From NCBI GenBank assembly GCA_012862575.1, contig BLSF01000038.1, forward strand, positions 250,317-314,316: 64,000 bases of DNA, given 5' to 3'. Every line of letters starts with the position of its first letter. The stretch's first letter is position 1. The stretch is from Parietichytrium sp. I65-24A. Its lineage: Eukaryota; Sar; Bigyra; Thraustochytrida; Thraustochytriidae. The notes beneath the pieces are model-generated. The model was not told the origin of the DNA, ran no database searches, and saw only the letters and a program-made list of their open reading frames with translations. Of this stretch, positions 1-64,000 are shown one piece after another. A program made the position numbers and the translations under genes.

Positions 1-2
1 TA

Positions 3-485
3 GGAGTTGGAGAAGCTGGAAAAGCGGAACCGGGTGCGGCAAAGAATGGTGCGGTGGGACGAAGGGCGATGGAGAAGGCGTCGCATATAAGGTGCAAAGA
101 GCTTGAAGAGGCCCTAGTCAGCTCGCAAGAGTACTGCGAGAAACTCAAGTCGCAAATGTACAAACTGTGTGATGCGCTTCGGTTTGAAGCAAACGAGCGC
201 ACGAAAGCAATCGAGCAAAACAACCATTTGCAAAAATACCTCAAGTCGTACAGAAAAGGCGCTGAACAATGTGCCAGCCAAATGAAGTTGGCAAAGCGCA
301 CAATCGCTCACATGCAAGAGGAAATAGATATGCTCAAAGGCCAGCTCAAATTGTCAGATGATCGATACTTTGTAGAGCGGGCAAAACTTGAGACGGAGAG
401 GCGAACCAAAAATCGAGAGGCTGACGTATGGAAATCGATCGCGGTCAAACAAAGCAAAGTCCATCGGTTGCCGCAACTTCATTGA
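3..485 (+). CDS. Coiled-coil protein, C-terminal part (5' end outside window)
   Basis: The frame is open from the left edge of the window to a TGA/TAA-type stop ending at 485, so the gene probably begins upstream. The first in-window ATG in this frame is at 69. The visible ~160 residues are highly charged and helical, with Lys/Glu/Gln-rich heptad-like spacing (for example KELEEALVSSQ, HMQEEIDMLKGQL), which predicts a coiled coil for almost the whole segment. There is no catalytic motif, signal peptide or membrane segment. It runs tail to tail with the GH3 gene, 174 bases away. I do not recognise the family; a cytoskeletal or centrosomal coiled-coil protein is possible, but coiled coils alone do not show function. 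Confidence 0.6.
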   Translation, partial: GVGEAGKAEPGAAKNGAVGRRAMEKASHIRCKELEEALVSSQEYCEKLKSQMYKLCDALRFEANERTKAIEQNNHLQKYLKSYRKGAEQCASQMKLAKRTIAHMQEEIDMLKGQLKLSDDRYFVERAKLETERRTKNREADVWKSIAVKQSKVHRLPQLH

Positions 486-559
486 ATTGATAATGTTATC
501 GCAGAACTAGTCCATAGTGTTCTCTTGTAATTGTAATTTTAAGTTTCTTTTTATCATTG

Positions 560-565
560 TTTATT
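560..565 (-). promoter_or_regulatory. Possible polyadenylation signal of the GH3 gene
   Basis: The minus strand reads AATAAA about 95 bases beyond the GH3 stop codon, in an A/T-rich part of the convergent spacer. This is an inference from the hexamer only; no transcript evidence is available. Confidence 0.3.
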
Positions 566-659
566 TTTTGATTTAAAGAAATAAGGCAACAATGACACAA
601 GTCTCGAAATTGCGTCGGTCAGGGTGTGTGCTGCGGCAACACCATGACTCACGGATAGT

Positions 660-3041
660 CTACAGATGCACATACACGTCCTCCCCAGAGCCTTCGAGAT
701 TCAGCCTCCACTTCGCCTCATTGGATGCACCAGACTCGGAGGCTGAATCAAGTCGCACTCCCTCAGAGTACTCCTCTGATGGAAATACAACGAGATCCCT
801 TTCGGCATCCAACTCCAAGGTGACCACCTCGGTCTCAAGAGGAGCAAGAACAGAAGTTCGACTGAACGCCACAAGCTTTTTGATGAGGTCGCCGTGCCTA
901 TTTTCCTTGACTGCTGTGGCTGGAGGAGCTAAGAATCCAAGTACAGAAGTAGCGCCACTTCGAGAACCAGTGTTCTGGACTTTGACAGAAACTGTCCTCT
1001 TCTTGTCCTTCTTTTCGACTTCCAGAACGACGTACTTGAATGAAGTGTAGGAGAGTCCAAACCCAAAGGGCAATAGCACTTTGCCATTGTAGAAACGGTA
1101 CGTTCTGCCGGGATGCCCGGTTTTCTTGTTTGGGTGCATGTCCATGTTAATCAAGCTCACCTTCTCGGAGAACGAATTAGGATAGAATGTTTGAACAAGT
1201 CGCCCGCTTGGATTATTATCGCCAAAGATGGTTTTCGCAATCGCTTTACCACCGAACATCCCAGGATAGCCAGTCCAGAGAATAGCTCCAATATCGGGGT
1301 TGGCAAGCTCAGCACTGATATCGATCATTCCACCAGAGATGATGACGAGCGTGACGGGCGGCTTTCCTGCGATTTTTGCTGCATTCGCCACTGTTCTGAT
1401 GAATTCGTGCTGCAACCCGGGAAGCCACAGATCATAGCGATCTTTTCCCTCCCGTTCTTGATCTTGCCCGATTCCCATCACAAGGATAGTGTGTGCACTA
1501 CTTTCAGCGGCCTTTTTCGCCTCTGCAAATTCTTTTTCATCGAACACTGTGTCGTTAATTCCGCAACCTTTGATGTACTTTGTATTGGAGATCGAATCGG
1601 CTAGACCTTCCCTTACAGAATAAATGTGCGGCGGAATGCCTTCGTAATTTGCTAGTAAAGGTTCTCTCGAGTTTGCGTGTGGCCCCATCACGGCAATTGA
1701 GGCGCCACCATCGCGCAGCGCCTTTTGGTCCAGAGGTAGCGCGTTGTTTGAGTTCTTTAGGAGGACGATTGCCTGTTCGGCAGCCTCCAAAGCAAGCTGC
1801 AAATGCTCGGGTGCGCCTACAACGTCGAGCCCAATCTTTCTATATGGTTGTTCATCGACGGGATCGTACATCCCCAACCGCAACTGGATCTGAATGAGAT
1901 TCAACAAGGCGCCGTCCAGCAGCGCCTCGTCCGCAATTTTAGATTTCACCGAGTTTGCAGCATTTTCTACCAAAAAGTCATCACAGCCAATGTCCACACT
2001 GGCAGCGAGGGCCTCTTGAGCAATTTTCGGCTTGGTGTGCAATCGCCAATGATATTCAGAGAACAAGTTCACCAAAGCCAAGCAATCGCCAGTGATATAG
2101 CCTTTAAACCCCCACTTTTCGCGAGCAAGGTCTTTCATGAGCTCTTTGTTCAGGCAAGACGGAACTCCATTTATAGCATTGTAGCTGCACATCAACGACG
2201 TCACTTTGCCGCGCGTGACGCACGACTCAAACGCGGGTAAATAGGTCTCATGCATGTCCCGAAGTGAGACAATTGCATTGAATGAGAATCGTCCAACGCC
2301 GCTCCACTCCTCAAGGCTATATGCTGCGTAGTGTTTGCAGCAAGCAGAAGCTTTCAACCGCGTCGGGTCTTCCTTGCCATTCTGAAATCCCGTCACAAAA
2401 TGCTCTGCGTACGCTCCATTCAGCAACGGGTCTTCTCCAGGAGTCTCTTGCCCGCGCCCCCACCTAGGGTCGCGAAAGATGTTGATGTTTGGCGTCCAGA
2501 ATGTAAGCCCAGCATGGCCAACGTTCGCAAATGCCCTGCACTCTGTGGAAATTGCCGAACCCAACGTGTTAAACAGAGTGACATTAAAAGAAGCCGCGGT
2601 TGCAATCACTTGCGGAAATGATGTAGCATTGGGAAGTGGGTCCTTGAACAGGACTCCAGGAGACTTGGCAACGCCGTGCAGTGCCTCGCTCCACCATTGG
2701 TAAGCTGAAAGACCGAGCCGTGGGACAGCGCGAGCGTTGTTCCCAAGCAGGCTTGCCTTCTCCTCTAAAGTGAACCGCTTGATAAGGTCCCAAGCCCTTT
2801 CCTCCAGGCCAAGCGTGGTATCGCAGAACGGAAAGGCTGGCTGCTTCACTGATTCATTCAGGCACGGATTGACAAAAGCGCCAATTTCCGATAGCTCGAG
2901 CTCCTCATCTGTGCCAAACATAAAGTATGGCGTGCTCGGCCCGGAGAAACTAGCCAGCAAAAACGCGCCAGCAAGCGCGCTCAGCAGACCAAGTCTCGCC
3001 CACATTCTCATACCCCGTCTCTGCCTGCTTGTCTTGATCAT
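660..3041 (-). CDS. GH3 beta-xylosidase / alpha-arabinofuranosidase-like enzyme
   Basis: A 793-residue protein of the plant/fungal GH3 beta-xylosidase branch, which releases xylose or arabinose from the non-reducing ends of xylo-oligosaccharides and wall glycans. A hydrophobic segment near residues 14-35 (MWARLGLLSALAGAFLLASF) acts as signal peptide or type II anchor. Met11 or Met13 are alternative starts. Family blocks follow: YQWWSEALHGVA, FWTPNINIFRDPRWGRGQE, TPGEDPLLNGAYA and GFKGYITGDCLAL. Asp319 in the last block is the expected catalytic nucleophile. The C-terminal GH3 domain and a fibronectin-III-like domain (about residue 660 onward, starting at LLPFGFGLSYTSF) are complete. The length fits the family. 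The enzyme would act in the secretory pathway or outside the cell, on wall turnover or food polysaccharide. The exact sugar specificity cannot be read from the sequence. Confidence 0.9.
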   Translation of the reverse strand: MIKTSRQRRGMRMWARLGLLSALAGAFLLASFSGPSTPYFMFGTDEELELSEIGAFVNPCLNESVKQPAFPFCDTTLGLEERAWDLIKRFTLEEKASLLGNNARAVPRLGLSAYQWWSEALHGVAKSPGVLFKDPLPNATSFPQVIATAASFNVTLFNTLGSAISTECRAFANVGHAGLTFWTPNINIFRDPRWGRGQETPGEDPLLNGAYAEHFVTGFQNGKEDPTRLKASACCKHYAAYSLEEWSGVGRFSFNAIVSLRDMHETYLPAFESCVTRGKVTSLMCSYNAINGVPSCLNKELMKDLAREKWGFKGYITGDCLALVNLFSEYHWRLHTKPKIAQEALAASVDIGCDDFLVENAANSVKSKIADEALLDGALLNLIQIQLRLGMYDPVDEQPYRKIGLDVVGAPEHLQLALEAAEQAIVLLKNSNNALPLDQKALRDGGASIAVMGPHANSREPLLANYEGIPPHIYSVREGLADSISNTKYIKGCGINDTVFDEKEFAEAKKAAESSAHTILVMGIGQDQEREGKDRYDLWLPGLQHEFIRTVANAAKIAGKPPVTLVIISGGMIDISAELANPDIGAILWTGYPGMFGGKAIAKTIFGDNNPSGRLVQTFYPNSFSEKVSLINMDMHPNKKTGHPGRTYRFYNGKVLLPFGFGLSYTSFKYVVLEVEKKDKKRTVSVKVQNTGSRSGATSVLGFLAPPATAVKENRHGDLIKKLVAFSRTSVLAPLETEVVTLELDAERDLVVFPSEEYSEGVRLDSASESGASNEAKWRLNLEGSGEDVYVHL

Positions 3042-3689
3042 GGACTCTTGGCCAAGTTCTGACTCGCGAGGCGCCTTTCCGTTCGCCTTGTCCGGCCTTG
3101 GGGACCCGCAACCTCACTCTTCTGGAGCTGCTGACGCTGCTGCGCGAACTTTCGGCGTTTGGACTCGTTCCTATCTCTTTGATCTTCTCGGTCTTCTGGC
3201 CCTTCTGGTCCTCTAGTTTAACAGAGTCACAGCTTGCAGCTTGCAGATTGCCATTCCTTCGTTCAAGTTGGACTCACTCTAGTGTTGTGCTCTTTTTGCG
3301 TCTCCTCAGTCTCCTCTCCCTCTCCCTCTCCACGTCCCTCACACCTTCCATGCACGTATGCATGTGTATGCATGCACACAAGCTGTGTGAGTACTGAGCA
3401 CAAGTCCAGAGGCTTAGTAGCAGCTTGTGTATTGTGGATCATGATAAGCTTTTCAGACCTCGCCTCCATTATACTGAGTGCTAGCTAGTACTGTAGATGT
3501 ACCGGTACTACTACTAGAGTCCGCGGGTTGATGACTCGAGTCACGGTTGAGACCTCTTTTGGGTATGCATACCGGTACCGAGTACCGGTCCTGACTGTGA
3601 GTGTACTGTACACCAATAGTGGTATGGGATTACTTGCGACCAAAAGTCAAAAGTCTTCATTGTAAGTCTTTATTAAACATGATTTTAAA

Positions 3690-4301
3690 NNNNNNNNNNN
3701 NNNNNNNNNNNNNNNNNNNNNNNNNNNNNNNNNNNNNNNNNNNNNNNNNNNNNNNNNNNNNNNNNNNNNNNNNNNNNNNNNNNNNNNNNNNNNNNNNNNN
3801 NNNNNNNNNNNNNNNNNNNNNNNNNNNNNNNNNNNNNNNNNNNNNNNNNNNNNNNNNNNNNNNNNNNNNNNNNNNNNNNNNNNNNNNNNNNNNNNNNNNN
3901 NNNNNNNNNNNNNNNNNNNNNNNNNNNNNNNNNNNNNNNNNNNNNNNNNNNNNNNNNNNNNNNNNNNNNNNNNNNNNNNNNNNNNNNNNNNNNNNNNNNN
4001 NNNNNNNNNNNNNNNNNNNNNNNNNNNNNNNNNNNNNNNNNNNNNNNNNNNNNNNNNNNNNNNNNNNNNNNNNNNNNNNNNNNNNNNNNNNNNNNNNNNN
4101 NNNNNNNNNNNNNNNNNNNNNNNNNNNNNNNNNNNNNNNNNNNNNNNNNNNNNNNNNNNNNNNNNNNNNNNNNNNNNNNNNNNNNNNNNNNNNNNNNNNN
4201 NNNNNNNNNNNNNNNNNNNNNNNNNNNNNNNNNNNNNNNNNNNNNNNNNNNNNNNNNNNNNNNNNNNNNNNNNNNNNNNNNNNNNNNNNNNNNNNNNNNN
4301 N
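3690..4301. other. Assembly gap (612 N)
   Basis: An unbroken run of N that ends directly at a GA dinucleotide repeat. The gap was probably caused by a longer GA/CT microsatellite that could not be assembled. Promoter or 5' UTR sequence of the TPS gene may be missing here. Confidence 0.98.
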
Positions 4302-4337
<36 letters not shown>

Positions 4338-4344
4338 GGAAGAA
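4302..4344 (+). repeat. GA dinucleotide microsatellite
   Basis: At least 16 GA units (4302-4334) followed by GGAAGGAAGAAA. It lies on the sense strand about 290 bases before the TPS start codon. It is one of several sense-strand purine tracts in this window, and its left end is lost in the assembly gap. Confidence 0.95.
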
Positions 4345-4633
4345 ACTCGTGTCGTACGGAAAGGTTTCCTTTTTTTTTTTTTAAGCAGTCGCTCTTGAAA
4401 GAGAGCACCGAGAGGAAAGATTGGGGAGTTGGATACCTCGGTTTCTGTTGCGGAATTTTGTGGAATAGGTAGAGCTCATTTGTTCGCGAGAAAGAGGGAC
4501 TGAGTATTGGAGATTTGAGATTTGGCACTGCTCACAAAGTACTTGGAGGAGTGGGCGGACGCAGCAAGTAGCTAGTAGCGAGTGTGAGAGCAGTCAGTGC
4601 CAGCGTAGTTGGCGCTGGCGCGGGAGGAGGAGG

Positions 4634-7600
4634 ATGCCGGGACTGACGCGGGTGACGTTCAAGGTGAAGGCGGACCTGGAAATCGGGCAAAACCTGGTCC
4701 TTACCGGGGACAACCGTGCGCTGGGATCGTTTAGCCCAAACCGGGGGCTGCCACTGGTGACCACGCCGCAGGAGTTTCCCATCTGGCGCACGAACCGGCC
4801 TGTAAATCTGCCAGCTGGCATCCCGCTCTCGTACAAATATGTCATCACCAGCGGCGGGCAGTTTCACGGCTGGGAGCCGATCATTGCACACGCCAGGGTG
4901 TTTGTCCCGGAGGGCAGTGAGATGGAGGTGTTAGATGAGATGGGAGTCTATGAAGACGATAATAGCGAGCTGGCCAGAGCGGCCACTCTGCAGAGAAGCA
5001 GCTCCAGATCGGCAATGTCCCCGGTGTCTGGAGCATCTCCCACAAGCCCAACTTCACCAGCGGCCCAGCAAGTTGGCCAGCTCCAACAGCGACTTCAACA
5101 GAAAACCGAGCAGGATGCACAGCCGAAGAGGCCCACACATCCCCATGTTCGTTTCAAGCTTAACGATGCCAGCTCGGACGTCGTCTTCGCTGGCGCGGAC
5201 CAGTCTGCTGGAATGCCTGCAGAAACGACTGAGAGAGAGTCCTCCAGTGCATCTGCATCTGCATCTGCTCAAGCGGAGGGGCTCACCGAAGCAGCACATT
5301 CAGGCGAGATACCCGCGCGGCTCAGCGCGGATGGAGGTGAGGAGAGAGAAAAGTCAGGACTGGAAAGCGCTTTTAAACAGCCTGCGCAAATGGAAGATCA
5401 GGAGTCCAAAAAACCTAAAGAAAAGACGCGGAGGCACAGTCTGCACAACCCAATGCACGCGCGTTCGTCCTCGGACAATCAAGATCTATGGGAACAACAT
5501 AAGCGCCGGGCCGCGCTTTCCGACGGGGACACTGATGACGAAAGCGATCAGCTAGGTGGCGACGGAGGCGGCCCTCAGAGGGCATCGATCAGCAAACGAC
5601 TAAATCGCTTCAGCTCTGCTGGCGATAAAAAACCCGACCAAGCTGAAATGGCGCGTATTGAAGCTGAGTTTCGCTCTTCCCCTGCAGCTCGCCCACAACA
5701 ACTCAAGTCATATCGCATGTTCCTCGTCTCATACAATCTCCCGATGTTCCTCTATGTTGACCCAACCAAGCCTGCCGGAAAACGCTGGCGCGCGGAGTGG
5801 AATCCCGACAGCATATCGAGGAAATCAGAAGATAGTGTGGCAAACGATCACTCTGTGATGTGGGTCGGGGCCATCACACCGTACGTAATCATTGATCCTG
5901 ATGTCGAGCTGTGTTGGAGGCTCAAGGAGGAAGATCGGCAAGAGATTAGCACCGTCCTGAAAGAGTTCAATTGCGTCCCTATTTTCTTCGAGAAGGAGAC
6001 GTTCGTTGATCACTATGTACGCTCCTGCCTGCTGCGCATTCGCGATATCTTCCACAATGTGCTTGGAGTCAATATTCCAAACGAGGCTCGGAGACGAAGG
6101 TACGAGGTAGAAAAGAGCGCAGACCTATTGGATATGGAATCCGATCCAATTTCGAATCCTGAGCAGAGTGACGGCGACAGACCAGCTTCCCCAATATCGG
6201 CATCGGGTGCTTCCGAGAAGAAGAAGCGCGACCGTTGGGAAGGCTTTGAGCATGGCTGCAATATCTTTGCGGAGAAGATCATGGAGCTCTTGAAGGAAAA
6301 CATCACGGACAGAGATCTGGTGTGGGTACATAATTATCCGCTGATGCTCGTCCCACGCCTCTTGCGGGAGAAGGCTGCCGCTGCTGGTCTCTCCCTGCAG
6401 ATGCAGCCTAAGATTGTCTTCTTCCTGCATACGCCGTTCCCGACCTCAGAGATCTTTCGTACACTTTCGGTGCGTAACGAACTTTTAGAGGGCGTTCTCG
6501 GGGCCAACATTGTCGGTTTTCACACGTTTGACCACGCTCGGCATTTCATCACTTCTTGTAAGCGGTTTCTGGGACTTCAGTTTCACTCCCAAGAAGGCGG
6601 CCGTCTCGTCGTTGACCACATGGACAGGGCAGTTCTCATCGCTATATCACACGTGGGAATTGAGAGAAACCTTCTCAACGACGCAGTGGAGTCTCCCGAA
6701 TGCCTATCCATGGCGGATGCCATTCGCAAAAAGTACCAGGGGAAAATCATAATTGTGGGAATGGACGAGTTAACTCGTCTTAACGGCGTGCCTCTAAAGC
6801 TTCTTGCATTCGAGAAACTTTTGAATGAGATCCCAAAGTACCGCGACAAGGTGGTCTTTATTCAGCATGGACTTCGTGTGCTTGCCCATCAACTGATTCG
6901 ATTGACTGAAGCAGACATCATGAGCAGTCTCGAAGATCGTGGCGGAAAGCTTGAAGAGGGTGTCCGAGCAATTGTGGAGGTCAAGGAGCTGTGCGATCGA
7001 ATTAATCGCGTGCATGGTCCAGTGGCAGTCTTCAAAGAATATCCTGTCAACGAGTGGCCAACTGTTGAGCAAAGGGCAGCCATTTGGGCATCGGCGGACA
7101 TCATGATTTGCACACCAGTAATGGAAGGGCTGAATCTACTACCGCTGGAGTACGCCTTCTGCCACCGGGACCCTGCAGGAGTTGTCATCATGTCTGAATT
7201 TTCCGCAGCATCCAGAGTGCTCAACGGCGCAATTCGAATCAACTGCTACGACATGGAGGAGATAGTGACTGCTTTTGATCAAGCGCTTTGCATGAGTGTG
7301 GAGGAAAGAAATGCGCGACGTGATCGAGATTGCAGCTACATTACCAACCGGTCGAGTGCGGCTTGGACTCGCAACATTCTTTTGGATGTCGAAGCTGGCA
7401 TATCCAACCAATCCCATGTCATAACCTCCCTGGACAAGGATATATTGCAAGGGTCCGAGTACCACAGTGTTGTATCCTTTGAGAATGTTGTTCTGGAAGG
7501 ATTTTGTCAGCCACTGGTAGTGAACGACGTTGTGCGCAGCTACGAGAAGTGCAGCAAACGTATCATCTTCCTTGACTATGCGGGAACCCTGGCACCTCGC

Positions 7601-8524
7601 GAGCTTGGGAATCTTGCGGTGAAGCGCGATTTCCTGGGAATCAGCAAGCGCAAGTTGTCGCCAAAGGTCTCCACAATTTTAAAGCTCTTGTGCTCCGATC
7701 CGCGTAATATTGTGTTCGTAATCAGTGGAAATTCCACTGAAGTCCTTACTGCTGCCTTTGCGGAGATTCTCGAAGATCCAAGTACTCCACTTGGAATTGT
7801 TGCGCACTCTGGGCTGATGATCAGATGGGGGAACATTCTGCGCAAGGCGGAGTTGTCTGCAACAAACCAAGCGCAGCTGTTCCAGTCCAGGAATCTCGGC
7901 AACCTCCGCGCGCAGTCCCCCGTCGATGACAACAGCGACTGGGAGCACATTCTTCCTGGAGTGGAGCAGGAGTGGTCCGGGTGGATAGAGGCTGCGGAAA
8001 TCCCCGATATTCTGGAAGATTACACTTGGAGGACCGGCGGAAGCTCTTGGCGACAGACCAAGGTGACTACCTCGTGGCAGTTCCGGCAAGCAGACCCTGA
8101 ATGGGGCGGAATGCAGGCTGTCGAGCTTCAACACGAGCTCGAGGAGGCAATCGCCAACGTGAACGTTCCGATCGCCGTAATTCGAAAGAAGCATACGGTG
8201 GAGCTGCTTCCCAAGGGAGTTGACAAAGGCAAGGCCGTGTCCCATATATTCGAAGAAGTCAAGCAACGGGTTGGCTTTGAGCCAGACTACTGCTTTTGTG
8301 TAGGTGATGACACCTCGGATGAGCCCATGTATTCAAATGTCATGGATCATATGGCAAGCGCGCCATACAACAGCAGTGTCTCCGAGCGCTTCGGACATGT
8401 TTATACCTGTACAGTTGGTAGAAAGCCGACCGCAGCTCAGTATTACCTCACTGACACCGAACAGGTGGTCCAAACTCTGTTCGAATTGTCCAAATCCCTG
8501 GCTTCGAAACCCGTCAGCAGCTAA
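4634..8524 (+). CDS. CBM20 - trehalose-6-phosphate synthase - phosphatase fusion, probably catalytically dead
   Basis: A 1296-residue protein. Residues about 3-100 form a CBM20 starch/glycogen-binding domain, and 105-345 are a Ser/Pro/acidic linker. About 350-945 is a GT20 trehalose-6-phosphate synthase domain, and about 975-1290 is a HAD-type TPP domain. The GT20 fold blocks are clear (FFLHTPFPTSEIFRTL, GANIVGFHTFDHARHF, GLNLLPLEYAF), but key residues known from E. coli OtsA are changed. The N-terminal Arg is Asn368, the Asp of the VHDYHL block is Asn567 (VHNYPL), and the Arg/Lys pair of the DRLDYIKG block is Glu712/Asn717. In the phosphatase the DxDGT box reads DYAGT: nucleophile Asp981 remains but the second, acid/base Asp is Ala983. 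GDDTSDE (1224-1230) is kept. This resembles plant class II TPS proteins, so a regulatory role linking stored glucan to sugar-phosphate status is inferred. A linker insertion sits at about 490-535. Confidence 0.93.
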   Translation: MPGLTRVTFKVKADLEIGQNLVLTGDNRALGSFSPNRGLPLVTTPQEFPIWRTNRPVNLPAGIPLSYKYVITSGGQFHGWEPIIAHARVFVPEGSEMEVLDEMGVYEDDNSELARAATLQRSSSRSAMSPVSGASPTSPTSPAAQQVGQLQQRLQQKTEQDAQPKRPTHPHVRFKLNDASSDVVFAGADQSAGMPAETTERESSSASASASAQAEGLTEAAHSGEIPARLSADGGEEREKSGLESAFKQPAQMEDQESKKPKEKTRRHSLHNPMHARSSSDNQDLWEQHKRRAALSDGDTDDESDQLGGDGGGPQRASISKRLNRFSSAGDKKPDQAEMARIEAEFRSSPAARPQQLKSYRMFLVSYNLPMFLYVDPTKPAGKRWRAEWNPDSISRKSEDSVANDHSVMWVGAITPYVIIDPDVELCWRLKEEDRQEISTVLKEFNCVPIFFEKETFVDHYVRSCLLRIRDIFHNVLGVNIPNEARRRRYEVEKSADLLDMESDPISNPEQSDGDRPASPISASGASEKKKRDRWEGFEHGCNIFAEKIMELLKENITDRDLVWVHNYPLMLVPRLLREKAAAAGLSLQMQPKIVFFLHTPFPTSEIFRTLSVRNELLEGVLGANIVGFHTFDHARHFITSCKRFLGLQFHSQEGGRLVVDHMDRAVLIAISHVGIERNLLNDAVESPECLSMADAIRKKYQGKIIIVGMDELTRLNGVPLKLLAFEKLLNEIPKYRDKVVFIQHGLRVLAHQLIRLTEADIMSSLEDRGGKLEEGVRAIVEVKELCDRINRVHGPVAVFKEYPVNEWPTVEQRAAIWASADIMICTPVMEGLNLLPLEYAFCHRDPAGVVIMSEFSAASRVLNGAIRINCYDMEEIVTAFDQALCMSVEERNARRDRDCSYITNRSSAAWTRNILLDVEAGISNQSHVITSLDKDILQGSEYHSVVSFENVVLEGFCQPLVVNDVVRSYEKCSKRIIFLDYAGTLAPRELGNLAVKRDFLGISKRKLSPKVSTILKLLCSDPRNIVFVISGNSTEVLTAAFAEILEDPSTPLGIVAHSGLMIRWGNILRKAELSATNQAQLFQSRNLGNLRAQSPVDDNSDWEHILPGVEQEWSGWIEAAEIPDILEDYTWRTGGSSWRQTKVTTSWQFRQADPEWGGMQAVELQHELEEAIANVNVPIAVIRKKHTVELLPKGVDKGKAVSHIFEEVKQRVGFEPDYCFCVGDDTSDEPMYSNVMDHMASAPYNSSVSERFGHVYTCTVGRKPTAAQYYLTDTEQVVQTLFELSKSLASKPVSS

Positions 8525-8848
8525 ATCGCATTTACAGTTAATATATACGCACATAAACTCTGAACATGTTCCTCTGTTGACGTCATAATTTCTCCAAAGT
8601 ACCAAAGTAGATGCAAAAGTCTGATCCCTTGCTGTTTTTTTATCCTAATGAGAAATGAAGGTCATCTCGAGAAACGGAAAGAGAATTAAATCCTAATACA
8701 CAAGCATCCCAAACGTCAATTACCTTTCCCAACTTTGCCTCTCTTAATCAAGAAGAAGAGATGTATCACGAAATAATTTGGGAAATAACAACACAGTATA
8801 AACACCTGAGGGATATCAGCTCACTGATTCGGGAAGCTTGAAACTTGC
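8525..8848. other. Convergent 3' spacer, TPS / karyopherin
   Basis: A/T-rich 324-base tail-to-tail spacer. I see no gene, no exact AATAAA for either side, and no repeat. Confidence 0.6.
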
Positions 8849-11800
8849 TCAGCGAACAAATGGATCCGGAGACTTAACCCGGTCTGGGGGTCTTTTACTA
8901 GCCTCCCCCTTCCGTTTTCCTCCGCAAAACTTTTTGATGAGCTTTTTGAAGCTCGGGGCGGCAAAATTCTTCTCCTGCACTAGTTCTTGGCGAAACTGAG
9001 CTTTCGTCTTCTCCGAAATAGAAGGGCTGGGTACGTTTGGATTGGAGATCGCTCGGTCTACCCAGGCCAAGAACGTCTCTTTAAATTGGCTCATCATCGC
9101 CCGTAGAACGAGACTAATCTTATCGATAGCCCATGGTGGAAGCTGGCCCGCAGCCCCAAGAAACAAAGACGCAATGAGCTGCTCTCCGAGATTTCCTTGC
9201 ACTAGCGCGGTGTCTCTGAAAGCTTTGTACCACGGCGCTATTCCAGAGAGGCTTTCCTTGGGGTCCGATGTCTCTGGTTTGGTCCCGAGCAAAAATACAG
9301 ACTCTAGCTGAAGAACAGTGCTTGCTAACTTTTGATCTTGAATGGTGTTGGATTCCAGAGTCTGCGCATTCGTATTGCTATGAGTCGAAATCGATAGCCT
9401 TGCTGCATCCATTGCTATGGACGCAAGGCACTCCCTGTGACTTTGCGAGCCTTTCGCGAAATCGTGATGAGAGCACCATGCCTGAAGTACCTCGCTAAGA
9501 AACCGAAAGCTCTCGTTCGTGGTGTCGGGCCAAAGAACGCCAAAGGGTACCTGACGCCGGACAAGCTCCTTGAAACCTTCACAAAGATCCCGCGCAAAAT
9601 GTAGAGTTGCTTCAAAAACATCAATTTGACTGGTCCATACAGGATGATCAGGGTGGTGTGAGCAAAGCGAGGAGCCAATCGTTCGTAAGAGAAGCTCGCA
9701 TTCCGCGGCTCCCATCTGAGCAACAGGAAGACCGCACTCCTTGAAGATAGGCAATCGCAAGCGAACACACTGAATCAGCCGGGCCATGACCTTGCCCTCC
9801 TCCAGACCGATAGAGAGCTGTGCGCATGCCCGAATGAAACGATTAAACCACTCCAGAATAAATACGGTCCCAGTTTTTTCGTCTACAGAAAATCTGGCGA
9901 CGGTTTCCACCCCTCCAGATTGCACAAATTCGAACAGTGCCTCGAACACGGGCGCAAATTGTGACAAAATCTGAGCCCTGTCCGATGGCACCTCAGCCAG
10001 GACAGGATCCCGACAAAGGCATTCAAGACCAACCGTGACGAAGCGCAGACCGTTCGCAAATTGCCAGAACAATTGAGAAGGAGCAACCCCACCCCCTTGC
10101 CACTGCATTTTACAAGCATCTGCTCCATCCCGAATCCTCTGTGCGTGCTCGCCAAGAAGATTGCCAAGCCCGGAGACGATGACGGATATCGGCTCGGCTT
10201 CTGAGTTACACGCCACCGAGAGCAAGATTTTTAGCAAGCTTTGTAGCAGCAGCTCAGTGCTTCGGAGCGAAAGACAAAGGTTTCGCGCGTCCAGAGTGGT
10301 AAGATCCAGGTACGTGGGCTCGCTGCTGTAATCGTCCGAAGCCTCTTGCGCCACCTCTAAAGTGATCGTAGATTGCATTTTGAAAAGCCGGATAAGCCCA
10401 TCCAAGGTGAATATCGCGCTGTTTTGATTAAGGAGTAGCGCAGTGACGCGAGGTAGATACCATTCTGACAAGCACAGCTTGGCCAACGCAACGACAGCCA
10501 CGTGATCTTCCGAATCTCGGAACGGGAAGAGCATGTCGTACTCCGGCACGAAGAGGCCCAAATAGGAAATTTGGAAAATGCCAGGTGCACGGTCGTTGAC
10601 AATGGTTTCGTTGGGAGGCGACATTTTTGGAACCAGGCCGAAGAAAATAACCGTCGTCCGCATCAGGGCCCGGTGGTGAGAAATGTGAATCCCGCTGGCA
10701 TCCCCCTGCGTTCCAACCAGGAGCACTTGGCGAAGGATACTTAATATCTCTGTAACCTGCTTTTGAACGTAGACATCGCCTGGTTGCATGTATCGGATAA
10801 TAGCGCTGAGAGCATGGACAACGGCTTCGGGTTGCCGCCAATTTTGATCCTCATAGCGCAGCCCACTCGCGCCATGCTCGGAGGACTCTTGCAGGCGATT
10901 GATGCCGTGTTCGATGGTAGCCTTCCACTTAGTCAAGACCGAGCAAGCCCAGTGCACGAAGCGGCCCTGGAAATGCGCGCCCGCTAGCTCGCTCATCTGG
11001 CTCGAAACGTCCAGTAAATTCTGGAGGTGAAGCTGATTGTCAAAGAGTTCTCGGAGGGTGTCCCTGATATCCTTGCGGTATTGCTTAAATTGCTGTCGGA
11101 CCTCTTCATCCCAAGAGTGGACGTACTCCCTGTCTGACGGGAAAACGGACGCAAACTCGATAATGTGGCAGATGCCTTCCTCAAGGCGCTGGCTAAGAGT
11201 ACAAATGCTATCTTGCAAGACGGACCTTCTGACAGCCTCCTCCAAGGAGGCTTTTCTTTGTTCCAGTACGTTCTGCAAGATCACCTGGCACGTGACCCAA
11301 AACTCAAAGGTCGCGGCCTGAACTTTCATGCTCGAGAGGCGGGTGCACTTGAGCACGATATCGATGGAGCTATTGCACACTTTCTGCACATCCTGCAGCA
11401 GCGGGTCTTCCTGGGACATGGTCCCCTTGACGACACAAAAGGCCATATCGTTAAAGGTAGACAAACTCATGCAAGCCAGAGAAGAGACCGCGCTGGCGGC
11501 ATTCGCCGCAAGCTTGCCCAGGTCGTCCATGAAGAAGCTCTCCATCTCGTCAGCGAGAGCCACGAACACTTTAACGGTCTCAAACAGAGTGGGGAGCACC
11601 CCCAGCACTATCTCGCACCTGAGGCGAGCACGTGGCACAACTCTCTGCGCGTCAGAGTCCTGCTGCGCGCTGCGCGTGTTGCCCCCGTCAAAGCTTGACC
11701 TGCGTCCTGGTGCGCCGCGGTGAAGGGCCAGCCCTGGGAACGTATCCGGCTGGTGCCCTCCGGCTTCCCCCATCGCGCGCGCGAGGTCTAGTACCTCAGA

Positions 11801-12727
11801 TGCCAGCAGAGCGCTCTGCGACCCCGGCCCGGCGGGGCTACGCTTGATCTCCATGGCCACTGTCGGCAGCCCGACGATGTAATCCATCACCTGCCGCGAC
11901 CCGCACACTGCGGCGACCTCTAGAATCCCAACGTTGAGCCACGCCACCAAACACTGCATCACCAGCCTCGCAGGCCCCGTCCCCGGCTGCTCCCCAATTG
12001 CTCCTCCTCCTGCTCCTGCTGCTACTGCTACTGCTGCTGCTTCCCGTTTGCCCTGCTGCTCCTGCAGCACCTTCTCCGCCAGCGCCAGCACCGTGCCAGC
12101 CTCGCCGTCCCTGAGCGCCGTGGCCAGCATCTGCTTGCCCCTCGGGCTGGCCAGCTGTTCGTCCGCCAGCTGTTCGGCCACGTGCTTGAGCAGCGCCAGC
12201 ATCTCCTCGCCCATGCCCAGCGCCTCCGCGGCCTCTCGCACTGCCTCTCGCGGCGCCCACCCGCCGTCCTCGCTCGCGCCGTGCACCGCCAGCGCGGCCA
12301 GCGCCAGGCTCGCCTGCGTCCTCGCCACCCGCGCCGCCCTGCACTCCGCGCACCCCTGGCCCGTCCCCCGCGCGCACCCTGCCGCGCGCGACCCGCGAAG
12401 TGTCCCCAGAAGTACGCCGCGCAGCCCCGCGTCGCGCGCCCATGCGCGGTGCCTCCTCGATCCGCGATGGAGAAACTGCGCCGCCATCACCTGCGCCGCG
12501 CCCCACGCCGGCGTCGCGCCGCGTACCCCTGCGGCTGCGGGGTGCGCGCCGCGTACCCCACTGGCGCTGCACAGGACCTCGCAGCACGCCACGCGGCAAG
12601 CGTCCGGCCGCCGCTCCAGCTCCGCGAGCCAGCGCTCCAGGTTCTGCCGCCGGTTCTCGCCCTGAGAACCCGAATCCACCACCCCGCACGCAGCCTCCAC
12701 CAGCCGCGCAGCGTCGCCGGAGAGCAT
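8849..12727 (-). CDS. Transportin-3 / importin-13-like karyopherin
   Basis: A 1292-residue all-helical protein. The N-terminus has the importin-beta family arrangement: a helix with LERWLAELERRPDACRVACC, then AAQFLHRGSRRHRAW. The C-terminus (LPPWAIDKISLVLRAMMSQF, then SFKKLIKKFCGG) matches the Mtr10/TNPO3/importin-13 branch, which carries SR proteins and other cargo across the nuclear pore under RanGTP control. The length is above the usual ~920-960, partly through Ala/Gly-rich insertions around residues 225-245 and a Ser-rich one near 340-370. The first ~340 residues are encoded by very G+C-rich DNA, unlike the rest. The start at 12727 gives a sensible N-terminus, and no in-frame ATG shortly upstream competes. 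The convergent neighbour is the TPS fusion. The subfamily call is moderately sure; a more distant exportin-like member is possible. Confidence 0.75.
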   Translation of the reverse strand: MLSGDAARLVEAACGVVDSGSQGENRRQNLERWLAELERRPDACRVACCEVLCSASGVRGAHPAAAGVRGATPAWGAAQVMAAQFLHRGSRRHRAWARDAGLRGVLLGTLRGSRAAGCARGTGQGCAECRAARVARTQASLALAALAVHGASEDGGWAPREAVREAAEALGMGEEMLALLKHVAEQLADEQLASPRGKQMLATALRDGEAGTVLALAEKVLQEQQGKREAAAVAVAAGAGGGAIGEQPGTGPARLVMQCLVAWLNVGILEVAAVCGSRQVMDYIVGLPTVAMEIKRSPAGPGSQSALLASEVLDLARAMGEAGGHQPDTFPGLALHRGAPGRRSSFDGGNTRSAQQDSDAQRVVPRARLRCEIVLGVLPTLFETVKVFVALADEMESFFMDDLGKLAANAASAVSSLACMSLSTFNDMAFCVVKGTMSQEDPLLQDVQKVCNSSIDIVLKCTRLSSMKVQAATFEFWVTCQVILQNVLEQRKASLEEAVRRSVLQDSICTLSQRLEEGICHIIEFASVFPSDREYVHSWDEEVRQQFKQYRKDIRDTLRELFDNQLHLQNLLDVSSQMSELAGAHFQGRFVHWACSVLTKWKATIEHGINRLQESSEHGASGLRYEDQNWRQPEAVVHALSAIIRYMQPGDVYVQKQVTEILSILRQVLLVGTQGDASGIHISHHRALMRTTVIFFGLVPKMSPPNETIVNDRAPGIFQISYLGLFVPEYDMLFPFRDSEDHVAVVALAKLCLSEWYLPRVTALLLNQNSAIFTLDGLIRLFKMQSTITLEVAQEASDDYSSEPTYLDLTTLDARNLCLSLRSTELLLQSLLKILLSVACNSEAEPISVIVSGLGNLLGEHAQRIRDGADACKMQWQGGGVAPSQLFWQFANGLRFVTVGLECLCRDPVLAEVPSDRAQILSQFAPVFEALFEFVQSGGVETVARFSVDEKTGTVFILEWFNRFIRACAQLSIGLEEGKVMARLIQCVRLRLPIFKECGLPVAQMGAAECELLLRTIGSSLCSHHPDHPVWTSQIDVFEATLHFARDLCEGFKELVRRQVPFGVLWPDTTNESFRFLSEVLQAWCSHHDFAKGSQSHRECLASIAMDAARLSISTHSNTNAQTLESNTIQDQKLASTVLQLESVFLLGTKPETSDPKESLSGIAPWYKAFRDTALVQGNLGEQLIASLFLGAAGQLPPWAIDKISLVLRAMMSQFKETFLAWVDRAISNPNVPSPSISEKTKAQFRQELVQEKNFAAPSFKKLIKKFCGGKRKGEASKRPPDRVKSPDPFVR

Positions 12728-12802
12728 CCTCGCAGGCGTACGCGCGCGCTGAGGTTGAGGTATCGTACCTTTTTAAGGTGTCCGCGCCGGGCTCGCGGTC
12801 GC

Positions 12803-12818
12803 GCGTACGTGCGCGTGC
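12803..12818. promoter_or_regulatory. Shared upstream motif, copy 1
   Basis: GCGTACGTGCGCGTGC lies 76-91 bases upstream of the karyopherin start codon. The identical 16 bases recur at 42591-42606 upstream of another minus-strand gene. A transcription-factor site is inferred only from the repetition and position. Confidence 0.4.
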
Positions 12819-13888
12819 GGACGCGTACCGGAGGCGGTTGTTGGATTGAGCTGCTGGAGTACCCGCTGGGTGCGCGCGATAGAGCTGGGTGAAAGAAACG
12901 CTCGTTGATAGATAGATTATCTAGATAGGGTGTCCCCGCGTTTTGCGATGTGCTGGCGATGCGCGCGCAGGCGCGCGTATGTGGTGGTAGCTTTTCGTGT
13001 GGATGTGTGGCGGGGAACAGCTCGTATTCGTCGCTGTTCTACGTTTTTGCGATGTCGACGCCTGGCTTACTAATTTTGCATAGTTGCATAGTTGCTATAG
13101 TTGCCCTACACCAATCCGGGAAGCACGTTTTGGGTTCCGCAAAAAAGGAGCTGTTCCGCTGTTCTCTAGCCGTTCATAGAAGCCACTAACTTAGTAGTAG
13201 TAATAGTAATAGTACGATGCATAGTAGTGATGTCCACTCAGCATAGTAGTCTCACCTGTTTAACCCAACCTGTAGTGTGCTTTACTAGCCTGTTTTGTCA
13301 ACATCTGCCAGGTCATGTTCAGTTAAGACTTTCATTACTGGGTAATCCACCTCTTACAGTACCGGTAGGCTAAGCTTACCTGTAACTTAGTGAATGAAAC
13401 AAACTCGCACAACTTTACACTCGTTGGGTCTTTGGACGTCTTTGGTCTCTTTCCAATCTGAACCGCGCTCTGAGCCAGCCAGTCAGTCACTGCGTCAGCT
13501 GTATGTGGGTACAGGTCTAGTATTGACACGCGAGTAGCTGAGCTCACATTGTTCACGATTCATTTCCATTCCATCACTACCATCACTCACAACTTGTAAA
13601 TTCTATTCTTCCTTGTTTCATTCATTTTGTTTCACACAAAGCACACTCAGAGAGAGCGTACTCCACCGGACCCGGCGTCCACCGCTAGCACACTACCATT
13701 TACCTACTCCCCTCGTCTATCCCGCGTATTCCGCAATAGACGCACGCATTAGTTCGCCAAACAAGCTATAAGGAAATCTAAATCTAAATTCCAAAGAAAC
13801 AGTTGCCGACTCAACGCTACCTGTACGCGAGGACACTTGTGGCGTACGCGCACCGCTCTTCCGTGCATCAGCGACGTGGCAGCAGCAC

Positions 13889-13956
13889 CAGAGACCAGAG
13901 ACCAGAGAACAGAGACCAGAGGCCAGAGGCCAGAGGCCAGAGCGAGAAAGAAGGAG
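13889..13956 (+). repeat. Degenerate AGACCAG/AGGCCAG tandem repeat, purine-rich
   Basis: About seven units of period 7 (AGACCAG, AGACCAG, AACAG, AGACCAG, then AGGCCAG three times), followed by GCGAGAAAGAAGGAG. It ends about 45 bases before the glycosyltransferase start codon and probably lies in its 5' UTR. Confidence 0.85.
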
Positions 13957-13998
13957 CAAAAACCGTTTGGAAGAGGGATCGGTCATCGGTCATCGCTC

Positions 13999-15900
13999 AT
14001 GGCCATGGCGGAGCGAGTGCGCAGGGCGGGGGACGGTCGACGGCGCAGAGTAGGGTCAGATGACCCAAAGTACGGATCAAAAGGGAGGCTGCCGGTGTCC
14101 CCGAGGACCCTCACGACGCTGCTGGTGATGGTGGTGGGCCTGTGCGTGTGCTACCTGGTGGTGATCAGCGGTCTGCGCAACTCGGTTACGGTGGGAAGGC
14201 TAGGCGAGGACGACCCGGACCTGTTCAAAAAAGGCGGCGGATTCCGCGGGCCAGTGACGGTTCAGGTGCAAGAAGGCGCGGCCAAGAGTGGGGCCAGTGG
14301 AATGAATTCAGCGCGACCTGCCGAACCGGAGCCGCTGAATCTGGTAGAAGAACTCGCGGATGGATCGCTGGCCGGGTACATCAGAGTGCCCAAAATCCCA
14401 AAGGGTGAGAGGACCCCGGAAGACGGGAAACTGCACATCATTTTCTCGAGTGGGTGCAACTACTTTCAGCACTGGCAGAGCGAGTTCCTGCTTGCCTCGG
14501 CCTATCTTGTTGGTCAGCGCGGGAGGATCACGCGCATTGTTTCAGGATGCAACGATAAACGCGCTGAGACAGTCGCCCACAAAGAGCAGACCTTCCCGAG
14601 TGGCAAAAACGATCTTCTTGTTCCACTAGATCTACTCAACCGCTCAGTCAACGAAAACTTTGGCCTCTTCGTGACACCCTCCTTCGAAGGCGCGATCGAT
14701 TTTCCGTGGATCAACAAGCCAAACTCTATTGAGGTAAGTGGGCTTGCCAGGTGGAACGTGCGACGTTCGTAATGTGTGGACTGATTTTGATTCTGATTTT
14801 GATTTTGATTTTAATTTTCGTAGTACTTTATGGAGCACGCACGGCCTGAGCTCGACCGCCTTGGCGAAACTGTGATCGCAATTTTGGACCCCGACTTCGT
14901 TTTCTTAAGGCCACTCACGCAGAGTGGCGCAGCCCCGGGCGATTACATCGCTTCCCGAGGCCACGATAAAGACCCAGGGCGCAACGATCCAATTGACGTG
15001 GTCAAGAAAGGCCGCCCCGTTGCCCAGCGATATGGTCTCGAAGGAGGATGGGTGTCTTCGAAATACGACCTGACAAAAATTACTGGCGATCCAGACAACA
15101 AAGCGCAAAAGTGGGCCTACAGTGAAGCTGCCATGTACACAAGTGTTGGACCGCCACTCATGCTACATGTCGACGACATCTCAGACTTGAGCAAGCTTTG
15201 GGCGAAATACATGCGGCCTGTGTTGGAAATCGAAGTAGATATTCTGGCTGACATGTGGGCTTACTCTATTGCCTCGGCACAATTGGACCTCAAACACACC
15301 ATTCTCGACCACTACATGATTTCCACCTGGGGCCATCGGGGAGAGGCTTTCTCGTAAGTTAACGCGAGGACGAAATCAAATACTCGTTCGTTTGAGAGCA
15401 AAACTCAGGGCGGGAGAAAAACTAACGAGGTTATTTTGGCTTGTAGTTGGGTGAACAAATGGGAGCACATGTCCTGCACAAATCCAAAGCCTAGCGAGCA
15501 TGACCAGATGCCGATTTTCATCCACATGGCCTCGAACTTTAAAGCCCCAGATCCGAAGTATGGCCCTTGGATGTTTCACAAGGGTCATGTTCCGGCCACG
15601 ATTTTGGATTGCGATACACCTCTTATCAAAGAGAGCCCGGATGACCTTTTTGAGATCACGCACGGCGTGGAAGAGAGGCAGAGGGCCTGGATCCTGTGTA
15701 ACATTGTCTCTCGGCTAAACAAGGTCCTCCTCATGTACAAGCAAAAGTTTTGTCCGGTAGGATTTGAGCAGCGCAAACTCATTCGTCTCATTCAGAGCAA
15801 GAATAAGGACAAGGGTTGTAGCGAACGTCGCGACAAGTGGTGCTATCCTCTCGCTCAGATCGAGGACCTTCCTCGCAATTGGCGCGAAGTGCTTGTGTAG
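13999..15900 (+). CDS. HPAT/SGT-type peptidyl O-glycosyltransferase (three exons)
   Basis: Coding join 13999-14733, 14824-15353, 15447-15900 (572 residues). The introns of 90 and 93 nt have GTAAGT donors and TAG acceptors and restore one frame. ATG 13999 is chosen because it begins a typical type II Golgi topology: basic tail, then a membrane segment at about 38-58 (TLLVMVVGLCVCYLVVISGL). The luminal domain carries the family blocks LHIIFSSGCNYFQHWQSEFL and RITRIVSGC, and the exon 1/2 junction leads into YFMEHARPELDR with ILDPDF, the likely DxD-type metal-binding motif. Known relatives are hydroxyproline O-arabinosyltransferases (GT95) and the peptidyl-serine alpha-galactosyltransferase (GT96), which modify wall and secreted glycoproteins. 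I cannot tell the donor sugar. The window also encodes a secreted Ser-Gly/Pro protein of the kind such enzymes modify; that link is inference. Confidence 0.88.
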
Positions 15901-16200
15901 ATTCTTTGAAGCAGTAAGCGGCACAAAGTGATCGGACCTCCCATGAAAAAAGTTGTTCTCCGCGAGCATTGCATTTCTTTGGGCAACATAAAACAAGAAG
16001 GAAAAATGATAGAAAAATCATCTTGCACTTACAAATTATAACAAAATTTGCTTCATTTCTTTCGATCAAGAAAGAAATTATGAAAAATATACACAAACGC
16101 TTTGTGCGCCCTCTCTCCAGGGCAAGCCCATCCCCTCCCCACTTTTTTTCTCTTTTTTTTCCGATTTTTTTCCTTATCCTTTTGCTTCTTCACTTTCACT
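15901..16200. other. Convergent 3' spacer, glycosyltransferase / polycystin-like
   Basis: A 300-base A/T-rich tail-to-tail spacer with T-runs at 16144-16170. No gene and no canonical AATAAA is seen on either strand. Confidence 0.55.
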
Positions 16201-19200
16201 TCAGAAACCAGCCTCCACCATATCGGCAGCCATTTCCCAAACGAACATCGATTTGCCTGACTCGGCACTTTGGGACTCCCCCGCAAGCTTTTTCTCTTTT
16301 TGGTAGACATGCGTGTCGTCTCCGGCAAAGACCTGGACTGCGTCCTTTGCACCCTCATCGACCTCTTTGTCCACAGCGTAGTAGCCATTGCCGCAAGTGG
16401 AAAGGAGCCAAGGCATAATGAAAAACCGAATGATCATCACAATGGGCTCCGCAATGAGATATCCAACAGCAACACCGAGGGCGGCAGTCCCGAGCCAGAT
16501 GAAGATGATTTCGGACTCTCGGGAGGAACCCACGCTGTCGCCTCTAGTCAGAACGAATTTGGTGATGTAGAAGACAGAAAAAATGTAAAATGCCAAAAGG
16601 ATGAAGAACCCAACATATCGCATCGAGTACGAAAATACTGGTTTTCTCCCCTTGGCCCTCGCGGAGGGCTCGTCGGCTAGCAGCGCGGAGACCCTCATGA
16701 CGACACTCTTCTGCCTCTTGATTCTCTCCACCCGCTCAACGGCCTCCGCTGTCGAAGAATTTCCCCAAGATTCTTTTGCGGACTTTGTGGCTACATGAAG
16801 ATCCACCTTGGCCTTGCGCACAAGCCCTTCGGCCTCCAGTAAGCTCATGAGGACTGCGCTCCGCTTGGCTGGCGTACTTGGCGCTGGAGGTTCCACAGAC
16901 ACTTCAAATTCATCCGTCTCCACTTTCACCGAAATCGGGTCGTTTGCTGCCGAAGCATCCACTCTGCGCTTTTGGGGCAGTGCTGCTTCAGATTCCCGCT
17001 CGCTACGGCGGCGTTTAACGACCTCCAACTTTTGCTTGGCGACGTACAAGTTTTTGTAGGCCATCACAAGGTCCAAATCCGCCCCTTTCTGCGGCATGTC
17101 GTCGTGAAGTTTGCTAGTGATACGATAGATGTTGCGCACGCGCTCACCTTTGCTTCCAGCTTTGTTGTCAGATGTTCGGAAAAGAACCTTTACAAAAAGC
17201 CGGATTGGGATAGATATCATCATGGAGGAAGCAAACACCACACCGATCAGGAACCAGATAGAAATCTCCTCATCGCTCTTGAGTGTAAAGAAGAACGCAG
17301 CTGAGAGAAGATTTCCAAGAACCACTGCGTAGAATACGGCGACTCGTTGCACACGAGAGAACACCGGGTCATATTTGCTGAATAAGCTTACCAAGCTGTG
17401 CTCGTACTTGAGAGCCATGAGCAGATTTTTGCACCAATTGATGCTTCTCTTTGAGCGAGAGCCAGACATGCTGCTGGACTCTTCTTTGGAATCTTTTAGC
17501 AACTTGTGAATATCATCACGCGACTTGAGTGTTCGCAGTTGGTCAAAGAATAGCTTCTGTTTGGAACGCATCTGCACCCGTCTCATGTAAAGCATACCAA
17601 TGGCACCCTTTTGAATCGTATCCGCTTCCACCTTGTCACGGCGGCGGGCCCAAAACACTGATATAAGGAGTCCGAGGAAGACAGTGGGAAAGATGACAAA
17701 GAGCACCAGAAGTGCGATGCTTGTGACTGCAGAAACCGGGTCGGAGAATGTTGATGTAACGTCTTCTGTAAATGCCACCCAAGCGCTGTAATCGCTTGCG
17801 TGGTTGCACTCGCAAAGAACCAATCCATCAGAACTTTGGTTCGCCGCTGGTTTGCAGCCGTAGGTTGACCAGCGAAGATTCTCTTCGTCAAAGTACCCGC
17901 AAACCACCTCTACCAAGGAGGCGTTTCCGCACACACTCGCATTCTCCAAATATGCTGATCTAGGAACGCCTATCAGGATCTCATTTCCCGCAGTGAGGTT
18001 TCTGGGGTCATAAGTGGAGTTGGTGTTGTCAGCATCCAAAAAGTTGAGCGAAACTACATCCGATATCTCCGTCAAAGGATAGTCCAAAACGTCCTCGTAC
18101 TCGGTCAAATTACTGCATTCCGTCACTTGCAAGGTCTCAATGGCCGAGTCGCAGCGAACGTCAAAGTCAAAGGAAGATGCGAGAAGCAGAATCCGTTCCG
18201 GACTAGTCTCCCCTTCCATGATCGCATCATCAAGGACGGACAAAGGCAAAACGAACTCGCCTCTAGGTGAGGTGTCCTCCTCTCCGGCGCCGTCCGACGC
18301 GCCTCCCTTTCCAACGCGCGTTCCTCGTGCTGGAAGCTCAAGGGACGAAATCCCATCTCCCCCAACCCGTGAGGATCCAATTGCGCCCGGGCTTTCGAGG
18401 CCGGCAGAGAACTGCAAATTTCCACTCGCAAAGGAGCGAGGTGCCGCACCGGCTGCATACCCTTCCAAAGCTATCTGTGCAAGTTTGTAAAGGCTCTCCT
18501 TGGCGGAGAGCGCAATTGCACAACCGTTTTGCCGAGCTGCCAGCGATCTTCCCGCATCGCTCGAAGATAGTCCTGATTGGAGGGCACTCATAGCTGCGGC
18601 GATGGTATCCAGTGCATTCAGAGTGAGCGACGGTGGAAGGATGTCGACCGCGGAGGGGTCGTCAGGCGACCGCCTTGAGCTCTCGATGTACGCCTTCGTT
18701 TTGGCGACCAGTTCTTGGAGAAGACCCAAGGTGGACTGTGAGACCTCTACGTCCAGGTCCAAATCATTTGGATTTGCCATCAAAGTGAGGAGAACATTGA
18801 TCTCCATTGAGAACATGGCAACGTCTGGCGCATCCTCAAATCGATCGTTGAGAGTCAAAAGAGCTGACAAAATACTCGTTTGGGATTTCGTGACCCATGC
18901 AGAAAGCAATTTGCCTCCGTGATTAGCCAATGAGGAAAGACAGAGAGCGAGACGCAGAAGCTTGTCCCCGTCTTGACCCTGCAAAAGAGCTTCATCTAGC
19001 AGTGAGTCAAAGTCCATGGTGCCGAGATCCAGCGTGGGCTTCGTTAGAGTTATCTCGACATACGACAGGCGGAGAGACTCTGCTCCTAGTGCGTCGCGAG
19101 CAACCGCAAACACGTATATTTTGGATGTTCCGTTTGCTCCCGCCGGGGCTTCAAGTCTTGTCGAAAGTACAGGAGAAACCGAGAATGTAGACAAAGGAAA

Positions 19201-22200
19201 CGTGAGAGATGCATCCACTACTGCACCCTTCGCTGGCTCGCTCAAAGTGTACTCGAAAGCGTACTCTACACCTTCGGAGCTATCCTCGTCAGTAAAGCCC
19301 ACTGCCTCGAACTCAAAGACGTCAGTAAACGCTTCACCGCTTGATTTCGACACGGTGACCTTTCCAACCATTGGAGGGGTGTTAACAGTAAACGTCACGT
19401 CAGAGTATGGGTGAGATGGTTCCGTGCACGGCTGCATCGCATAGAGTCTGAAGACGTACGTGCTTCCAGCGGTCAAGGTTCCAGGCTTAATGTACAAAGA
19501 TTCGCGGTAGATATTGGATGAAAATTGCGTCGCTGCAACCTCTTTCTCCACCATCTCTCCGCTCTCGTTAATCTCTTCGTAGACGTACTTCCACATCAAG
19601 TGAATTGGGTTGGTCAGCGCTCCAGCTATGTAGCCATCAACGTTTGCGTTTAGAACTAGACCGTTTCGGGCGTTAACAATCGGGGCGATCGCTTTGATGT
19701 AAATGCGCGGAACCGTTGTACACTCGGATATGAGTGGGGGTTCCGCCCGGGACCAAACTCTAACGATCTGACTCTTATACTCGTCGATACTCAGCTGAAA
19801 TTGGTAGGTCCCGCCAGCCTCGAGTGCGAAGGGAGCAAAGGTCTGGTTGAGCTCAGACGTCATGACGATGTCTGTGCATGGAGCATAAGTTCCCGTGACA
19901 GGGTCTAATTTTTCGCAGGTCCATTGCACAACACTTTGGGGGGAAAGAAGCGAGGATACTCCGAGAACCCCTTGGTAACCAAAATCAGAATCGCAAAGCG
20001 AAACCAGGTTTGGGTCACAGCTTCGAGTTGCATCCAAGAGAAACGCTTGAGAGTTGTAAAAGGTCCTGTCATATCCTCCAAGAATCACAACCGCGATTGG
20101 AGACGCCACGACCTCAATTTGTATGGCAGCAGTGGCGGAGATCTCAGCGTTGCTGGACAGCGCTACCGCAAGTTCCAGATCGAAATAGCCAGTTTCCTGG
20201 AATGACTCTGGCTCGAGGTGTAGGATGCTGGAGGGTTTGTTACTGGCAAGTATAGTTTCTCCATCCGCAAGTCGCCTCGCTTCAGGAGTTGACGGCAGCA
20301 TTGACCAAGTATACGTAAATAGCCCAGAGAGCGAGGAAACGTCACAGGGAAAGTCCAGCTCCGCACGTAGCAAGAGGTCGTCCAAGCCTCGCTGGATCAA
20401 GCTCTGTGAGTCCTTTGTGCGAATGGAAACGCGAGGCACCTTTTCAGCGGTGTAATAAAGATTAAAATCGTCCGCTTTGGTTGCAAAGTACGTCTGAACA
20501 CTGAAGAAGAACATATACGTCGTATCGGGAACTAGACTCGACACAGGAACCTTGAAGCTTGCGGAGGTGTTGCTGCTCGCTTCGAAAGGCATGGCAGACT
20601 CGTCTGCAGCCGACACATACATGCTGATAATCGGATCTTGAAATCCCGCACCACTTAAGATATTCACCTGGAAATCAACGGTATCATCACAGCCCGTGAT
20701 TTTAGAAGGTGCCAAAACAGTAAATGCGAGGTCGGCGAGATTTCTTGTAGACACAATCAGAGATGTAGGCGAGACGACATCTGAGAGACCCACAAGAGAC
20801 CGTATTCCACTTTCAGAAAGGATAGTAATGGTTGGCTCCTCACTGATTTGGCTGTTCCATTCCAAGGCCAACACGAGCTCTGTGTCGGACTTCCAGTAGC
20901 AGAGATGGAGACCACTTTCGGCACCGGTTACCCGCACGACTCCCGCGCAGTCCCACAAAACACCGGATATCAGCTTCATGATGGCTCGATTTGTCGGTTT
21001 GTCAAATAAGATATGAATACTCCTGCCGCTAGAGGAGAAGACCGCGTCGACAGGAACCGGGGCGGCTGTGTCGAACGGAAGCGCGCTGATGTCTAATGGC
21101 TCGGACGTTAGGCTGGTCACATTGTCGACCACATCTAAATTTTCGTATAGCGAGTCCTCCCACGCAAATAGAGCGCCAGGCTCCTGCAAGACTGTGCATG
21201 CAATTGCAGGAGGAGCAGCACACGTAACTGACATCTGTTCTTTGCAATCGCACTGCCCATCATATACATAAGTGCATATCTCTTGGCAGAATGCAATTCC
21301 TGCAGTGTTCAGGACAACTTCCTCCGTTGTCTCCCATACAGTAAGGACTTGAGAGAGGGTGCTCACATCGCAATTGACAACATCCGGAGTAGTGCAGCCA
21401 AGATCCAGTGTGTCGGAGGTTCCAGGTTCGAATTCATAATCGGTGCACTGGCCTTCGTTTAGCAGGCCGAAGCACGATCCTGTTTCTCCGCCAAGTTCTG
21501 CGCACATACTACCAGCCATGCTCAATCGTTCTTCAGAGGTGTAACCACCAGATATCGAACAGCACTGGTCATCAAACGCGAATGGTCTGGAAGGGTGACA
21601 CTTTGGCGTGAGAGGAGACAAATCGAAAGCGATTTCACTTCCCAGCGCAGCGGTTGTGATGGAGTTCGTTGCACACGTATGTCCGGTAGAGCTATCCGTG
21701 CAGGCGCCCAGTGGAATGCATACGTACGCACCTGCGCCTTGGTTTGTGGTTTCATCCGAGCAGTATGCTTTGCATTGATCCATCGCACTCACTGTTGTCG
21801 TGCTTTGGTTAGAGGTATGAAATGTCCATCGATCGTGAAAGTGCTCAATGCCCTTCATGGAACCTGTTAACGAAGAAAGCAGGTCCGATGCAACAAAGAG
21901 ACAAGTCGCACCAGGGCATCGTGCTGAATTTGAAAAAGTGGAACCACAGTTCGGATCGTCGGGATTTTCCGCATACGCATACTTGTAAGTTTCATCAGAG
22001 TATGCGCACACTTGAGACGGTTGGTAGTCGCAGTCTAAGATGCGAGAAGCACTGCACTGAAAGCTTTCAGTACCAACAATCTGTCCGACACAATCGAACA
22101 GACCGTCCGTACTGAGACCATCCATCATCGATACCTCCTCAGGCAGACACGCCATCAAGAGCTGTGCAGCTGCGGTGTTCTCCGCCTTGGTCTCCAGCGC

Positions 22201-24735
22201 CGCGCTCTGGCCACCAAGAGCGAGGCCCAAGAAGAGCTTACGCAGGAAGAGCATGCTGTTTCGGTTGTCAGACGTGGTGGAGCAAATCGGGGCTGGTACT
22301 GCGCTGCTCCAAATGAGCCCGCCCAACAAGTTTTCAATCTGAGAGGTTTCAAAGATGGACTCCGCCATTTGTGCTACGTTTGTACAAACATAGCCTGGTT
22401 GCGAGCAGGTATCTGCAACAGGATCTGAGCAGTACTGTGAGCCGTCAAACGTGCCTTGCAAAAGTGGGGAGTCCACATTTAATGTAAAGCTGCTCAGGAC
22501 ATTCGACGAAATCGTACCAATCTTCTCTGGCAAGTCACAATGGGCCACCTTTCCGGACACCGCAATATATTTCTCACCGCTTAATCCAAACAACTCGTCT
22601 AGTGCTTCGAATCTGGCGCGCGCTACACCTTGTTCGTAAAATGTCGCATAACTCAAATTTGCGACAAAGGGGAATTCCAGAGGTTTTTCTGCTAGCCATT
22701 GCATCCCAAAGTCCTGAATTTCTGTTGACCGGAATGACGCGTAAGACGACCAGTTATTAAGCAGCCCTAGAATGAATTCTGGTCTCCAAGGAGCGAGTCC
22801 GGCGCGGAAATTCAAGTCTGAGCCGTTTGAGTCGGTCGAGTTCATGTACAGCTCGTGCATAGCTTGCTCGAATTGAGTCATAATTTTCGGGGCGCCGGGC
22901 ATTGTCACCGCAACTCCGAATTGCTCGTGGAAGAATGGGCGAACGACCAGTGCTCCATCACAGGTGAAGTGGAGAATGTTATTCGCCGAAGCCACCATAC
23001 TCGGGATGGGCAAGTGTTTTGCATTCTTATCCACGTATGGCGCGCTGTAGGGCAGCAAGCTGTCTGACGATGCTGAGGAAAGCGTGTACAAAGGACAGAT
23101 TTCGTCGGGCTTTGGTTCTACCTCTGCACAAACCGACTCATCTTCCTCAAATACGGGATTCGCGAATGAGTAGTCGACGGAGACTGGAGGGGCGTTGCAA
23201 GTAGAATCAGACACAGGTCTAACGCAGAAACACCTGCGAATCTTTGGATAGGATTTGTACTGATCTGTTGAACTGCAGCTGCTGTCCTTAAAGTTTGCAA
23301 GAAGAAGCGCTTTGCTTGAATCTGTCATGAGGTCCCCCGCGTTGTAATCCTCGCTGCTGACCGTGCACATCCACATCGGACTTGTGCTTGCAGCTGCCGT
23401 TAAGCACACATCGTCTGGAACGTATTTTTCTATGTTCGAGTCTGCGTTGTCAACCACCGCACAGGAACTCGCATCGAGCGTAGCTGATCTCAGAACATCT
23501 AAATATACTGTATCTAGCGCATTGTTGAGGTCTCCCTGACCTGAGTAAAAGAGGGATGGGTCGCATGCGGACGAGTCATCGCCATTTAAGCATTCACAAC
23601 GCGCGCAATCATTTCCATCGTACAAGCACTCGGCAACATTACAGTCCGGATTGCAGAACCCATTTCCGAGAAGTGACGGGTGGCATCCTTTCTGGCGGCA
23701 GAATTCCTCCTGAAAACCAGCTGCAAGTTCGCTTTCCAGCTCGACCTTTGTGGTAACAGTTTCTAATGGGAACCAGTACTCAGTACTAGGTATAAACTGC
23801 TCGATGATGTCGAAGACGTCAGGTGCCTCGCCGTCCTCTGAGTCGCCGAAAAGCGAGCTCAGAGTATTCCACAAAGATCCCCAATTGTCCAGCTTGGATC
23901 GAAACGTGCTCCTCGTACACACCATGGCATCCCCGGCCTGAAACAAGGTGTCGAAAGCATCTGTAAAAGCAGATGGAATGCCTACAGGCTCGTAGCCAGT
24001 GAAGTCAACTGAAAAGAAATTCATGATGGCCGTCTTATTGTAGAACGGTTCACATTTACCATCTCCAACGATGCACTCATCATCGGAGCTGCAAGGCGGC
24101 GCCAGGAGATTGGGGCACCCCGAGCCCTCGCAGGTGATTTCCAAAAAGGGCCATACTTGGTTTTCTTCACATCGGTCAAGAACGACATTTAGCTTGGTAT
24201 CGACGTCGTGCACAATGTACCCTGGTTGGCCTGCGACGGAAAACTGGCAGCCTTTGCCATCCACCAGCGTCTGATATCGGCACGTTTCCGGAAACAAAAA
24301 GCCCCCCCTCTCCGACGCAGAGGTCTGAAACCCGGTGGACATGAGTGCAAAGTAGGGGTGCTCCGGGCCGTAATCGACGCAACTGTTCACAAGAGATTTG
24401 GCTTCGAGCTCAATTTCGCCCGTCTTGGAGTTGCGTACATGTGAAGACATCGCCAGAAGGGATTGTACTGATGGAAGGAACCTCCGCGCAATCTCTTCCT
24501 GGGACGCCTCGGGACACGCGCAAGAGGCTTGGTCCGCGGATATTGCTGCGTATGCTTCCACCGCCTCCTTAATCATTGTCAAGTTCGCGTTCACATTGAA
24601 GTCGGAGCCATGAAACACGGACACGCCGCCATTGCAGCTCACCGTCAGCACATGCGATCCAGTAGCTCCGTTCGCGGCGGGAAGCACTGCTGCGACGGCC
24701 ACCGAGCCAACCCAGAGCCCGCTGAGCGCCCGCAT
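16201..24735 (-). CDS. Giant polycystin-1/PKDREJ-like membrane protein (LNR, REJ, GPS, six membrane segments)
   Basis: About 2844 residues in one exon. Start ATG 24735 is preferred because it begins a good signal peptide (MRALSGLWVGSVAVAAVLPA); the frame stays open 24 codons further upstream. The ectodomain is Cys-rich and includes an LNR/Notch-like module near residues 345-375 (GNGFCNPDCNVAECLYDGND). A REJ region spans about 1270-1900, with GGYDRTFYNSQAFLLDATRS near 1550. A GPS/GAIN motif lies near 2277-2320, with WSTYGC and CECNHASDYS, where HAS takes the place of the usual cleavage triad HLT. Membrane segments lie near 2330-2360, 2462-2482, 2488-2512, 2698-2727, 2738-2762 and 2763-2778. 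The block KYEHSLVSLFSKYDPVFSRV before segment 2 is typical of polycystin-1 relatives. I see neither a PLAT domain between segments 1 and 2 nor a polycystin pore domain. An adhesion or mechanosensory receptor at a surface membrane is inferred. Confidence 0.85.
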   Translation of the reverse strand: MRALSGLWVGSVAVAAVLPAANGATGSHVLTVSCNGGVSVFHGSDFNVNANLTMIKEAVEAYAAISADQASCACPEASQEEIARRFLPSVQSLLAMSSHVRNSKTGEIELEAKSLVNSCVDYGPEHPYFALMSTGFQTSASERGGFLFPETCRYQTLVDGKGCQFSVAGQPGYIVHDVDTKLNVVLDRCEENQVWPFLEITCEGSGCPNLLAPPCSSDDECIVGDGKCEPFYNKTAIMNFFSVDFTGYEPVGIPSAFTDAFDTLFQAGDAMVCTRSTFRSKLDNWGSLWNTLSSLFGDSEDGEAPDVFDIIEQFIPSTEYWFPLETVTTKVELESELAAGFQEEFCRQKGCHPSLLGNGFCNPDCNVAECLYDGNDCARCECLNGDDSSACDPSLFYSGQGDLNNALDTVYLDVLRSATLDASSCAVVDNADSNIEKYVPDDVCLTAAASTSPMWMCTVSSEDYNAGDLMTDSSKALLLANFKDSSCSSTDQYKSYPKIRRCFCVRPVSDSTCNAPPVSVDYSFANPVFEEDESVCAEVEPKPDEICPLYTLSSASSDSLLPYSAPYVDKNAKHLPIPSMVASANNILHFTCDGALVVRPFFHEQFGVAVTMPGAPKIMTQFEQAMHELYMNSTDSNGSDLNFRAGLAPWRPEFILGLLNNWSSYASFRSTEIQDFGMQWLAEKPLEFPFVANLSYATFYEQGVARARFEALDELFGLSGEKYIAVSGKVAHCDLPEKIGTISSNVLSSFTLNVDSPLLQGTFDGSQYCSDPVADTCSQPGYVCTNVAQMAESIFETSQIENLLGGLIWSSAVPAPICSTTSDNRNSMLFLRKLFLGLALGGQSAALETKAENTAAAQLLMACLPEEVSMMDGLSTDGLFDCVGQIVGTESFQCSASRILDCDYQPSQVCAYSDETYKYAYAENPDDPNCGSTFSNSARCPGATCLFVASDLLSSLTGSMKGIEHFHDRWTFHTSNQSTTTVSAMDQCKAYCSDETTNQGAGAYVCIPLGACTDSSTGHTCATNSITTAALGSEIAFDLSPLTPKCHPSRPFAFDDQCCSISGGYTSEERLSMAGSMCAELGGETGSCFGLLNEGQCTDYEFEPGTSDTLDLGCTTPDVVNCDVSTLSQVLTVWETTEEVVLNTAGIAFCQEICTYVYDGQCDCKEQMSVTCAAPPAIACTVLQEPGALFAWEDSLYENLDVVDNVTSLTSEPLDISALPFDTAAPVPVDAVFSSSGRSIHILFDKPTNRAIMKLISGVLWDCAGVVRVTGAESGLHLCYWKSDTELVLALEWNSQISEEPTITILSESGIRSLVGLSDVVSPTSLIVSTRNLADLAFTVLAPSKITGCDDTVDFQVNILSGAGFQDPIISMYVSAADESAMPFEASSNTSASFKVPVSSLVPDTTYMFFFSVQTYFATKADDFNLYYTAEKVPRVSIRTKDSQSLIQRGLDDLLLRAELDFPCDVSSLSGLFTYTWSMLPSTPEARRLADGETILASNKPSSILHLEPESFQETGYFDLELAVALSSNAEISATAAIQIEVVASPIAVVILGGYDRTFYNSQAFLLDATRSCDPNLVSLCDSDFGYQGVLGVSSLLSPQSVVQWTCEKLDPVTGTYAPCTDIVMTSELNQTFAPFALEAGGTYQFQLSIDEYKSQIVRVWSRAEPPLISECTTVPRIYIKAIAPIVNARNGLVLNANVDGYIAGALTNPIHLMWKYVYEEINESGEMVEKEVAATQFSSNIYRESLYIKPGTLTAGSTYVFRLYAMQPCTEPSHPYSDVTFTVNTPPMVGKVTVSKSSGEAFTDVFEFEAVGFTDEDSSEGVEYAFEYTLSEPAKGAVVDASLTFPLSTFSVSPVLSTRLEAPAGANGTSKIYVFAVARDALGAESLRLSYVEITLTKPTLDLGTMDFDSLLDEALLQGQDGDKLLRLALCLSSLANHGGKLLSAWVTKSQTSILSALLTLNDRFEDAPDVAMFSMEINVLLTLMANPNDLDLDVEVSQSTLGLLQELVAKTKAYIESSRRSPDDPSAVDILPPSLTLNALDTIAAAMSALQSGLSSSDAGRSLAARQNGCAIALSAKESLYKLAQIALEGYAAGAAPRSFASGNLQFSAGLESPGAIGSSRVGGDGISSLELPARGTRVGKGGASDGAGEEDTSPRGEFVLPLSVLDDAIMEGETSPERILLLASSFDFDVRCDSAIETLQVTECSNLTEYEDVLDYPLTEISDVVSLNFLDADNTNSTYDPRNLTAGNEILIGVPRSAYLENASVCGNASLVEVVCGYFDEENLRWSTYGCKPAANQSSDGLVLCECNHASDYSAWVAFTEDVTSTFSDPVSAVTSIALLVLFVIFPTVFLGLLISVFWARRRDKVEADTIQKGAIGMLYMRRVQMRSKQKLFFDQLRTLKSRDDIHKLLKDSKEESSSMSGSRSKRSINWCKNLLMALKYEHSLVSLFSKYDPVFSRVQRVAVFYAVVLGNLLSAAFFFTLKSDEEISIWFLIGVVFASSMMISIPIRLFVKVLFRTSDNKAGSKGERVRNIYRITSKLHDDMPQKGADLDLVMAYKNLYVAKQKLEVVKRRRSERESEAALPQKRRVDASAANDPISVKVETDEFEVSVEPPAPSTPAKRSAVLMSLLEAEGLVRKAKVDLHVATKSAKESWGNSSTAEAVERVERIKRQKSVVMRVSALLADEPSARAKGRKPVFSYSMRYVGFFILLAFYIFSVFYITKFVLTRGDSVGSSRESEIIFIWLGTAALGVAVGYLIAEPIVMIIRFFIMPWLLSTCGNGYYAVDKEVDEGAKDAVQVFAGDDTHVYQKEKKLAGESQSAESGKSMFVWEMAADMVEAGF

Positions 24736-25020
24736 TCTCTGGACCCTTTCCCTGTTTCTACCGCGACAGGCCAGGCCAAACCAGACGGAGAAACCGCAGC
24801 AGCACACAAATCACACGAGCCCACAAAACCCGCTCTGCTCGCAGCTCGCAGCTCGCAGCTCTCTGCTCTCTGTTCTCCCTCTCCTTTCCACAGACCACCG
24901 ACCAAAGACCAAAGACCACACACAACAGACAACAGAAAACAGACCAAAGACCAAAGTCCAAAGACGGCGCTTGCGTTCGTGTACTAGACGCACGATCTAA
25001 CCACTCTTCGGAGCCAACCT

Positions 25021-25088
25021 CTCGCCTTCTCCTCTCCTCTCCTTCTCTCCTTCTCTTCTTCTCTCCTTCTCTGCTCTCCTCCTCTCCC
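25021..25088 (-). repeat. Sense-strand purine tract upstream of the polycystin-like gene
   Basis: The plus strand is almost pure C/T (CTCCTCTCC, TTCTC units); on the coding strand this is a GGAGA/GAGAA tract about 290 bases before the start codon. It is one member of the promoter-linked purine-tract class. Confidence 0.85.
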
Positions 25089-25465
25089 CTGCAACTGTAC
25101 TTTGCACTCTGTACCATGGTACTCTGAGTACTCTGCACTCTTTAAGCCTGAGTTGAGAGTTACTGCGAGTTGAAAACCAGATCTGTTCATGGAGCGCCAG
25201 CGTCGTCCGAGGGAAAGGAAGGGGTACTGCAGGCCCCAGCGGCCGGCCTAGCCCCTGCGGTGGTCTGCGCGGATTGTGGCTATACTCTAGCGAGGCGCAC
25301 TACTACCTCGACTGAGATGAGTAAGGAATTGCTATGCGTACTTAGTGCTAGAGGGAGGGCAGAGCGGGAAGAGCGGGTGCGGTGCTAGCCAACTCTGGTA
25401 GGAGACGGTAAGAGTGACTCGATTCTTTTGTCCAGTGCACACACTTTTCTCTTTTTCGTTTTCGA

Positions 25466-25494
25466 TAGATTTGATTTGATTTGATTTGATTTGA
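25466..25494 (+). repeat. GATTT pentamer repeat
   Basis: Five to six units of GATTT/TGATT with period 5 in the long spacer. It is non-coding. Confidence 0.9.
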
Positions 25495-26008
25495 AGCCCC
25501 TTTTATTTTTATATTTTCTTTTCGAGACGTGCCAGTGGTAAAGACGTGACATGATGTGATATGATATAATATGATGCGATACTCTGCCGGAGGGGGAAGG
25601 GTCTGTCGGCGGCTGAGCAGCGAGCAGTGCCGTGACGACGTACAGTGACTCGAACGAGTGGATTTCCCGTAGTGGCTTTCGCTGCTCATTAGCCTTCTCG
25701 ACATTGCTGCGCAGTCTGGTCACTCCTTCGAAACCCTGATGCATTTTGAAACGAAGCTCTAGCAGCAGGCCTAGCCTCGCGAGAAAAAGACAGAAATAGT
25801 CACTTTCATGCTCACCGGTGCTCCTCTTCCGATTCCTGCGCATTGCTGCGTGTCGGTTCATTCGCTGGCGGTCACGGAGATAGCATGAGTGAGGGCCATC
25901 TCCGCTTGCTAGTCGGGAGAATCAGACGCGATGCGATGCGATGTCCCTCACTGCTTACTCAACGCCAGGGAATCTATGATCTGTAATCTGTTCGGATTGT
26001 GAACTCTT

Positions 26009-26052
26009 CTGAATTCTGAATTCTGAATTCTGAATTCTGAATTCTGAATTCT
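26009..26052 (+). repeat. TTCTGAA heptamer repeat
   Basis: Six perfect tandem units of period 7. Each contains the palindrome GAATTC, so the array can also pair with itself. Short two-unit versions occur at 27068-27084 (opposite orientation) and 60142-60156. Confidence 0.95.
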
Positions 26053-27019
26053 ATCTCATTGATTGATGGGGTGACGGGGGTGACCTCTTCTCACTTCGCC
26101 CTCGATCCAGTTTGCGGTAGTACCAAGCGCATAAGACGGCTGCTAAATTGCACTCCGCGGCTACAAGGTGCTGAATCGCGGGGGGCGTTACTACCGGGTC
26201 AGTAGATACTTGTACTGCACACCTCCCCGTGTTGTTACTCTGGATCTTCCTCTTTTCTGCCACGAGAAGATTTGCAACGGAGATGAGTGGGGCTTCTAGT
26301 CTTCTAGTCCTCGTACTGTGCGAGTCTTAGTGGCCACGATCTAGAGAATCTCGATGCTGTACTATTAAAGTATACCGTAGCAGTCGGTGTGTGCCTTTCT
26401 TTCTCATGAATGATTGACGGTGAATGAAGAACAGACACGACATCTCAATCTGTGTTCTAGGTTGTGAAAGTTGTGACTTGTTCACAGCCAATCGGGGGAG
26501 AGGACTTGGCAAAAGTTTCCCAATCCCAGATGTACTGATACCGGTACTCAGTACGAGAGAGCCTCTGATGACTGATGTCCGGAGCAAGTAAAACTGGATG
26601 TTGGCTTTGGGCGGGGGAGCACAGGCTAAAGTAGTATAACTTCTTGTACCGGTACTGCAAAGGGAACGCCAAGCCACAGAGCTGTGGACGAGACGGGCCG
26701 ATAGTTTGTGGATGGCATTGCATACGCCAGACATGAAACGACATCGAGACTAGTTTTTGACTCGCGCCGGCGGGAGCAAATAAGCTCACTGTACAACATT
26801 TAGTACCGTGATGGCGTCGAAGTGGCATTCTTGCTAAATGTACTTACACTGTATTCGACTTTGGATTCTTTGGATGGCCCGTTCCAGTGCACGGGGCGGA
26901 CGCACCATTCCCTCGTCTCCGCTGGAACTCTTCAGCTCTTCTGTTCATGTAACTTGCTGAGAGTAATGGACAAGTACCGGTACGAGTACGGAGTACTGCT
27001 ACTCGAGCGTGCACATAAT

Positions 27020-27031
27020 GCTATATATAGC
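27020..27031. promoter_or_regulatory. TATA-like palindrome upstream of LysRS
   Basis: GCTATATATAGC is a perfect 12-base palindrome about 425 bases before the LysRS start codon. It is a candidate TATA element, but the distance would imply a long 5' UTR, so this is weak. Confidence 0.25.
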
Positions 27032-27456
27032 CAGTGATATCGGCCAGAAGGTAAAGTCTTCAGAAATCAGAATTCAGAATTCAGTTCAGAAGGCAAAGTC
27101 TTCATTCTGTTCGAACAGTTCGAACAGAGCAAAGTTGGTAGTTGAAGTTGCCTTGGCGCTGATCGATGGAATCGATGGCCACCGACCTTTCGCCGGCCGC
27201 TAACGAGGTCATGACTAGCCTAAAGGAGGTGCTATGCGATTCCGACGAACGCTCGGGATCAGTGAATTACTCGTGAGCAGAGAGCTGTTCTTCGCGGTGG
27301 TGCGTCTTTTATCCATCATTTTCTGTTCACCCAAATTGAATGATGTGAATGGATGTGCGACAGATCTGTGGACGAGCACAAAGGGCGCAGGGCGCAAAGG
27401 GAATCCTTCGTGCTGAGCGGGGAGAACAGCAGGGGCTAAATAGTCGCACTCTCGAC

Positions 27457-29064
27457 ATGAAGCGCGGGAGACTCTGGGCCCGCGTCGGCCTTACGAGGCA
27501 CTGGAATGGGGGTTTCCAGCGGGCGAGCTTGTCAAGAATCTCCACAAAGTACCCGTCCATTAGGGAAGACCAAAAGCCCACGCTGCGGATGAGCGAGTTT
27601 GGGGAAAAGTTTGACAAGATTGAGGCAGGGAGCAGGCTCAGGGACGCCGAGGATGTGGTCCTGTGCGGGCGCATAGCGAGCAAGCCTCGGGAGGCTAGCA
27701 AGAAGTTGTTCTTCTACAATCTTCAAAGCGGGGTGGACTCGATGCAGATCATTAGCGAGCTGCAATCCTTCAACGAAGAAAGCCTGGAGCCTTTTACGGA
27801 GATGCATAGGCGACTCAACGAAGGGGATGTTGTTTCAATCCGTGGATTCCCCGGAAAGACAAAGAAAGGCCAGTTGAGTCTGGTGGCTCGTAAAGTCGAA
27901 ATTCTCGCCAAGTGCTTGCAAGACATCCCTTCTGGCCGCGGAGATGGTAAATTCGCTCTGACCGACAAGTCCGTGCGGTACAGACACAGGCACGTGGACT
28001 TCCTCGCGAACGGAGCGAACGCGCTCAACCCATTTCGAATCCGATCAGCTGCGATTTCGTTTCTTCGCAGGTATCTCGATGACCTCCACTTCATGGAGGT
28101 TGAGACGCCGATTATCTCTGGCAGCGCTGGCGGGGCACTGGCACAGCCTTTCAGGACGAAAGCAAAGGTGACAGGAGACGCCGATCTAGCACTTCGAATT
28201 GCTCCGGAACTCTTCTTGAAAAAACTCATTATCGGCGGCGTTGACCGCGTGTATGAAATCGGCAAGGTTTTTCGGAACGAAGGCGTGAGTCCGAATCACA
28301 ACCCGGAGTTCACAACGTGCGAGTTTTACTGGGCTTATGCTGACTACAACGATCTCATGGAGTTTACAGAGACATTACTTCGAAAAATGGCAGAGCGCGT
28401 CATTGGAACTGCCGTGCTGCCAAACGGCATCGATCTCGCGCAGCCTTTTAAGCGGATTTCTATCGTGCCCGCGCTGGAGGAGATTTATGGCCTTCCGCAA
28501 GGCACATTTCCTGACTTGAATGACTCCGGAAAAGTTGACGAGACAGGAGAAGCACTGTTAAAAATGCTACAAGAAAGTCACCCCGAGTCTGCGGCGGAAA
28601 TTCGTGAATCGTTGAAATCGCATACAATGGCTTCCAACTGCAAACTTTTGGACGAAATTATCGGCAAGTGCCTTGAGCCAAAATGTGTCGCGCCGACGTT
28701 TTTGTGCGATCATCCTTTGGCAATGAGCCCGCTAGCAAAATCCCACCCTGACCAACCCGGCATCTCGCAACGGTTCGAGCTGTTCATTAATCGCAAAGAG
28801 GTCGTGAATGCGTACACCGAGCTTAATGATCCGACTGAGCAGATGGACAGATTTCGTCGCCAGCTTGACGGTAGAGATTTGGAACCTGGAGCTGACGTGG
28901 ACGTGATGCCTATAGATGCTGACTACTGCAAGGCCTTGGAATTTGGTCTGCCGCCAACCGCTGGCTGGGGCATGGGAATTGACCGATTCGTTATGATGCT
29001 TTCGGGAAAAGAAACCATCCGCGATGTTATTCTGTTTCCCATGCTGGCACCCCAGGAGAAGTAG
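27457..29064 (+). CDS. Lysyl-tRNA synthetase, class II, probably mitochondrial
   Basis: 535 residues from ATG 27457, which starts a basic, acid-free leader (MKRGRLWARVGLTRHWNGGF) typical of mitochondrial import. The frame is open 36 codons further upstream, but that stretch is less leader-like. An OB-fold anticodon-binding domain lies at about residues 60-150 (EDVVLCGRIASKPREASKKL). The class II catalytic core has motif 1 (FRIRSAAISFLRRYLDDLHF), motif 2 (FRNEGVSPNHNPEFTTCEFY, near 270) and motif 3 (GLPPTAGWGMGIDRFVMML, near 500). The block GISQRFELFINRKEVVNAYT is typical of LysS. The enzyme charges tRNA-Lys with lysine using ATP. The cytosolic enzyme must be encoded elsewhere, unless alternative starts give dual targeting. 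It runs tail to tail with the LRR gene. Confidence 0.92.
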   Translation: MKRGRLWARVGLTRHWNGGFQRASLSRISTKYPSIREDQKPTLRMSEFGEKFDKIEAGSRLRDAEDVVLCGRIASKPREASKKLFFYNLQSGVDSMQIISELQSFNEESLEPFTEMHRRLNEGDVVSIRGFPGKTKKGQLSLVARKVEILAKCLQDIPSGRGDGKFALTDKSVRYRHRHVDFLANGANALNPFRIRSAAISFLRRYLDDLHFMEVETPIISGSAGGALAQPFRTKAKVTGDADLALRIAPELFLKKLIIGGVDRVYEIGKVFRNEGVSPNHNPEFTTCEFYWAYADYNDLMEFTETLLRKMAERVIGTAVLPNGIDLAQPFKRISIVPALEEIYGLPQGTFPDLNDSGKVDETGEALLKMLQESHPESAAEIRESLKSHTMASNCKLLDEIIGKCLEPKCVAPTFLCDHPLAMSPLAKSHPDQPGISQRFELFINRKEVVNAYTELNDPTEQMDRFRRQLDGRDLEPGADVDVMPIDADYCKALEFGLPPTAGWGMGIDRFVMMLSGKETIRDVILFPMLAPQEK

Positions 29065-29242
29065 ATGTTAGCGTCTCAAAGGCCTCGAGCCTTCAGGGAT
29101 TAATTTAGGCGAAACAAGAAGGTAAAGTAAGGTTTGTTTGTCTAGTTCGGAGGATTTAAATCTTCGGTGGGGAAATAATGAACTTGATGTGGATAATTTT
29201 CTACAGGTCTGCATTTCTTGGCAGTGAGTTTTGAAATTCATG

Positions 29243-30479
29243 TCAAGCAATTTGCAAGTCCGCGCCGCCAATACAATAAATGAGGTCTGTTGCAGGTCCG
29301 CGAAAAAATTGAGCAAACACTTCTGCACCTTCGGCCCCAATATTGTTGTCAATAATAATTACACGTTTGATGACTCGGTTTTTGCGAAACACATCAGCGA
29401 CAGCTTGCGCTCCTGCACCCGGAGAGCTCCTTGTGTTAGTACGATAAAACTCGAACTGCAAATTACTTTCAACTCACCATCTGGGCCCAATCCGTTGGAG
29501 CGTACATTCACCTCTATCATGGAAGGATGCTCCTCAAGCACTTGCCGCAGAGCATTCATGCCGCCCGCCATGATGTTATTAAAAGACAAGTTGAGAACCT
29601 CAATTTGCGGCATGCCTCGCAAGGCTTGGGCGATCAATTTGGCTCCTGAATCGCATACCGGTTAGCACAGTCATCAAAGTATGCTAAACTTTTCTTTCGG
29701 CGTGGGCCCAACTCACCTCCAACTCCGATCTTGTTTGCTGACAGATTGAGGTGCAATAGCCTTTGACTCGAATAAAGCACTTTGCAGAGCTCTAAAACAC
29801 CACGATCTCCAATTTTGTTCCACGAAGCATTTAGTCGGACGCAGTTGTCGTGGGCTAATATAGTTGCCAAAGCGGTTGCGCCGGCAAGCCCGAACCCATT
29901 GTTGGCGACGTTTAAATCATCAACTTGAGACGATTTGCAAAAAAATTCTAAAAGTCCTAGCTCGTCAACACCAATTTTGCTTTGGGGGAGCTGGATGGAG
30001 TATCCTGTTTGGGAATCTGATGTGGACCACTCAAATGTATGCACATAAGAAGCGAAGGCTCCCGGTCCAATGTTTGAGTATTTCAAGAGCAGGTCGCTCA
30101 TCTCGCTCTTGCTAGGTTTGTCAAATATTGCACCGAGTTTCTCCGCAGTCAGGTGCGGAGATTTGTTCTTGATACCAAGAACAGTTGCCCGGCGCGCGAT
30201 TTCCCAGAGGCATTTTGGAGACACACGGGCATCTGGAACGGGGCTTTTCATTCTCGTCTCAGCCGCAAGCTTGTCAGGCACAGGCTCATCTTCCCATCGC
30301 GAGTTCTGGTACCTTACAACTGCGTTGTCCCTTTTCCGGCTCGCAGGGTCTCGTTGACAGGCTCCGCACAGCACGTATCCCACGAGCACTTTGCCATCCT
30401 CCTCGCTAAAAACCGAGAAAATTGTTGACTTGCTCTTCCCCCCGCAAGCCCGGCATTCTCGCCCGCGGTTCATCCTCAA
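29243..30479 (-). CDS. RNI-type leucine-rich-repeat protein with an N-terminal CxxC/CxxC head (three exons)
   Basis: Coding join, minus strand: 30479-29717, 29645-29478, 29412-29243 (366 residues). Both introns (71 and 65 nt) have GTGAGT donors and CAG acceptors and split a Gly codon after its first base. Removing them restores regular repeats such as IGVGGAKLIAQALRG and GLGPDGAQAVADVFRKNRV. The N-terminus has paired cysteines, CRACGGKSKST and YVLCGACQ, that look like a small zinc ribbon. From about residue 180 the repeats (LNVANNGFGLAGATALATIL, LNASWNKIGDRGVLELC, LNLSANKIGVGGAKL, LNLSFNNIMAGGMNALRQVL) match the ribonuclease-inhibitor/RanGAP class. The function is unknown; a protein-interaction scaffold is likely. 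The 3' end faces LysRS at 178 bases. Confidence 0.8.
29275..29280 (+). promoter_or_regulatory. Possible LysRS polyadenylation signal inside the antisense LRR exon
   Basis: AATAAA on the plus strand, 211 bases after the LysRS stop codon. It lies within the last coding exon of the opposing LRR gene. If used, the two mRNAs would overlap tail to tail. Confidence 0.3.
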
Positions 30480-31862
30480 GGGAGCTGGAAACGCAAGGTG
30501 GCCTACATCCGTGCATTGCCAATCGCGTCGACTACTCGCTTGCCAAATTTACATCCGCAATCACACTTTCGCAACCTGCTGCACTGCTGTGCATGCTAGC
30601 AACAATTTCCCCAAAGTGACCGTTTAATATCCCTTCGTAGTCCCTGGCATGCTCTGGAGTGGCAGATGGAAGCGGTCAACTGTTTGGCAGGCAGTAAGGT
30701 TCATCATCGACGATGGAAAGCTCACATCTCTGCCATGAGAGCCTCCAAGAAGAAGAAAAAACATGTCGAGGCAAACCACGGCGGGAAGAAAGGCTTTGAT
30801 GATGCTTCGCAACTAAACCTGTCCGCTCACACGTATATTTCAACAAGACCTCTTGTTGATGTTTTTGTTTTTGCAAGGAGCTGTGCCAGCACTCACGGTA
30901 CTAGTATCTACAGAATTGTACGTACGTACATCTCTGACAGGAAGAGAAGATTTCTGCAAGTTTCTAATCCCACAAATCAACCACCTCCAAAAAGCTACCT
31001 CATCTAACACTGTAAAACAGAACAGGCCCTTCCCTTCATGCCTTCCTCCCTTCCTCCTTTCCTGTATCCGAACGTCAATCGGCCATTGGTTCCTGGTCTC
31101 TGAGAGGATCGCAGAGCTCTGGGAGCCTGAGCACTGCTTGGTTGGTGGTCATGATCGCGAAACTGCCGCAACTCTGCCGCGCCTTCGCACCATCCTTTTC
31201 AAGACTCCAAGAGCCCGGACGAACGCCAGCCGTACCAACTCGAACATAGTCGAACACAGCAGCATCCATTCATGCAGCGTGGAAGGGAGATCAACTCGTC
31301 TTCTTGTTGTTCATAAAATTTGACAACATTCTTCATTCGCAGTCAATCAAAATGAACAAACATCTTGATCAATCAAATCAATCAAATCAATCAGTTCATG
31401 ATGATCCATCCCGGGAAACCGTCATCACCAACGCGGACGACAGCCTATTACCAGACACCGCGCATTTCACACACCCAACACGGTGTTTCCCGCGCAGTCC
31501 GCAATCTCCCTGCCAGAATTGCAATTTTGGTCAACTACCTCGTACCGGGTCTACTCTAGCGCTACCTCCACTCTACCCGCCTCTCCTATCTCCGCCGCTA
31601 AGTTCAAACGACGCCTAGTGCAAGCCTACCCACGCCCCTATACATCTATGAACTACGATAGCAGTTCATAGGAGCCTGACAAAACGCTTCTTCCGGGCGC
31701 AGAGCCCGCGCGGGTTCCTGGGTAGCATTTTATAACCCAGGCTTACAGAAGAACCGGGCGGAGAACCGGTTGGGCGCGACAGGGAGAAGGAATCTCTCAA
31801 GCTGAGTGAAGGGCAAAGGCATAAGCGCAGGACCTCCGAGTTGGCGCCAGTGGTGGAGGATT

Positions 31863-31914
31863 GAGAGAGAAAGAGAGAGAGAAAGAAGGAAAGAAAGAAA
31901 GAAAGGAAGAGAGG
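31863..31914 (+). repeat. Sense-strand GA/GAAA tract upstream of kinesin-4
   Basis: An uninterrupted run of purines (GAGAGA, then GAAA and GGAA units) about 135 bases before the kinesin start codon. Confidence 0.95.
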
Positions 31915-31920
31915 TTCCGG

Positions 31921-31961
31921 CAGTGAGCACAGTGAGCACAGTGAGCACAGTGAGCACAGTG
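31921..31961 (+). repeat. CAGTGAGCA nonamer tandem repeat
   Basis: Four and a half perfect units of period 9, ending about 85 bases before the kinesin start codon. It probably lies in its 5' UTR or core promoter. Confidence 0.95.
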
Positions 31962-32047
31962 TGCGCAGGAAGCTGTGGCGGCGCCGGAAGAAGAGTGTAG
32001 TATAGTGCGGTGTGGTGAGTGGAAGAAAGAACGAAGCGCGGGTGAGC

Positions 32048-35000
32048 ATGTCGGGGAACAATGAGACGAGTGTGCGAGTGTCGGTGAGGATCAGGCCGAT
32101 CATGGGGAAGGAGAAACTGGAAGGATGCATGGAGTGCGTGCGACCAACGTCTGGGACGGAGCTGGTGATGGAAGGGAAAGAAAAGCGGTTTACTTTTGAC
32201 AATGTATTTGGCAAGGAGTCGTCGCAAAAGATGATATATGCAACGAACGTCTCGCCGCTCGTCAAATCGCTCTTTGATGGGTACAATGCCACCGTGCTGG
32301 CATACGGCCAGACTGGATCCGGTAAAACATACACGATGGGCACATCCACTGACTGCCTTGTAGAAGACGATGACCAGCACCTGGGCATGATTCCGCGAGC
32401 AATGGAGGAGATTTTTGAGATTATTGACGAGAAGAAAGAGTCCAACCCTGGTGCAGAGTTCTACCTTCGGGTTCAATTCCTTGAGGTGTATGGCGAGGAT
32501 ATCAGGGACCTGTTGGACCCCGCCGGAAACTCGGAGGGAAAGTCTGTGACCATAAGAGAAAGCAACAAAGGAGACGGCGTGGTCGTTGATGGCGCTCGTG
32601 AGGAGTCCGTCAAGTCCACCCAAGAGATGCTCGGCGCGCTCGAACGCGGGGCTCTGTGTAGGACAACTGGGAGCACACAAATGAACTTTCATTCCTCGCG
32701 CTCGCATGCGATTTTTACCATCATCATTGAGCAGCACTTGCCCATCCAGACAGCGGAGACACCATCAGAGGAACCAACCTCAGCGGACCCTGCCTCAAAC
32801 GATTCTCCTGCCGGCGAAGCCCCAGCCGATGACGGTGTTGTGGGAACTGCTGACAACATTGAGTACAGAACCGCAAAATTCCACTTTGTCGATCTTGCCG
32901 GGTCTGAGCGAGCCAAGCGTACTGGCGCGACTGGGACGCGTCTGAAGGAGGGTATCAATATCAACAAGGGTCTTCTGGCCCTTGGCAACGTCATTTCCGC
33001 CCTAGGAGACGAGACCAAACAAGCAACCCACGTTCCATACCGCGACTCCAAACTCACTCGCATGCTCCAGGACTCACTCGGAGGAAATAGTCGCACCCTC
33101 ATGATCGCGTGTGTCTCTCCCGCTGACGCAAACATCGAGGAGACCTTGAACGCACTTCGCTATGCCAATCGCGCGAGAAATATCAAGAACAAGCCCGTCG
33201 TAAATAGAGACCCAAACTCGTCGCAAATCGCGTCGCTCAAGGCCCAAATTGCCCAGCTTCGCGCTCAGCTACAACATGGCGCTCCCGGAGGAGCTTCAAT
33301 TGATCCGTTCCAGTTCGGCCCAGCCTCACCATCTCTTGGCGGAGGCTCCTATGGGGTTGGGAATGGTGGGTTGATGGAAGAGCTTGACATTGCTCGCCAA
33401 CGCCAGAAAGACGCGGAGATGGAAATTATGCGCCTCACCGAGGCTCTCGAGCGCGAAAAGCGTCAGCGGTCCGAAATTCAGGAAAAGTATGTCATGGCCA
33501 ACGCCCAAGTTGATTTCTATGCGCAGAGGGAGATAGAAGCCGGCGGGGAGCCCGTGGACCCGTCTACGGTCAAGATTGCAGTGGAGTCGAACGCAAAATA
33601 CCTGCGTCGTATTGATGAGCTTGAGGAGCAACTTACAGAAAGCGATAACGAGCTGAACCGGGCGAGACGCGAACTCAATAGTCTGCGATCGGAATTTGAC
33701 CTGGAAGACACTCTTGACGATACGGAGAGAGAGCTTTTGCGTACTGCAAGGGTTCGCCGCAGTCTCGGGTTCGACAACCACGGCTCTTCCACACCAACTC
33801 GACATAGCGACAATATGGAAGAGCTGCTAGAAACAGACGAGGAGAAGGCCCCATCAACCGCCACCCTCGATAGCGACAATACTCTCTTTGAGGTTCACGA
33901 TGACGACGATGAGGTCACCAAAGAGCTGAAGGAAAAGTACCAGCGTACTCAAGAAGAGTTCAAAAGTATGGTTCAAAGCTACGATGTTACTCTTCGATCA
34001 AAGCAGGTCATGATGCACAAGATCGTCGAAGAGCGTAAAAAGTACGAGGCTATGAAGGCACATTACGAAACCAAGATGGCCGAGATGAATGCTGAGGTCA
34101 AGGAGACGCAAAAACAGCGCGACGATCTGGATGGCAAAATCAAGGATCTGGAAGGCAAGAAGGCGACTGATCAGAATAAGGCGCAAATTACCAAGTTGAG
34201 GACTGAGCTTAAACAAAAGAACGAGCGCCTCCGCTCGCTTGAGGAACAGGCCAAGCAGCTTGCTGATGCAAAGCGCATGGCCCGCAAATGGGAGCTGAAG
34301 GAGCAGCAAATTGCGAAGGAAATCGACGGCATGAAAAGGCAAAAAGTCGAATTTCAAAAGAAAATGGAAGACAACGCCAAGAGATACAGGGAGGAAACTC
34401 ACGAACGAAAACTGGAGATTGCTCGCCTCAAGAAGGAAAAGCGCGTTCTCTCGCAGGACAAGCAAAAGCTGCAACAGCGAACTGACAGGGACGAGAGACT
34501 GCTCAAGCAAAAGACGGAGCAGGTAACCTCGATGCAGCGTAAGCTTCGTCAAGCTCAGCGCTTGACAGCTCACAACCAAAAGCTCACAGACAAAGAGCGC
34601 AAGCAGCGCCAGCAGCTTGAAGAATGGGCTCGTGAGCGGATGAAGCGGCAGGAGGAGATGGAGCGGCTTCAGCGATCATTGCTCAAGAAAGAAGCCGCGA
34701 TTGCGAGAAAGGAGAAGCTCTGCCGCGAATTAGAAGAATGCAAAAAGGCTGCCGAGAGCAGGGCCAAAAAGGCAGAGGAGACGGCCAGCAACGTTCAAAA
34801 GGCGTCAGGAGGAAGCAACAATGCAGAAATCCCTGTTGCAACCCCTGAACAACCTGTTCATCAGCCACAAACCTTGGAGGAAATCTTCTTTGCCGGTCAA
34901 AGCGAACAGAGAGAGGCCGACAACGATGCTCTTCGTGAGCTCCAGTACAGGTTAGAGGCCGCCGAGTTCGAAATTTCGTTCCAGGACAAGAAGGTCCAGG

Positions 35001-36838
35001 AGGCCGCTGCGAACATCACCACCGAGGAGGACGGCGACGACGACGAAACGGACGAGACCTCCAAGCCCGAGAAGAAAGTTGAGCAAGCCCCAGTTAAGGG
35101 CAAGCACCTGCCTTTTGAGATCAAAAACATGAACGATGCGCTGAAGGCACTTCAGCATGCCATGGAAATGTACATCGAGATGAGTAAAACGAAGGAGCAA
35201 CTTGTTGAGAAGGTGGAGAGAATGGAGGCTGATCGCGAGGCTGAAAGCAAGTCCCGGCGCGAGCTGCATCGGCGCAAGTCTCTCATGCCAAACATCCAAG
35301 GGTCCCCGGGAACATATCGCCCCGCCTCTCAGACTCAGGGAACCACGCCGAATCACTTGATGTCACCAATGAACGCTTCCTCGGCTGAATTACCAAGCCC
35401 TGCGAACGGGACAGTCGCTATCTTGCGCGAACGCCTCAGTGCTTCTGATATCGCGGTTAAGAAGCTCGCTGAGCAGAACCAGGCTCTGTGCTTGCTTTTG
35501 AAGGAGAACAACATCAATTATCAAGAGCTCGCAATATCTCAAATGGAGGATTACGTCAGAAGCCTGGCGGTGTCCGCCCACGACAATTCTCGCCGATCAA
35601 GCTTGGCGAGCACGCATCCTCTTCAATCGGCATCGATGCCTCCTTACACACCGCGCGGCGGAAACGTCGAGGAACTTGATGAAGAGCTTTTGGAAGACAG
35701 CGAGGGTGTGGAGCAAGGGCTGACGAGACAGTCTCGAACGATGTCTCAAACTAGCTTGACTTCCAACGGAGACGGCGAGCGCGACACAGCTTCGCCGCAG
35801 AGGAGACGTCCAGTGTTTGACAGGTTGTGCGACACCAAGAACTTTACAGGTGTGGCGAAGCAAAAGCTGTACGACTTGAAAGCACCGAAAAAATTCTTGC
35901 AACGAGAAGTCACCGTTGACGAAATGTCCATGGATACGGAACAAGAGGTAGATGAGATCTCGTTCCCCGTAGATGGGCTGGCCAACCGAAGGCAGCAGCT
36001 CAACTCAAGCCCACGTCCAAGCCCGCGTGGCAGTATCGGCAATAGCAGCGAATCCGGTCATATTGACATGATGGACAGCCCACGCAGCTCCAAACGGATG
36101 TCCGCCTCATCGCCTTCGTTTTCCAAGCCTACTGAGTCGTATATCCGTGCTCAAGAAGACAAGGCTCGCTCCAATAAGCGAGACAGCGCAGGGTCTTCGG
36201 GCAGCGGGGGCGGCCAGGGGAACAATTCTAAGCCGGCATTTTGTTCCGCCGCGGGCTCAGGACGAAACGCTAACAAGCCATACCCTGCGCTTACAGAGAG
36301 TGCCATACTCAAGAACGAGTCAGGCACTTACAAGCCAGAGGGAAATGGGTTATATCGGAATAGTTCGAATGCCAGTAACGTGAGCGTTGGCAGCAATAAC
36401 TCAAACAGCGCTCCAACATCGACGTCTGAGCCCACTTCTGCGTCGCGGGGTGCTCGCTCAAGGCAAGCCGCATGGGAAACTCAGAAACAGCAAAAGCAGG
36501 CTAAGAGCGGAACCCCGACCCTAGTTGAGGTTCATGACAATAACAACCTGAAAGTCGCAAACAGCGGGAAGAGCGAGGTCTCAACCCCTCGTTTTGTGGA
36601 GCCTGGTGAGAAGGAGAACACTGACTCTGAGGAGCTGGCAGCCGGAAACCCCGTGCCAATCCATGAAAAACTGAGCGACCCACGAAACTTTACAGGGACG
36701 CAAAAGCATAAAACGCAAGGGGACACGCCCGGTACTTCTGGGAGCAGCACTAACCCGCTCGCAGCTGCCAACGCTATAAAGGCGCGCATGGCTCAAGAGA
36801 GGCTGCGTCGCAAGAACAGCAAAAAGACTATCAAGTGA
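32048..36838 (+). CDS. Kinesin-4 family motor (KIF4/chromokinesin-like) with TPPP-like tail motifs
   Basis: 1596 residues from ATG 32048; the frame is open 12 codons earlier from a GTG. The N-terminal motor (about 8-385) has the P-loop AYGQTGSGKTYTMG near 85-98, the switch II region FHFVDLAGSERAKRTGATG, and NINKGLLALGNVISAL and HVPYRDSKLTRMLQDSLGGN. The neck reads ANRARNIKNKPVVNRDP, the signature of kinesin-4. An acidic insertion of about 45 residues interrupts the motor just before switch II. A long coiled coil follows (about 440-1000), with Lys/Arg/Gln-rich heptads. The tail is Ser/Pro/Asn-rich and carries two copies of an FTG motif, FDRLCDTKNFTGVAKQK near 1254 and HEKLSDPRNFTGTQKHK near 1537. 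These resemble the TPPP/p25-alpha signature. The family moves towards microtubule plus ends and controls spindle, axoneme or cortical microtubule length; tail binding to microtubules is inferred. Confidence 0.93.
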   Translation: MSGNNETSVRVSVRIRPIMGKEKLEGCMECVRPTSGTELVMEGKEKRFTFDNVFGKESSQKMIYATNVSPLVKSLFDGYNATVLAYGQTGSGKTYTMGTSTDCLVEDDDQHLGMIPRAMEEIFEIIDEKKESNPGAEFYLRVQFLEVYGEDIRDLLDPAGNSEGKSVTIRESNKGDGVVVDGAREESVKSTQEMLGALERGALCRTTGSTQMNFHSSRSHAIFTIIIEQHLPIQTAETPSEEPTSADPASNDSPAGEAPADDGVVGTADNIEYRTAKFHFVDLAGSERAKRTGATGTRLKEGININKGLLALGNVISALGDETKQATHVPYRDSKLTRMLQDSLGGNSRTLMIACVSPADANIEETLNALRYANRARNIKNKPVVNRDPNSSQIASLKAQIAQLRAQLQHGAPGGASIDPFQFGPASPSLGGGSYGVGNGGLMEELDIARQRQKDAEMEIMRLTEALEREKRQRSEIQEKYVMANAQVDFYAQREIEAGGEPVDPSTVKIAVESNAKYLRRIDELEEQLTESDNELNRARRELNSLRSEFDLEDTLDDTERELLRTARVRRSLGFDNHGSSTPTRHSDNMEELLETDEEKAPSTATLDSDNTLFEVHDDDDEVTKELKEKYQRTQEEFKSMVQSYDVTLRSKQVMMHKIVEERKKYEAMKAHYETKMAEMNAEVKETQKQRDDLDGKIKDLEGKKATDQNKAQITKLRTELKQKNERLRSLEEQAKQLADAKRMARKWELKEQQIAKEIDGMKRQKVEFQKKMEDNAKRYREETHERKLEIARLKKEKRVLSQDKQKLQQRTDRDERLLKQKTEQVTSMQRKLRQAQRLTAHNQKLTDKERKQRQQLEEWARERMKRQEEMERLQRSLLKKEAAIARKEKLCRELEECKKAAESRAKKAEETASNVQKASGGSNNAEIPVATPEQPVHQPQTLEEIFFAGQSEQREADNDALRELQYRLEAAEFEISFQDKKVQEAAANITTEEDGDDDETDETSKPEKKVEQAPVKGKHLPFEIKNMNDALKALQHAMEMYIEMSKTKEQLVEKVERMEADREAESKSRRELHRRKSLMPNIQGSPGTYRPASQTQGTTPNHLMSPMNASSAELPSPANGTVAILRERLSASDIAVKKLAEQNQALCLLLKENNINYQELAISQMEDYVRSLAVSAHDNSRRSSLASTHPLQSASMPPYTPRGGNVEELDEELLEDSEGVEQGLTRQSRTMSQTSLTSNGDGERDTASPQRRRPVFDRLCDTKNFTGVAKQKLYDLKAPKKFLQREVTVDEMSMDTEQEVDEISFPVDGLANRRQQLNSSPRPSPRGSIGNSSESGHIDMMDSPRSSKRMSASSPSFSKPTESYIRAQEDKARSNKRDSAGSSGSGGGQGNNSKPAFCSAAGSGRNANKPYPALTESAILKNESGTYKPEGNGLYRNSSNASNVSVGSNNSNSAPTSTSEPTSASRGARSRQAAWETQKQQKQAKSGTPTLVEVHDNNNLKVANSGKSEVSTPRFVEPGEKENTDSEELAAGNPVPIHEKLSDPRNFTGTQKHKTQGDTPGTSGSSTNPLAAANAIKARMAQERLRRKNSKKTIK

Positions 36839-36998
36839 GCACCTTCGGTCGCCAACTTTGCACTTCCAATATCAAACTAATTTTAATTCACACCAAGTAA
36901 AAAATGTTGAGATACTTTGTTCATAATGAGTATCGCCTTTGTTATGCTTAGAAGATTTACAGTTGCGATGCGCACTTGGTTCCGCTGATTGTGCCACC

Positions 36999-39900
36999 TT
37001 AAAACCTCAAGTCCTTGGCAATGTCGCCATGGTGGACATCCATCGAGCTTTGTAATGCGCGTAGTAGTGTGCTGTGCTGAGACGCGAATGATTGCCTCTC
37101 GGCAGTGGATAATGCCGCAAACAACGTGCCAAGTAGCTCCGCCAATGCAAGACCAAGCTTCTCCACATGTTTTGCTTGGGCAGGATCTAAAGCGTGCTTG
37201 ACTTGCCACAAATCCACGTAAGAATTTGCAAACGCAGGAATCCACTCGTCTCGCCACCTCTGATCCAAGAAGCTGCTGGCAGCTGCGGAGAGAGCTGCAG
37301 AGGCTGCGGTCCTGATTTTGTAGTTTGGCGATGAGAGGGCAGCGCGCACAAGCGTCTCTCTCAACTCGCGATCCTCATTAATATTCAAGACTTTGGAATG
37401 CTCAAAAGTGTGCATGACCGCATTACAAGCGTTGAGAATCACTTTTGAAGAGGTCGAGTTTGTCAGCAAAGCTACAACTGAGTCCCTGGCATCTTCTGCA
37501 AGCACCCTGTCACAAGTCTCGAGTTTCATATCCCCCATCAGAAATCCAACAGCTCTCAAGACTGGTGCAGAAACCTTGTCGTGGTCATTGCAGTGAGTGA
37601 GAACAGCGCGAAGCATATCACTGCGGAATAGTGCCTGTGCTTTGATCAAATTGGCGGACCTCTCCTCAGGCGTACCGCTCAGCAATTTCTTTTCTTTCTC
37701 GTCCTCGTGACTAGAAACTGTATTTGCAATCACGATCGCCGCTCGAGATCTAATTTGTATGTTTTCGTCCTCGAGAGACGCATACATCACCGGAACAGCC
37801 ATGCTTAGATACTTGGGATCAGTCTTGAAGGAGTACAAAAGAGCCATAGAGCCTAACGTGGACAACGCGCTCAGTCGAAGCGGCGGTGAATCTCTCTGCG
37901 CAGTTGCAGCATCTACTATGTGCTCCAAGCACTCAACTCTGTCTGAGGGAGGAACGTGGATCCAGACACTCGGCCGGGCATCTGCGAGACAAGCTGCTGC
38001 GGCCGTGCGCACGTCAGTGTCCACATCGCTAAGTGCACGGGGAAGATGGGAAGCGACAATGACCGTCCATTCCGTCAGCTTGTCGGTGAGGGTGTCGCTG
38101 TTTTCGGTTCGCGAAATCTGATCGATAAACATGACTGCTGCGGCACGGGTGGAAGCATCTCGGGAGGAGAAGGCCTCTAAAAGCACAGGCTTCAAGGTCC
38201 TCTCCCACAGCCTAGCTTGAAGAACCGCCGGTGCATAATTAATGTACAGTTTCCCCGCGAGAAAGAGAGTATTACGCACCCCAAGCAACAGACTCGGGTC
38301 TAATAGGTCTGGAAGCAGCCACGTTTGGACTAGTTCACTGATCGGGCGATGAGGGCCTTGTGTATTTGCCAAGAGGGAGCAAATGCAACCGAGCGCCGCT
38401 TCGTAAAGTCTTGCTTGCTGTTGCTGATACGATGCACTTTTGAAGACAATGCCAGACAAGATAGATCCAGTTGATACATCCTTTTGGGGTTTCAAAAGCT
38501 CGTCGAGCATGAATTCATTCCCTTGGATCTCGTATGGAACGGCCTTCACCAGCAGGTTGATGCTGTTGAGCAAGTGAGCTTGGGCAGTCGGGTTAGTCTC
38601 TGAATGGATTGCCCGATTCAGAGCGAGATGAATTTGCTCAAAGACTCTAGCGATTTTCATACTAAGTGACGCAAACGACGCGTTCTTTGGACGGCGCTGC
38701 GAAAGCCATATGCGAACTGGACTGTGCTCAATCATGCTGCACAGAGCAGCATAGCATGCCGCGCGCACTTTAGGTTGCGGGTCGTACAGCATTACCGTGA
38801 GGAGGGTTGGCTGCTTTGGGTTCTCCTCACACCCGTTGCGAACTGGGAGCAACCTATCCCATAAATTCGACAACGCTTTGTGCTCCACGTTGCACAGGCT
38901 CTGAAGGAATTCCAGAGCAGTGACTTTTACTTTCTCCATCTGCTTTAAATACCTCGACGATGAGGATTTCCGTTCCACATCAGAATCCGACAATTCTGAC
39001 TCTGAGATCAATCCTTTGTCATCAGCTGTATCCTCGATCTGCTGCTGGTGCTGCTTTCTGAACTTTTTCTCTTCTATGGCAGAGTTTAGCCCATGCGAGA
39101 CGAGGTCATTCAGAATTGTAACTAGAGACGTCAGTTGAGACGTAAACGATCCTGTCCCGAACGCCAGAGTTATACCGTGCATCACTCTAAGCACCGAGCA
39201 TAAAACTTTGCTCCGCGGAAGACGCAGTTCGATGGATCCCGGCACACCTGTATCCGTCGCAGATTGGTCGGTTACCAGGTGAAAGAATTTTTGTAGCGAA
39301 AACGTTGTGTGAGTGACCAACTTCTCTTCGTATTCTCTTTCAACCGCTTTGCGCTGTAGAAGATTTCCAATACAGCTGTACGCTGTGCTAAGGCACGCAA
39401 GTCCGAGCTCGTCTTGTACAGGAACAGCATTGACAACTTTGTCCAAAATGACTTTGAGCAGTTCGTCCTGATATGCTCCACAGCGTCCTGCATAATTAAA
39501 GAGAATGAAGGAGAGCGCCTGCAAGCAGGAGTGCAGGACTGCTGGTGAGTCAGAGTTCTTGTAAAGAGACACGCAGCGTATTAAGAATGGGACTGTCACA
39601 GCAAGATCGGATTGCCCAAAGTCGAGGTGCTTCTTTTGTGAAAAGTAGGTTACAAGGTCCGCCACTCCTTGGACGTTTTCCATCGAGAGTGCTTCTTCGT
39701 CGTCAAGACCTATCAAGAGCACAATTAGGTCGCCACAGTCCCTTCTAGAGATCACCGAGCTCGGGAAGGTCAATCTCGCGCCAGAAACTAATTCACAAAC
39801 CGATGCGGCCGACACCTCTCGCTGGCGAATCCGCCTTATCCAGCCGTTCCACGTTGCGCGCTCCATTTGCAGAGCAGCGGCATTCCCGGTTCCTGTCCTA

Positions 39901-40676
39901 AGGTTTTTGGAGAAAGAGAACTTTCCCCCGCGCTTTGGGGTTCCAGGAAGGCTGTTCTGCCATGGGCTTGCACCAACTCGAGGCGAACCAGCTATCGACG
40001 AACTATAATCCATCCGCGGAGAGGCTGGCGGAGAGCGATGGTGTGGGCCATGGCGCGGAGAGGCGGGCGGAGAGCGATGGTGTGGGCCATGGCGCGGAGA
40101 AACTGGCGGCGACTTGAGTTGCGGCGCGTGTCGCGGCGAGACTGGTGGCGAGCTACTATGTGGGACTCCATGCCGCGGTGAGAAGACTGGATGTTGATAC
40201 CTCGGCGATGCAACCGGCGATCGATGGCGATTTGGGGAAGGTGGTGGAGATCGAAATTGAGGAGCAGAATTGCCTCTGCAAGCACTAGGAGATGCTGGCG
40301 GCGAGGTGGATGCAACTGCTGTGATCTTTGGCGAGAGTGGCCCAGGTCCAGAGCTGGAGATTTGCGTCGTTTGCATTTCCATCGCTCGCCTCAGCGGCGA
40401 ATTCGGGGGCGAGTGGTGCTTCCTTGGGCCAGAATAAGCATGCAATCCCACCGATGGGGCTGTTCTACTCGCGGGGCTCGGGAGCGCCCTCGGTGAGACA
40501 TTGCCGTGTTCAAATCCAGTGTTTTTGTCCCGTGGACTGTGCTTCGGAGAGCTGGGCGGCGACCCGTCCGTTGACACGTGAAGATTCCCCCCAATTCTTC
40601 TCGAGAACTGCAGCGGTCCCTTTGTCTCGTCCTTTGCTGCTCTGCTTCGCCAGGAAAGTTCCTCGCTGTTCTCCAT
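36999..40676 (-). CDS. HEATR6-like HEAT-repeat protein
   Basis: 1225 residues from ATG 40676. The frame is open 83 codons further, but that part translates a TGATG repeat and lacks protein character. Residues 1-265 are Ser/Pro/His-rich and disordered, with a 13-residue tandem repeat (SPPASPRHGPHHR). The rest is helical and HEAT-like. It contains the DUF4042/HEATR6-type region (CLQALSFILFNYAGRCGAYQ, CLSTAYSCIGNLLQRKAVE) and the block TVMLYDPQPKVRAACYAALC, which resembles the metazoan HEATR6 motif. The C-terminal half has regular helical pairs (RSRAAIVIANTVSS, RTAASAALSAAASSFL). HEATR6 has no settled biochemical function, so only a scaffold role is inferred. It runs convergently with kinesin-4 at 160 bases. 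Confidence 0.7.
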   Translation of the reverse strand: MENSEELSWRSRAAKDETKGPLQFSRRIGGNLHVSTDGSPPSSPKHSPRDKNTGFEHGNVSPRALPSPASRTAPSVGLHAYSGPRKHHSPPNSPLRRAMEMQTTQISSSGPGPLSPKITAVASTSPPASPSACRGNSAPQFRSPPPSPNRHRSPVASPRYQHPVFSPRHGVPHSSSPPVSPRHAPQLKSPPVSPRHGPHHRSPPASPRHGPHHRSPPASPRMDYSSSIAGSPRVGASPWQNSLPGTPKRGGKFSFSKNLRTGTGNAAALQMERATWNGWIRRIRQREVSAASVCELVSGARLTFPSSVISRRDCGDLIVLLIGLDDEEALSMENVQGVADLVTYFSQKKHLDFGQSDLAVTVPFLIRCVSLYKNSDSPAVLHSCLQALSFILFNYAGRCGAYQDELLKVILDKVVNAVPVQDELGLACLSTAYSCIGNLLQRKAVEREYEEKLVTHTTFSLQKFFHLVTDQSATDTGVPGSIELRLPRSKVLCSVLRVMHGITLAFGTGSFTSQLTSLVTILNDLVSHGLNSAIEEKKFRKQHQQQIEDTADDKGLISESELSDSDVERKSSSSRYLKQMEKVKVTALEFLQSLCNVEHKALSNLWDRLLPVRNGCEENPKQPTLLTVMLYDPQPKVRAACYAALCSMIEHSPVRIWLSQRRPKNASFASLSMKIARVFEQIHLALNRAIHSETNPTAQAHLLNSINLLVKAVPYEIQGNEFMLDELLKPQKDVSTGSILSGIVFKSASYQQQQARLYEAALGCICSLLANTQGPHRPISELVQTWLLPDLLDPSLLLGVRNTLFLAGKLYINYAPAVLQARLWERTLKPVLLEAFSSRDASTRAAAVMFIDQISRTENSDTLTDKLTEWTVIVASHLPRALSDVDTDVRTAAAACLADARPSVWIHVPPSDRVECLEHIVDAATAQRDSPPLRLSALSTLGSMALLYSFKTDPKYLSMAVPVMYASLEDENIQIRSRAAIVIANTVSSHEDEKEKKLLSGTPEERSANLIKAQALFRSDMLRAVLTHCNDHDKVSAPVLRAVGFLMGDMKLETCDRVLAEDARDSVVALLTNSTSSKVILNACNAVMHTFEHSKVLNINEDRELRETLVRAALSSPNYKIRTAASAALSAAASSFLDQRWRDEWIPAFANSYVDLWQVKHALDPAQAKHVEKLGLALAELLGTLFAALSTAERQSFASQHSTLLRALQSSMDVHHGDIAKDLRF
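40015..40092 (-). repeat. 39-base tandem repeat in the HEATR6-like gene
   Basis: Two near-identical 39-base units (40015-40053, 40054-40092), flanked by degenerate copies. On the coding strand each encodes SPPASPRHGPHHR. The period is a multiple of three, so the frame is kept. Confidence 0.9.
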
Positions 40677-41081
40677 CGTGTGTGCCTCGAGCGACAACCA
40701 AGTCGTCCCACCGTCCCACGGTGATCTAGTAATTCTCTGCAAGCTCAAGTGCGCATGTATTTGTGGGCGTATGCGGAGATATGCACGAGCTAAGCAGTCG
40801 TTTCGCCACGGCGCGGATGATGTGATGTGATGTGATGTGATGCGGTACGTTTCGATGGCGCTGCGGTGGAATAGGTCCCCGAGGACACGAGAGCAAAATC
40901 CACTTTTCGAAACTGTCACTGTCATGGGAAGTGCTAGGAGGTCTTAAGGCAATTGGTCGCTTCTTAGTTTCTGTCTCCAGCCAAGACAACGCGTCCTGGC
41001 GTTCTTAGTTGCAGTTTCGATGGTGTGTTTTATTTTACTTTCAGAAAGATGTATTTACAAAAAGCAGTATCATGGAGCACG
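40677..41081. other. Spacer between HEATR6-like and unknown minus-strand genes
   Basis: 405 bases. It carries a TGATG pentamer repeat at 40816-40842, upstream of the HEATR6-like start, and a minus-strand AATAAA at 41029-41034, 48 bases past the next gene's stop. No gene is seen. Confidence 0.6.
40816..40842 (+). repeat. TGATG pentamer repeat
   Basis: Four to five units of TGTGA/TGATG, period 5, about 140 bases upstream of the HEATR6-like start codon. Confidence 0.9.
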
Positions 41082-42431
41082 CTACATGGCTGGATTTGAG
41101 GCAGTTTCAAAATCATCAAAAGCTGAATCGCCTTTGATCAAACTATTCAGTTCAGGGACCGACAATGCGAATGTCTCGGATCGAGCACTCACGGACCTCG
41201 GGAGGCTTTTGAGCGCATCATCGTTTGCCCCGAGTTCTGGCTCCTGCATACAATTATCACCATCATCACCAAATGAAATGCTCGACTCGGCCACCATGCA
41301 AGGCGACGATCCATAGTTTGCTTCGCTAAAGCTAGCCCTCCGAGAGCGCCGGGTTTGCGTGCTGCTGAACGAAGAGCGGTCCAGCCTTCCGTTAGCGAAT
41401 GAGGGCTCGTACACAATCGGGACTGACATCCGCACCCTCAGCACGTGCATTTGTCGATGGTCTGTGGCGCCAAAGAGTCTCTGCTCCTCCATTGCGCGGG
41501 CCATCTTGCGGAGAAGCCTCCACCTCCGCGCGTGTCGGGAGCCTTGACGCTCGAATTGCTTTGCAACCTTGTCCGAACAGCGGCCCACCCACCGCAGCGA
41601 ATCTTCCCGTACCATCAGAACCCTGACCTTGGCCCCGCATTCGTCCTCGCCCATCCTCAAGCCACGTAACCCCGCCTTGCTCTTCTCCTCCGGTGAGGCC
41701 TCATCCATGGCAAGCGCAAAGGCGTACCAACAGGACCTGGCGTGAGCTCCAGGAGGGGCCATGTCCTCGGCAAAGTGCCCCGCCGGGCACAGTGCCGACA
41801 CAAGATTGAGCGCGTTCGCCAGTACAAGGTACCTCTCCTCCGCGGCCAAGTGCTGCGTCAGGAACGGCTTCTCCACCGTACACCTTGCCGCGGCCTCCAG
41901 TACGAGCGCTGCGCCAGCCTCATTGCCGTTCATTATCGACTCCGCCAAGCTCCCTTCGAAGAGCGTCCTTTTCTCCACGCGTCCTTCTCCTTCCGCCCGC
42001 ACCGCCATCGCGTTCAACCCTGAACTTTCCATTCGCATCCACGACGACGACGACGACGACGACGACAACAACAAAGTTGACCTTTCCACCTCAGCCGTTT
42101 GCATTGAAATCGACGGTGAGAGCAACACCGCCTGCAGCCTGTGCAGGAACGCCCTGCGCCGCCAGCGCACCAGCTCCAGCTGCCGCTTGCCCGCCTTCAC
42201 CAGCCACGAGCTCACGGACCCTGCCACCAGCGCCAGCGCCCGCGGCAGCAGCGATCTGCGCGCGCGCAGCACCGCCGCCAGCACCAGCCGCGCCAGCCCC
42301 GCCGCGAACGCTACCAAGGCTGCCGCGCCTGCCTGCGCCGCCCGTGCCTGCCTGCGCGCGTGGTGCGGGGACAGCATGCTCGCGTACGCGCGTACCCTTG
42401 GAACCGTGCGGGGACACCGAGAGGAACCCAA
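41082..42431 (-). CDS. Unknown Ala/Arg-rich protein
   Basis: 449 residues; ATG 42377 (MLSPHHARRQARAA) is an alternative start. I do not recognise the family. The N-terminal ~100 residues are Ala/Arg/Leu-rich, with two weakly hydrophobic helices (AAALVAFAAGLARLVLAAVL and LLPRALALVAGSVSSWLV) that could be a leader or membrane-associated segment. A poly-Ser run from a GAC/GTC repeat (42041-42067) follows. The middle part is ordered and Cys-containing (AEERYLVLANALNLVSALC), then a basic region (RHARRWRLLRKMARAMEEQR). The C-terminal ~100 residues are Ser/acidic and probably disordered. Length, composition and a clean stop support a real gene, but not its role. It lies head to head with DONSON. Confidence 0.6.
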   Translation of the reverse strand: MGSSRCPRTVPRVRAYASMLSPHHARRQARAAQAGAAALVAFAAGLARLVLAAVLRARRSLLPRALALVAGSVSSWLVKAGKRQLELVRWRRRAFLHRLQAVLLSPSISMQTAEVERSTLLLSSSSSSSSWMRMESSGLNAMAVRAEGEGRVEKRTLFEGSLAESIMNGNEAGAALVLEAAARCTVEKPFLTQHLAAEERYLVLANALNLVSALCPAGHFAEDMAPPGAHARSCWYAFALAMDEASPEEKSKAGLRGLRMGEDECGAKVRVLMVREDSLRWVGRCSDKVAKQFERQGSRHARRWRLLRKMARAMEEQRLFGATDHRQMHVLRVRMSVPIVYEPSFANGRLDRSSFSSTQTRRSRRASFSEANYGSSPCMVAESSISFGDDGDNCMQEPELGANDDALKSLPRSVSARSETFALSVPELNSLIKGDSAFDDFETASNPAM

Positions 42432-42590
42432 ACTACTAACGATCTGTCTATTTATCTATCTGTCCGCGGGGCAGGGTGAACGCGCATCCCGAGCGCCACT
42501 GAAGGGTCCTCTCGGACGGTGCCACGGAACGTTCAGGGAACGTTCGGTCCAGTACCACCCTAAGCACACACGGATGAAACTATAGGAGTC

Positions 42591-42606
42591 GCGTACGTGC
42601 GCGTGC
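42591..42606. promoter_or_regulatory. Shared upstream motif, copy 2
   Basis: GCGTACGTGCGCGTGC, identical to 12803-12818, lies 160-175 bases upstream of the minus-strand gene start at 42431. It is in the same orientation relative to its gene as copy 1. The function is inferred only from recurrence. Confidence 0.4.
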
Positions 42607-42628
42607 CGCTCCTAGAACCTCTCGACTG

Positions 42629-42639
42629 TATATATATAT
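42629..42639. promoter_or_regulatory. TATA-type element
   Basis: A TATATATATA run about 200 bases upstream of the 42431 start and near the shared 16-base motif. It is a plausible core promoter element for the minus-strand gene. Confidence 0.35.
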
Positions 42640-43316
42640 CCTATGCGTGCGCGGGGACCGTGTATTGCTCTTAATGAAAAGCTGAAACGATAGGAATTGT
42701 CTTTGGGTGTTTACAGTGGTTACTGTTCGCTCGTGGAATGATTCGCAATCGTAGATCTTCTCTTTTGTCGTCTATTTCTTTCGACATCTGTCGACTGGTC
42801 AATTTGTATTGATTGAAATGATTGAAATGTTCGTTTTCCCGACCGCGAATGGTGTGAAATGAAATGTGTCTGAATGAGAAAAACAATTGCCCGAGATTCT
42901 TTTCTTTGGACAGGAAAACGGGAGCATTAGCTGAAATATTACTGGGACCAATAAGTGATCACTCCGATCGTTTCACTGTTATTCCGATATCTCCTAGAGA
43001 ACAAAGTGAATTCCCGACGGTCATCCAAACTCGTGTAGAACAAAACGAAGCGATAGATGTTCCTGGGAACCCTTTGAACGTTTTTGAATTTCTTGTTTTT
43101 TGATTTTGAAAAAGTCTGGGAAGAATTACACGCTTTACAATTTGATCTAGCATATGCTAGAGGTTCTTCTTTCTTTTTTCCAGCGCTCGGAGGAGAAGAA
43201 GGACAGTCCTCGAGCCACTGAGTACCTGTATGCGGACCGATCTCTATTCAAGCGCCTAGTACTTTCATTAATAATTCGAAAGAGGCGTACGCAGAGAGTC
43301 CCCGCGATACACCACA

Positions 43317-45292
43317 ATGAAGCGCGGCGCCAGCGCTTTCAGCACCTTCGAGCCTCGCCGTCGAGTCCGCGGGTCGGCAGATCCTCTCGCGGACCCTCTC
43401 GGCGGGGACCCCACAGCAGCGCCGCTGGGGACCCTCGGCGCGCGGCAGCTGCTGGAGGACGTTACCGGCGCGGACTCCAACTCTATGGAGGCGTACGCGG
43501 ACTTGATGGGAAGGACCGCAGGTGCGCGGCCGCTCCTCAGGCCCAAATCGTTTGTTCTGGCAGCGCCAACGGATCATTCGGGGACCGGCAGGCGGGGACT
43601 GGGACTGGGACAGGCGTTGGGACTGAGAGATGGAGATAGCGCGGACGTTACGAGCGCGCATGGCCTCGAGCGGGGGACAAGCAAGCAGGAAGACGGCGTG
43701 GCGCAGAACTGGGCACTGTGCACGGGTGTGGTGCTGCAAGGCGAAACGGAGTCGGGCTTGGAGTGGACCGAGGACATTGGCGACGCGACGCTTGCAGGAA
43801 TAGCAGATGCAAGCAGCGGCGCCACAGACGAGGGCGTTGAAAGAGGAGAAGGAGACGGGCGAGAGGCGCTGACGAAAAGGGCGGTGAGCAGCGGGACTTG
43901 GTTTCAGCACCCCGCCCACGAACTGCCGTCTAGCGTGTTCGGCATACTGGCCAGGCACAAGTCGCAGGTGGCGGATAATACGCACTCGCAGTACCGCATG
44001 GATGGGACGATAGAAGCTGCTGCGCTGGCACCTGTGTCCGATACCCCGGCCAAGCCATCAGACCCTGTACAGCAGCAGCAGCAGTACGAGCAGCAGCAGC
44101 AGCAGCAATTGTTCATGGTTTCGAATGGGCTGTCAAGGCGTAGCACTGAAGACCAAGGACTTTCCAAGGGCTCTGGCGCCGGCAAAGAGGAGATTGAGTC
44201 CGCCAACTATATTTATGACCTCCGCTGCGAATGGGGCGAGGCGCTTCGGTCTCTTTTTGGGTTATTGCGCAAGGGCAAGTGCCCTTACTTTTATTATGTG
44301 GAGAAGGATTCTCCGACATCTACCTTTGTTGTTCTCTTTTTGGGCAAAGGGGTCGCGGGCCAAGCACATACACATGGCATGTGCGCAGTGGCATCCAAGT
44401 CCAATAAAAGTCTACGTTCGCAGCTGAGCCGCTGTAACGTTGCCTTCGAGTGCCCTTTGGAGCCATCGCTGCTTAAGGGAGACGGAACAGTCGACCCGGA
44501 TCTTCAAGATGAGCTTTTAGCGTACTCTAGATCTAACGCGCCGCACAGCAGTGCTGCAAAGCTTCACCTCGCCAGAGCCACGAGCATTAATAATTACAGT
44601 CAGGACGAGACTCGCTCGGCTTTACTGTTCCAGGGGGAACAGAGTACTTCGGGTTTGTACAACTTTTTGCTCAATAGGTCCGTCAAACGCGCCGGCGGGC
44701 ATGCTGTGCCCCAACTGCTAAGCCCGGTGAACTTTGGAGGTGCAGTCCCAAGGACAGGATCATACGGAACGGTAGGCAAAGCTTTGAAAATCGTGCACGG
44801 AAGTTCTGCGGAACAGGTCGGAGGAACCAAACCTAGAAGGTCCCTGAGCTCCCTTGTTGGCCCGAAGGGAAAGCGCAAAGAGCAAACGAACAAACAAATT
44901 TTTACCGTTCGCAAAGAGGGCTTCGTTCCACCGCATAAGTTGGATGCATATCTCACATGCGTGCAAAGGCTGAGCGAAGGAGAAGATAGTGTCACAATTG
45001 AATTATTGCTAGATCCGGCAACGCGGGTATTTAATGACGTATTGCGAATTGCATTACAAGGAGTTGGCTCAGCCGGCTCGGGCGAAATGAAGAAGGGCGT
45101 GGAAACCTACGATACTGTGGTCCTTGACAGAGTTCGTCAGACTGTTCAAGTGAGTCATCGTCACCGTACGTGAGAAGGTTGTGCATTTAAATTTGGCGAG
45201 CTAAGCCGCAGTTGGATGTTGGATTTACAAGAGCCACTTTCTGCGAGCCGAGCACAGACACGCTCAGTCGCCTGCAGCTTCAATTCTGGTGA
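43317..45292 (+). CDS. DONSON: DONSON homologue, replication-fork protein (two exons)
   Basis: Coding join 43317-45149 and 45212-45292 (637 residues). The 62-nt intron has donor GTGAGT and acceptor CAG, in phase 0. Without splicing the protein would end seven residues later in intron sequence; spliced, it adds LDVGFTRATFCEPSTDTLSR and six more residues. The disordered N-terminus (about 1-295) includes two polyQ runs from CAG repeats (44070-44107). The conserved part starts near residue 300 with WGEALRSLFGLLRKGKCPYF, FVVLFLGKGV, a LRSQLSRCNVAFECPL block and ALLFQGEQSTSGLYNFLLNR, all matching DONSON. In animals DONSON helps assemble the CMG helicase at origins and stabilises replication forks in the nucleus. 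The last exon is assigned by splice signals only. Confidence 0.82.
44070..44107 (+). repeat. CAG trinucleotide repeat (polyQ)
   Basis: Two short CAG runs separated by TACGAG, encoding Q5-YE-Q6 in the DONSON linker. Confidence 0.95.
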
Positions 45293-45580
45293 CAACCTTT
45301 CTCATTCACTGCAAAGGAATTTAATGAACACTTCCAAGTTTACGTGCTCGGCCGTCGCAGTGTTTTGGTTTCAGATTCAGCTTCCAAGTCGAAGTGACGC
45401 AGTCTTGAACAAGCGGCTAAAAAGCTCACGTCCACGGAAAGCCAAAGAGCCCGTTCCGCTTTCCCTCTTGAATCTGCCTGATTTACCATATGCACCACTT
45501 GCACCACTTGTATCTCCCATGGCGTAAATTTTAGAGCCAGTGCGGAGCCTGTACTATGACTTCCTAAGGCTCCTAGTCGA

Positions 45581-45586
45581 AATAAA
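45581..45586 (+). promoter_or_regulatory. Possible DONSON polyadenylation signal
   Basis: AATAAA 289 bases after the inferred stop codon of the spliced DONSON gene, in A/T-rich context (AATAAATAAG). Confidence 0.35.
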
Positions 45587-45717
45587 TAAGTTGAGCTTTC
45601 ATGATTTAGGAAAGGCTGAAGAGCCAATCCAAATGCAAACTATGCAGGGGAAAGAGAGCGAGGTGCCCAGCTGAAGTGTTCTCAGCCGGAGAGGTGGGGC
45701 CAAAAAAAGTGCTGTAG

Positions 45718-45758
45718 GTACTGCAGTGAACGCAAGTACGACGCGTTCACTGCAGTAC
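45718..45758. other. Perfect 16-bp inverted repeat with 9-nt loop
   Basis: The left arm GTACTGCAGTGAACGC (45718-45733) and its exact reverse complement (45743-45758) flank the loop AAGTACGAC. It would form a strong stem in RNA or a cruciform in DNA. It lies about 430 bases beyond the DONSON stop. Confidence 0.85.
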
Positions 45759-47091
45759 GACGACTGATTCTTGTAAAATTTAATAATTAATTCCATTCTC
45801 GGCGGGAAGCCATGAGAAGACTCACACTTGCAAGTGGGCTTCTGCCAAAGGTTCAGAGTTCAAAGTTCATGATTTAGAGAATCCATGTGCCAAAGTGCGG
45901 CTCTTTTTGGATGACCTACATACTGCCGTGCATTCGATTGAGCGCCAGTTGAGTGGTCACTGTGGTTTCGGCACCGATGCATGGAAAACGACTTGCAGAG
46001 TCCAGCTCTTGGACTGGAGAAGGTCCGACACATGCAGCGCATAGTTGTAAGCTTGATGACTCCGTTTGTAAGAAAATTTTACTCGTAGCTGCTGCTGTGC
46101 ATTCTGCTCGCCAGTGAGTCACTGGTGGTATGCACATTTGTAAGATGTGAGAGATATACGATCGGTCGTACTTTGGGAATGTTGGGGGAATACTTTTAAT
46201 TTTGGTTCATTGCCCAATGTCCATCCTTATTCTAAGCATATGGCGCGCAATTTGTGCTTCAAGTACATTTCTGTATTCACAAGCTTTGGGTAAAATATGT
46301 GTATGCGACTCGCTTTGATTCCTTCCCCATTTTCCCGCAACTTCGCTCTCAGTCTTGGAAAACTCACAGTCACTGAAGTCTTTTCGCTAGTTCATGGTTC
46401 AGGAGTAAGTCGACCAAGAGAAACAGACGTTCACGGTAAATACGAGAGCAGAGCGCAAATACTTCTCACCAGCGGGCGAAATTGAGTTGTTCGATACAAA
46501 CTGGCAACGAAAACATGACCGAAGCTCTCTGTCAGTTTCGCGTTTATGCATTTGCAGCATTCCCGGCCTGGATTCCGCTGACGAGAGCCGTGCCACGCCC
46601 CCGCTTTGAGGAAACGTGTGGCGGATGCACCGAATCGGGATTAGCAGTGCAAGGGTTCGTGCATTGAGCAAGCTATGCAAACGCCACGAGAGAGTCGTTG
46701 TGTAGGATGCGTGCACAGTGGAATTGTGCTCTCGGCCTCCTATTCCCTTTGTGAGGCATCTGAGTCCCGGTTGTATTACACGCGGCAATCTTTCTTGGCT
46801 GAACCTCGCAAACAAAGTTTTTGGATTCTGCGCAGACGAACGGCAGAGACTTCTATGCACGAGTCTTTGTAAGCTTATGCAAATTGAAAAGAGCTGTCGA
46901 ACCGTTGTGCTCTCCGCCGAACAGCATTGCCAACATGTTGAGGAGAGCCGGATCGTGGTCATTTGATGCCATAAGTCTGTGTGTTGCCCTCGATTAATGC
47001 TCTGGGAAAGTAGCAACTTCGTCCTGGAATTGAGAGCCTTGCAGCGACCCTCGTCCTTTGTGAAGTCATCCAGACCCCAAACAACAAGCGA

Positions 47092-47128
47092 GTAAAAGCA
47101 AAAGCAAAAGCAACAACAACAACAACAA
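47092..47128 (+). repeat. AAAAGC / AAC repeat before the Ser-Gly protein gene
   Basis: Four AAAAGC-type units followed by five to six CAA/AAC units, about 120 bases before the start codon. It may be an unstructured 5' UTR leader. Confidence 0.85.
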
Positions 47129-47249
47129 AGAGAACGAGAACCTCTGTGACGACAAGGTGAGCAGCGAAGAGTAAAAGTCTCGGTCCAGCTTCAGATCTGA
47201 CCACGCATCCCATTTTCAGTGAATTATCGAGCACGAAGAGGAAACCGCC

Positions 47250-49385
<2,136 letters not shown>

Positions 49386-49727
49386 AGTCGCAGCGCAATA
49401 CCGCCAAGCAACTTGACATAAAATATAGCTCTGGGCGAAGCATACTTACTGAAAATGTAGATAAAAATATTATTAACAGTAAGTTGAAGAAAGAACTTTC
49501 AAGGTCAAAACGAAACAATTTCTCCCATGATCATAAAACTAAGGCTGAAAACGCCTCCTTCTCTTGCATGCTTGACAAAAAAAAGTCTCCTTGAACGAAT
49601 CCATCGTTCTTACTTTCTGCGCTTCTTGAATTTTGCTTTTTGATTAAAATTGACACACACCAAGGAGAGAATTTTCAACGCAGTAGATAAACGGAAGGAG
49701 AGCCGAGTGCTCTGCATGAATCTTGTC
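49386..49727. other. Convergent 3' spacer, Ser-Gly protein / BAP31-like
   Basis: 342 A/T-rich bases between two stop codons. No gene and no exact AATAAA is seen. Confidence 0.55.
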
Positions 49728-50384
49728 TTATTTGTCCTTCTTGTCTTCGGCTGGTGCTTTGTCCAGCTTTTTCTCAAGTTGGTGAATCTGCTCGAGCAAC
49801 CGTTCGTGCTCGCGGTCAAATCCAGCTGCTTGCTTCTTGATGGTCTCCACCTCTCGCTCAGCTTCTTGGAGTTTGGTTTTGAGCTGAACGTTCTCACTGA
49901 GCACCTTCTCCATCTTGGTGGCAGCTTCGGACGAGGACCCGCTCTTCTTGAGACCTTCTACCTCGTCCAGCATCTTTAAAGTCTGTTCGGATGCCGACTT
50001 TGCCTGCTTTTGCGTGGCCATGAGATTCCTTGCCATCTTCTCCTCAGCGGCTTGCGCCCTGACCATCTTGCCGCACAGCACTTGCGCCAACATAAAGCTC
50101 GCGAGCAGCACGCACACCAGCACAGCCCTCAGCACGTTGATCTCCATTCCCATGTACAGCGGGTCGCTCTCGTACATCTGGTTCCGCGGGCGGTAGTCCA
50201 TCATGCCTTTGGCGTTCTCCACGAGCGGCACCAGCGACGTGGCTGCTGCTGCCACCGTCAGCACCAGCCCTGGCTTCAAGGTCAGCACCATTTCCAGCAC
50301 GCCGCGCGGCAGCGGCGACGCGAGGATGCACATCAATACGAAGATACTCACCGCCACACCTTCCGACAGCCCGAAACGCAGCAT
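49728..50384 (-). CDS. BAP31-like ER membrane protein
   Basis: 218 residues. Three hydrophobic segments (about 9-33, 37-55 and 82-106) precede a cytosolic coiled coil (about 115-205, for example ENVQLKTKLQEAEREVETIK). The protein ends in KKDK, a canonical KKxx dilysine signal that returns membrane proteins from Golgi to ER. The segment YRPRNQMYESDPLYMG between segments 2 and 3 matches the R-x-QRN-Y region of BAP29/BAP31. Size, topology and tail signal all fit. BAP31 relatives act in ER export and quality control of membrane proteins. The gene lies directly behind a pyrimidine-rich upstream tract (50396-50602) and is tail to tail with the Ser-Gly protein gene. Confidence 0.82.
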   Translation of the reverse strand: MLRFGLSEGVAVSIFVLMCILASPLPRGVLEMVLTLKPGLVLTVAAAATSLVPLVENAKGMMDYRPRNQMYESDPLYMGMEINVLRAVLVCVLLASFMLAQVLCGKMVRAQAAEEKMARNLMATQKQAKSASEQTLKMLDEVEGLKKSGSSSEAATKMEKVLSENVQLKTKLQEAEREVETIKKQAAGFDREHERLLEQIHQLEKKLDKAPAEDKKDK

Positions 50385-51131
50385 CTTATCTTGTCCAACC
50401 TTCTCCTCCCTCTCCTCCTACTCCTTCTCCTTATTCTCCTTCTCCTTCTCCTTATTCTCCTTCTCCTTCTCCTTCTCCTTCTCCTTCTTCTCTTATTTGG
50501 GCTTCTTCTTGCTCCTCTTCTCTCTCTGTCTCTGTCTCTGTCTTTCTCTTTCGTTTCTCTCTTTCTCTTTAGCTTCTTTCTTTCTTTCTTTCTTTCTTTC
50601 TTTGTTGAGTTTGTTGATGTTTGTTTGTTGGTCGTGCAGTTATTTAGCCTATTTAGCCGCCGGCATAGAGTGCGCCAGGTGTCGCTATGAATTGCCTGAG
50701 CGAGTGCTACCTGGTACTCGGGGTACTCGGGAAGGTACGCGTACGTACGTACGTGCGTAAACAGTCAGAGAGAGTGCGAGTACAGCGCCGCGTACGCTAG
50801 TATATGAGGTGAGGTGAGGGAGTGCCCAGTGAGGCTGGTTACTGGTTGGTTGTCTTCTTTTTGGTGAAAAGGGGCGGGGTTGAAAGCGTTTGGGTTGGAA
50901 TTGGGCGAACGGAACGCTGGGTCTGGCTTGGTTGACTTCAGGGAAAGAATGTGGATGGGCTTCGCGATGGGGAATGGGGGAGGGTGAGAGTTACTGCGAA
51001 GATGATATAGAATTATGAGCTAGGAGGGACAGAGACTGAGACAGAATGAGGCGCTGGTTGCGCCGAAACTATGCAAGTTGCAGGTTGAAAGGCGGAGCAG
51101 AGACAGTGGCCTTGCAGCGTTTGGAGTGGGC
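50385..51131. other. Spacer between BAP31-like and PstS-GPCR genes
   Basis: 747 bases. The BAP31-proximal part is a CTCCTT/CTTT repeat; further out there is TACGTACGTACGTGCG at 50740-50756. No gene is seen. Confidence 0.6.
50396..50602 (-). repeat. Purine tract (GGAGAA, GAAA) immediately upstream of the BAP31-like gene
   Basis: The plus strand is CTCCTTCTCCTT-type repeats, then TCTCTGTCTC, then TTTC units to 50602. On the coding strand this is a ~200-base purine tract ending about 12 bases before the start codon. It is the longest such tract in the window. Confidence 0.95.
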
Positions 51132-54100
51132 TTACACATAGAGATCGCCGTCTTCGTCACTGGCATCAGCATTTGTCTCATACACAGTGCGGTTCTGGCG
51201 AAAGCTATTCTGCGGGCTCCCATTAGCGGCGGCCACGTAGGACTTCTCTTCATTCCCGGTGTTTGAGACGAAAGAGGTGTTGTGATGACGAGCCAGAAAG
51301 GAGTCGTCTCGCGCGTATCTGCTGCCTCCGGTTCCCACTAATATATTACTGCTGGACAGATCGTTGGAACCGCTGTCAGATGCGGTATTCTGCCATCCCC
51401 AGTTGAAGATGAACCAGACTTTTGGAAGAAAGAGAAACAGAACGGGCGTCACTGCGGTGGAGAGCACGATGGCCAGCAGAACGACAAATCTGGCGGTAGG
51501 GTTGTCGCCAGCAATGAATAGAATGGGGATGCCCAGAATTAAAGCCTCAAATGCAGTCACCAGACTAAAGGCGATGTATCGCCCCTCGCCATACTCTGAT
51601 GGAATCCGGCGGGACTTGTAGATCAAGAGTAGGCCGTATAGCAAGATACCAAGGCACACCGCTGCCAATGGCGTTCCGACAAAGCCCATGTCGGCAGTAC
51701 ACAAACCGTACGATTCGATCACTTCATTGGAAAGAGGGTCCGTCTTGACGGGGAATCGCTGCCAGGTGAGACGGCCGGGCTCGTAAAATATCCAGAGGAG
51801 GTTGAGCCCGATGACGACAAAGATAAGCATGATCTGGTACATCTGCATGCGCTTATTGGTGATGTAAACGCGCTTGAGCTTCGGATTGTTGAAAATCTTT
51901 TCCAATCGCCATGTCTTGAGCCACAGAGAGCTATAGAGGATGACAAACCCAATTGTGTAGAGAAATGGCGCAGCCATGCACGCAGCGTCAACAAGGGCCG
52001 ATTCGTCATCGTTGCTTTGCATGGAAAGCGGGATGATGGCCAGGACGCAAAATGTAGCACCCACGAGGATCTGGATCATGAAAGGCGGCGAAGAGATCAA
52101 GACGATTTTCCGCTTGCGGTTATGGTGAGTCCAGACCGCCAGAAAAACGAACAATGCAAAGCACAAACCGCACAATGCATATGCGAGATAGACCAATCCA
52201 GCTGGGATGTTGTTGTACTCGAAATCGGGCAGGAGAATGCTGGTGTATGTCGAATCTGAGTAGCATGATATCGTTTTCAGGGTCAGCAGGGTTGCACTAG
52301 ATAGCGCTCGAAGGTTGTAAAGGGGGAGAAGCCCTTGGGAGACAAGCGGCTCGGAAACATCGACCCCGCTACGGGACAGAAACACATCGTAAATGAAGCC
52401 AACCATGGATGCAATGTCTTCGCCACTTCCAACACCAGTTCCGCACTCATTAGATTTGGCATAGTAGGTCGCCCGGGTTACAATTGTCGTCGATGCAGAG
52501 AGGGGATAGCAGCCAGCCTTGTCTCCAGTCAAGTCAACCATGTCTACGAAGGTCGATGATCCCTCGACCGTGAGGCTAGTGCTTGCATCGTAGCACGCCT
52601 CGAGGCTATCGGTTGAGGGCTCCACGGCGTTTGTGCTCGAGCTCACGTAAAGCCTCACTTTACCGACATCTGACCGAAGCTGAACGTCTCCTACGAACAC
52701 TGTAAAAGCAATTGAATATGCCTCTGTAGCTATTGCAGATAGCTTCTGAGTGTTGTCTTTCTTGATGTAGCTGTCAGAACTGGGAACGATTTCGAAGGTG
52801 GAATCACCTGTGATTGTCCGCACCAAACTCACAAAGTAAGTTTCCAGTTCCGATTGTTCCTCAGTGCCAATCACAGCGATCGAATGGTTCATATCCGCTA
52901 AAAAGGCATTGTCTTTGACAATATCTGCGTGATTCCAAATCTTAATTTCGCCGCTTAGAATTTTCGCCAACGTGGACACCGACAAAGTGAGCTGATTTGT
53001 TGAGCTGTCCACAGCGCAATTTGCCTCGGATGTGTCACTCGAGCCACAAAAGTTCACCACTGCTCCCAGCGCAATCTGAGCAAACGGCAGAGCCACCACG
53101 GACAGCTCAGACTGCATGGAGCTGATCTTTTTCTGAATGTCGGTTTCGGAAGTGTGCACAATTGCAATATCGGCGGGCTCATCCAACAGGAGCTTGTCGA
53201 GGGCATCTGAGCTGGTGTCTTCGAGGGTCTCGCTGCCAAAGACAACTTCGGTGTTGGTGACTGAGTAAGAGCGGCGATACTGGGCCATGATGTCGTCTAG
53301 ATCACTAATACCTGCAAGATCAATTTTTGCAACTGTATCGCTGGGGTCGACATACACGAGTGTCCCATTGTTGTAAAGCATATCTGCCTTGATACGGGCT
53401 ATTACAACATCTCGAATCGTCTCAGTGAGGGGAGCAAAGCCAAGGTCCTTGGCTAGCTGGCGTGCTACGTCACTTTCGTAAAACCACAGAAAGAAGTTTT
53501 GAGTTGCGAGTCGTGCTTCGTCAGAGGAGGCCGACTCGGCTTTGCGAATGATAAAGTATGTGTACCCAACGATTGGCCAAGCTTGGGAACCCACGGCGTT
53601 GGAAATATCGGCGACAAGCCTCTCCTTGTGCTCTGTCCCAAAGTCCAAGCCACGTTCCACCATTGCATTTTCCACGGACACGGTGTTTGGGGCGACTGGT
53701 TCGGAGCCTTCCTTTTTCAATAGACTGGCGCACGCAAGCCCGATCGACAAAGCCTCGCCGAGTACTGAGTACCCGATTGAGCCGGAAGTTAAGGCGACAT
53801 AGCCAGCAACGCCGACATTGGACTCGTGCTTTACTACATCGGCATTGTACGCGCTGTTATCCGAGCTGTTGCCGACTTGGGCGCCGAATTCCGCTTCAAA
53901 TTCTGACAACGCACTTTTAAAGATCTGGCTTGTCCCCGAATCCTCGGCGCGCACTACCACAGAAATCTCTCCCGCGTTCTTTAGCGCAGCAACGACACTG
54001 GCATCAGGGTTGAGAGCCAAGATGTCGTCATCGTCCCATCTTGTGATACTGCCAGGAAGGCAAGTGTAGCTGCTGTTGGAGATGCATTTGCGAAAGATGC

Positions 54101-54494
54101 GGGCTGTGATTTCTCCCGTGAGTACCAATGTATGGCCGAGCTCGTCAAGAGCAGGAAGATTGTATATGATCGCCACGGCTCCAGCAACTGAAGGATACGA
54201 CTGGATGTCCGTGTACGTCTCGTAATCCTCGTCGCTGAACGCCGAATCAGAGCCTCCCCAGTCAATAGTGCTTGCGGACGTGGTGCAGTCGCCCTTGATC
54301 ATGCATTTGCCTTTGCCGGAGCCCACACCGACATAACTAAACTGCGCGCCAGGGTCCCGAAATCTGTATGCGAAGAGCGCATTCTGGTACAATCTCAGAG
54401 GAAAGGTGCCTCCAGCCGCATTTACTTGGATCTTTGCTTCGGCCTCGCTCGATACATGTGCCAACACCGCGAGCGCCACGAAAATTGCCTTCAT
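51132..54494 (-). CDS. Class C GPCR with tandem PstS-like (phosphate-binding) ectodomain
   Basis: 1120 residues from ATG 54494, which starts a signal peptide (MKAIFVALAVLAHVSSEAEA); the frame is open 11 codons upstream. Domain 1 (about 20-395) is a PstS-like periplasmic binding fold. It keeps the motifs that hold phosphate in bacterial PstS: GGTFP at 28-32, GVGSGKG at 56-62, IDWGGSD at 77-83 and RAEDSGTS at 182-189. Domain 2 (about 405-690) is a second PstS-like fold (STLAKILSGEIKIWNHADIV near 505) in which the Arg-Ser-Gly-Thr motif is degenerate. Seven membrane segments follow (about 763-1030), with class C (7tm_3, GABA-B-like) character (VYLAYALCGLCFALFVFLAV, WLKTWRLEKIFNNPKLKRVY). The Ser/Asp-rich cytosolic tail is about 90 residues. 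There is no cysteine-rich linker domain. A surface phosphate or oxyanion receptor signalling through G proteins is inferred. Confidence 0.85.
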   Translation of the reverse strand: MKAIFVALAVLAHVSSEAEAKIQVNAAGGTFPLRLYQNALFAYRFRDPGAQFSYVGVGSGKGKCMIKGDCTTSASTIDWGGSDSAFSDEDYETYTDIQSYPSVAGAVAIIYNLPALDELGHTLVLTGEITARIFRKCISNSSYTCLPGSITRWDDDDILALNPDASVVAALKNAGEISVVVRAEDSGTSQIFKSALSEFEAEFGAQVGNSSDNSAYNADVVKHESNVGVAGYVALTSGSIGYSVLGEALSIGLACASLLKKEGSEPVAPNTVSVENAMVERGLDFGTEHKERLVADISNAVGSQAWPIVGYTYFIIRKAESASSDEARLATQNFFLWFYESDVARQLAKDLGFAPLTETIRDVVIARIKADMLYNNGTLVYVDPSDTVAKIDLAGISDLDDIMAQYRRSYSVTNTEVVFGSETLEDTSSDALDKLLLDEPADIAIVHTSETDIQKKISSMQSELSVVALPFAQIALGAVVNFCGSSDTSEANCAVDSSTNQLTLSVSTLAKILSGEIKIWNHADIVKDNAFLADMNHSIAVIGTEEQSELETYFVSLVRTITGDSTFEIVPSSDSYIKKDNTQKLSAIATEAYSIAFTVFVGDVQLRSDVGKVRLYVSSSTNAVEPSTDSLEACYDASTSLTVEGSSTFVDMVDLTGDKAGCYPLSASTTIVTRATYYAKSNECGTGVGSGEDIASMVGFIYDVFLSRSGVDVSEPLVSQGLLPLYNLRALSSATLLTLKTISCYSDSTYTSILLPDFEYNNIPAGLVYLAYALCGLCFALFVFLAVWTHHNRKRKIVLISSPPFMIQILVGATFCVLAIIPLSMQSNDDESALVDAACMAAPFLYTIGFVILYSSLWLKTWRLEKIFNNPKLKRVYITNKRMQMYQIMLIFVVIGLNLLWIFYEPGRLTWQRFPVKTDPLSNEVIESYGLCTADMGFVGTPLAAVCLGILLYGLLLIYKSRRIPSEYGEGRYIAFSLVTAFEALILGIPILFIAGDNPTARFVVLLAIVLSTAVTPVLFLFLPKVWFIFNWGWQNTASDSGSNDLSSSNILVGTGGSRYARDDSFLARHHNTSFVSNTGNEEKSYVAAANGSPQNSFRQNRTVYETNADASDEDGDLYV

Positions 54495-55982
54495 CATCGC
54501 TCGCTGCTCGATGTTCCGCGCGCACATATAGAGATCTGCTGGGCCAGTTCCTTCGACCTCTTATGGCGCAGGCCCTGAGACGGTAAGTACTGCACCTCCG
54601 TATTGGGAACTAGAGTAGTGCGGAGCGCGGTCAAGGCGCCCTGAAAGCTTGTGTGAAAACGTCTTTGAAAGACCATTTCTAAAGAAGGAAGAGTGGTGAT
54701 GCGTTTCTTCTTTCACCTTACTCCTCGCTTGATTGCGAGTCAGTCAATCAGTCAGTGCTCACTCGCCAGAACAGCCTGCCAGTCCAGCAGCGTTCTTTCT
54801 ATGCGCGACGTAGCGTAGAGTCCAAAATACTTCTCACGGGCTTTCCAGTTCCACCTTCACCCTTCACTCACGGTGCTACAATACCGTGGCACTGTACAGC
54901 CTCACTCACGGCCACCCTCGCGGAATGGCAGATTCTAAAAGAGACGAACGCAGAGGCAAATGTAGACAAATGCGCAAAGCAGAGTTGTTGGCGGCGATAG
55001 CGGGATGGCAGTGAGAATCTATCCTCTCATCTTCCAACCTCTGTATGTGCAGGGTGGATTCTCGCAGGAGACACCTCACTTGATTCCAAGCTTGATTCAC
55101 CCATGGCGCTTCTCTGCATCTTGGCGTGGTGATCATTCCGCCACCAGTAGATCCTTCGTCTTAATTCTGCAAACCTCATGTCTCCGCCAGGACGGGTCAA
55201 CTCGTCAACATAAAAACAATTTGCCGGGAGTTGTAGCATTTACCCTGGTGCACACAAAGGACCACGCGCGCCGACACTTACTCAGGCCCACGAAAGGTGT
55301 CGCGCAGGAGAGCGGTCGATAGGATCAGTTTTTGGTGACTTGGTACTGAGTAGCTGTTCACTCTGTTGACGGTGGTCCAGGCGAGCGGCTGCTTCTGCAA
55401 AGTGACTCGGCTGTTGGCCAGCTCGAACTGTGCTCGTTTCAACATCGCCAAGTCGAACTATTTTTTAATTATATTTATACTTTTTAAAAAAAGCCTTCAC
55501 TTTTGAGACAGCGTAAGAGACCCGCGACAAATAGGTTAAAGAAAGTTCTCGGCCGAGCTAATTTTTACATGTTTTGCTCTTTCTGAAAATCTCTGACTTC
55601 TAAATTCTAATTCCGATCGCATCATTATCATCATTCTCAGCCAGTTCTTTTAGTCTCCTGCTTCAAAAGTCACAGTCAATTACTTCTGAGTCTATCATAC
55701 GCAAAAGCAGACATCGCACATCAAGATTCCTCTCCTCCTTCCTTTCGAATCTCTTCACCTGTACTGAGTACTAGTACTAGCAATAGCACAGCAGAGGTGT
55801 GCACCTATGGGTTGGTACTAGTACTTGTACGGGTGCTAGTACGCAAGATTCGTTGATGATTTACAGTGCCACAGTGAATTATGGTACCGAAGGATTAGTC
55901 TAAAATCTAGTCTTTATGGCCCGAGGACGCCTGGCGTAGCTGTTGCAGCTAGTGTCCGAGTTGTCTGAGTTGTTTGCTTGCT

Positions 55983-56034
55983 TGTGATTGATTGATAATT
56001 GATTTTGATTGATTGAGATTGATTGAGATTGAGG
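55983..56034 (+). repeat. TGATT-based degenerate repeat
   Basis: TGATTGATTGATAATTGATTT followed by GATTGATTGAGATTGATTGAG. A/T-rich slippage repeat, non-coding. Confidence 0.85.
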
Positions 56035-56859
56035 GAAATGAGAGAGAAATGAAAGAGGAAGCTAGCAAAGGGTTTTACATGCTGCGTCATATGAGCTGCG
56101 TCGAGATGACGAGATGACGAGATGACTGACAAGATCCTCGACGATTTTTTCTTTCACAGAGGGAGAAGGAATCAACGCAAATCATCTGGTACGGAAACGA
56201 CAGAAACGATTGGCTCTTGCGCCAGTACACTGTCCTCGAGACAGGTCTGTGGACAACCACTACTGTATGGCGCCTCTGAAAATTTCTGAAACCACAGAAC
56301 TGGCTGGCACCTCGTACATTTCAAAGATATCCAAGAGTCGGCAGCATCGAGCACAGATGTCATTGCCATTTGCCATTGCCATTGCTCTTGGATGACTAGA
56401 TCAACGAACGCCGTGACAGCAGAATGGCATCATCAGAACTCAGAAACTAAGAGAAATCGACAGTTTCAGCGGAGGCGACTCTGAAACACAGTAGCAGCAG
56501 AGATCAAAATTCAACAAAACAATGTTTCGAAAACATCTCACATTTCGTAACCTGTCTTATGTTGCCATACTCCAGTGACTCGGCTAGTGACATCTTTAGG
56601 CTCCTCCGACATTGCGCAGATGAACACTTCTATTATTCGCGATCATAGAACCATTCCTCATGTATTTGGTTCTCAATAGCAAGCTCTATGCTACCCAGTT
56701 GATTGGTTGTGAACTCCACCGTTCCTAACGCGCCATGTAAGTTGGATAGGGCTCCCCAGCGCGTACACTTGACCGTCCTCGTTACTTGGTTGTAATACTG
56801 CGCGGTAGTGTAAGGTTGCATACAGGTGCATACGGTCTGCGTACGGTCTGCATAGGTAC

Positions 56860-56909
56860 AGAGAAAGAGAGAGAGTGAAGGAAAGAAAGAAAGTCGGAAA
56901 GAAAGAAAG
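56860..56909 (+). repeat. GA/GAAA purine tract abutting the eIF4A-III start
   Basis: A nearly uninterrupted purine run (GAGAAAGAGAGAGAG, then GAAA units) ending at the base before ATG 56910. It is therefore almost certainly transcribed as 5' UTR. Confidence 0.95.
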
Positions 56910-58190
56910 ATGAGCTCGAAAGGCAGCAAGAGGCAGCGCGAAAGCGGAGAAGGAGAGCGCGAGAAGCGAAGTCGGCGCGATGGATCAGGTATCGTTTCGG
57001 CGAAGAGCTCGCTAAGAGATGTAGGCGAGAAGGACATTTCACAGAACGAGGAGGTGGCCATCTTCAAGAGCTTTGACGATATGGGGCTCAAGGAGGAGCT
57101 TCTGAAGGGGATCTACTCGTTCGGGTACGAAAAGCCCTCCGCCATTCAAGAGCGTGCGATTGTGCCCATTTTAAAAGGAAGGGATTTGATCGCGCAGAGC
57201 CAGAGCGGTACTGGAAAGACCGCGGTTTTTTGCATCGGGATGCTGCAGGTGGTGAACAACAAAGAGCGCAGTGTGCAGGCCGTGGTGCTTTCTCCAACTC
57301 GCGAGCTTGCCGAGCAGACCCACAGCGTGGTGACAGCCCTTGGAAGTTCCATGAATATCAAATGCCATGTGTGTATCGGAGGCAAGCGGCTCGGGGAAGA
57401 TATTCGCGAGCTTGAGAGCGGCGTGCACGTTGTGTCCGGGACGCCGGGCCGTATCTTCGATTTGATCAGAAGGCAGGCGTTGAAAACTCAGGGCATCAAG
57501 CAGTTTGTAATTGATGAAGCCGACGAGCTCTTGCAGCGCGGCTTCCAAGAGCAGATATACGACATATACAGATACCTACCTTCGACAGTGCAGGTGGTAC
57601 TCATTAGTGCCACAATGCCCAAAGACGTGTTTCAGCTGGCCAAAAAGATGACGAGCAACCCTTTGTATATTCTAGTGAAACGAGATGAGCTTTCGCTCGA
57701 CGCCATTAAGCAATACCATGTTGACGTCGAGAAAGAGGAGTGGAAATTCGACACTCTCTGTGATTTGTACGACATGCTCACCATCACCCAAGCCGTCATC
57801 TTCTGCAACACGAGAAAGAAGGTGGACTGGCTCTCGCAGGAGATGAAGAACGCGGGATTTACAGTAACGTCTATGCATGGGGACATGGAGCAAAAGGAGC
57901 GCGATGCGACCATGAACGAATTTAGATCCGGTGCCAGCCGCGTCTTGATCACCACTGACCTTTGGGGCCGAGGAATTGATGTGCAACAAGTGTCTCTAGT
58001 TATCTGTTTTGACTTGCCATCGAATCGAGAGAATTACTTGCACCGCATCGGCCGTTCTGGCCGATTTGGACGGAAAGGTGTTGCAATAAATTTCGTTACA
58101 GACGAGGACTGGGAAACTTTGCGAGGAATCGAGAGGCACTACAAGATCAAAATTCCCGAGATGCCGATGAGTATTGCTGACTACATGTAG
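56910..58190 (+). CDS. EIF4A3: DEAD-box RNA helicase eIF4A-III (exon junction complex)
   Basis: 426 residues, the usual length plus a charged N-terminus. All helicase motifs are present: Q-motif region ([14 protein letters not shown]), Walker A ([10 protein letters not shown]), [16 protein letters not shown] box (FVIDEADEL), SAT (LISATMP), RGIDV and [13 protein letters not shown]. The C-terminal half, with [36 protein letters not shown] and the end [10 protein letters not shown], matches eIF4A-III rather than the translation factors eIF4A-I/II. The protein clamps spliced mRNA as core of the exon junction complex and acts in nuclear RNA processing. It is kept even though most genes here have no introns. 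The start follows a purine-rich leader directly. Confidence 0.95.
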
Positions 58191-58412
58191 TATAGCTCTT
58201 TCTCTTGGCTCCCGTGCAGAGTACGGTATCGAAGCCGCGCATTCAGTTGCTCAGGCACGCAGCGATGGAAGAGACTGGCTCCTTGTCCTTGAAGCGCCCT
58301 GTTTGCCTCAGATCACCCCTCGGCGCTTCTATGCCAAACTGAGAAGGAGGCAAATAAGTTTTTCTGAGCGCTGTTGGCTGCCATCAGATGTAAATTCGCA
58401 AGTCGAAGTATA

Positions 58413-58418
58413 AATAAA
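58413..58418 (+). promoter_or_regulatory. Possible eIF4A-III polyadenylation signal
   Basis: AATAAA in the context TATAAATAAAGAAAAG, 222 bases after the stop codon. It is the best polyadenylation-signal candidate in the window. Confidence 0.45.
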
Positions 58419-60800
58419 GAAAAGAACTCAAATGGAGTGGTTTTGTTCAGACTTCACTGGAACTAGCTTGGGGTTGAGGCAAGAGTACATAAGCATGAGG
58501 TCTGGCAGCGATTTAGCAATAATGCGGATGCCGCATACATTTGTGGCATGAAACGCTCGCCTTCGAACAAAAATGTTCCACGCGCTCCTGCTTATGTTTG
58601 TGGAGAATCTGAGCCCAAGATCATTATTCTCGCTCTCGCGAGTTATGCTTTCTCTCTTGTGTCAATCACATGAAAATCCAAAGTGTTTGTGGACCATCTC
58701 CTTAAGTAATGAAATGCAGTTTGGTTTTCTATTTTGCGCCTGAGCGCTGGTTCTGAGATGGCGTTGAAGTCGAGCTTGTACAACGCAGCCATGGCGCCGC
58801 AAGTGTTGAGGTGCATTGTAACTGCTCTCGACAAAGCAAAGACATGATCGCTTCCGACAATTGGACCGAGGGTTGGTACTTATTCTGGGAGCCAGATTTG
58901 GCAGTGTCATCGATTGTTCAAGAGGAAGGATTTTTAACGGACTCTGACCTGAAAAGAAATTCGATCGTCTTTCGACTCCAACTGCATTCTGCACGCTTCA
59001 ATCGTTGTTCTCTAGTTTATCGAATGTGTATATTTCGTAAATCGTTTAGCGTTTAAACTCTCGTATTTCACGAGCATTCAACACTTGGCTGCCCACGCAA
59101 TTAAGTAGCTACTACTAGCATAGCTTAATGAGAAGTGCGTTGCGATAGTTCCAATCATAAGATTGTTGCGATCGGCGTTTCCAAGTGAGATGAAGTTTCA
59201 TGGTTGAGAGTGAAATTCTTGAACGTATTGGCAAATTCGCACTGAATACCCCCGAACTTTCCCCCATGGAGGTTACGACGCGCACTTCTTCCTTGGGAGG
59301 CTGTTTACAGCGATCGTCAGAGTCAAATAGAGAATGCTCGACTCTGAGGACTTGGCGAGAAGGATGTCCGACTTGAATGCAGTTGACTTTAATTCACAGT
59401 CAATCGTGCCAGGCTCGCAATTCAATCTCTTGGAACTCGTCAACTTCACAGGTTTTTGTATCGAGCACATGAGTTCATTGCTGCTTCCCAATCAAAGAGC
59501 CACCAAAAATTCGTTTTGCACAAGAGCAAGTCCTGGTGCCGGTACAGATGCATGCATGTAAATGCAAGCAAGCATGTTTGTACCACACAACAGGTGCAAT
59601 GTGCATCATGCGCTATCAAGTTCAACGCCAAAAATTGCCTTCGTGATTCTCTAGCAACCACCACATTGATTAGCAATGAAAAAGTAGATGCTCAATCTTC
59701 AAGTATTCATTTTCATTGTCCAATCCGTGCGCTTAAAAAAAAAGTCAAACTCGAACAGTTCCAATCCCGAAACTGAGCTCGACCTACAGCAAGGGAAGCT
59801 TTCACCTTTTTGGTGAACTGCTCGAGTCTAGGTAATCCATCGTTGCGTGTCCCGGCGAAAACTACAGAGTACGGAAACGTATTTACAAGCGTCTGTAAGA
59901 TTTTCTCGTAGCTTGAGATCAGGAGCATCTTGTCGCAATTTAATTGACTGCACCCACTTTGCTGCTTTGCTGCTCTGCTGCAGTTGCGCCGGATATCGAA
60001 ATTCGGAACTCACCGAGCTCTACATCATCGCGCTGCCAGGATCAGCATTCAGAATTAAGGTTTCTCTGCAGCGTCTACCGTTTTGGGTCATGCATGGGTC
60101 ATTGCCAGTACTAACGGCTCCGCACGACTGGAACTCCAAACTCTGAATTCTGAATTACCACCTCCACACATCCCCCACACATCCCATCCCACGCATCTCA
60201 CACGTCTCACGCAATCCACGCAATCCACGCTCACTGTGCCCGCTGTCAAAATCAAGTCGCGGTCGATTCGCTCGTTTCTCGCTGTCTTCAGTGCTCATTG
60301 CATTACATCGCTCATTGCAATACTTCGATTGTACACTACATCCATCTCTCCCCCCGCCTTCTCAACCACCACAGCGCGACCCTGCCCTCCTTACCGCCTC
60401 ACCTACCATCTACCATAGTCTCCGCCCCCTTTCCGTTCTCAGCGGCTCTGTTACCCTCACCTACGCATTTCCCTAGAACCCTCCATCCTGGCTTCCCAAC
60501 TTGCACAAACACCTTTCGCCAAACGGTCATCCTCACAGTCTGAGCGTAGCACTCCACTAGCCACGGGTACCACCCGCCACCTCTCACGTAGGGCTCGGAG
60601 GCGGTAGACACGGCTAGCCAGTACAGTAGAAGCGCGGAAACGGAAGTTGGTGCCGGTAGGGCCGGTGGGCGACTCCTAGGCTGTCGGTAGACAGGCAGAT
60701 AGTGGCGAGAAGTTCAAAACTAGCCACACGTGCTTCCATAAAAAGAGGCAAAGTTTCGGGCAAGAGTGGCAAGTGGAAGAGCAGAGTTTAGGAGGGCAGA

Positions 60801-60848
60801 AACAGAGAGAGAGAGAGAGAGAGAGAAGGAAAGAAGGAAAGAAGGAAC
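60801..60848 (+). repeat. GA/GGAA purine tract upstream of the Na/Ca exchanger
   Basis: About 11 GA units followed by GAAGGAAA units on the sense strand, about 255 bases before the start codon. A second block of GGGAGG repeats lies at 60994-61013. Confidence 0.95.
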
Positions 60849-61104
60849 AAGTGTCGACCTTCAAAGTAACGCAACGTCGCGCGGGTGCCACCGGACTGGA
60901 CGATTGGACGACTGGACGCGCGAGAGTTGTGCAACTGTGCTAGTGCGCGAGTGGCAAGTGCAGCGTCAGCGTCAGCGTCAGTGGGCGTAAAGAGGGAGGG
61001 AGGGAGGGAGGACAAGGTGTAAAAGGTCGAAGGTGGCAAGGCGCCGGTCTTGCTGGCTGGCTGGTAGGCAAAGCGAGGAAGGGAGAAGGCCAGGATAGGA
61101 AAAA

Positions 61105-63891
61105 ATGCGCGGGGTGGTGGGGCTAGGCGCAGGCGCGGCGCTGGCGTCGATGTTGAGCGCGGCTAATGCGGCAGAGAACAGCTTGCAGGCCGCTAGCAAC
61201 ACGTGCTTGCTGAACGATACATTCAACAAAGAGTCCATGTATAAGCTGAAGCTGGACACAGGGTCGCTTTTGTTCACTATGGTGACAGAGCCTGGTGGCG
61301 AGGACCCTCACCAGTGCTCAAGCAACACAACTAACCTTGACGAGGCTGATACGATCAAATACTACAAATTTAGCAAAGGGTATCTCACGTACGTCTTCGA
61401 AAATTACACGTACAGCGGCGATGATGAGATATGCCCTGGGTCGTACTTTACGCCGCTTCTGTACACAGAGATTCTGTGGAGCGATTCTACACGGGCGGTG
61501 TTCTACTTTGTCCTCATGATGTGGTGCTTTTTGGGCATAGCTATAATCAGCGATCACTTCATGGCTGCCATCGAGGTGATCACCTCTAAGGAGAAAGTAA
61601 TTGTCCTTCATAATGAGAATGGCGAACCGGAAGAGCATCGCGTCCTCATTTGGGACGAGACGGTAGCCAACCTGACCCTCATGGCTCTGGGCAGCTCCGC
61701 ACCAGAAATTCTACTCTCCGTCATCGAGACTGTGGGTAACCTGGATACGGAATACAACGCGAAGGTTGAGGGGCTTGGGCCAGCCACAATCGTCGGATCT
61801 GCTGCATTTAACCTCCTTATCATTTCTGCGGTCTGCGTGAGTGCGATCAAGGATGGGGAAAGCCGTGAGATCGAGCAATACGGGGTGTTCATGATCACTG
61901 CCTCGTTCTCGGTTTTTGCGTACATATGGATTTACATTGTGTTGAATGACACATACGTCGAGGTCTGGGAAGCCTGTGTGACTTTTGCCTTGTTCCCCTT
62001 GTTGGTGTCTCTCAGCTATGCTCAGAACAACAGCTGGTTTGGAAAGTGCGGCGGCGCAACAGGAAAAGTGCGACCGGACAGCGGTGGCCATGTTGTGGCC
62101 CTAGACAGCGAAAACCATCCTCATTTCGGGAAACGCAGCGGCAGCTCTCAGGGTGTGCTGACCGTGGATGATGTGGAGAAAGAGAAGCTGGCCAATATAA
62201 TTCACCAGCTTCCACCGGGAATCTCGGAGGACGACATGGCTCGCATCGCAGCACAGGGCATGATGCAAAGTGCAAAGCCAAGTACCATGCGCTATCGAAT
62301 TGATGCGCGTCGCAAACTGGCCGGCGGGCGGGGAATCATCAAGAAGAACTTGGATGTCATCAAGAGACATACCATCCGCCGTTTCAGCCAAATTGGTGAC
62401 CAAGAGAGCTCTGCAAAGAAGGAGATGCTTCAATCTCTAGTTGCTGGGCTGCCGAAGGTTTCGTTCTCGGCGTATGCCTACTCTGTGAGCGAGAACGCGG
62501 GATCTATCAAGATTCCGGTTGTGAGGATCGGAAACTCAATGGAGCTGAGTAAGACATCCACTGTATACTACGAGACACGGTCCGGTACGGCAAGGGGCTC
62601 GGAGGACTTTGTTCACGTTGACGGAAAGCTCATCTTCGAGCCTGGCGAGACCGAAAAGTGTATCGAAGTCGGCATCATTGACGATAACGTCTTTGAGCCT
62701 GACGAGACTTTTACAATTCTCCTGTCCACAAAGGGCGACGACCATAATTCAGACTTGAAGAATGGCCAGTACAGCACCTGCGAGGTGACCATAATTGACG
62801 ACGACAAACCTGGCACCTTTAGTTTCGTGAATGGGTGCCTCGTGGTGAAGGAGTCCGACGGCGTTGCCAAGTGCGTCATTCGCCGCCACGGAGGTGTCGA
62901 CGGGAAGGTAAAGCTTAATTACCGCACCAAAGATTACACCGCTAAAAAGGATGTAGACTTCTTCGGAGCAGAGGGCACCTTGCTCTTCGATCATGGTGTG
63001 AACGAAGCAAGTTTCGATATTGTCCTCATTGATGACAAGCGTTATGATAAAGAAACCACATTCGCCGTGGAATTTGATATCGTGGGCCACCCTAATTGTG
63101 GTGCGGATTACGGCGAACACCGCGTGCTTTCGGTAAGCATCACCTCCGATGACGGTTACAAGGCCACTGTCGACAGAGTCGCGGAGCTTATGAAAGCGCA
63201 TCTGGAGAACTCAGACATCGGAACCGGCAGCTGGATGGAGCAGCTGCGCGAAGCTCTCACTATTGAAAGCGAAGAGGGTGAAGACCCGCGGGTATTGGAC
63301 TGCATACTTCACGTTTTATCATTCCCTTGGAAGGTCTTGTTCGTGTTGGTACCGCCGACAACCTACGGATCTGGATACCTCTCTTTTTTCGTGTCACTGC
63401 TATTTATTGGCTTGCTGACCGCTTTCGTAGGGGATGTCGCCTCAACCTTTGGATGCCTCGTGGGTTTTGGAAATGGTCTCACGGCGATCTCCCTGGTTGC
63501 GCTCGGTACCTCGTTGCCGGATACTTTTGCGTCTAAAATGGCTGCTGAGAACGATTCCAACGCTGACAACTCTATCGGCAACATCACTGGAAGCAACAGT
63601 GTGAACGTTTTTCTTGGACTCGGGCTCCCGTGGATGATTGCTTCCATTTATAAGGCCGCGAAAGGCAAGAAGTATCAAGTGAGCGCGGATGGCTCGCTCC
63701 TCTCGTCCGTCACTGCATTTTGCGTTGCTGCTGGGGTTTATTTCGCGATCATGTACTTTCGCAAGTGGAAAGGCTGGGGCGAGCTTGGAGGTCCAAGAGT
63801 TCCGCGAATTATTACATCCTTAATATTTTGTGCCATGTGGGTGGCCTTCATCGCTTTCGTATATAAGAGCTCCCAGGATGACACCGCATAA
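61105..63891 (+). CDS. Na+/Ca2+ exchanger with two Calx-beta domains (NCX type)
   Basis: 928 residues. A signal peptide (MRGVVGLGAGAALASMLSAA) is followed by an N-glycosylatable ectodomain and an N-terminal membrane block. The alpha-1 repeat has ALGSSAPEILLSVIE near 193-207 and GPATIVGSAAFNLLIISAVC. A large cytosolic loop holds Calx-beta 1 (about 449-545, ending in DDNVFEPDETFTILL) and Calx-beta 2 (about 569-664, with DDKRYDKETTFAVEF); these acidic ends are the expected Ca2+-binding clusters. The C-terminal membrane block holds alpha-2, with VALGTSLPDTFASKMAAEND near 796 and GNITGSNSVNVFLGLGLPW. Both ion-binding signatures (GSSAPE, GTSLPD) are intact, so an active plasma-membrane exchanger that extrudes Ca2+ using the Na+ gradient, regulated by cytosolic Ca2+, is likely. 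The architecture is that of animal NCX. Confidence 0.93.
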   Translation: MRGVVGLGAGAALASMLSAANAAENSLQAASNTCLLNDTFNKESMYKLKLDTGSLLFTMVTEPGGEDPHQCSSNTTNLDEADTIKYYKFSKGYLTYVFENYTYSGDDEICPGSYFTPLLYTEILWSDSTRAVFYFVLMMWCFLGIAIISDHFMAAIEVITSKEKVIVLHNENGEPEEHRVLIWDETVANLTLMALGSSAPEILLSVIETVGNLDTEYNAKVEGLGPATIVGSAAFNLLIISAVCVSAIKDGESREIEQYGVFMITASFSVFAYIWIYIVLNDTYVEVWEACVTFALFPLLVSLSYAQNNSWFGKCGGATGKVRPDSGGHVVALDSENHPHFGKRSGSSQGVLTVDDVEKEKLANIIHQLPPGISEDDMARIAAQGMMQSAKPSTMRYRIDARRKLAGGRGIIKKNLDVIKRHTIRRFSQIGDQESSAKKEMLQSLVAGLPKVSFSAYAYSVSENAGSIKIPVVRIGNSMELSKTSTVYYETRSGTARGSEDFVHVDGKLIFEPGETEKCIEVGIIDDNVFEPDETFTILLSTKGDDHNSDLKNGQYSTCEVTIIDDDKPGTFSFVNGCLVVKESDGVAKCVIRRHGGVDGKVKLNYRTKDYTAKKDVDFFGAEGTLLFDHGVNEASFDIVLIDDKRYDKETTFAVEFDIVGHPNCGADYGEHRVLSVSITSDDGYKATVDRVAELMKAHLENSDIGTGSWMEQLREALTIESEEGEDPRVLDCILHVLSFPWKVLFVLVPPTTYGSGYLSFFVSLLFIGLLTAFVGDVASTFGCLVGFGNGLTAISLVALGTSLPDTFASKMAAENDSNADNSIGNITGSNSVNVFLGLGLPWMIASIYKAAKGKKYQVSADGSLLSSVTAFCVAAGVYFAIMYFRKWKGWGELGGPRVPRIITSLIFCAMWVAFIAFVYKSSQDDTA

Positions 63892-64000
63892 TCTGGCCGC
63901 TCAGTTTAGACTTGTGATATAACGATTCCAAAAACCGCTTTCTTCTTCTTCAGTTTTTTTTCTTTTCTGGGCCAGTTAGTACCTTCACTGCTCCCTCGTC
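63892..64000. other. 3' flank of the Na/Ca exchanger
   Basis: 109 bases to the window edge, T-rich near 63955-63965. No gene or clear polyadenylation signal is seen. Confidence 0.5.

Follow-up and report, generated by a model that had tools for sequence, protein, structure and literature searches.

Proteins that join a class C seven-transmembrane (7TM) domain to a PstS-type binding domain have appeared in print before. In the parts of PMC3251606 available to us, SPPG_06488 of Spizellomyces was listed in 2012 as a receptor with PBP_like_2 and 7tm_3, ANF_receptor and PBP_like_2 are assigned to the Pfam clans CL0144 and CL0177, respectively, and non-animal class C receptors differ in ectodomain type; therefore, the ANF_receptor flytrap marks the animal members and not the whole class. 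In 2016, Plasmodiophora brassicae proteins combining 7tm3 with PBP_like_2 or SBP_bac_1 were called phosphate transporters (PMC4815078, seen in part). PBP_like_2 also stands among the abbreviations of PMC10445921, without a link to a receptor in the portion available.

The gene considered here lies in a stretch of 64,000 nucleotides from Parietichytrium sp. I65-24A, referred to as the window. Eukaryotic microbes respond to phosphate supply, and to our knowledge surface receptors for external phosphate are not established in most of them.

Layout of the receptor gene

The frame that opens at the first ATG spans 51132-54527 on the minus strand with zero internal stops, and further ATGs lie at 54497 and 54494; a start at 54494 gives a protein of 1120 aa with a hydrophobic N-terminus (Table 1). 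From the N-terminus onwards come a signal-peptide-like start, two PstS-type domains (D1 and D2), a 7TM domain of GABA-B-like type and an acidic tail. Searched against Pfam, the protein matches 7tm_3 at E 8.2e-33 (114.6 bits vs. a curated cut-off of 33.5) and PBP_like_2 at E 1.5e-26 in two stretches (94.2 bits vs. 27), so that both domains exceed their curated cut-offs. The NCBIfam PstS model TIGR00975 was likewise matched in two stretches (E 3.7e-50), its 170.8 bits lying below the equivalog cut-off of 205. Frame and profile matches thus agree with the preliminary description of a signal peptide, two PstS-like domains, a 7TM part and a tail in one intron-free frame, the signal peptide being judged by eye; the N-terminal stretch is not among the windows above 1.4 in the hydropathy scan. 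Two ectodomain windows also exceed this value, 240-259 (1.47) and 462-485 (1.88), and because they fall inside D1 and D2 we read them as buried core of the PstS fold.

Seven hydropathic segments are recognized within residues 762-1032, the last two merged, and the alignment with GABA-B2 supports seven helices. In a sequence search of solved structures, GABA-B2 matches residues 753-1026 (E 4e-18). The class C cysteines C839 and C932, together with K860 and E970, are invariant across the nine rows of alignment A1; a TM3 lysine and a TM6 acidic residue make up the class C ionic lock. Among 36 class C frames of the same genome that span the 7TM domain (a count that includes the poorly aligned L054 and excludes a frame ending in TM3), both cysteines are present in all 36, the K860 position holds Lys in 32 and Arg in four, and the E970 position holds Glu in 34, Asp in one and a gap in one. 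Among the Pfam matches to the window protein there is neither an ANF_receptor nor a cysteine-rich linker domain. The 7tm_3 and PBP_like_2 matches, along with the sequence matches to GABA-B2 and PstS, uphold the earlier identification of a class C GPCR with a PstS-type ectodomain.

Table 1. Features of the receptor gene, in positions of the window.
Feature	Residues	Positions	Strand	Basis or remark
Receptor CDS		51132..54494	(-)	1120 aa, intron-free; upstream alternative ATG 54527
Signal-peptide-like N-terminus	1-20	54435..54494	(-)	by-eye judgement on sequence
D1, PstS-type, phosphate contacts intact	21-378	53361..54434	(-)	profiles, alignment
E. coli PstS T10 F11 equivalents	T30 F31	54402..54407	(-)	alignment
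E. coli PstS S38 equivalent	S59	54318..54320	(-)	alignment
E. coli PstS D56 equivalent	D83	54246..54248	(-)	alignment
E. coli PstS R135 equivalent	R182	53949..53951	(-)	alignment
E. coli PstS S139 G140 T141 equivalents	S186 G187 T188	53931..53939	(-)	alignment
D2, second PstS-type, degenerate	379-735	52290..53360	(-)	profiles, alignment
7TM domain, 7tm_3, GABA-B-like	762-1032	51399..52211	(-)	Pfam, alignment, hydropathy
Class C cysteine, TM3 start	C839	51978..51980	(-)	alignments
Class C cysteine, extracellular loop 2	C932	51699..51701	(-)	alignments
Lysine of KTWR, as in GABA-B2 KTWR	K860	51915..51917	(-)	alignments
Equivalent of the aspartate of NDSK, GABA-B2 TM6	E970	51585..51587	(-)	alignments
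Cytosolic tail	1033-1120	51135..51398	(-)	alignment, hydropathy

Phosphate contacts in D1 and D2

The phosphate contacts of E. coli PstS, which we take to be the eight residues T10, F11, S38, D56, R135, S139, G140 and T141, are all retained in D1 in the alignment, and E. coli PstS matches residues 9-377 in the search of solved structures (E 2e-29). Of the 33 non-bacterial D1 rows that are readable at all positions, 29 retain the contact set when either Thr or Ser is accepted at position 10; the C95 protein retains five of the eight positions. The presence of all contacts in D1 and their retention in these rows strengthen the phosphate reading. D2 alone also exceeds the PBP_like_2 cut-off (35.5 vs. 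27 bits) and matches D1 in a profile comparison (E 7.5e-10, 18% identity); it has Thr at the Arg position and a gap at the SGT loop. With the Arg and the SGT loop missing from D2, PstS-type phosphate binding would be confined to D1, the only one of the two domains that appears able to bind phosphate in this fashion. The earlier proposal that the receptor reads external phosphate or a similar oxyanion is thus partly supported, with D1 and not D2 as the probable phosphate-binding part.

It is somewhat unlikely, though worth weighing, that a receptor of the same build serves another ligand, such as arsenate, phosphonate, polyphosphate, a phosphate ester or a small organic acid. PBP-type domains switch ligand readily, and E184 in D1 stands where E. 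coli PstS has D137. Furthermore, in both readable paralogues on contig C10 the Arg that binds phosphate is replaced by Gln, and one of the two additionally has Glu at the D56 position; therefore, the site is not invariably kept in the family. Against a change of ligand, every direct contact is conserved here and in most readable relatives, as counted above.

The identity of the window protein to its close relatives P0001-P0007 is 50-58% in D1, 24-34% in D2 and 38-56% in the 7TM domain, and invariant columns across seven rows number 102 of 358, 27 of 357 and 69 of 280, respectively. In six of the seven relatives, D1 is better conserved than either of the other two domains, the exception being P0003 (D1 52 vs. 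7TM 54). This conservation makes it improbable that the PstS part is a relic on a constitutively active or adhesive receptor, despite the lost site in D2 and the loss of Arg in two paralogues, which would suit such a relic.

Signalling context, relatives and origin of the sensor

The tandem PstS-type sensor is also found on nucleotide cyclases and on one phosphodiesterase, which indicates a signalling role; with related outer parts on other signalling proteins and an intact site in D1, the window protein makes a good candidate for sensing phosphate outside the cell. Profile searches of the genome gave 24 G-alpha stretches, 17 of which exceed the cut-off, four stretches for the PHO4 transporter and ten for SPX, and detected no PstA or PstC permeases; run on 14 control genomes, the same PstC and PstA searches gave matches in every one, and these exceeded the cut-off in 12 and 13 of them. 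It is highly improbable that the protein is itself a phosphate transporter, as has been published for the Plasmodiophora brassicae fusions (PMC4815078, in the parts available). Its 7tm_3 domain bears the class C hallmarks, the same sensor recurs in cyclases and in a phosphodiesterase, and the presence of PHO4-type transporters, with PstA and PstC undetected, disfavours a transport role.

As a possible promoter clue, GNATATNC, presumably the P1BS motif, was considered and dropped: its 7 matches in the window compare with 6.75 expected, hence no enrichment, and none lies in the region upstream of the start (54495-56909). The observations that speak against a phosphate reading are E184 in place of D137, the missed TIGR00975 cut-off, the C10 paralogues with Gln and the unenriched GNATATNC.

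A survey for the same fusion recovered it repeatedly: eight of the ten proteins in the first protein search have both domains (1085-1463 aa), which suggests that the layout is more than chance, and the PBP_like_2 plus 7tm_3 layout recurs in 12 of the 120 matches listed in a later search. P0001 of Hondaea fermentalgiana is 46% identical to the window protein. As to whether ectodomain and 7TM part might be separate transcripts, P0002, which has the same layout, is labelled by its source as a complete transcript, and this supports a single transcript for P0002 itself. That two genes were joined by chance or by the assembly is extremely unlikely given this repeated layout and given that both the sensor tree and the 7TM tree unite the window gene with P0001-P0003 and P0005-P0007 in one clade, even though P0003 groups with P0005-P0007 in the former and with the window gene in the latter, both placements being supported.

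In a tree with a thin and biased bacterial sample, the non-bacterial D1 domains that were sampled fall into a single clade, nearest to Chloroflexota PstS. This bacterial tree holds 8 Chloroflexota rows vs. 15 other bacterial rows; four of the 8 (P0043, P0054, P0069 and P0093) were assigned by position among named rows, and the Chloroflexota-named rows among the seven bacterial P rows are P0039, P0083 and P0128. A motif filter passed 28 of 80 bacterial loci, removing most Chloroflexota loci, and 15 of these 28 entered the tree (one Chloroflexota, 14 other). C95, P0009, P0020, P0004, P0014, P0024, P0025 and P0034 were left out, and the wrong-frame rows L061, L102 and L104 were kept out of the cleaned tree. 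When P0009 and P0020 are included in the D1 tree, the non-bacterial rows still form one clade, with C95 outside it on a long branch. The contig-scan patterns came from an alignment with four Chloroflexota or Chloroflexota-like rows, and 45 of the 80 loci carry such titles; since the patterns favour Chloroflexota, the donor phylum is only a lead. A scan of viral contigs for relatives gave 16 pattern matches, none of them related.

In the 7TM tree (55 rows, with frames L054 and L010:1758-4310 omitted), accounting for the 21 PstS receptors takes four label changes, only one of them forced by well-supported branches; for the 7TM label, the D1 tree requires three. The PstS-to-7TM fusion may therefore have arisen once or several times. 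We tentatively suggest, as one possible joint reading, that a Chloroflexota-near PstS entered eukaryotes once, was doubled into a clamp and a coupler, and was mounted as a phosphate-sensing cassette on class C GPCRs, adenylate/guanylate cyclases and cyclic-nucleotide phosphodiesterases, and that its bearers, algae and heterotrophic protists, may use it in surface receptors for external phosphate.

Proposed role and comparison with known systems

Judged from the sequence, the protein is fairly probably a receptor in the plasma membrane that would detect inorganic phosphate, or a closely similar oxyanion, outside the cell and signal via heterotrimeric G proteins. D1, whose contacts are read from the alignment, would be a PstS-type clamp closing on phosphate, and D2, which lies between D1 and the membrane in the sequence, would probably be a rigid coupler or a dimer surface. 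In class C receptors, a dimer shift and the release of the TM3-TM6 lock lead to G-protein activation. Closure of D1 may likewise shift the receptor dimer and free the charge pair between TM3 and TM6 in the GABA-B-like domain, and the freed 7TM domain could then activate one of the cell's G-alpha proteins. With uptake left to ordinary transporters, the receptor would report phosphate rather than carry it.

A receptor with a recognizable phosphate clamp offers a concrete candidate in which R182 is a single mutable residue, and the natural Gln paralogues provide contrasts to it. A single ligand clamp is here combined with several kinds of transmitter. The comparison also suggests that the “phosphate transporters” in print for Plasmodiophora may be receptors.

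In line with the preliminary description, our searches of open-licence literature turned up no characterized receptor of this layout, and the layout itself appeared there only in the 2012 and 2016 papers (PMC3251606; PMC4815078). In the parts of these sources available, Spizellomyces SPPG_06488 has the same domain pair and is listed without a proposed ligand, whereas the Plasmodiophora brassicae proteins, which are described as having the same pair, are called transporters and unique to that species. As far as we searched this literature, two points are new: the binding site is intact, and nucleotide cyclases as well as a phosphodiesterase carry the same tandem sensor. The Hondaea fermentalgiana proteins P0001, P0006 and P0011 likewise have PBP_like_2 and 7tm_3, but are named glutamate-like or GABA-B receptors with the PstS-type ectodomain unmentioned. 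Dictyostelium Grl receptors, in the part of the record seen, join a class C 7TM domain to a bacterial binding-protein ectodomain, but of another family (BMP). The window protein resembles GABA-B receptor subunit 2 in its 7TM domain, to which it aligns at E 1.4e-18, as well as in the cysteine pair, the lysine of KTWR, the acidic residue in TM6 and, by the Pfam scan, the lack of a cysteine-rich linker domain, whereas GABA-B carries an ANF_receptor flytrap in place of PBP_like_2. To bacterial PstS it is homologous over the whole domain, with all eight contacts in D1, but it is receptor-tethered and doubled, with a degenerate second copy, in a genome where PstA and PstC were not detected.

The receptor frame and its membrane domain

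The genome that holds the window amounts to 42.5 Mb in 172 contigs. The receptor occupies a single reading frame, as the preliminary description had it, of 1120 residues, and its closest named relative in the first search is a protein of the thraustochytrid Hondaea fermentalgiana (P0001), a kinship that makes a thraustochytrid source probable. Its neighbours, including a DEAD-box helicase and a Bap31 protein, are ordinary eukaryotic genes; a Pfam scan of the Gly-Ser repeat protein gave zero matches.

Coordinates of features in the window and of the Kelch-PstS protein on contig C95
Feature	Position	Strand
Protein joining glycosyltransferase family 20 and trehalose-phosphatase domains; starch-binding CBM_20 at the N-terminus	4634-8524	+
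Gly-Ser dipeptide repeat protein (repeat several hundred residues long; hydrophobic start)	47250-49385	+
Bap31 coiled-coil domain protein	49728-50384	
Receptor	51132-54494	-
Receptor tail: acidic stretch, then terminal Val	51135-51164	-
DEAD-box helicase	56910-58190	
Sodium/calcium exchanger with Calx-beta domains	61105-63891	+
Kelch repeats, then PstS-type domain, then hydrophobic segment near the C-terminus	L011:958-3507	-

The domain search proposed earlier identified PBP_like_2 (E 1.5e-26) and 7tm_3 (E 8.2e-33) in Pfam, and the NCBIfam PstS model TIGR00975 matched at E 3.7e-50, under its equivalog cut-off. Both sensor models matched two stretches, D1 (residues 21-378) and D2 (379-735), and D2 by itself scores above the Pfam cut-off, bearing out the two PstS-like domains. 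Hydropathy indicates seven segments within residues 762-1032, with two more windows above threshold within the ectodomain. The best solved relative of the membrane domain is GABA-B2, with which C839, C932, K860 (the KTWR lysine), E970 (the acidic residue of TM6) and the PK that closes TM7 align, so that the seven membrane segments also hold. The observation of a PstS-type ectodomain on a 7TM receptor is confirmed. The two cysteines, K860 and E970 were counted in the 37 aligned class C frames of this genome, one of which ends in TM3. The other 36, among which L054 aligns poorly, all have both cysteines; at the K860 position 32 of them have Lys and four have Arg, and at the E970 position 34 have Glu, one has Asp and one has a gap. 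The tails of P0001-P0004, like that of the window protein, have an acidic stretch before a terminal Val (ETV, DTV, DEV, LYV), ends that resemble PDZ-binding motifs.

The ligand site and the phosphate reading

A search of solved structures by sequence gave E. coli PstS as the best relative of the ectodomain. We take its phosphate contacts to lie at eight positions, numbered by the solved chain, and D1 has every one of them (T30, F31, S59, D83, R182, S186, G187, and T188); E184 stands where E. coli PstS has D137. By profile comparison (E 7.5e-10, 18% identity), D2 is homologous to D1. In their low-identity alignment, S397, D398, S428, E450, and T544 of D2 face T30, F31, S59, D83, and R182, a gap faces S186-G187-T188, and the columns facing D83 and R182 hold many different residues among the relatives; D2 is thus without the Arg and the SGT loop, the remainder being unconserved. 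The window protein shares 50-58% identity with P0001-P0007 in D1, 24-34% in D2, and 38-56% in the 7TM domain. D1 ranks highest in six of these seven relatives, the exception being P0003 (7TM ahead, 54 vs 52), and invariant columns over seven rows number 102/358 in D1, 27/357 in D2, and 69/280 in the 7TM domain; the domain with the site is thus constrained no less than the membrane domain.

Because the D1 contacts are intact, the proposal that the receptor reads external phosphate gains real support for D1, although not for D2. D1 would bind phosphate and close on it, and the signal would be relayed via D2 in a dimer to activate a G protein. The elements that the sequence itself shows are the intact D1 site, a degenerate D2 with an adjoining membrane domain, a class C 7TM with hallmark residues, and G-alpha genes (24 stretches in the genome, 17 above cut-off). 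PstC and PstA were not found in the genome by searches that were positive in 14 of 14 controls, and the transporter reading, as given to the Plasmodiophora brassicae pair (PMC4815078), is weak.

Class C receptors and phosphate genes of the genome

The main rival to the phosphate reading is the same receptor with an altered ligand. On contig C10 (L009, L010), four related PstS-7TM genes form a cluster, and N or X runs occur in two of these genes; the two with a readable site have Gln for the phosphate-binding Arg, one of them also Glu for D56, and they provide natural contrasts for the ligand question. In at least two C10 paralogues, the first frame stops at an identical point within TM3 and another frame carries the rest of the 7TM, probably marking an intron.

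Of the six PBP_like_2 stretches of the genome, the window gene accounts for two, the C10 cluster for three, and the C95 Kelch-PstS protein for one. This Kelch-PstS protein matches E. coli PstS at 5/8 contact positions and forms a long branch outside the remaining eukaryotic rows of the D1 tree. Four PHO4 transporter stretches and ten SPX stretches were also found. The 7tm_3 search gave 82 stretches, certain genes being divided in two. Among the 37 class C frames scanned, where a single frame may match several models, matches were to Bmp (13), ANF_receptor (6), several Kelch models (4), PBP_like_2 (3), OpuAC (3), Peripla_BP_6 (3), SBP_bac_1 (1), and CHB_HEX_C_1 (1). By this tally, the phosphate type is one among several bacterial binding-protein ectodomains mounted on class C receptors.

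The sensor beyond this receptor

The first search and a profile search returned the identical ten proteins, eight with both domains, and a further search, with divergent relatives as seeds, yielded at least 196, of which 120 were listed. According to the precomputed Pfam column, at least 12 of the matches listed combine PBP_like_2 with 7tm_3, from sources including Hondaea, the raphidophyte Heterosigma akashiwo, and a record labelled Batrachochytrium salamandrivorans. Also among the matches listed, PBP_like_2 accompanies a nucleotide-cyclase domain in P0027, P0035, P0036, and P0037 (1, 17, 93, and 208 member sequences), which we infer to be eukaryotic from kinship and build, while P0029, known from a set of marine-eukaryote transcriptomes, pairs it with a cyclic-nucleotide phosphodiesterase. 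All five have a second repeat outside D1, and the unit that moved therefore appears to be the tandem. P0010 (GGOE01002110, eukprot), which has no Pfam domain, combines the C-terminal portion of a PstS-type domain with a second repeat, a hydrophobic segment, and a cytosolic region whose cyclase match is non-significant (E 0.3). Apart from the C95 protein, 37 non-bacterial D1 rows were surveyed, of which 33 were readable at all contacts (P0004, P0014, P0024, and P0025 were not). All eight contacts, with Thr or Ser at position 10, are kept in 29 of these 33, the others being the two C10 paralogues, P0009, and P0019.

A tree built from 53 D1/PstS rows places the 30 non-bacterial ones in a single clade (100/100) that joins eight Chloroflexota rows (100/99.9) rather than 15 other bacterial rows. 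A single entry near Chloroflexota would fit, without being proven by, this small bacterial sample, which is weighted to Chloroflexota and includes four Chloroflexota rows assigned by position among named ones. The 7TM tree contains a supported clade (98/99) of 15 PstS receptors. Taken at face value, the positions of Heterosigma, P0020, and P0009/P0025 outside it would imply more than one fusion or swap, a conclusion that the well-supported branches do not force. P0003 takes different places in the 7TM tree and the sensor tree.

In published work, a passage of PMC6050695 describes GPCR domains as enriched in thraustochytrids, and a passage of PMC3251606 names a Spizellomyces class C receptor, SPPG_06488, as bearing PBP_like_2. 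This 2012 listing and the present data contradict the Plasmodiophora-only status that PMC4815078 gives to the PBP_like_2 and 7tm3 pair. The preliminary description knew of no characterised receptor with this layout; searches of open-licence papers likewise turned up no proposal of a phosphate-sensing GPCR of this kind, but the layout is already in print twice, and the receptor is less novel because of it. Nor did these searches turn up a description of a PstS-type sensor fused to a cyclase or phosphodiesterase, and the tandem sensor common to the GPCR, cyclases, and phosphodiesterase is the more interesting part, wider than the receptor itself.
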